A stretch of DNA of 32,276 nucleotides. Source: Candidatus Fibrimonadales bacterium (GTDB lineage: Bacteria > Fibrobacterota > Fibrobacteria > Fibrobacterales > Fibrobacteraceae). The notes beneath the pieces are model-generated. The model had not been told where the DNA came from and made no database searches. It saw nothing but the letters and a program-made list of their open reading frames with translations. The position numbers and the translations under genes were made by a program. The stretch is from contig WQSZ01000005.1 in NCBI GenBank assembly GCA_009787645.1, positions 244-32,519 on the forward strand, in the 5' to 3' direction. This document shows positions 1-32,276 of this stretch, piece by piece; the first letter of the stretch is position 1; the number at the start of each line of letters is the position of its first letter.

Positions 1-69
1 TTGGATTTTATTTCCGTTGGCGCATTAACCCATAGCGTAAAAGCGTTAGATATTTCGATGAGAATATGA
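1..69 (+). CDS. nadC: Nicotinate-nucleotide pyrophosphorylase (carboxylating), C-terminal end only
   Basis: Frame 1 from the window edge translates to LDFISVGALTHSVKALDISMRI*, the typical NadC C-terminus; TGA overlaps the coaX ATG (ATGA). Confidence 0.85.
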   Translation: MDFISVGALTHSVKALDISMRI

Positions 70-869
70 AAAGCACTCTTGTTTTAACCGTGGACATAGG
101 TAACAGCCAAACCGCAATCGGCGTTTACAGAAACACAAATGTAGAAGCGAGCTTTCGTTTAACCACAAACGATAAAGCTACCAGCGATGAGCTTTTTTTC
201 AGAATAAGCGATTTGGCAAAACATTCCAACCACAAGCCGAAAGATTTTACCCATATAGGCTTAAGCAGCGTTGTGCCGCAACTTTTGCGCCCTTGGGTAA
301 AAGCTCTTAACGTATACTTTAACAAACCTATTCAAATTGTAAGCTCAAAAAACTGCCTGGATTTGCCCATAGCCTATCCCCGCCCCGCAAGTGTGGGCCC
401 GGATCGCTTGTGCAATGTGATAGCCTTGCGTTCAATGGGTCTTTCAGACGGAATAGTTGTGGATATGGGAACCGCCACCACATTTGATGTTTTGCATAAC
501 GGTGGTTTTGCCGGTGGTTTGATTGTGCCGGGCATAAGCGCATCTATGGATACTTTAACGGAAAAGGCTGCGATGCTTTTGCCGGTTTCCATAAAATGGA
601 CAAATAAATTCGTTGCAAAAAACACAGGCGATGCCATGCGAGCCGGTATTCTTTACGGATTCTTGGCGCAATTGGAATTTTTGCTCAAGGGAATAAAAAA
701 GGAAATTGGAATGGAAGATATTCCGGTGATCGCCACAGGTGGTTGGAGCCAAATGTTGCAAAAGCGCACATCAGTTGTTAAAAAATATGATCCGTATTTA
801 ACTTTGGAAGGAATTCGCCAAGTTGCAATCCACGGAAACGGCTTTAACAATCTTGACGGCGAAGATTAG
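66..869 (+). CDS. coaX: Type III pantothenate kinase
   Basis: N-terminal DIGNSQTAIGVY, central GPDRLCNVIAL and VDMGTATTFDVL, GGLIVPGI motifs of CoaX. Confidence 0.93.
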   Translation: MKSTLVLTVDIGNSQTAIGVYRNTNVEASFRLTTNDKATSDELFFRISDLAKHSNHKPKDFTHIGLSSVVPQLLRPWVKALNVYFNKPIQIVSSKNCLDLPIAYPRPASVGPDRLCNVIALRSMGLSDGIVVDMGTATTFDVLHNGGFAGGLIVPGISASMDTLTEKAAMLLPVSIKWTNKFVAKNTGDAMRAGILYGFLAQLEFLLKGIKKEIGMEDIPVIATGGWSQMLQKRTSVVKKYDPYLTLEGIRQVAIHGNGFNNLDGED

Positions 870-1494
870 ACTTCTGCCACTTACGTATATTTTCATGATG
901 CCCGGATAGCAAAATTTCTGGCACCTTCATTCCTTCAAATTCCTGTGGTCTTGTCCAAACCGGGCAACTGAGCAATCCTTCTTGCGCAAAAGAATCAGTC
1001 TCTGCGCTTTCCATAGCGCCAAGCACCCCGGGAATCAACCTGACAACTGCGTCGCTCAAAATCATAGCAGGCAACTCGCCGCCGCTAACAACGTAGTTCC
1101 CAACGCTAACAGATAAATCAACACGACTTTGCCTAATGCGCTCATCAACGCCTTTGTAATGCCCGCAAACCAAAACCAGATGCTCTTTTTGCGAAAGTTC
1201 CTTTGCCAAAGAATGTGTAAGTGTTGTACCGTCTGCCGCAAGCAAAATCACAGTTGCACTGTTCTTTTTAGGTTCGCAAAAATCTATAGCTTTAGCCAAA
1301 GGTTCCGGCCTCAAAACCATTCCGGCTTCAACCCCATAAGGCGAATCATCCACCTGCCCATAATCGTTAATTGCAAAGTCTCTTAAATAAACCGTGCGAA
1401 AATCCAAAATGCCACTCTTCCTAGCACGCCCCATTATAGAGTGGCTCATAGGCTCAAACATTTCTGGGAATAATGTGATGCAGTCGATTTTCAT
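844..1494 (-). CDS. trmD: tRNA (guanine-N1)-methyltransferase, short C-terminus
   Basis: MKIDCITLFPEMFEP, SPYGVEAGMVLRPEPL, GHYKGVDERI, SVGNYVVSGGELPAM, VPEILLSGHHENIRKW are TrmD motifs; 3' end overlaps coaX convergently. Confidence 0.93.
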   Translation of the reverse strand: MKIDCITLFPEMFEPMSHSIMGRARKSGILDFRTVYLRDFAINDYGQVDDSPYGVEAGMVLRPEPLAKAIDFCEPKKNSATVILLAADGTTLTHSLAKELSQKEHLVLVCGHYKGVDERIRQSRVDLSVSVGNYVVSGGELPAMILSDAVVRLIPGVLGAMESAETDSFAQEGLLSCPVWTRPQEFEGMKVPEILLSGHHENIRKWQKSNLRRQDC

Positions 1495-1562
1495 ACGAAG
1501 CTTAAAAGAAAGTAGAAAATTATTTTCTATATTACCCCCATATATTTTCCTAGGGGTTCCCT

Positions 1563-2402
1563 ATGAACTATTTTAAAGTTCTGATTTTCCTTTTTACTTC
1601 TTTGGCTCATGCGGTTAGCACTGTTGCCGTTTTGGAAGTTGTTCCAAGCGGTGATATGAGTTTGAAACTTTCCAAGTACTATAATTTGACGGACGAGCTC
1701 TGGACGATAGCCGGTAATACGCTTTCGCAGCGAAACTATACTATTCTGACTCGCGACAATATCCTGTCCATGCTTCCACCCGATTCGGAAGAGGCAAAGT
1801 GTCTTGCCAAGAGCTGCGCTGTTGACATTGGCAGGGCAATTGGAGCGGAATATGTTATGCAGGGTTTTGTTAACGAGTTCGGAGGCATGCTTATCTTGAC
1901 TGTTGAGTTGTATGAATCCATAAGCGGTCATCTTCTAGGCAGCTTTGTCACGGAGAGCGTGAATGTAATGGGGTTGCTCAAGGCAATTCGGGATAAAGCT
2001 CCGGATTTGTTTGCGAGGATCAACAGCAAAGCTACTGAGCAGAAGCCTGAGCCTGAATCGGTTATTTCTCTGGTGGAAGAAGTGGATTCCGAACTTGACA
2101 ATAAGCTTGGGCAGAAGATAGATACTCAGATTGAAAGCGTTGAAAAAAAGGGCAACGCCAGCTTTTGGGTTGCTTTAGGTTTTGATTTGGTGGGAGTCGG
2201 TCTTGTAGCTTACGGCTTTGTGAAAAACGCAGAGGCTAAGGATTTGCATTACGATTACTGGAATTTGCCCCGTGCATCTTCCCAAGATGAATTTGATCGC
2301 TTGTGGGAAAAGGCGGATGATGCGCGCAGCATGAGAAATAAGTTGTACATAGTAGGTAGTTTGGTTTTGGCAACCGGTATAGGAGTTCATATATGTTTTT
2401 GA
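1563..2402 (+). CDS. Putative exported/envelope protein of unknown function with C-terminal TM segment
   Basis: N-terminal signal-like segment (MNYFKVLIFLFTSLAHAVS), a domain resembling TolB-N/CsgG-like outer-membrane-associated domains (AIGAEYVMQGFV), C-terminal hydrophobic helix. Confidence 0.5.
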   Translation: MNYFKVLIFLFTSLAHAVSTVAVLEVVPSGDMSLKLSKYYNLTDELWTIAGNTLSQRNYTILTRDNILSMLPPDSEEAKCLAKSCAVDIGRAIGAEYVMQGFVNEFGGMLILTVELYESISGHLLGSFVTESVNVMGLLKAIRDKAPDLFARINSKATEQKPEPESVISLVEEVDSELDNKLGQKIDTQIESVEKKGNASFWVALGFDLVGVGLVAYGFVKNAEAKDLHYDYWNLPRASSQDEFDRLWEKADDARSMRNKLYIVGSLVLATGIGVHICF

Positions 2403-3130
2403 GATTTATTTTATCGCTATGCTTTGGCATTGTCTTTTTTGGTTGCGCTGACATAGAACGTGACAACCCTAATGATCCCAAGAGTCCCAATTACATCGCA
2501 GATGCCTATTTATTCAGTTCGTCGTCTGTATTTAGCGCTCCCTTGAGCTCGTCCGGCGGTGGTGCTTGCCCTGATGCAGTGACCACAGATAACTCAGTAT
2601 CTTGCGGCGGCCAGACTTATGAGACGGTTAAAATTGGCTTGCAAACTTGGATGAAAAGTAATTTGAATTATGCTGTTAGTGGCAGCAAATGTGGCAATGG
2701 TTCTTCGCTTTCTGATACTAATACCACAACTTGCGATACCTACGGCAGGTTGTACAATTGGGAAATATCCAAGACTGTTTGTCCTTCTGGTTGGCATTTG
2801 CCTAGTGATGCGGAATGGACAGCGCTTATAAATTATGTTGAAAGCCGAGGTAATTGTACTGGTTGCGCAGGAACTAGGCTTAAGGCAAAATCCGGTTTGT
2901 GGTATGAAAATACAGGCACTGATAACCATGGTTTTTCGGCTTTGCCAGGTGGTTATGGCAGTTCCGTTGGCAATTTCAACTATGTAGGCAGTTACGGCTA
3001 CTGGTGGAGCAGCACAGAATACAACAGCAACTTTGCCCACAGCCGTGATATGTACTATTACTTCAGCAATGTGGACAGGGGCATAAGCAGTAAGACCTAC
3101 TTGTTCTCAGTTCGCTGCATGCAGAATTGA
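2393..3130 (+). CDS. Lipoprotein with Fibrobacter succinogenes major paralogous (FISUMP) domain
   Basis: Lipobox FFGCAD; TYETVKIGLQTWMKSNLNY, YGRLYNWE, CPSGWHLPSDAEWTAL, GFSALPGG, GYWWSSTE, SVRCMQN are FISUMP signatures. Confidence 0.9.
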   Translation: MFLRFILSLCFGIVFFGCADIERDNPNDPKSPNYIADAYLFSSSSVFSAPLSSSGGGACPDAVTTDNSVSCGGQTYETVKIGLQTWMKSNLNYAVSGSKCGNGSSLSDTNTTTCDTYGRLYNWEISKTVCPSGWHLPSDAEWTALINYVESRGNCTGCAGTRLKAKSGLWYENTGTDNHGFSALPGGYGSSVGNFNYVGSYGYWWSSTEYNSNFAHSRDMYYYFSNVDRGISSKTYLFSVRCMQN

Positions 3131-3733
3131 TCACAAATGCCGCAATGCCTCGGCGATTAATTTGCCCGAATCAGCATCACGGCCCAGAACTTCCGCTGCC
3201 TTTTCCACCGCACGACGTGCGCCCGGATCCTTTACACCCAAAGTATGCAACGCAAGTATCGCCTCTTGTTCCGCAAAAGGCAACATCGCAGATGAACCTG
3301 CGCCTGCCGTTGCAGAAATAGCCAAAGCTTTGTCCTTCAATGCCAAAACCAACATCTCGGATGTCTTTTTGCCAATGCCTTTTATTTTGGAAAGACCTGC
3401 CGCATTCTCCGTTGCAACCAAAGAGAGAAAATCGTTTGGAGAAATAGAACTCAAAATTCTCTGCGCCATCTTCGGACCAATGCCGCTGATATCTATCATG
3501 TTTAAAAAAAGTTCTTTTTCCTGAATATCCAAAAAACCGTAAAGAGTCATGGAATCTTCCCGCACAACCAAATGAGTAAGCAACGTTGCCTCCGAACCCT
3601 CACTTGGAAGCATCTCGCCCGTGCGTGCGCTCACATTAACGCCGTAGCCAACGCCGCCGCATTCTATCACAGCTAAAAGCGGTGTCTTATGGACTAAAAT
3701 TCCCCTTAATCTCTCTATCATTTCCATTTCCAA
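3131..3733 (-). CDS. ruvA: Holliday junction branch migration complex subunit RuvA
   Basis: MIERLRGILVHK, GYGVNVS, DISGIGPKMAQRILS, KIKGIGKKTSEMLVLALKDK (HhH motifs). Likely start is the internal Met (MIERLRG). Confidence 0.93.
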   Translation of the reverse strand: MEMEMIERLRGILVHKTPLLAVIECGGVGYGVNVSARTGEMLPSEGSEATLLTHLVVREDSMTLYGFLDIQEKELFLNMIDISGIGPKMAQRILSSISPNDFLSLVATENAAGLSKIKGIGKKTSEMLVLALKDKALAISATAGAGSSAMLPFAEQEAILALHTLGVKDPGARRAVEKAAEVLGRDADSGKLIAEALRHL

Positions 3734-5133
3734 ACGGTGCCGTCTTTGCTGTCTTTAATAACAACCCCAGCCTCCAGCAGCGCATCACGCAAGCGATCGC
3801 TCTCCACAAAATTCTTTGCCTCACGAGCGGCATTGCGCTTTTTAACCAAAGACTCCACCTTCTCAATCTCTTCTGCCGAATGCTCTACCACATTCGGCTC
3901 ATCAAGCAAACGAAGCCCAAAAACGCTGTCAAACTCTCTTAAAAGCGTAATTTTTTCCCTGTCTTGAATTGAACTGTCTGCAAGCATCAAATGCAAAACG
4001 CCCAAAGCACCGGATGAATTCAAATCATCTGCTATGTATTGCTGGAACTTTATGCTCCACTCACGTGCATCAACACTTACCGGCTTGCCTTCAAGACCAA
4101 TGAAATGCTGCGTTTTCTTTCGCAAGGCATTCAACGATTCCTGTGCGCTCTCCATAGCTTCCCAACTGAAATTCAGATAGTTGCGATAATGGCTGGTTAA
4201 AGAGAAAAGCCTGTATGCAATCGGATCAAAACCCTTTTCTGCCAATAAATCAAGAGTTAAAAAATCTCCGCTGCTTTTGCTCATTTTGTCGCTGCTGTTC
4301 TCTCGCAAAAATTCGCCATGCAACCAGAATCTGGCAAACGGCTTGCCTGTGGCACACTCACTCTGAGCGATCTCGTTTGTGTGATGAACCCTAACATGAT
4401 CCGTTCCGCCGCAATGAATATCCAAAGTCTCGCCAAGATGCGCCATAGACATTGCAGAGCACTCTATATGCCAACCCGGAAAGCCTACTCCCCAAGGGCT
4501 ATCCCACTCCATAGCTCTTTTGCGGTCGGTTGGGCTGAATTTCCACAGAGCAAAATCCGTTGTAAATTTCTTCTCGCCAAGATCTATGCGAGCACCGCTT
4601 CTTAAACCGGCAATGTCTAAACGGGCAAAATCCGCATACTTCGGGAACTTCAAGGAATCAAAATAAACCCCATCGCTTGTGCGGTAAGTGTAGCCCTTCG
4701 CTTCAAGAGTTTCAATTAGCTTTATCTGCTCGCTTATGTGATCCGTAGCTTTGCACCAGATAGTAGGAGGCAATATATTTAAACGCTTTAAATCGTCCTT
4801 GAATTTGTTTGTATAATCCTCAGCTATTTCCCAAACGGTTTTGCCGGTTCGCTCTGCGCCAATTTCCATCTTGTCTTCGCCATCGTCCTGATCGCTGGTC
4901 AAATGCCCGACATCCGTTATGTTTATCACATGGCGGACTTTAAAGCCAAAGAACTCAAGGCTTCTGCGCAATAGATCTTCAAACAGATATGTTCGCAAAT
5001 TTCCGATGTGGGCATAATGGTAAACGGTGGGACCGCAGGCATACATTTTAACTTCAGATGCGCCTTGAAGCAAAATGAATTGCTCTTTTAAACGTGATGC
5101 GGTGTTGTAAAGGTAAAGTTCTTTTTTTGTCAC
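3718..5133 (-). CDS. cysS: Cysteinyl-tRNA synthetase
   Basis: CGPTVYHYAHIGNLRTYLFEDLLRR (HIGH), INITDVGH, GWHIECSAMSM, HTNEIAQSECATG, KMSKSSGDFL (KMSKS). Confidence 0.96.
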   Translation of the reverse strand: MTKKELYLYNTASRLKEQFILLQGASEVKMYACGPTVYHYAHIGNLRTYLFEDLLRRSLEFFGFKVRHVINITDVGHLTSDQDDGEDKMEIGAERTGKTVWEIAEDYTNKFKDDLKRLNILPPTIWCKATDHISEQIKLIETLEAKGYTYRTSDGVYFDSLKFPKYADFARLDIAGLRSGARIDLGEKKFTTDFALWKFSPTDRKRAMEWDSPWGVGFPGWHIECSAMSMAHLGETLDIHCGGTDHVRVHHTNEIAQSECATGKPFARFWLHGEFLRENSSDKMSKSSGDFLTLDLLAEKGFDPIAYRLFSLTSHYRNYLNFSWEAMESAQESLNALRKKTQHFIGLEGKPVSVDAREWSIKFQQYIADDLNSSGALGVLHLMLADSSIQDREKITLLREFDSVFGLRLLDEPNVVEHSAEEIEKVESLVKKRNAAREAKNFVESDRLRDALLEAGVVIKDSKDGTVWKWK

Positions 5134-6503
5134 AACGAAAATCCTTTTTTTAGCAACTCCTCAATAGAGGAACTTTGAGGAGGAGTTGGGGGTGGAGGTT
5201 CTGTTACGGGAAGCACCTTGGTGGCTACAGTTGCTTTAATCGGCAGAGGTTCAGGCGTAATAACTTTGGGCATTGTCATAGTTGGCATTGCCACAGCCGG
5301 TATTGCCATTGTCGGCTTGTCTGCAGAAGGCTTATCCACAAAGCCGCCTGCCATAACTATTACCTTTGTTTTACCCTTGTATTCTCCACCGGAGCCACTG
5401 CCTATTTTCAAAAATTTAACCGTACCGGGCTCTTCCAAAATGCAGCGATAATAATCGCCTACCTTTGTCCAGTTGAAAAGCTTCTGTATCTCGCTGACAA
5501 CTTCGTAATGAGTTCTTTCTGAATACCCCTGTTCGTAAAACTGATATATCATTAATCTTGAAGCTATTTTTTTGCTGTGATCTATCAGCAGTTTATCATT
5601 TAACGCTTTGGAAAGTTCCCTTTTTATATCGTCCACATTAGTCGCAGAGGCCTCAACCGTTGTGATAATTGAATCTCCGCTGGCTTTAAGCGTTGAGCAA
5701 ACATCAGCAAAATCTATGTTTCTCTTTGTATACTTTGTCACTGTATCCATTATGGATTGAAGCACTATTTGGAAACGTGAATCTATCAAGTCGTTCACAT
5801 CGTCAATGGAAGCGTTTTGCTCATCTAACACATCAAGTATATTTATCTGGTCTATAACAATAAGGGCATCTACATATTTTTTAAACTCTTCCATGCCCTG
5901 CATCGCCATATCGCGCCTGTCGGCCTCTATGCCCTCCGGCATTGTAGCCACGCCTATTGTCAGCTTATTGGGTTTTCCGCTCTGAGCTTCCTTTGCCGCC
6001 TTTGCAACCAAAGGTGCCACTCCAGTACCGGTACCGCCGCCCATACCTGTGACAATCAGTGCCAAATCCACATTGTTGTTCCTGAAAAGCTTTACAAACT
6101 GGTCGTAATATTTTTCTCCCATCTCCTTGGCCACAGCCAAATCTCCACCGGCACCCAGATAGTGAGAATCCATGCTAAGCGCAATATTGTTCTTAAAACC
6201 GTTCTTTTCAAGCTCTTTTATTGAACCGCCGTCCGAATTTATGCCAACAAACTCCACCAACTCGTTTTTTACATTTTGAGCCTTCAAACTCATCAAAACA
6301 TTCACTCCGCAAGTGCCAACACCGGCAAAACACACGGATATGGGCCTCCCATAAGTTTCTCCTGCACTCTCTATTAAAGGCTCTTGAGGCGGTCTTTCTA
6401 AATCTAAAGCTTCTATTTTAATTAAAGGCTCCTGCCCCGAAGTCTCAGCGAGACCGGCATCACGGCGTATGGTTTGCATTATTTTATTCAAATCAACGGG
6501 CAT
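5130..6503 (-). CDS. ftsZ: Cell division protein FtsZ, divergent
   Basis: Tubulin signature GMGGGTGTGVAPLVAKAAKE, synergy loop NIDFADV, position in dcw cluster; N-terminal extension and non-canonical C-terminus. Confidence 0.88.
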   Translation of the reverse strand: MPVDLNKIMQTIRRDAGLAETSGQEPLIKIEALDLERPPQEPLIESAGETYGRPISVCFAGVGTCGVNVLMSLKAQNVKNELVEFVGINSDGGSIKELEKNGFKNNIALSMDSHYLGAGGDLAVAKEMGEKYYDQFVKLFRNNNVDLALIVTGMGGGTGTGVAPLVAKAAKEAQSGKPNKLTIGVATMPEGIEADRRDMAMQGMEEFKKYVDALIVIDQINILDVLDEQNASIDDVNDLIDSRFQIVLQSIMDTVTKYTKRNIDFADVCSTLKASGDSIITTVEASATNVDDIKRELSKALNDKLLIDHSKKIASRLMIYQFYEQGYSERTHYEVVSEIQKLFNWTKVGDYYRCILEEPGTVKFLKIGSGSGGEYKGKTKVIVMAGGFVDKPSADKPTMAIPAVAMPTMTMPKVITPEPLPIKATVATKVLPVTEPPPPTPPQSSSIEELLKKGFSL

Positions 6504-6535
6504 TTAAACCTCCGAGTTATGTGAAAATAGAAATT

Positions 6536-7924
6536 TTAAGAGGCTTTAGAGAAAAACCACTCCAAAAACGCCGGCATTTTTGTGGTTTTCTTCTTCTCCC
6601 CCGCATTGCTGGCAATCAAGCTTTGTAAAGCCCCAACACAGGTAGAAGACAAGTCGCTTCTCATTTCCCCATCCCACTTCACAACCGCCCTTCGTGCCGG
6701 AATATCAAAAACTTCAGCGGCCAACGCATCTATCCCCTTTAAGGGCAACGGACATTCCAGAATTATAGACTCGGGTTTGCAAAAATCATCGGTATAAATA
6801 ATTCTCTTTATCTCAAGAAACAGACGGCGAAGAGCTTCCCTGGCAAAGTAGCACAGCACATAATTGCTTATTGTTCTGTTGGTTTTGCTTCTATTTTTAC
6901 CTGGCAATTCAAGCCTGCTGAACTGGATGCTCTCTTCGGTTTCGCTTTCCAAAATGCATGATACCATATCAAGCAGGCCGGAGCAATCATCCGCAGATAA
7001 AAGTTCTTTGGAATCATCGGTAATCTCGGCATTCATCACCATATTGCAAAACCTTTGCATAAGGTCCGGCTTTTGCGTGAGCTCATAATCATGCTCAGTT
7101 AACATGGGATTATTGTGGAAAAAAAGGCATAAACGCCAAATGGCCACCTTCAGCTCTTTAAAACCGGATTCTTTTTTGTTCAGGTATTTTAACTCAGATT
7201 TTTCCCAAACGGAAAACTCAGACATGAAGTCCGTAATATGGATCAGCAAAGTTTTGCCGTCTTTTTCCTTTTGATAGGCAAGTGCCTGAAACTCTTTTTC
7301 ACAGGAAAGAGATATATTTATGCAGTCTTCCTCTTCTTTCATCACATCCAAAAGCCTTGCAAGCGTAGGATGCTTTGTGATAAAATAAGAGTTAAAGCCA
7401 AGACCTTTGGTTGATTTGCCTTTCGGGGCAAAAGATCTTGAAATTACGCCTTTATCGTTCAAAATTGTAAAATAAGGGCTGGTCAAGGATCTTATATTTT
7501 CAACCGGAATAGGAATTTGAGACATTTTCTCCGGTCTTTTGCATTCCTCTATTTTGTCCATATCATCTTGCCCTATCACCTTTGGCTCGCCGAACGCAAG
7601 GCTGTAAGGAAAAGACAGCACCTCAAAAAACGCTGCGGAAATTGTGATCTCCATGAGCTGGTCAAAATCACAACCGGTTTCATTCTGCCATTCAACTATC
7701 GCATTGTTAATAAATTCAGCGACGGTTTTAATATGGGCATCGTCAATTTTATTTTGAGAGATTCCGGGAAAATCCTCAAATTCTTCGGTGTTGAACCGAA
7801 ATGTTCCGGCATCCCAGTCGTGCTCTGCGCCCGGGCGTGGCTGAATATCATTTGCTTTAGCGAAATTCATGCTTATTCCGCTGTGTCCAAAATCCAAGTT
7901 GAGCTTAGCTTTGTTTGCACCCAT
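6536..7924 (-). CDS. Highly divergent FtsA-like (actin-fold) division protein, putative
   Basis: Position between ftsQ-like and ftsZ; N-terminal LDFGHSGISM phosphate-loop-like motif; C-terminal IILECPLPLKGIDALAAEVFDIPARRAV and amphipathic tail PAFLEWFFSKAS like an FtsA membrane-targeting helix. Low overall resemblance. Confidence 0.55.
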   Translation of the reverse strand: MGANKAKLNLDFGHSGISMNFAKANDIQPRPGAEHDWDAGTFRFNTEEFEDFPGISQNKIDDAHIKTVAEFINNAIVEWQNETGCDFDQLMEITISAAFFEVLSFPYSLAFGEPKVIGQDDMDKIEECKRPEKMSQIPIPVENIRSLTSPYFTILNDKGVISRSFAPKGKSTKGLGFNSYFITKHPTLARLLDVMKEEEDCINISLSCEKEFQALAYQKEKDGKTLLIHITDFMSEFSVWEKSELKYLNKKESGFKELKVAIWRLCLFFHNNPMLTEHDYELTQKPDLMQRFCNMVMNAEITDDSKELLSADDCSGLLDMVSCILESETEESIQFSRLELPGKNRSKTNRTISNYVLCYFAREALRRLFLEIKRIIYTDDFCKPESIILECPLPLKGIDALAAEVFDIPARRAVVKWDGEMRSDLSSTCVGALQSLIASNAGEKKKTTKMPAFLEWFFSKAS

Positions 7925-7925
7925 C

Positions 7926-8729
7926 TTACAATCTCCCGTCTTTTTCTGTTATGTATGCCAACTGCTTGAACCGCAGGTCCAAAACAGCTATGGAATGTAA
8001 ATTCAAAACCTGCATATTTCTTGTCAATTGCCTGTAATGCCTAAAAGCCGTTTTCCATAAATCCTTTTCCAAAGAGAACTTGGTTTTAAAATCCACATCG
8101 TTGAAAAATACCATCACTTGCCTTTCTATTTCACGTGGAATCAACTGCGAAACTCTGGAATAAAGCAAAGCATCGTTTTTCTTCATATCCGTTAAAAAAT
8201 CGATTGCCAGAGCTATATCTTCCGGCTCAGAAGCATCGACAACCGGCAAGTCCGCAATATTTGCGCTATACGGATAAATTTCTCCCTTATCCGAATATAT
8301 AACCGGCACTGCAGACATAATAACGAAAAGCGGGCTTACCTCCGTAAACTTCACTTCAAGCTCGTACGGGATCAGCTTAACGTTAAATTTAACATCTCCG
8401 AAAATTAAATTGCTGGCTTCCAAGCGGGTGCGCATTTCGGCTGTATCCTTTGAGTAAATTTCCTCTCCGTAGTTAAAACCTATTATTTTTCTGAAAGTAT
8501 CTTGAGAAACTCTTTTCGCATTTACAGACACTTTTGAGAAAGACATAAAGTCATCCGATTTTACGCTCGGAACAACAAATACAAAAGCGCAAACACAAAT
8601 CACCAGCAACACGCATAAACCTGCTATGCGTCTTTTGTTCTTAAAGAGATAAGCCATAATAAGCGTCTTTACCTTTAAGAGCAGGCTTTCAAGAGCAGCT
8701 TCTTTTCTTCTTTTGTTGTATCCCAGCAT
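7926..8729 (-). CDS. ftsQ: FtsQ/DivIB-like division protein
   Basis: Single N-terminal TM, POTRA-like region followed by EVSPLFVIMSAVPVIYSDKGEIYPYS; located directly after murC. Confidence 0.7.
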   Translation of the reverse strand: MLGYNKRRKEAALESLLLKVKTLIMAYLFKNKRRIAGLCVLLVICVCAFVFVVPSVKSDDFMSFSKVSVNAKRVSQDTFRKIIGFNYGEEIYSKDTAEMRTRLEASNLIFGDVKFNVKLIPYELEVKFTEVSPLFVIMSAVPVIYSDKGEIYPYSANIADLPVVDASEPEDIALAIDFLTDMKKNDALLYSRVSQLIPREIERQVMVFFNDVDFKTKFSLEKDLWKTAFRHYRQLTRNMQVLNLHSIAVLDLRFKQLAYITEKDGRL

Positions 8730-10120
8730 TAAAGAACCTCCAAAATTTTTGCAGAAAGCGCAGTGATGTTCCCCGCACCCATTGTCACAATCAAATCTCC
8801 ATCCTTCATTTCTCCGGTCAAAAAGTCAATCGCATTTTCCTTATCACCAATAAAATGCACATTCCTGTGCCCTCTCGCATGGGCAAAATCAAAAATAAGT
8901 TTTCCTGAAACTCCATCCATCGGCTCTTCTCTAGCTCCGTAAATATCGCATACCAAAAGAATATCGCTGTTTCCGAAAACCGTTCCGAATTCCTCCGCAT
9001 GGTCCTTTGTGCGAGAATACAGATGGGGCTGAAACACAACTATAATACGTTTGCCCGGAAAAGATTCCCGGAACGCAGAAAGACTTGCCGCAACTTCGGT
9101 CGGGTGATGAGCGTAATCGTCAAACACCATGGCTCCTTTTACATTGCCTTTAAATTCCATTCTTCTTTTAACACCGTCAAAGGCAGCAAGAGCTTTCTTG
9201 GAAAATTCCACAGGTATGGATTCCTCCGTTGCAAGCGCAAGAGCTCCAACGGCATTTTGCACATTGTGCTTGCCCAAAAGCTTAATTGAAAATTCTCCGA
9301 GCAACTCTCCTCTGCGGTAAACCGTAAATTCCGAACCGGCTCCAAAATAGCGGCAATTCTTAACGCAGTAAGTAGCCTGTGGGCTAAAACCATAAGTGAT
9401 CACCGGCTTCGCAAGTCTGGACAAAACGCTCTGGCAACCTACATCATCCAGGCACAAAACCACCTGTCCGTAAAAAGGAACCTTGTTGGCAAATTCAACA
9501 AATGCATTTTTTATATCATCCAAATCCCTGTAGGTATCCAAATGATCCGTATCTATATTTGTGATAATAGCAGAGCTTGGCATCATTTGCAAAAAGCTGT
9601 GATCAAATTCATCGGATTCCGCAACAAGATAGGAACCCGTTCCCACAGTTGCTCCGGAACCTTTGCCCTGCACAATGCCACCGACTATAACGGTTGGGTC
9701 TTCACCGGCAGCTTCCAAAATTGAACCTACCAACGATGTTGTGCTGGATTTTCCATGCGTGCCTGCAATTGCCAAAGTATATTTCAAGCGCATAAGCTCG
9801 CCGAGCATTTCCGCTCTGCGAATTATTGGAATACCCAGCTTCCTTGCATGCTGCATTTCCGGATTATCTCCGTGCACAGCCGATGAATAAACCACAATTT
9901 CAGTTCCAACAATATTTTCGCTGTTATGTCCAACAAATATTTTTACTCCCAAATTCCGCAAATATTTTGTTTGTGTGCTCTCCTGCATGTCCGAGCCGCT
10001 GACTTCAAAACCGTTGTGAAACAGAACCTCTGCAATGCCGCTCATGCCGGCACCACCGATTCCTATGAAGTGCGTTTTGCGTATGCGTTTATTAGGTATG
10101 AATTTATTTAAGTCGAGCAT
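8729..10120 (-). CDS. murC: UDP-N-acetylmuramate--L-alanine ligase
   Basis: HFIGIGGAGMSGIAEVL, AGTHGKSSTTSLV, DEFDHSFL, DDYAHHPTEVAASL, VFQPHLYSRT motifs. Confidence 0.96.
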   Translation of the reverse strand: MLDLNKFIPNKRIRKTHFIGIGGAGMSGIAEVLFHNGFEVSGSDMQESTQTKYLRNLGVKIFVGHNSENIVGTEIVVYSSAVHGDNPEMQHARKLGIPIIRRAEMLGELMRLKYTLAIAGTHGKSSTTSLVGSILEAAGEDPTVIVGGIVQGKGSGATVGTGSYLVAESDEFDHSFLQMMPSSAIITNIDTDHLDTYRDLDDIKNAFVEFANKVPFYGQVVLCLDDVGCQSVLSRLAKPVITYGFSPQATYCVKNCRYFGAGSEFTVYRRGELLGEFSIKLLGKHNVQNAVGALALATEESIPVEFSKKALAAFDGVKRRMEFKGNVKGAMVFDDYAHHPTEVAASLSAFRESFPGKRIIVVFQPHLYSRTKDHAEEFGTVFGNSDILLVCDIYGAREEPMDGVSGKLIFDFAHARGHRNVHFIGDKENAIDFLTGEMKDGDLIVTMGAGNITALSAKILEVL

Positions 10121-11088
10121 ATATCCCTCGCAATTTCTCCGGCCGCTTTGCGATTGAGTTCGCCTAGCTCACCGGCTTTTTTAGACATCACGGCAAGTTT
10201 TTCTCTGTCGTTCATCAAAGCGGTTATTTTTTCAAAAAGACCGTTGGGTTCTTTGTCAAGTTCCACATACGCAGCACCTTCTTTTTCCACAGCCCTTGCA
10301 TTATACTCCTGATGGTTTGCCGTTGCATAGGGATAAGGCAAAAGAATGGAAGGCTTTCCGAATGCGAGTATCTCCGCAAGGGTTGAAGCTCCGGAACGTG
10401 AAATTATCAAATTTGCATGTTGCATATATGCGTAAATGTTATCCAAAAACGCAACTGCGCTTGGGTGTTTATACTTATCCACATTTTTTGCGCCAACTTG
10501 CCAAACAACAGATACATTTTCAAGTTTCTCAATAATTTGTTCTATTTTCCTGTTTATGCCAAGTGCGCCCTGGCTTCCACCCGTGATCAAAATGCGAAAT
10601 TTCTTGTCATCGGCAAAGGCTTTCGGAGCGGGCAAATTCTCCGGCATTTTGCGAACCGGAGATGCGATATAAACTTTTTTTGCAAATTTTGCGCATATTT
10701 TATTTGCGATTCCCATCACAGCATTAGGCTCTATAACGTAAAAAGGAATTCTCTTTAAAATAGCAGCGAGCATAATCGGCAAAGCGACATAACCGCCGGT
10801 TCCAACTATAAATTCGGGATTTTCCTGCTTTAACAATTTCATCGCTCCCAGCACGCAAGATAGCAAGCTCAGTGGCAACAGTAAATTTTTAATTATGCTG
10901 TGTCTCGCCAGAGGAACAGCTTTAATATGCCGATAATCAAACTTGGAGGAGAGTAATTTCTCTTCCATGGACGGGGCAGCACGGCCGGCGAAAACAATAT
11001 CATAAGAATCTACGAGATTCTCGGCAACAGCGACAGCCGGGAATACATGCCCACCGGTACCGCCACAAACAAACAAAATTTTTTTCAT
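10108..11088 (-). CDS. murG: UDP-GlcNAc--undecaprenyl-PP-MurNAc-pentapeptide GlcNAc transferase
   Basis: CGGTGGHVFPAVAVAENL, GTGGYVALP, EPNAVMGIANK, ITGGSQGA, ISRSGASTLAEILAFGKPSILLPYPYATANHQEYNA. Confidence 0.96.
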   Translation of the reverse strand: MKKILFVCGGTGGHVFPAVAVAENLVDSYDIVFAGRAAPSMEEKLLSSKFDYRHIKAVPLARHSIIKNLLLPLSLLSCVLGAMKLLKQENPEFIVGTGGYVALPIMLAAILKRIPFYVIEPNAVMGIANKICAKFAKKVYIASPVRKMPENLPAPKAFADDKKFRILITGGSQGALGINRKIEQIIEKLENVSVVWQVGAKNVDKYKHPSAVAFLDNIYAYMQHANLIISRSGASTLAEILAFGKPSILLPYPYATANHQEYNARAVEKEGAAYVELDKEPNGLFEKITALMNDREKLAVMSKKAGELGELNRKAAGEIARDICST

Positions 11089-12317
11089 GTTGTTTTATCC
11101 TTAGTTAAAGATGATATCTGTACTAACATTCCCAGTAGGAAAAAATTCATAACCAAATTTGCGCCACCGGAACTCACAAAAGACAACGGCTGCCCGGTAT
11201 TTGGGAGCAATTTTAAATTAACGCCTATGTGAAAAATTATATTCAGAGTAAAAATAATCGCTATACCCCAAGCTATATTTTGAGAAAATATCGCATTTCT
11301 ATCCACAGGGGATATATTTGCCGCAACCCAAAAACAATAAAACAGAAATACAAACATGGCAATAGTTATCGGAAGCATAAGCCAAAGCCCCAGTTCCTCG
11401 CCTAAAACACTGTAGGCAAAATCGTTTCGAGCCCCAAACAGTCGATGCTTGATAGTTCCCTTATCCAATCCCTTGCCGATAATTCCTCCATCTGCCATAC
11501 CTTGCATGGCCTCATTCTGCTGTTCATTGCCAACGCCTTCCGCATGGATAAAATTCCAAATTCTATTAATGCCATGCGTTTTTACAAGAGCGTTATCCTT
11601 ATCCAAACTTGCTACGGAAAGCATAATAACAACGGGAATTGCCAAAGTCATGATCATTAAAAGACGCGGCTTTATATCCATCTCCTGCACAAACAGCATA
11701 AAAAATACCATAATTATATAAATAAGCAACATCGAATAATTCGGCATAATAAAAGTGAAAACTCCAACAGATGCAACGGCCGCAATCGGAAATCCGAAAA
11801 ACTCTCTGCATAGATTCATCTGTTTTTTTGTTCTCATATCCATCAAAATTTTTGCCATAAAAATCATAAGAAATATTTTCACAAATTCACCAACCTGAAA
11901 TGTCCTTGAAAAAATAGATATTTCTCGCCTCATCTGTACAAGCGTATTGCCATCCAAGTAATATCCGGGACCGTTTCCCCATATAGCGAAAATTTGCAAA
12001 AACATCGCAAACAGCAAAAGGAGAAATGAATAGCTTATGCCATCGCTGTTCCACAACAATTTTTGGCCAGGAGCAAAGCGAATAAAATAACGCCGCCAAA
12101 AAGATACGGGCAATAAAAAACCGAGTGCAAAAAAAGCAAGCGGCAAAAGAGCATTTTGAATCGCAAAGCTCTTAAATGGAATATGATCTCTGTCTAAAGT
12201 GCTTATGCCTATATAAATTCCAATAATGGAAAATAAAATCGGCAGAATCAAAAGCGACCATTTGCCATATTTTATCCTTTCCATCAAATTTTGGAAATAA
12301 TCAAGCACGTAGGTCAT
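11085..12317 (-). CDS. ftsW: SEDS-family FtsW-like peptidoglycan glycosyltransferase, divergent
   Basis: Multi-TM; QQNEAMQGMADGGIIGKGL, NDFAYSVLGEELGL, NTGQPLSFVSSGGANLVMNF correspond to SEDS motifs; dcw position. Confidence 0.85.
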   Translation of the reverse strand: MTYVLDYFQNLMERIKYGKWSLLILPILFSIIGIYIGISTLDRDHIPFKSFAIQNALLPLAFFALGFLLPVSFWRRYFIRFAPGQKLLWNSDGISYSFLLLLFAMFLQIFAIWGNGPGYYLDGNTLVQMRREISIFSRTFQVGEFVKIFLMIFMAKILMDMRTKKQMNLCREFFGFPIAAVASVGVFTFIMPNYSMLLIYIIMVFFMLFVQEMDIKPRLLMIMTLAIPVVIMLSVASLDKDNALVKTHGINRIWNFIHAEGVGNEQQNEAMQGMADGGIIGKGLDKGTIKHRLFGARNDFAYSVLGEELGLWLMLPITIAMFVFLFYCFWVAANISPVDRNAIFSQNIAWGIAIIFTLNIIFHIGVNLKLLPNTGQPLSFVSSGGANLVMNFFLLGMLVQISSLTKDKTT

Positions 12318-13698
12318 TACATACCTCTTCCAGCTTCATAGAGCGAGATGCTTTTACCAAAACCATATCGTTTTCCTTTATCAAAAACTTTAAAGCATCA
12401 ACAGCAGCTTTTTTATCTTCAAAATATTTTATCCTGCCAGGCTTAAGCCCGGCTGCCTCCGCTCCATTGCAATACTCCATAGCTTCATTCCCTATTGCAA
12501 CCAAATAATCTATAGACAATCCCGGCAGCATGGAACCGATTTCCCTGTGATATTCCTTGCTGTGCGAACCGAGTTCCTTCATATCGCCCAGAACTGCTAT
12601 TTTGCGACCTTTGCCCGGCATATTCGCAAGAGTTTGCAAAGACATTTTCATGGAATGCGGATTCGCATTGTAGCAATCCGATATTATGGTGAGCCCGTTT
12701 TCTTCAATGATCTGCATTCTCATGTCATAAGATTTAACCTCAGAAAGAGCCTGAGCTATTGCGCTTCTTGGCATTTTAAAGAGTTCACCGACAGCAATTG
12801 CCGCAAGAGCATTATACACATTGTGCAGGCCGGGAACAGCAAGCTTAAACCATGTACGTGCAATGCGGAAATTAGCGCAACCGTCTTCCCATAGAATCTC
12901 ATCCGGTTTTACAATCCCTCTGTTTATGCCGTAAGTAATTACGTCGTATTTTGAAGAACTGCGAATTTTGGCAAGCATTTTATCATCTGCGTTTATAATC
13001 AAGTGGCCGCTTTTCTCAATGCCTTCTGCAATTGATTTCTTCTCCTTGAACACGCCTTCCAAATCACCCAAACCGTCCAAGTGAGCCGGCCCAACATTTG
13101 TGATCACAGCGATATCAGGAACCGCAGCTTGAGTCAACTGACGAATTTCGCCGGGCATGCTTGTTCCCATTTCTATAACAGCGGCTTCGTGCTCCCGTTT
13201 CAAACCGAGCAAAGTCATGGGAACACCAAAGAGGTTGTTCAGATTTCCCTTTGTGACAAGCGTGTTGCAATTTTTTGCCAGCACTGCGGCTATCATCTCT
13301 TTTGTAGATGTTTTGCCTGCGCTTCCCGTTATGCCAACAACTTTCAAGTTTTGAAAGCGTTTCCTGTAACCTCTGGCAAACTTCAGCAATGCCTTGCCTG
13401 TATCTTCCGTAGCCACTGCAAGCGGAATTTTCTTTACTTCAACTTCTGTTGCATTAACAACTGCCATAATTGCTCCTTTTTTAAATGCTTCTTCAATAAA
13501 CCCGCCTTTGTGCGGATTGAAATTCTTCCCAATCAGTGCCCAAAAAATATCACCGCTTTTTATTTCTCTGGAATCGAAATTCAGGCACGCTTTTTGCATA
13601 CTCATTTCCAGCGGAACATCCGCTATAGTTGACTTGGGGTTTTGCTGCAAAAATAATTGCAGAAATTCGGTCACGTCAATTTGCAATTCAAAAGACAT
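12301..13698 (-). CDS. murF: UDP-N-acetylmuramoyl-tripeptide--D-alanyl-D-alanine ligase
   Basis: DSREIKSGDIFWALIG, GITGSAGKTSTKEMIAAVL, NLNNLFGVPMTLL, EMGTSMPGEI, DCYNANPHSMKMSLQTL, LGDMKELG. Confidence 0.95.
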   Translation of the reverse strand: MSFELQIDVTEFLQLFLQQNPKSTIADVPLEMSMQKACLNFDSREIKSGDIFWALIGKNFNPHKGGFIEEAFKKGAIMAVVNATEVEVKKIPLAVATEDTGKALLKFARGYRKRFQNLKVVGITGSAGKTSTKEMIAAVLAKNCNTLVTKGNLNNLFGVPMTLLGLKREHEAAVIEMGTSMPGEIRQLTQAAVPDIAVITNVGPAHLDGLGDLEGVFKEKKSIAEGIEKSGHLIINADDKMLAKIRSSSKYDVITYGINRGIVKPDEILWEDGCANFRIARTWFKLAVPGLHNVYNALAAIAVGELFKMPRSAIAQALSEVKSYDMRMQIIEENGLTIISDCYNANPHSMKMSLQTLANMPGKGRKIAVLGDMKELGSHSKEYHREIGSMLPGLSIDYLVAIGNEAMEYCNGAEAAGLKPGRIKYFEDKKAAVDALKFLIKENDMVLVKASRSMKLEEVCNDLRA

Positions 13699-13701
13699 AA
13701 A

Positions 13702-15024
13702 TTAAAAAGCTCCCAATAGTTCTTCTTGATCGCTAAAGTGAATTTTTTCTTTGCCCAGTATTTGATAATCTTCGTGGCCTTTGCCTGCTACCACCAGCAC
13801 ATCGCCGCCCTGCAATGCCGCAGCAGCTTCCTTTATCGCCGCTCTGCGATCTGCTTGCCTTTTATGTTTGTTTGCGGGCATTCCCGCTTCAACGTCGTTT
13901 AAAATCTGTTCCGGATCTTCTGTGCGTGGATTATCCGAAGTCAGCCAAATTTTGTCTGCAAGTTTTTCCGCTACGGCTCCCATTTCCGGGCGTTTGGTTT
14001 TGTCCCTGTCTCCGCCGCAACCGAACACAACAAGCAAATTACCCGTGCAAATTTTGCGAGCAGCGATGAGAGTGCGCTCCAAAGCGTCCGGAGTGTGGGC
14101 GTAATCAACTATGGCACGTTTTCCATCTTTGTTCCACACAACTTCAAAACGTCCGGGAACTGAAATTTTCTCCAGAGCATCTATGGGCAAATCCATTTCT
14201 TTAGCCCACTCTATTATGAGCATTGCATTTTCAACATTGTGCTCGCCAAAAAGAGATACATTTACATCATCTATTTTTATCCCGGTTTCGGTATTTTCAA
14301 CTTTGAGCTGTTTTTTGGAAACTCCTACCCTGTCCCTGAAAAATAATTCTCCGTACAAACGGTTTCCATAAGAATTATCTATGTTTATAAATCCTATTCC
14401 CGTACCCAAAAGTTCAGAAGTGAACAGCATCTTTTTCGCCTGATAGTAATTTTCCATTGTGCCGTGATAGTCCAAATGATCGTGGCTCAAATTTGTGAAC
14501 AATGCGGATTTATAGGGAATTCCCATCACACGACCCTGAGCAAGAGCATGGCTGGAAACTTCCATGACAAGTTCCGTGCAGCCTGCTTCAGCAGCTTTTG
14601 CCGCAAATTCATAAAGAGCCAAAAATCCCGGAGTGGTTAAGCTTGCAGCTTCTTTTTCTTCACCGATCAAATTATAGATTGTGCTCAGCAACGCAGTTTT
14701 TTTACCTGCAGATCTCAAAATAGCATTCATCATAAATGCGCAACTGGTTTTTCCATTTGAACCGGTTACCGCATAGCAATTTAGCTTTGAAAACGGATTG
14801 CCCAGTTCCTCTTTTGCAAACAAATATCTTGTGAAAACAACATCGTTCACCTGCGCCCATTTATCCTCGCTTCCTTTTGGAGCGGGCAAAGCCGAAACAA
14901 TTGAAGACGCTCCTTTTTGGAGAGCTTCCAAAGCATGGGCTTTTTCCGAGCCGTCTGAGCAGGGAATGGCAAAGAATATATCTCCGGCAACCACATTTTT
15001 GGAATTGTCTTTTAAACGGCTCAT
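13702..15024 (-). CDS. murE: UDP-N-acetylmuramyl-tripeptide synthetase (MurE family)
   Basis: GDIFFAIPC, VTGSNGKTSCAFMM, LTTPGFLALYEF, EVSSHALAQGRV, VDYAHTPDALERTL, CGGDRDKTKRPEMG, TSDNPRTEDPEQI, GKGHEDYQ. Confidence 0.95.
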   Translation of the reverse strand: MSRLKDNSKNVVAGDIFFAIPCSDGSEKAHALEALQKGASSIVSALPAPKGSEDKWAQVNDVVFTRYLFAKEELGNPFSKLNCYAVTGSNGKTSCAFMMNAILRSAGKKTALLSTIYNLIGEEKEAASLTTPGFLALYEFAAKAAEAGCTELVMEVSSHALAQGRVMGIPYKSALFTNLSHDHLDYHGTMENYYQAKKMLFTSELLGTGIGFINIDNSYGNRLYGELFFRDRVGVSKKQLKVENTETGIKIDDVNVSLFGEHNVENAMLIIEWAKEMDLPIDALEKISVPGRFEVVWNKDGKRAIVDYAHTPDALERTLIAARKICTGNLLVVFGCGGDRDKTKRPEMGAVAEKLADKIWLTSDNPRTEDPEQILNDVEAGMPANKHKRQADRRAAIKEAAAALQGGDVLVVAGKGHEDYQILGKEKIHFSDQEELLGAF

Positions 15025-16823
15025 ATTTTCTCCCGTAATTTTATATGCACCGAACTTTTTCTGCTTATATATTCGCCGGGTTCGGGAATTTGCGTATGTA
15101 CATTTCCAACACCATCGTAAATAACGTTTAAATGCTCAAGCATGCCCAAGGCATCTTTTAAAGTCAAACCTCGGACATCCGGCATGCGGCCCGTATTTCT
15201 CTGATATTCCCTCAAGGAAAGTTCCAGATATTTTCCTGTAGAATCTCTTTTTATCGTTTGAGCCACCACAGAACCTGTTTTATTTTCATCATCAAAACGT
15301 ATGTTGCAATGCACTGCGCTAGCCTTGCTTAAAGCGGCCTGCTTTGTGTGCCCCACAAAAGATATATCGCTGCACAAGCTATCTGCCGATGCGGATTCCA
15401 ACGCAAAATTTGCCGGTGACAATTCCGGATGAATATATATCTGCTCCATGATTTTCTGGAATACCGGACCGGCAACAGTTGCACCGGCGTTTTTAGTGTG
15501 ATACATGGTGACCAGGCATACAAAATGCGGATCCGAAGCCTTTTCAAGACCTATGAAAGATGAATTGTAAGTTCCTGTCTTGTATTTTCCCGTGCTATCT
15601 ATAATCTGCGCAGTTCCGGTTTTGCCGGCAAACTCCAAGAAGTCATATCTGGATTTCACATTTTCCGCAGTTCCACCCAAATCCACAACTCCTCGCAACA
15701 TCTCTCTTAACAACCTTGTATTTTCAGTAGTGGAAATAACCCTGCGCACCGAATCCCGTTCTATTGCCGCAGAATCAATTCCATGCCTCAGCACCAGTTT
15801 CGGATTATACAATGTTCCGCCATTTGCTATTGAGCTAAAAGCCTTTACAACGTCCAAAGAGGTCATATCTATGGATTGTCCAAACCCTTGAGCAGCTTGA
15901 GTTCTCAAATGCGGAACCCTGTCAAAACCTTTGTGGATAACTCTGAGCGGAAAATCAGATGAATTCTCATTTATGGCAAAATTTCTCACGCCATAATAAA
16001 ATTTCTCATAACCAACCTCTTCTATCACATATTTGCCGAAAGCTATATTAGATGAATAAACCATAGCTTCCTGCATATTGCAAGTTTTCTCCGCATGGGT
16101 ATCTTTTATAATTTTTTCGCTGGAATTCTTTGTCACCTGCCATTTGCCGTTCTCCGTATCTATTCGCTTATTCGGATTCACTCCGTTTTCCAAAGCTATC
16201 ACGGCGGTTATAGGCTTAAAAATAGAACCGGGCTCAAAAGAGTGCAGAACTCCGTCGTATTTGCCTTTCTCCGGATTAAAGCTCGTTATGGCCAGTATTT
16301 GTCCGGTGTGAGGGTTCATCACCAAAACAGATGCGCCTGCCGCACCAAACTTAGGCACATATTCCCGCACAACATTTTCCACAATCTCCTGAATTCGCAA
16401 ATCCAAAGAAAGATATACGTCTTTGCCATCCATAATAGGAGTTAGCTCTATTTCATTTATAGGAACATCTCTCTTGGGTTTATATGTTGAACGATTAACG
16501 CCCTTTTGCCCACGCAGTTCTCTGATTTTTGAATTCACCACACTTGTTAAAACAGCAGATAGACCTTCAAGATGATCGTGATAATAAACTTCTTTCCATG
16601 ATTTTTCCTGTTCAAGCTCCGAACCTACATGCAATTTATCCCAAAGCACTGCGCCGTTGCGATCCAAAATGCGGCCGTATTTCGGCTCTACGTAGTTTCG
16701 TTGCTGTGTTTTATCCGTATAATATATCTCTTCGTTTACAAGTTGAATATAAACGAGTTTGGCAACAAAAGCCATTGCTACCAAAGAGAGAAAAATTCCT
16801 GCCGTTACAAGTCTTATTTTCAT
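15021..16823 (-). CDS. ftsI: Penicillin-binding protein (FtsI class) with C-terminal PASTA domain
   Basis: Active-site SIFK (FEPGSIFKPIT), SSN, KTG (GKTGTAQ) motifs; PASTA-like MPDVRGLTLKDALGMLEHLNV. Confidence 0.92.
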   Translation of the reverse strand: MKIRLVTAGIFLSLVAMAFVAKLVYIQLVNEEIYYTDKTQQRNYVEPKYGRILDRNGAVLWDKLHVGSELEQEKSWKEVYYHDHLEGLSAVLTSVVNSKIRELRGQKGVNRSTYKPKRDVPINEIELTPIMDGKDVYLSLDLRIQEIVENVVREYVPKFGAAGASVLVMNPHTGQILAITSFNPEKGKYDGVLHSFEPGSIFKPITAVIALENGVNPNKRIDTENGKWQVTKNSSEKIIKDTHAEKTCNMQEAMVYSSNIAFGKYVIEEVGYEKFYYGVRNFAINENSSDFPLRVIHKGFDRVPHLRTQAAQGFGQSIDMTSLDVVKAFSSIANGGTLYNPKLVLRHGIDSAAIERDSVRRVISTTENTRLLREMLRGVVDLGGTAENVKSRYDFLEFAGKTGTAQIIDSTGKYKTGTYNSSFIGLEKASDPHFVCLVTMYHTKNAGATVAGPVFQKIMEQIYIHPELSPANFALESASADSLCSDISFVGHTKQAALSKASAVHCNIRFDDENKTGSVVAQTIKRDSTGKYLELSLREYQRNTGRMPDVRGLTLKDALGMLEHLNVIYDGVGNVHTQIPEPGEYISRKSSVHIKLREKI

Positions 16824-17086
16824 TTTAACCGCCCCGTTATTTTGGTTGCCACCCCATTCATTCCAAGTCCCATCACTGAAGCAGCCTTATCTATTCTGTT
16901 GCGAGAAGACAAACTGTCAATATCGCGTTCTATCAAAGACAATTCATAGCGCACAACAGATACGCTGTCCGCTAAAGATTTTTCCAGCGAAATTAATACC
17001 GCAAGCTTTTCATTTTCCATTTTCATGGGAACAGCCAAAGCGAAAATAAACAGAAATAGCAAAATAGTCAGGACAACCAATTTCAT
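16820..17086 (-). CDS. FtsL-like small bitopic division protein
   Basis: 88 aa, N-terminal TM then short coiled coil; located between rsmH and ftsI; homology judged mainly from topology and synteny. Confidence 0.6.
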   Translation of the reverse strand: MKLVVLTILLFLFIFALAVPMKMENEKLAVLISLEKSLADSVSVVRYELSLIERDIDSLSSRNRIDKAASVMGLGMNGVATKITGRLK

Positions 17087-17095
17087 GCAACTCTC

Positions 17096-18007
17096 CTAAA
17101 TTTTTTCATAAACCCTCAATGCTGCAGAACGCGAGCGGGAATTTTTTTTCAATTCCTCTGCGCTTGGGGTTAATGGTTTTTTATTTACTTTCTTAATCTT
17201 CCTGTTATTACCTCCGCAAAGGCAAACAGGAATATTGACATTGCACAAACAATTTTTTTCAAATAGCGCAAGAACATCTTTCACCGCTCTCGCCTCTTTT
17301 GAATGATAAGTTATTATGCACAAACGCCCGCCGGTTTTAAGGCAGTGCACAGCGGCTTCCACGCTTTTTTTAATCTCTTCAATCTCACAATTTACCTCCA
17401 TGCGAATCGCTTGATACACCCTGGCTTTTAAGCTGTTCAAATCTTTTTTTCTGTTGCGATAAACATCTTCAATTGCGCTGTTCAAATCTTCCGCCGTAGC
17501 CAACGCCTTCGATAGAATCCGCTTTGACAGGCGACCGGTCATTTCCAAATCCGAATTTTCCTTTAATGCTTTTGCCAGTTCTTTTTCAGAAATTCTTTTT
17601 AAATAATCCTGCGCATTTTCTCCGTTGCCTGCATCCATTCGCATATCAAGCGGTTCATTGCCGGCAAAGGAAAAACCTCTGTTAGCATCGAGTTGATGAG
17701 AGCTGACTCCCAAGTCGTAAAGTACGCCGCCAAGAGTCTCCGGTGCAAGCTCGGTTCCCAAATTTGAAAATGCTTTATGGTGGTATCTTATTTTGTCTCC
17801 AAACCTCTCAAGCCTTGATTTTGCCGCATTTATAGCCTCTATGTCTCTGTCAAAGCAATGCAGTTTCCGACCCTCACCCAGAAGCTCGGCAATTTTTTCA
17901 GAGTGCCCACCCCCACCCAAAGTGCAATCCGCATAATCAAAATCAAGCCTGATGCGCAAGCTCTCCACGCATTCATTTAAAAGCACCGGAATGTGATAGT
18001 TATTCAT
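17096..18007 (-). CDS. rsmH: 16S rRNA (cytosine1402-N4)-methyltransferase
   Basis: MNNYHIPVLLNECVESL, DCTLGGGGHSEKI, YDLGVSSHQLD, RGFSFAGNEPLDMRMD, VYQAIRMEVN, LCIITYHSKEARAVK. Start moved from ORF-track 18043 to the Met at 18007. Confidence 0.93.
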   Translation of the reverse strand: MNNYHIPVLLNECVESLRIRLDFDYADCTLGGGGHSEKIAELLGEGRKLHCFDRDIEAINAAKSRLERFGDKIRYHHKAFSNLGTELAPETLGGVLYDLGVSSHQLDANRGFSFAGNEPLDMRMDAGNGENAQDYLKRISEKELAKALKENSDLEMTGRLSKRILSKALATAEDLNSAIEDVYRNRKKDLNSLKARVYQAIRMEVNCEIEEIKKSVEAAVHCLKTGGRLCIITYHSKEARAVKDVLALFEKNCLCNVNIPVCLCGGNNRKIKKVNKKPLTPSAEELKKNSRSRSAALRVYEKI

Positions 18008-18404
18008 CATATTCATACTTCTTCCCAAAGCCACGCTTCTCATAATTTTCCAGACTGTAAATAAGAATCTTGTTTATTGAGCCTACAAACATCGCTGTTT
18101 TGCTAATACCTGCGTGTTCCCTGAATGATTTTGGCAACACAAACCTGTTTTGTTTTTCGTCCAAAACAATAAACTCGGTATCACCGGCAGCGCTTATGCG
18201 ATCTTCCACAGGCATTGCCAAAATTTTAGGTCTTTCGTTTTCGTTATAATCGCTTTCTCTGAACAGAATTAGAGAACTGTTTTTGCCAATTGTTAGATAA
18301 AATTTCTTTTCGTTTTCAGGCAGAACGCTGCGAAAGCGAACAGGCAGCGAAACCCTGTTATTCGCATCTACACTTACTTCTTCTTTACCTACAAAAGAAA
18401 CCAT
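18000..18404 (-). CDS. mraZ: Transcriptional regulator MraZ
   Basis: SVDANNRVSLPVRFR and EFIVLDEKQNRFVLPKSFREHAGI, the two MraZ/AbrB-like repeats; first gene of dcw cluster. Confidence 0.9.
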   Translation of the reverse strand: MVSFVGKEEVSVDANNRVSLPVRFRSVLPENEKKFYLTIGKNSSLILFRESDYNENERPKILAMPVEDRISAAGDTEFIVLDEKQNRFVLPKSFREHAGISKTAMFVGSINKILIYSLENYEKRGFGKKYEYDE

Positions 18405-18411
18405 TCATCTA

Positions 18412-18417
18412 AATATA
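18412..18417 (-). promoter_or_regulatory. -10 element (TATATT) of the mraZ/dcw promoter, ending 7 nt before the mraZ ATG
   Basis: Minus strand: CTATATT-TAGATGA-ATG. Confidence 0.5.
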
Positions 18418-18426
18418 GATTATTTT

Positions 18427-18472
18427 CCCACAAAGACACCCTTTTTTTAACATTTTCACCCATTTTCACCCA
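18427..18472 (-). promoter_or_regulatory. Candidate MraZ operator (TGGGT-N5-TGGGT plus a third TGGG)
   Basis: Minus strand reads GTGGGTGAAAATGGGTGAAAATG...GTGGGAAAA; TGGGT repeats with 10-nt periodicity (18458-18462, 18468-18472) directly upstream of mraZ, as described for MraZ operators. Confidence 0.65.
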
Positions 18473-18604
18473 CAAACATGTTATTTTTCAAATAATACCA
18501 ACATCGAATTAACAAAATTCTCACAAACACTGCACAAACGTTCAGTTGATTTTATTAGGATTTACAGAATTTCACAGCAATTTATCCAGTAAGCTCAGCG
18601 TCAA

Positions 18605-19564
18605 CTAATTTTCAAGAAAACCAACAACATCTCTTAAGCTTTCTTCCAAACTGAACTTCGGCTCCCAACCAGTATACTCTTTTATTTTTTCAAAACTGCC
18701 AATTATAATTTTATTATCAAGCGGCCTAACCCTTTTCGGGTCTGTTTCCGTTATAATTTTAACATCAAAAATCTTTGCAAACATCTCAATAACTTCTTTC
18801 AGCGAATGCCCTTTGCCGCTGCACACATTGTAACACTCACCCGCCTTGCCGTTGCTGAACAATGCGAAATAAGCACTCACCACGTCACGAACATCTATAA
18901 AATCTCTGATAACGGAAATATTTCCCGTGAAGAGCTTAATCTCTTTTTGCCCCTGCCTAACACCATCTGATATTTGCTTCGCAAAACTCGGAATCACAAA
19001 ATCCAAACGTTGCCTTGAACCTATATGATTAAAAGAACGTGTTAAAATAATGTCCAGCTTATACGCCTGTACATAGCACTCGCTTAACATTTCCTGGCTA
19101 ACTCTGGCTATGGCATAAGGATTGCTCGGATGCAAACGCATATTCTCTTTCAGCGGAATATCCGCATCTTTTACGTTGCCGTACTCTTCACTGGAACCAA
19201 CGGATAAAATACGGCAGCTTATCTTATTGAGCCTTACAATTTCCGCAATATTCAAAAATATGCTTGTGTTGTTCAAAAAACATTCCGAAGGCATTTCCCA
19301 GCTTTTGCCAACACTTGAAAAACTTGCCAAATGCACAATATAATCCGGGCTAAAAGAAAGCAACACTTGCTCAAGTGCCTTATATTCCAAAAGATTGATC
19401 TCTGTAAAATTCAATTTTACATTTTCAAAAGAATAACCCTTAACTTCCTGCGGAATCTTCAAGTCCAAACCCAAAGCTTCCGCTTTTTCTCCAAGCGCAT
19501 TCAGATGCGCCAAAAAATGATAGCCAACAAAACCGCTTACTCCGGTTATCAAATATTTTTTCAT
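18605..19564 (-). CDS. NAD-dependent epimerase/dehydratase (GDP-mannose 4,6-dehydratase / reductase-like)
   Basis: YLITGVSGFVGYHFLAHL Rossmann motif, SVGSSEEYG, HPSNPYAIARVSQEM (YxxxR variant of YxxxK), DFIDVRDVVSAY. ATG at 19564 overlaps the upstream stop. Confidence 0.8.
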   Translation of the reverse strand: MKKYLITGVSGFVGYHFLAHLNALGEKAEALGLDLKIPQEVKGYSFENVKLNFTEINLLEYKALEQVLLSFSPDYIVHLASFSSVGKSWEMPSECFLNNTSIFLNIAEIVRLNKISCRILSVGSSEEYGNVKDADIPLKENMRLHPSNPYAIARVSQEMLSECYVQAYKLDIILTRSFNHIGSRQRLDFVIPSFAKQISDGVRQGQKEIKLFTGNISVIRDFIDVRDVVSAYFALFSNGKAGECYNVCSGKGHSLKEVIEMFAKIFDVKIITETDPKRVRPLDNKIIIGSFEKIKEYTGWEPKFSLEESLRDVVGFLEN

Positions 19565-20439
19565 AAAACAGCGGTCTCCTGCTTTGACAAACAATGCAAA
19601 CTTCCGCCCTCTTCAATAGGCGTAGTGCAGTCCACACCCACAATCTCTCTGTCCGGGAACACTCCCTTGAAATATTCCAACGCCGCAACATCCGCTTCGC
19701 AATTGTACACAGGCACAAGCAAACCGCCATTCACAAATATAAAATTCATATAAGATGCCGGCAAACAAGGCGGCAACACAAGCTCATCAACTTTTGCAGA
19801 CTCATAATGCTCGCAAAGCCAAGCTTCAATTTCGTGCTTCTCACGTTCAAAACCCGCAGCCATAACCACATGGTTCTTTGCAACAAAACGGGCGAGATTG
19901 TCTATATGGCCATCTGTGTGATCTCCATCTAAACCTTTCGGCAAAATTTTCAGAGATTTAAGGCCAAATGATTCTTTCATGGCATCAAGCAATTCCGGGC
20001 ACTCCCTGTTTCTATTTTTTCCAAAAAGACACGGAGCAGTTGTCATGCAAAGACCATCGCCGTTGAACTCCACTGCGCCACCTTCCAAAATCCAAGGATA
20101 TTTTTTGAGAGGAATTCCCATTAACTTCGCAACTTTTTCCGGAACCGAGTTGTCCAAATCCCAAGGCGGAAATTTTTCTCCCCAAGCATTGAACTCATAA
20201 TCAACTACGCAATTTCCCATAAAGAACGGGCCGTAATCCCGAATCCAAATATCGTTGTGCGGAATTTGCAAATTGTCCAAAGTTTTAACGGGCTGAAAGC
20301 GAGAAATAGTGCTTATAAGCTCCGAATAAAAAGCGTCAATCCGCTCCCTGCGAGAAGCCCAGTTCTGCTCATTTATCGGCAATGCGAGCCAGGTGGCTGC
20401 CTGAGTTTCCCATTCTGCCGGATAGCGAACTTCGCTCAT
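19561..20439 (-). CDS. aguA: Agmatine deiminase
   Basis: MSEVRYPAEWETQAATWLALP, NDIWIRDYGPFF, PWILEGGAVEFNGDG, GDHTDGHIDNLARF, C-terminal GGSLHCLSKQ. Confidence 0.9.
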   Translation of the reverse strand: MSEVRYPAEWETQAATWLALPINEQNWASRRERIDAFYSELISTISRFQPVKTLDNLQIPHNDIWIRDYGPFFMGNCVVDYEFNAWGEKFPPWDLDNSVPEKVAKLMGIPLKKYPWILEGGAVEFNGDGLCMTTAPCLFGKNRNRECPELLDAMKESFGLKSLKILPKGLDGDHTDGHIDNLARFVAKNHVVMAAGFEREKHEIEAWLCEHYESAKVDELVLPPCLPASYMNFIFVNGGLLVPVYNCEADVAALEYFKGVFPDREIVGVDCTTPIEEGGSLHCLSKQETAVL

Positions 20440-21296
20440 TGCCCGTTCCACATATTTAAAATGTCATAATACAAATCCACGCGACGATCTCTGAAATGCG
20501 GCCACACTCTGCGGTTCTGTTCTATTTCTTCAAAATTTATAGCCGCACTCATAGACTTAGCTTCCGTTGAAAGCTGTTTAAGCACAAAGCCATCGGGGGC
20601 GCAAATAAAGGAGTTTCCCCAAAAAGAGAGGTTGTTTTCTTTGCCAACTCTGTTTGCTGCCAAAACGAAAATCCTGTTGGCTATGGCATGGCCACGCATA
20701 ACCGTTTGCCACGAATCCAACTGACGGGCATAAAGTTTTTTCGGTTCTTTGGAATCCCAGCCTATAGCCGTGGGGTAAATCAGAATATCCGCTCCCTGCA
20801 ATGCCAAAACGCGAGCCGCTTCGGGGAACCACTGGTCCCAGCATATAAGAACTCCCAGATTTCCTGCGCTGGTCGGAATTATTTTAAAACCGGTATCTCC
20901 CGGCGTAAAGTAGTATTTCTCGTAAAAACCCGGATCATCGGGAATGTGGCTTTTGCGGTAGAAGCCTGCAATGGAGCCATCACGCTCAAAAACAAAAACG
21001 CTGTTGTGATAAATTCCCCTTGCTCTTTTTTCAAAAAAAGGAAAAACCAAAACGCATTTCAAAGATTTTGCCAAATTTTTCCATTCTTCAATGATCGCAG
21101 AGTCCTTAGCAACGGCATAATCAAAGTATTTTTCGTTTTCTTCAAAGGGAAAATAAGGCGTATGGCAAAGCTCCGGCAGCACCAGCAAGTCAAATTTGCC
21201 TTTTTTAGCCAAAGCCTGCGCTTTATACCATTCCAGGGTTTTAGCAGATGTCCCCAGCCACTTGCCCTGAAGGGATAAAATTTCTATTTTTTTCAT
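20436..21296 (-). CDS. aguB: N-carbamoylputrescine amidase
   Basis: Nitrilase-family E/K/C triad: LPELCHTPYF, FYRKSHIPDDPGFYEKYYFTPGD, GVLICWDQWFPEAAR; adjacent to aguA. Confidence 0.92.
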   Translation of the reverse strand: MKKIEILSLQGKWLGTSAKTLEWYKAQALAKKGKFDLLVLPELCHTPYFPFEENEKYFDYAVAKDSAIIEEWKNLAKSLKCVLVFPFFEKRARGIYHNSVFVFERDGSIAGFYRKSHIPDDPGFYEKYYFTPGDTGFKIIPTSAGNLGVLICWDQWFPEAARVLALQGADILIYPTAIGWDSKEPKKLYARQLDSWQTVMRGHAIANRIFVLAANRVGKENNLSFWGNSFICAPDGFVLKQLSTEAKSMSAAINFEEIEQNRRVWPHFRDRRVDLYYDILNMWNGQ

Positions 21297-21313
21297 CAGC
21301 AGGAAAATAGAAA

Positions 21314-23428
21314 ATGCGTTCCAAACTTCTCATAGCTTCTGCGCTCTTGATGTTGCTCGCTTGCTCGGATGACAGCAGCAATCCGACCTATCCTCTTGAA
21401 AGGACGGTTTTAGATGTGTCTATTACAAAAAAATGCAAAGATTGCTATCTCCTGCGATGGAACCATCCCATTGAGAAAAAAGATTTGCAGAACTATTATA
21501 TATGGCTGGACACAACTGTTGTAAGAGACTCCATTCAAAGAGTATCGGAAGCTCAAATGAACTTGGCAGATACGGTTATAGCTTATAAAATCAATAGCGA
21601 TGGAGATTCTTTGGATTTAACAAACTTGATTGAGGAATTTTCCGGCAGAGACAGTTTACACCTCGCTATTTGGGCTAAATATGCGGGTAGCAACCAAGGT
21701 GTAGTTCAGCACATGTATATTCACTTTGGCGATGATGTTCGTCCTTCGGCGGTGTCTTTCAGGGACAGTGCTTCTGCAAACTCAATATGGATAGACTGGA
21801 TTCGCCCAACAGACCAAAGCGATTTTTATGATCCCAATACCATAAATGGGATAATAGCGGGCTACAATGTGACCATAAGAGCAGAAACAGACCCTACGGA
21901 AGATATCAGAAAAGCTATGGTATATATAAAACTTGCCGGAACTCCTATAGATCACAATTTAAAACCTTTTGAACGCTTTGTTAAAGAAGGCCGGGGAGTA
22001 AGACTGGAAAGCATAAACAGCAATGATCCCAGATATTTAAGAGTAGCTATTATTGACGGAAAAGGTTTTATTGAAGACAATGCCGAGATAAACAACTGGA
22101 GAATGCAAATTTCGGGTTTAAAGCCGGAGCGTTCCTACAGAGTGATTATAACAGCCTACGACATCGCAGGAAATGCATCCAGCGAAGAGAGCAAAAACAT
22201 AAAGACAACCGACGACACACCTCCAACTATTGCGCCGGAATTCCACTATAATAAAGACTCCGATGGAAATGCCACCTTGGATTCAAACCGTTTGATTTTA
22301 TCATGGATTCCCAGCACAGACCGCTCCGGCATTGAAACTTATTCGCTTCAGATATTGAACGACAATGCATGGGAAGCAATCCCAAGAGTTTCTGCCATCA
22401 AAAGCGGGTACTATACTCCTAATCAAGGATACATCAACGATACTCTGCGTTGGGTTTTGCCGGGAGAAACTATCTATCTGCGCCTGAGAGCTATTGACAA
22501 GTCGGGGCATTATTCTGCCCCATTGGTAGAAACAATTACCATTTCAAAAGGCGAACTCGGACAATACAACTGTCCACCGAATTTTGCTCCCGTGAAAATG
22601 AGCGAAGAAAAAGTTTTTTGCATGGAAAAACTGCAATACAATTCCAACGGCAAATTTGAAAAAAATATTCTGTATATAGAAGCGGAAGAAAAATGCAAAA
22701 ATTCTGGCTACCGTTTATGCACGGAAAGTGAGTGGTATAGTGCTTGCAACAGCCGAAACTCCAGCTACGGGGTTATAGAAGAAAAAAACGAAAGCGGATT
22801 ATTTCCGGTGTCTGAATTTCTGTTTATGCACTGCGGAGTTGGTACAGGAGATTCTATTTCTGCGGTAAACGTCGGTAAAAGAAATAAAATTTGCGCAAGC
22901 CCGGATGGCATTAGAGATTTACCGGGGCAATTGCAGGAATGGGTTACAAGCAATGATGGCACTGGCACCCCTCTGTTAAAAGGGAGTAGCTATGCAATTT
23001 TTCAAGGTGCTTCCAGGGCAGACCTCGCATTGTGCAAAAATATAGCTACGCCAACACGCATAAGGCCAAGATATACCACAGACGATGTTTATCTTTACAG
23101 GACAGGTTCTCGCATAGACACCCTGAGGGCAATAGATACGCTCCGAACTCTTTACGCAGTTCTAAAGTCGGATTCCCTTCCGGACACTCTTTTATTTTAC
23201 ACTTTGAAGAGCAAAAGCGGCACTCCGCTCGGAGAGGATTATGTAAATCAAGCTGAGTATCGCAGGCGAGGCGGTGATAAATGGCTTGAAGTGCTTTGGC
23301 AAGGATTGAATTACGAGTTCAAAAAACCGCCGAAACGAGCTCTGATTATGGGAGATACAGCCATAAATGCCTCCAACTTCTTTCTGGACCCAACCGTTGG
23401 GTTCAGGTGCTGCAAAGATTCCAACTGA
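21314..23428 (+). CDS. Large lipoprotein with Fn3-like repeats and C-terminal formylglycine-generating-enzyme-like (C-lectin fold) domain
   Basis: Lipobox LLACSDD; Fn3-like segments (LKPERSYRVIITAYDIAGNAS); GYRLCTESEWYSAC, LPGQLQEWV, LKGSSY, TVGFRCCKD resemble FGE/SUMF1-type domains. Confidence 0.65.
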   Translation: MRSKLLIASALLMLLACSDDSSNPTYPLERTVLDVSITKKCKDCYLLRWNHPIEKKDLQNYYIWLDTTVVRDSIQRVSEAQMNLADTVIAYKINSDGDSLDLTNLIEEFSGRDSLHLAIWAKYAGSNQGVVQHMYIHFGDDVRPSAVSFRDSASANSIWIDWIRPTDQSDFYDPNTINGIIAGYNVTIRAETDPTEDIRKAMVYIKLAGTPIDHNLKPFERFVKEGRGVRLESINSNDPRYLRVAIIDGKGFIEDNAEINNWRMQISGLKPERSYRVIITAYDIAGNASSEESKNIKTTDDTPPTIAPEFHYNKDSDGNATLDSNRLILSWIPSTDRSGIETYSLQILNDNAWEAIPRVSAIKSGYYTPNQGYINDTLRWVLPGETIYLRLRAIDKSGHYSAPLVETITISKGELGQYNCPPNFAPVKMSEEKVFCMEKLQYNSNGKFEKNILYIEAEEKCKNSGYRLCTESEWYSACNSRNSSYGVIEEKNESGLFPVSEFLFMHCGVGTGDSISAVNVGKRNKICASPDGIRDLPGQLQEWVTSNDGTGTPLLKGSSYAIFQGASRADLALCKNIATPTRIRPRYTTDDVYLYRTGSRIDTLRAIDTLRTLYAVLKSDSLPDTLLFYTLKSKSGTPLGEDYVNQAEYRRRGGDKWLEVLWQGLNYEFKKPPKRALIMGDTAINASNFFLDPTVGFRCCKDSN

Positions 23429-23446
23429 TTTTTCTATTTTACCGTT

Positions 23447-24217
23447 ATGAAATTATTATTGGTGCTTCTCTCTCTATGCTTTTTGTCATGCATAGATGAA
23501 TACTCGGATTCCATTATTTTGCATGATAATGGTGGAGCAACATTCTTTGCCAGTATTTATCCATGGGTACCCGATACCGCCACCATCGGGCTTATAAAGA
23601 ACAACTATGATTCTGCGGATGGATTGAACTTTGATTCCGCATGGTTTTCGCAAAAGGACTCCTTGTTCGCATTGAATTTCAAGCTGTCTTTTGAAAATCT
23701 GCTCACATGGAAAGATGGCAAAAAATTTGAAAAAGACTTTTTAGGCAACATCTCTCTTAAAAAAATAGATACCTTGAAAAACGGATATTCTTTTGAACGT
23801 GTGATCAATTCCAATACGGAAAACGAAGACGGCGACATTATGCCGGAAGAGAGCATTTCTCCTTTTGCGCTGGAGCAAATGTACGGAAACGATTCTACTT
23901 ATTGGGAATATACCCTCGCTCTGCCGCAAGGAGCAGTGCTTATCAGCAGCGACCCTATAGATCCGGATTACATAAATTCCGGCATTCTTCGCTGGAAACT
24001 CCCTTCAAGCGAAGCTTTTTCAAAACGCATATCTTTCAAAGCTGATTTTACTTTGCCGGAAGCATCGCACAAATCCGATAAAATATCGCTTATAGGCGCA
24101 ATTCTGGGATGTATAGTTATGTTGCTGGCAATAGGCTTGCTTATACGCAAGCTGGTGAGAGTGTCTGTAGCTCTTAAAAAACTGAAAGATGCGGAAAGAA
24201 ATTTAAAGGGAGAATAA
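23447..24217 (+). CDS. Lipoprotein of unknown function with C-terminal TM segment
   Basis: Lipobox FLSCID; hydrophobic LIGAILGCIVMLLAIGLLIRKLV near C-terminus. Confidence 0.6.
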   Translation: MKLLLVLLSLCFLSCIDEYSDSIILHDNGGATFFASIYPWVPDTATIGLIKNNYDSADGLNFDSAWFSQKDSLFALNFKLSFENLLTWKDGKKFEKDFLGNISLKKIDTLKNGYSFERVINSNTENEDGDIMPEESISPFALEQMYGNDSTYWEYTLALPQGAVLISSDPIDPDYINSGILRWKLPSSEAFSKRISFKADFTLPEASHKSDKISLIGAILGCIVMLLAIGLLIRKLVRVSVALKKLKDAERNLKGE

Positions 24218-24218
24218 A

Positions 24219-24407
24219 ATGCGCGAGATTTTGGAAAAACTTTTAGAAAAAGGTTTTAAAATTACTTTTAGCGAAGAAGCCGGAGTTCCCATTCTTTGCA
24301 TTCACAAAGGCGAAGAACTGGCTTACACCTGCAAGCTCGGCATAGGTCGCTTCAAAGAAGACGTTGAGGAAACTCTCAATTCCGCTTTTATGGAATTAAG
24401 TAAATAA
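24219..24407 (+). CDS. Small conserved-looking protein (62 aa), function unknown
   Basis: Begins 2 nt after the preceding stop with GGGAGAATAAA upstream (SD-like); acidic/basic coding-like composition. Confidence 0.5.
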   Translation: MREILEKLLEKGFKITFSEEAGVPILCIHKGEELAYTCKLGIGRFKEDVEETLNSAFMELSK

Positions 24408-25145
24408 CGGTTTATCAAATCCGAGCCTGGCTTGGAAATGCACCAGTTCCGGGTGTTCTTCGTTAACGCCGAAAATCACTATGTGATGACGACTTTCGGG
24501 AAAACGCACTAGAGCCACCTTTGTGTTATACTCAACCTGCTGCATGTAATTCAATTGAATGGAGCGTATTCGCTTTATCTCTTCCATGCTTATGGCATCT
24601 AAAACCCAATCTGAATATCTGCAATTGTTAACGTGATTGTTCAAATCGAGATCGCTGTACTTAACATCCTTCACCAGAACGGTTCTTGGCATTCCGGGTG
24701 GTTCCAAAAGGTCTATGGTTTCCGGGAGAGCGCTCAGTTCAGGCGTAAGATCAAAACGATAAGGGCCCTTGGCAAAAGGTATGGCTTTGCCGTCTTCCAA
24801 ATTTACCAAAAGCCAGGACGAAGTTGCCTGCACAACGGAATTTCCCTGCGAATCACGAACATCAAAATCGCACCAGGCAACCTTTTCCGGGTTATAGCTC
24901 TTTAGCCAAGTACTGATGGTGATATCTTCGCCCCAAAACGGAAGCTTGGAAATTCTCAGCTTAATCCTTGAAAGCACCAGTGTAAACTTGTCTTTGTCTA
25001 TCATCGCAAAATAATCAAAGCCCTGGTCTCTCAAATGAGCGAGTGATGTCTCTTGAAAGAATTCGCAAAGCCTGGAAACTCGCAGGCGTTTATACAAATC
25101 GCAGTCAAAAAGGCCTATTGTAAATTTCTTTGATTCCGTTATCAT
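24396..25145 (-). CDS. Acyl-ACP thioesterase
   Basis: Double-hotdog FatA-like sequence: DCDLYKRLRVSRLCEFFQETSLAHL, WLKSYNPEKVAWCDF, DLDLNNHVNNCRYSDWVLD. Confidence 0.88.
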   Translation of the reverse strand: MITESKKFTIGLFDCDLYKRLRVSRLCEFFQETSLAHLRDQGFDYFAMIDKDKFTLVLSRIKLRISKLPFWGEDITISTWLKSYNPEKVAWCDFDVRDSQGNSVVQATSSWLLVNLEDGKAIPFAKGPYRFDLTPELSALPETIDLLEPPGMPRTVLVKDVKYSDLDLNNHVNNCRYSDWVLDAISMEEIKRIRSIQLNYMQQVEYNTKVALVRFPESRHHIVIFGVNEEHPELVHFQARLGFDKPLFT

Positions 25146-25153
25146 AAAAATCC

Positions 25154-27001
25154 TTATTTAGAGAGCAACACCTTGTTCATAGCAGAGACAAAAGCCGCAG
25201 GATCGGGCAATGCCGAACCTTCCGCAAGCAATGCCTGCCCGTAAAGCACCGTTGGGTAAGAACCCAAATCTTCACCTGCCTCTGCCTTTTGCAGCAGATT
25301 TTTGCAAATCTCGTGCTCGGGGTTTATTTCCAGAATGCGCTTTGTTTTTGGAGCTTCCATGCCTTGCAAAGCCATGAGCTTTTCCATGTGCGAACCCATG
25401 CCGCCCGCAGCACGAACAAGCATGCAAGGGCTGTCTTTCAAGCGACCTGTCGTGCGTACTTCGCTGACTTCTTCGCCCAGCACTTTTTGCAGAACTTCGC
25501 AGAGTTTTTCAAACGTTTTTTTGCTCTCCTTCTCCGCATTTTCCTCTTCTTTTGTTTTTTCAAACTCCAAATCGCCAAGGCCAACATCGTGGAACTTCTT
25601 CTCTTTGAATTCCTGCAAGCTCTGCATCATAAATTCATCAATCGTATCGGTCAAAAACAGAACTTCGTAGCCCTTTGCCTTGCAAGCTTCCAAGTGCGGG
25701 CTGCCCTGCACCGCAGAGAGAGACTCCCCTATTATGTAATAGATTTCCTTTTGGCTTTCCGGCATGCGAGCTACGTATTCTTCCAATCCAACAAAATCCT
25801 TTTCGCTGGTTTTTGTGCTTTTAAAGCGAAGCAAATTTTTGAGTTCGTCTAAAAACTCCCAGTTCATGTAGAAGCCTTCTTTTAGAACAGCTCCCAGCTC
25901 CACCCAAAATTTATCATAGTCCTCTTTGCGATCTGTTGCCACGCTTTGAAGGGTATCCAAAACTTTCTTAGTAGCGTGTTTTTTCAAGTTTGCAACAATT
26001 TTATTGCTCTGCAAAATTTCACGGCTAACATTCAACGGCAAATCTTCGGTGTCTATAACTCCACGGGTAAAGCGAAGCCATGTGGGCAGCAATTCTTTGC
26101 AATCGTCCATTATGAACACTCGTTTTACATAGAGCTTTAGCCCCCGGTTTTGCTCAGAAGCATAGCGTACCCCAAATGGTGCTTTGGATGGAATGTAGAG
26201 CAAGCTCCAAAATTCATGCCCACCTTCAACATGATTGTGACTCCAGGCAAGAGGATCGCCGCCTTCGTGAGAAACTATGCCGTAGAATTCCTTGTATTGT
26301 TTTTCTTCCACGCTTTTAGCGCTTTGCCGCCAGAGCGCAGGCTTTTCGTTTATTCTTTCTGTTTTTTCTTTTGATTTGATGTAAATAGGGTGTGTTACGA
26401 ATTCGCTGTATTTGCTGACCACGCTTCTTATTTGCCATTCCTGCGCAAAATTTTTGCAGTCATCTTCGTCTTTTAGGTAAATAGTGATTTTTGTTCCGTT
26501 TTTCTCTTTTGGCAATTCATCCACAGAAAAATCGCCTGCACCTTCGGATGTCCACTGGTAGCCCTGTTCTTCGCCGGCTTTTTTGGAATGCACTTCCACC
26601 TTTGAGGCAACCATAAAAGCGCTGTAAAATCCAACGCCAAACTGCCCTATCAAGCTCAGGTCTCTTTTTGCATCGCCGGAAATGTTCTGCATAAAGCTCT
26701 TTGTTCCGGAGCGAGCTATGGTACCAAGGTTCTGTATTAAATCCTCTTTGTTCATGCCAACGCCGTTGTCTTCTATGGTGAGGATTTTGGTCTCATCATT
26801 TGCCGCAATATCTATTCTGAGCTCAGTGTTTGCCGGCAGCAGGCTCGGGTTTGAAATCGATAAAAACCTGAGCTTGTCCAGGGCATCTGCCGCATTTGAG
26901 ACCAGTTCACGCAAAAATATTTCCTTGTTGCTATATAGAGAATGAATCATCAAATGCAACAATTCACGGACTTCTGTTTGGAATTCCATTTTTTCAGACA
27001 T
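25154..27001 (-). CDS. htpG: Chaperone protein HtpG (Hsp90)
   Basis: FQTEVRELLHLMIHSLYSNKEIFLRELVSNAADALDKLR, EDNGVGMNKEDL, IGQFGVGFYSAFMV, YVKRVFIMDD, RGVIDTEDLPLNVSRE. Confidence 0.97.
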   Translation of the reverse strand: MSEKMEFQTEVRELLHLMIHSLYSNKEIFLRELVSNAADALDKLRFLSISNPSLLPANTELRIDIAANDETKILTIEDNGVGMNKEDLIQNLGTIARSGTKSFMQNISGDAKRDLSLIGQFGVGFYSAFMVASKVEVHSKKAGEEQGYQWTSEGAGDFSVDELPKEKNGTKITIYLKDEDDCKNFAQEWQIRSVVSKYSEFVTHPIYIKSKEKTERINEKPALWRQSAKSVEEKQYKEFYGIVSHEGGDPLAWSHNHVEGGHEFWSLLYIPSKAPFGVRYASEQNRGLKLYVKRVFIMDDCKELLPTWLRFTRGVIDTEDLPLNVSREILQSNKIVANLKKHATKKVLDTLQSVATDRKEDYDKFWVELGAVLKEGFYMNWEFLDELKNLLRFKSTKTSEKDFVGLEEYVARMPESQKEIYYIIGESLSAVQGSPHLEACKAKGYEVLFLTDTIDEFMMQSLQEFKEKKFHDVGLGDLEFEKTKEEENAEKESKKTFEKLCEVLQKVLGEEVSEVRTTGRLKDSPCMLVRAAGGMGSHMEKLMALQGMEAPKTKRILEINPEHEICKNLLQKAEAGEDLGSYPTVLYGQALLAEGSALPDPAAFVSAMNKVLLSK

Positions 27002-27053
27002 ATCTTTTCCTCCGAATATCGGGTTGATAAATTTTTGTGATAATGTAGAAAAT

Positions 27054-27929
27054 TTATTTGGTCTTTTTAGCCGTAGTAGTTTTCTTTGGTATAGTGGCAG
27101 CAGTCGTTTTTTTAGTGGTTGTGGTGTTTGCTGTTTGCCTGCTGTTTTGCAACCACCTTCTATACATGGCTATTGAGTCCCTTAACACTTCTATCTCGGC
27201 ATCTTTTGCATCTATCATTGAATCTTTGAGCATTGCCACTTCAACATTTTTGGATATGCGTGTGGAATCTCTCACTATTGCCATTTCATTTTCTTTTGCA
27301 ACCCTCAATGAGTCTTTCAATATTGCAACTTCTGCATCTTTGGCAAGTATTACGGAATCGGCGATTATTTTTGCTTCTTTTGCCTGCGTATGTACCATAA
27401 ATACATAAAAGACTAGAGACAGAAAGGCCAAAAAGAGCACTGACATAAAAAATCGTATTTGTTTTTTGAGCCTTACTCTCAAGCATGGCTTTGAGAGCAA
27501 GAAGGAGTCCTTCATTTTTTCATAAACCGCATCAAAATGTATGGGATTGAGATCTATGGAGTTTTTTCTATTCAAGTCTTTAATATCGTCCGGCAATCTT
27601 TTTGGAAAAACAAAGCCATCCAGCACAAGCGGAATTATATTTTTATTTGACTGTAGCGCACAGATAATCTCTTGGCGAACCCAGTCATCCTTTGCATTGT
27701 AGCCCGGCTCACGGAATCGCTCAAAAATCCCTGAGTTCAATACAAGCAGAAAATCTTTGCATTTCTTGACTTTTCTCTCCAACTCATTGTCAAAATTCCC
27801 ATTTTCCAGAGCGTCAATATCAAAAAAAACAGAGTATCCATCTAATCTCAATCTATCATAAAGCAGCTTTGCTGTATCATAGCCCCCCTTACGCCTGTAA
27901 GAGATAAAAATTTTAAATGTCTTTTGCAT
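27054..27929 (-). CDS. Membrane-anchored TIR-domain protein with C-terminal 15-residue repeat helix
   Basis: TIR features FISYRRKGGYDTAKLLYDRLRLDGYSVFFDIDAL, KCKDFLLVLN, DDWVRQEI; TM at about residues 159-180; five 15-aa repeats; T/K-rich tail. Confidence 0.85.
   Translation of the reverse strand: MQKTFKIFISYRRKGGYDTAKLLYDRLRLDGYSVFFDIDALENGNFDNELERKVKKCKDFLLVLNSGIFERFREPGYNAKDDWVRQEIICALQSNKNIIPLVLDGFVFPKRLPDDIKDLNRKNSIDLNPIHFDAVYEKMKDSFLLSKPCLRVRLKKQIRFFMSVLFLAFLSLVFYVFMVHTQAKEAKIIADSVILAKDAEVAILKDSLRVAKENEMAIVRDSTRISKNVEVAMLKDSMIDAKDAEIEVLRDSIAMYRRWLQNSRQTANTTTTKKTTAATIPKKTTTAKKTK
27153..27377 (-). repeat. Five tandem 45-bp (15-codon) coding repeats in the TIR protein
   Basis: EAKIIADSVILAKDA / EVAILKDSLRVAKEN / EMAIVRDSTRISKNV / EVAMLKDSMIDAKDA / EIEVLRDSIAMYRRW. 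Confidence 0.85.
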
Positions 27930-27950
27930 ATTAAGAATATAGCAATTTAA

Positions 27951-27985
27951 CCCAGCTCAAATTTTGCAATCCGAGCTGGGATTGC
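27951..27985 (-). other. 3' trailer with interleaved inverted repeats (candidate H-type pseudoknot), copy A
   Basis: Minus strand GCAATCC-CAGCTC-GGATTGC-AAAATTT-GAGCTG(GG): 7-bp stem whose loop is complementary to the downstream 6-mer. Confidence 0.6.
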
Positions 27986-28002
27986 TGGTTGCTACAACAA
28001 TT

Positions 28003-28308
28003 TTATTTACAATAGCCGGTTACGGTCAAAGTCTCAAATGTTATTGGTCCGTAGCTGGTGTTCTTCCAATGGGAAGTAACGTTAACAACTTCAGTTCCGC
28101 TGCATTGGCTGGACAAACCCTTTACTGCTTCTTCTGCTTTATCAATTTTCATTGGAGTAAGCATAAGAATGTTCATTGAAGAAGTTTCTGCCTTAACCTT
28201 TTTTCCGCTGTTTTCGGAAACATGGCCACCAACAACTGCCATTGCGGAGCTACATCCGGTCAGGACAAAGGTAGCGGCCACTGTTAGTGCTATTAGCGTT
28301 TTTTTCAT
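28003..28308 (-). CDS. Small lipoprotein A
   Basis: AAGGAG SD before ATG at 28308; MKKTLIALTVAATFVLTGCSS lipobox; NILMLTPMK, QCSG, GPITFE, GYCK shared with copy B. Confidence 0.8.
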   Translation of the reverse strand: MKKTLIALTVAATFVLTGCSSAMAVVGGHVSENSGKKVKAETSSMNILMLTPMKIDKAEEAVKGLSSQCSGTEVVNVTSHWKNTSYGPITFETLTVTGYCK

Positions 28309-28424
28309 CTTGTTCTCCTTGGGCAAAGCCCACTTTTCCCGAGTTTAACCAAATCAGACTCTTGGGAACACGGAGTTTGATTGGGTTTGCCGTTATGGCA
28401 GCATCCAGACGAAAACGCCTGAAA
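28309..28424 (-). other. Conserved structured 5' leader, copy A
   Basis: About 115 nt almost identical to copy B, with several hairpins next to the SD. Confidence 0.6.
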
Positions 28425-28429
28425 TTACG

Positions 28430-28459
28430 GGAAAAGAAAAAGGGAGCTTTTACCCCCTT
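28430..28459 (-). terminator. Candidate intrinsic terminator between promoter A and leader A
   Basis: Minus strand AAGGGGGTAAAAGCTCCCTTTTTCTTTTC: short GC stem followed by T-rich run. Confidence 0.45.
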
Positions 28460-28557
28460 CCTCGAAAAATCTATATTTTCTACTACATTTATCCGGCAAA
28501 TTCGATAAAATCGGATAGCACCAATATTTAAAGTAGTATCTTCCTTTCATGAGAATA

Positions 28558-28586
28558 AATATAGTTTTTTTTCTGGCAAATGTCAA
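28558..28586 (-). promoter_or_regulatory. Sigma70-type promoter A (TTGACA-17 nt-TATATT)
   Basis: Minus strand TTGACA TTTGCCAGAAAAAAAAC TATATT. Confidence 0.8.
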
Positions 28587-28649
28587 GCCCTTACAAGAAA
28601 AAATATAACTTTAATTAAAAAACGACGATTTCTGCGTAAAAATGAGGTT

Positions 28650-28716
28650 TTACCCCATCACAACCACAACCGCATGCTTTTTTCCAGGCAAAATCGGGAC
28701 AACATGACCTTTGATC
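28650..28716 (-). pseudogene. Orphan duplicated 3' fragment of the GH94 gene
   Basis: Translates to ...IKGHVVPILPGKKHAVVVVMG*, matching the GH94 C-terminus (one T to A change) with no upstream gene. Confidence 0.9.
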
Positions 28717-28720
28717 TTAA

Positions 28721-28755
28721 CCCAGCTCAAATTTTGCAATCCGAGCTGGGATTGC
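28721..28755 (-). other. 3' trailer candidate pseudoknot, copy B
   Basis: Identical to 27951-27985. Confidence 0.6.
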
Positions 28756-28772
28756 TGGTTGCTACAACAATT

Positions 28773-29072
28773 TTACTTGCACTGGCCAGATAATACTGCC
28801 TTTTCAAAACTTATAACACCCAAATTTAGATCATCGCGCCAAAAAAGCCCGTTGACAAATTCTCCTCCGGCGCACTGTTTTCCAGCATCTTTTATCAACT
28901 CTTTCATTTGCTCGTTTTTCATTGGAGTAAATGCCAAGATATTGGTATTTTTTGCTTCCACAGTTACTGCTTTCCCTGAAGCCTGATCGCTTATGCCACC
29001 AGCAGGAATACCTGTGACACCGCAACCGACTAAAGCTACAGCAATTATTGCTAATGCTATGATTTTTTTCAT
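28773..29072 (-). CDS. Small lipoprotein B, diverged paralog of lipoprotein A
   Basis: AAGGAG SD before ATG at 29072; MKKIIALAIIAVALVGCGV lipobox; NILAFTPMK, QCAG, GVISFE, GQCK. Confidence 0.8.
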   Translation of the reverse strand: MKKIIALAIIAVALVGCGVTGIPAGGISDQASGKAVTVEAKNTNILAFTPMKNEQMKELIKDAGKQCAGGEFVNGLFWRDDLNLGVISFEKAVLSGQCK

Positions 29073-29187
29073 TTTGTTCTCCTTGGGCAAAGCCCATTTT
29101 TCCCGAGTTTAACCAAACCAGACTCTTGGGAACACGGAGTTCGATTGGGGTTGCCGTTATGGCAGCATCCAGACGAAAACGCCTGAA
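29073..29187 (-). other. Conserved structured 5' leader, copy B
   Basis: Nearly identical to 28309-28424; begins about at the predicted TSS of promoter B. Confidence 0.6.
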
Positions 29188-29193
29188 AAAACA

Positions 29194-29222
29194 AATATAG
29201 CATTTTTTTAGACAAATGTCAA
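29194..29222 (-). promoter_or_regulatory. Sigma70-type promoter B (TTGACA-17 nt-TATATT)
   Basis: Minus strand TTGACA TTTGTCTAAAAAAATGC TATATT. Confidence 0.85.
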
Positions 29223-29286
29223 GTCCTTACAAGAAAAAATATAACTTTAATTAAAAAACGATGATTTCTGCGTAAAAATGAGGTTT

Positions 29287-31746
29287 TTACCCCATCACAA
29301 CCACAACCGTATGCTTTTTTCCAGGCAAAATCGGGACAACATGACCTTTGATCTCCCTGCCGTCTATGGTCACGCTCTTAACTCCCTTGCTTACGCCTTT
29401 GGGGTTTTTCACCTTAATAACATAATCTGCGCCACGAAATTTGCGATTTACGCTGAACTCTGTCCACGCTTTGGGAATGCAAGGGTTAATCGACAAGCCG
29501 TCAAATGTGGCCTTTATGCCCAAGATGTATTGAGTAGCAGCCTGATATGTCCAAGAGCTTGTACCGCTCAGCCATGCATTGCGAGCCAAGCCGAACTTCT
29601 CGTGCTCATCGCCCAAAATATTTTGAGGATAGCAATAAGGTTCTGATTCAAATTCGTCTATCAAACCGTTGTTTTTCGCAGCGGGATTGATTTGGTTGTA
29701 ATACTGGAATGCCCTGTCTCCATTGCCAATTATGGTCTCTGCGATCATAATCCAAGGATTTGCATGCAAAAATATTCCGCCATTCTCCTTTGCTCCGGGA
29801 GGGTAAGTTGAAACTCCGCCGACATGAGGATTAAAACCGTCGTAACCGGGCCAGGAAAGCTTTATTCCATTCTTTGTGTTGAGATACTTGTAAACGCTTT
29901 TCAAAGCCAGCTTTGCACGATCTTCGGGTGCAACGCCACTTATCACAGGCCAGCTCTGGCCAAGCGAATCTATTTTATTAACAGCGTTTTTGCTTGAGCC
30001 AAGTGCTTTGCCCTTTTCGTCAAACCAGCGCACATACCACTGGCCATCCCAAGCGACTTTGTTCACCTTTGCCTTTATGTTTTCATACCACGCCTTATAT
30101 TGCGCAACAAGTTTTTTGTCACCAATGGCTTGGCATATATCTATCATCTCCACCAAAGCTTTCGCAAAAAGATTCGCATTGAAAAGAGACTCTGCGCCCG
30201 TTGGCAAATTAACAGTGTCGTTCCAGTCCGCAAAACCCAAATGCGGAATGCCGTGCTTGCCGCAATCCTTATGAGTAAACGCAACGCTTCTCTTCAAGTG
30301 CTCCAAAACGGTAGCCTTCTCACGTTTTCTGAGTTCTTTCTTCTTGTTATAGAAAGGAATCTGTTTTTGGAGGAATTTCAAATTTCCTGTTTCTTTCAGG
30401 TAAGAAGCTACGGTCAAAACAATCCACAGATGATCGTCGCCGTAGTACTTTGGGCGGTCTTCCTTTTCACGGGAGTCGCCTTCGTTGGCTTCCATTGTGC
30501 TGGGGAAATACTGGTGCATGGCATTACCGTCTTCCAATTGAACGGAGAGCAAATTCTCTGCCAAAACACGAGCTTCTTCTGGCATGTGGCTCATAACACC
30601 GAGCAAATCCTGGCTGGAATCACGGTAGCCAATTCCTCGATCGCTACCAAAGCCGAGTTGATAAAGGCTCAAATAACGGCTCCAATTTTTTGTGGTGTGG
30701 CACTGGCGAGGATTGTGGATATTCACCATTGAGTTAAAGCTCGCATCAGGAGTTTTTACCTGCAATGCGCCGAGATATTTGTTCCAGAATGTGGCTAATT
30801 CGGCAAATGCTTTGTCAATGTTTTTGAGATTGCGGTATTTTTTTATTTCCGGCATTGCGGCTGCCAAGCTTTTTTGTTTGCCGAGTTGTGTTGCAACACG
30901 ACCTGTTTTTTTATTGGCGAGTTTGAATTTGAACATTTGCGCTGCGATGTTGTCTCCTCTTAAAGCGGAGCTGTTCGTAAGCTTGCCATTGTAGATTGCG
31001 CCGGGGCATGCCCACCCCATAATTTCATTAAACCCGAGGAAACTTCTGCGATCGCCGTCATAGCTATTTGCCGCCATGCTTGCGGTGAAATAATTTACCT
31101 CGTATTCCTTTTTCATAAATGCATATTGCTCTAAGATAACGTGGCCGCTTTTTTCCTTGTGGGCGTCAAGAGTCATGGTTTGCGGAACCCAGTCTGCGTT
31201 TGTCAATTGCTTTAATGCATCAAAATGGCTGAATTCATAAACCGGCACAACATCAACTTCAAGTTTTTTGCCGGAGATGTTCTGAACGGAAATGTCCTGA
31301 ATAAGAGTGGAGCTTTTTGACGGGACAAAAACCGTTATTTTAACCCTAATGCCATAGCCTTCGGCCACCCATGTTGTATAGGAAAGCCCAACTCGGCATT
31401 CCCATTTATCCCAGATAGTGCAGGTTGGCACAACAAAAGGAGAGATTATTTTGTAGGAGTTTTTCTCTTTTATGCGAAGGTAGATTGTGCTGCCTTTGAA
31501 GTCGCCTGCAGGCATTTGGCTTATATATTTGGTTATGCGGTTGAGAGCCGGATCGCCTTTGCACAGCACTGTTCCGCCTGTTGTATCCACAATTCCACCG
31601 AAATCCAGTGTACCCACATAATTACACCATTTTATGGGCGTAGCCGGATTACGTAGAACGTATTCTTTATTTGCATCGTCAAAATAGCCATAATTGCGGC
31701 CTTGTATTTTGACATTCTTTGCTTTTGCGCTTTTTTTTGCAGCCAT
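29287..31746 (-). CDS. GH94 cellobiose phosphorylase-type glycoside phosphorylase
   Basis: GYFDDANKEYVLRNPATPIKWCNYVG, IGYRDSSQDLLGVMSHMPEEAR, HLGFADWNDTVNLPTGAES, PHVGGVSTYPPGAKENGGIFLHANPW, LSGTSSWTYQAATQYILGI; SD AGGAG. Confidence 0.92.
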   Translation of the reverse strand: MAAKKSAKAKNVKIQGRNYGYFDDANKEYVLRNPATPIKWCNYVGTLDFGGIVDTTGGTVLCKGDPALNRITKYISQMPAGDFKGSTIYLRIKEKNSYKIISPFVVPTCTIWDKWECRVGLSYTTWVAEGYGIRVKITVFVPSKSSTLIQDISVQNISGKKLEVDVVPVYEFSHFDALKQLTNADWVPQTMTLDAHKEKSGHVILEQYAFMKKEYEVNYFTASMAANSYDGDRRSFLGFNEIMGWACPGAIYNGKLTNSSALRGDNIAAQMFKFKLANKKTGRVATQLGKQKSLAAAMPEIKKYRNLKNIDKAFAELATFWNKYLGALQVKTPDASFNSMVNIHNPRQCHTTKNWSRYLSLYQLGFGSDRGIGYRDSSQDLLGVMSHMPEEARVLAENLLSVQLEDGNAMHQYFPSTMEANEGDSREKEDRPKYYGDDHLWIVLTVASYLKETGNLKFLQKQIPFYNKKKELRKREKATVLEHLKRSVAFTHKDCGKHGIPHLGFADWNDTVNLPTGAESLFNANLFAKALVEMIDICQAIGDKKLVAQYKAWYENIKAKVNKVAWDGQWYVRWFDEKGKALGSSKNAVNKIDSLGQSWPVISGVAPEDRAKLALKSVYKYLNTKNGIKLSWPGYDGFNPHVGGVSTYPPGAKENGGIFLHANPWIMIAETIIGNGDRAFQYYNQINPAAKNNGLIDEFESEPYCYPQNILGDEHEKFGLARNAWLSGTSSWTYQAATQYILGIKATFDGLSINPCIPKAWTEFSVNRKFRGADYVIKVKNPKGVSKGVKSVTIDGREIKGHVVPILPGKKHTVVVVMG

Positions 31747-31770
31747 GTTACTTTCTCCTAAAAGGTTCTA

Positions 31771-31843
31771 AGCGAAAGACGGGATTCGGACCCGCGACCG
31801 TTAGCTTGGGAAGCTAGCGCTCTACCAACTGAGCTACTTTCGC
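31771..31843 (-). tRNA. tRNA-Gly(CCC)
   Basis: GCGAAAG...CTTTCGC acceptor stem, D arm AGCTCAGTTGGTAGAGC, anticodon loop TTCCCAA, T arm CGCGGGTCCGAATCCCG; no encoded CCA. Confidence 0.93.
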
Positions 31844-31854
31844 TAGTTGTGAGT

Positions 31855-31860
31855 AATATA
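31855..31860 (-). promoter_or_regulatory. -10 element (TATATT) upstream of tRNA-Gly
   Basis: Minus strand CTATATTACTCACAACTA then the tRNA 5' end. Confidence 0.45.
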
Positions 31861-31868
31861 GAAAAGAT

Positions 31869-32276
31869 TTACAATTTGTATTCGGTTTCTACCACCAAAT
31901 TAGAAATCGCATACAAAGGCAAAATTTCGATATTGTCAATCTTGCCAAAATTTTCCAGCGAAGTTCTAATCCCCATTTCACTGCCTTTCTCTTGCATAAA
32001 CAAATGCAAACTCGGCATGGCTCCCTTCAAGCCGGACTTCACTTCAATCGGAATTATGGAGCGACCTTTTTGCACAACATAATCCACCTGGGCATTGCTC
32101 TGCTTTTTCTCCCTGTTCCAACAATATAACTTATACGGCATATAACAATTAGAGGCTTTCAATATTTCCAAACCAGCAAACATCTCCGCAAGCGAACCCA
32201 TATTTATCGTTTTAAAATCATCTGCGATAATTATTTCCGAAGCGTTAAAATCCAACATTCGCAAAAAGATACCTGT
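31869..32276 (-). CDS. DUF4143-type ATPase, C-terminal part (5' end beyond window)
   Basis: Frame open to the window edge (TGIFLRMLDFNASE...); KLYCWNREKKQSNAQVDYVVQKGRSIIPIEVKSG is the typical DUF4143 nuclease-like region. Confidence 0.8.
   Translation of the reverse strand, partial: TGIFLRMLDFNASEIIIADDFKTINMGSLAEMFAGLEILKASNCYMPYKLYCWNREKKQSNAQVDYVVQKGRSIIPIEVKSGLKGAMPSLHLFMQEKGSEMGIRTSLENFGKIDNIEILPLYAISNLVVETEYKL

Follow-up and report, generated by a model that had tools for sequence, protein, structure and literature searches.

A multi-copy pseudoknot leader RNA and probably exchanged lipoprotein genes in a termite-gut Candidatus Fibrimonas genome

Translational riboswitches such as preQ1-II, SAM-II and similar classes carry a pseudoknot next to the Shine-Dalgarno sequence (SD), and c-di-GMP riboswitches form multi-copy second-messenger regulons. 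The leader element described here resembles preQ1-II and SAM-II in being a compact 5' UTR RNA with its pseudoknot partner just before the SD and one gene directly after; it differs from them in matching no Rfam 15 covariance model, in having mostly unrelated targets and in occurring in 5-26 copies per genome, and ligand binding is here a candidate property. As in c-di-GMP regulons, many copies per genome stand before surface and accessory genes, whereas the element is without an Rfam match and confined to one genus and a few relatives. With chromosomal integron cassettes it shares a repeated structured element, different ORFs, genome-specific element similarity and same-strand arrays; unlike in chromosomal integrons, no integrase scored above cut-off, the element contains an SD and a pseudoknot, and the units studied here have their own promoters. 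Structured RNAs of the termite hindgut have been described as the Termite-flg and Termite-leu motifs (Weinberg 2010, PMC2864571); these two Rfam families gave no match to the leader element. That diversity-generating retroelements (DGRs) target Fib_succ_major proteins has been described before (PMC4159848). Many of our elements have an upstream FISUMP gene with a C-terminus like that of those variable proteins, in contrast to the lipoproteins of our locus, which show no sign of DGR targeting, and to the element itself, which does not lie at a template/RT locus.

The window, the whole stretch of 32,276 nucleotides that was analysed, is nearly all of contig C5 in a metagenome-assembled genome (MAG) of 203 contigs and 62% completeness. 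On the minus strand, where all features given in this paragraph lie, the gene order is GH94, unit A, unit B, TIR and HtpG. The duplicated unit starts with the 3' end of the GH94 phosphorylase-like gene (29287..31746; Pfam Glyco_hydro_94, 5e-127), and the TIR-domain protein gene (27054..27929; TIR_2, 2.8e-13) follows downstream of the units. Repeat families D1-D4 and alignment delimit unit A (28717..29354), which consists of GH94 tail, promoter, leader A, ORF A and trailer A, and repeats and alignment likewise delimit unit B (27947..28717), which runs from a GH94-tail fragment through promoter, 129-nt insert, leader B and ORF B to trailer B. A TTGACA-17-TATATT promoter was read from the sequence in each unit (A, 29194..29222; B, 28558..28586). 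ORF A (28773..29072) encodes a 99-aa lipoprotein with the lipobox LVGC (type A) and ORF B (28003..28308) one of 101 aa with LTGC (type B). Searches of both against Pfam and NCBIfam gave nothing above curated cut-offs, with matches at the level of the signal peptide only; an AlphaFold model of ORF B (pLDDT 65) had no PDB match below E=0.001. Searches of viral contigs, plasmids and phages yielded no match. Trailers A (28717..28772) and B (27947..28002) are the same sequence, a 13-bp hairpin (-25 kcal/mol, z -5.4) that is terminator-like without a clear T tract. The 129-nt insert (28425..28553), present in copy B only and placed before leader B, has by alignment and folding a two-stem structure with a terminator-like GC-rich hairpin that leads into a T run; a short ORF begins near the expected transcription start, and the insert is possibly an attenuator. 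At the junction of the two units the end of trailer A (...GGGTTAA) meets the GH94-tail fragment (GATCAAAGG...) with 1-2 nt of microhomology.

The last ~94 nt of the leader form two hairpins, P1 and the long P2, and next to the SD a pseudoknot (UUCCC/GGGAA). In the window the element occupies 29071..29164 (leader A, 69.5 bits with the second-round covariance model R2; covariation) and 28307..28400 (leader B, 75.9 bits), both on the minus strand. Leader A has P1 as TGCC/GGCA, the P2 loop CGTGTTCCC, the pseudoknot partner GGGAA, a GGGC-TTT-GCCC hairpin and the SD AAGGAG at 29079-29084. The consensus anatomy is UGCCAUAGUGGCAC-AAAC-UUGCCAAACCCU-GUGUUCCC-AAGGGUUUGGCA-GGGUAAACAAAAAC-GGGAA-(0-8)-GGAG-ATG; the P2 loop pairs with a GGGAA segment that usually lies 0-8 nt before the SD and ~13-20 nt before the start codon (median distance from pseudoknot end to start codon 16, quartiles 14-20). 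Where pseudoknot and SD are unusually far apart, an extra hairpin lies between them in several cases, as in the window (GGGC-UUU-GCCC) and at L181 and L209, which speaks for function in RNA, at the ribosome. An SD and an ATG followed 100 of the 118 first-round matches.

BLAST with leader A matched the leader of the type-A gene in genome G001 and that of a FISUMP gene in G003, the latter keeping the pairing of leader A with the letters changed. A first covariance model, R1, built from four sequences, recovered many copies throughout the genus, and R2 was built from 118 matches in the fetched loci and scores 121 elements. Already in the first four sequences 4 pairs had changed on both sides, and 95% of cells were paired against at most 52% with slid partners. 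The alignment of R2 had been fitted to the P1 and P2 helices and counts related copies several times; in it, 15 of the 16 modelled pairs change on both sides, doubly changed cells number 258 against 78 +/- 14 in shuffled alignments, and the covariation score is 0.459 against at most 0.10 with slid partners, where pairing falls to 28-50%. The pseudoknot, which lies outside the covariance model, covaries as well: a CCCC loop tends to be matched by a GGGG partner (30/13/11/55, Fisher p=2.6e-8), and GUCCC pairs with GGGAC in three copies. A per-sequence permutation of the pseudoknot gave a modest difference (13.63 vs 13.15, sd 0.15) because most copies share UUCCC/GGGAA; the association of C runs with G runs is the clearer test. 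Folded as single sequences, the leaders were not significantly stable (z about -1 to -2) and that of G003 took a different fold, so the structure rests on covariation and not on energy. Compensatory changes and the fixed position relative to the start codon thus mark the leader as a predicted structured cis-regulatory RNA. No Rfam 15 family scored above its gathering threshold (the best window hit at E<=10 had 20 bits, all being far below gathering), and ten element-bearing loci searched at E<=1 gave none; the element is apparently an undescribed RNA family.

R2 found 177 matches. They cover all 12 available genomes of the genus (60-94% complete), at 5-26 copies per genome. This genus is the termite-gut Ca. 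Fibrimonas, with Ca. Fibrimonas termitidis GUT221, and not rumen Fibrobacter; no Fibrobacter-like g2 genome had a match, and among 156 other Fibrobacterota three did (G017, G018 and G142). On one contig of G142 (C200, locus L223), from another family of the phylum, three GC-richer elements with the same fold were seen, one of them before a FISUMP gene, which suggests wider spread or transfer. Scans of the downstream proteins detected a Fib_succ_major domain in 20 of 93 and, by a simple pattern, a lipobox in 33 of 99, and a few resemble restriction or other defence proteins. Most pairs of downstream ORFs are unrelated, even behind almost identical elements (up to 98.6% identity on contig C76 of G001). 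On that contig (L159) eight elements stand in a run, several of them 83-99% identical, before lipoproteins and unrelated ORFs. The window therefore exemplifies a wider pattern, in which one leader stands before different ORFs. The original prediction had spoken of a variable-ORF cassette system. The genus-wide leader before mostly unrelated ORFs agrees with it; the cassette part found less support, as no dedicated mobiliser was identified and the trailer, in contrast to the leader, is found only in the source genome among 111 family genomes.

We considered whether the element could be an attC-like DNA recombination site of an integron-like array that swaps ORFs, its fold being that of a single-stranded DNA site. 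The elements are arranged head-to-tail on a single strand with ORFs in between and often begin 5-20 nt past the previous stop codon, and, as in chromosomal integrons, copies are more alike within a genome (0.595) than between genomes (0.556; 0 of 300 permutations) while the ORFs differ. However, none of the 12 genomes, all incomplete MAGs, had an integron integrase (TIGR02249) over the cut-off (best 83 bits vs 265), so the window system is not taken to be an integron; no conserved RYYYAAC/GTTRRRY boxes were seen by eye in the consensus, and one would not expect a DNA site to contain a covarying pseudoknot whose partner keeps a nearly constant distance to SD and ATG. We regard this explanation as unlikely.

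Four two-copy families were returned by a repeat search of the window: leader (126 nt, 96%), promoter (103 nt, 90%), trailer (76 nt, 92%) and GH94 tail (70 nt, 99%). The prediction that near-identical flanks surround two strongly diverged lipoprotein ORFs was borne out by counting. Past the stop codon the trailers, said to be identical, differ at 0/56 positions, and the leaders, said to differ at about four, do so at 5/114; near-identity had also been claimed for the promoters (7/89 with the spacer, a few due to end placement) and for the GH94 tail (1/67), whose second copy (28651..28717, minus strand, by segment alignment) is non-coding. Together the flanks differ at 13 of 326 aligned bases (4.0%). 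The ORFs share 37% amino-acid identity and diverge by 51.5% in nucleotides, with dS saturated, so that synonymous divergence is far from equal to the 4% of the flanks. The 111 family genomes contain a single orthologue of type A (G001, 74%) and two of type B (G011, 68%; G010, 67%), and with the tree supporting the A/B split in 100/100 this split is older than these species. The trailer of the type-A orthologue differs from that of the window, leaders and trailers of both B orthologues are unlike those of the window, and neither B orthologue had a significant match to the leader element; the trailer and the 129-nt insert had no other match in the 111 genomes. The flanks of A and B are young and the ORFs are old. 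Old ORF types, differing orthologue flanks and the private trailer and insert indicate that a recent duplication or recombination gave the two units their matching flanks. Chance repeats were considered and rejected. Drift after a simple duplication, already doubted in the prediction, is ruled out by the ancient types, the other trailers of the orthologues and the leaderless B orthologues.

In G007 the TIR gene lies within ~10 nt of the GH94 stop codon with no insert, an empty site, and in G002 HtpG follows GH94; the insertion is therefore specific to the source lineage. At the corresponding interval of G008 (L070, contig C58) a DUF4143-type ATPase gene replaces the lipoprotein units between GH94 and TIR, and the interval may be an insertion hot spot. 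The best reading of the tandem is a recent duplication with ORF exchange inside the flanks. A leader-bearing gene would first have entered the interval from GH94 to TIR. Two units would then have arisen by tandem duplication or by unequal recombination of an A strain with a B strain, and between matching leader and trailer a type-B ORF would have displaced a type-A ORF or would have been added. Of the two routes that had been predicted, the data favour the one in which recombination at conserved flanks exchanges ORFs, given the ancient types and the B orthologues of G010 and G011 without the window's leader or trailer. The microhomology at the A-B junction is as in illegitimate tandem duplication, and unequal recombination of an A with a B strain in a single step is just as possible; judged from one genome, either duplication or recombination may have come first. 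It is quite improbable that the tandem is instead an assembly chimera of two coexisting strains that carry A and B, respectively. The genome is a fragmented, 62%-complete metagenome assembly and shared stretches of 56-114 nt could mislead short-read assembly, so a strain chimera could contribute; but an overlap of just 1-2 nt at the trailer/GH94-tail junction is not normally invented by assemblers, and a 129-nt insert and a GH94-tail fragment of its own set copy B apart.

At least 50 of the 121 elements directly follow a FISUMP stop codon, a count that may carry selection bias since the loci were fetched because of the element. DGR-type RTs preceded by an Asn-codon-rich template repeat matching FISUMP C-termini occur in four genomes (loci L230 in G006, L231 and L235 in G009, L232 in G005 and L233 in G002). 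In five template/variable pairs, few and diverged, adenines mismatched at 47% against 15-23% at other bases, which is good but not final evidence that FISUMP C-termini are DGR variable regions; a retroelement with many targets in termite-gut Fibrobacterota is possible. The window has a FISUMP gene of its own (2393-3130, plus strand), whose C-terminus (WWSSTEYNSNFAHSRDMYYYFSNVDRG...FSVRCMQN) resembles a DGR variable region and after which no leader element was found. These links could be read as showing that the element is a 3' structure of upstream DGR targets, comparable to the hairpin that follows the variable region of phage BPP-1. Yet about half of the elements, both window copies included, do not follow FISUMP; IN01_221, taken as a close counterpart of G001, is reported to have 119 FISUMP copies (PMC4704652) against 26 elements listed in G001; the distance to the upstream stop is variable and that to the downstream ATG tight; and loci L230-L235 had no significant element match. 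Being neither at template/RT loci nor generally after variable regions, the element does not qualify as a DGR component, and this reading is very unlikely, even if for the part of the family right after FISUMP genes some 3' role for the upstream gene is conceivable. Least credible, although the leader is a real structured RNA, is the second predicted route, in which selection kept the UTRs constant while the lipoproteins diverged strongly in place: the non-coding GH94-tail copy, which needs no constraint, is ~98.5% identical too, dN/dS is ~0.16 within type A and ~0.15 within type B, and the orthologues, closer than A is to B, have unrelated trailers and, in the case of B, other leaders as well.

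A genus-wide translational control element together with a history of exchange that left young flanks around old ORFs is the best explanation of the data, and we give this reading a probability of roughly 0.7. Pseudoknot formation or melting would control access of the ribosome, so that the element would serve as a translational on/off or tuning device for accessory, often surface, genes; its trigger could be a ligand, a protein or a small RNA. From its architecture the element is a candidate riboswitch, with no riboswitch class assigned. More tentatively, and with the odds against it, it may represent a new ligand-responsive class whose genus-wide regulon in termite-gut Fibrobacterota controls translation of fast-changing accessory surface and defence-like genes and whose conserved sequence serves ORF exchange between strains.

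With its many copies, strong covariation and mostly unrelated targets, this apparently undescribed leader RNA of uncultured fibre-associated termite symbionts is at once a candidate for a new class of riboswitch or regulatory RNA. The window offers a concrete and probable example of ORFs being exchanged behind a conserved expression signal. That signal is linked to FISUMP proteins that are apparently diversified by a retroelement.
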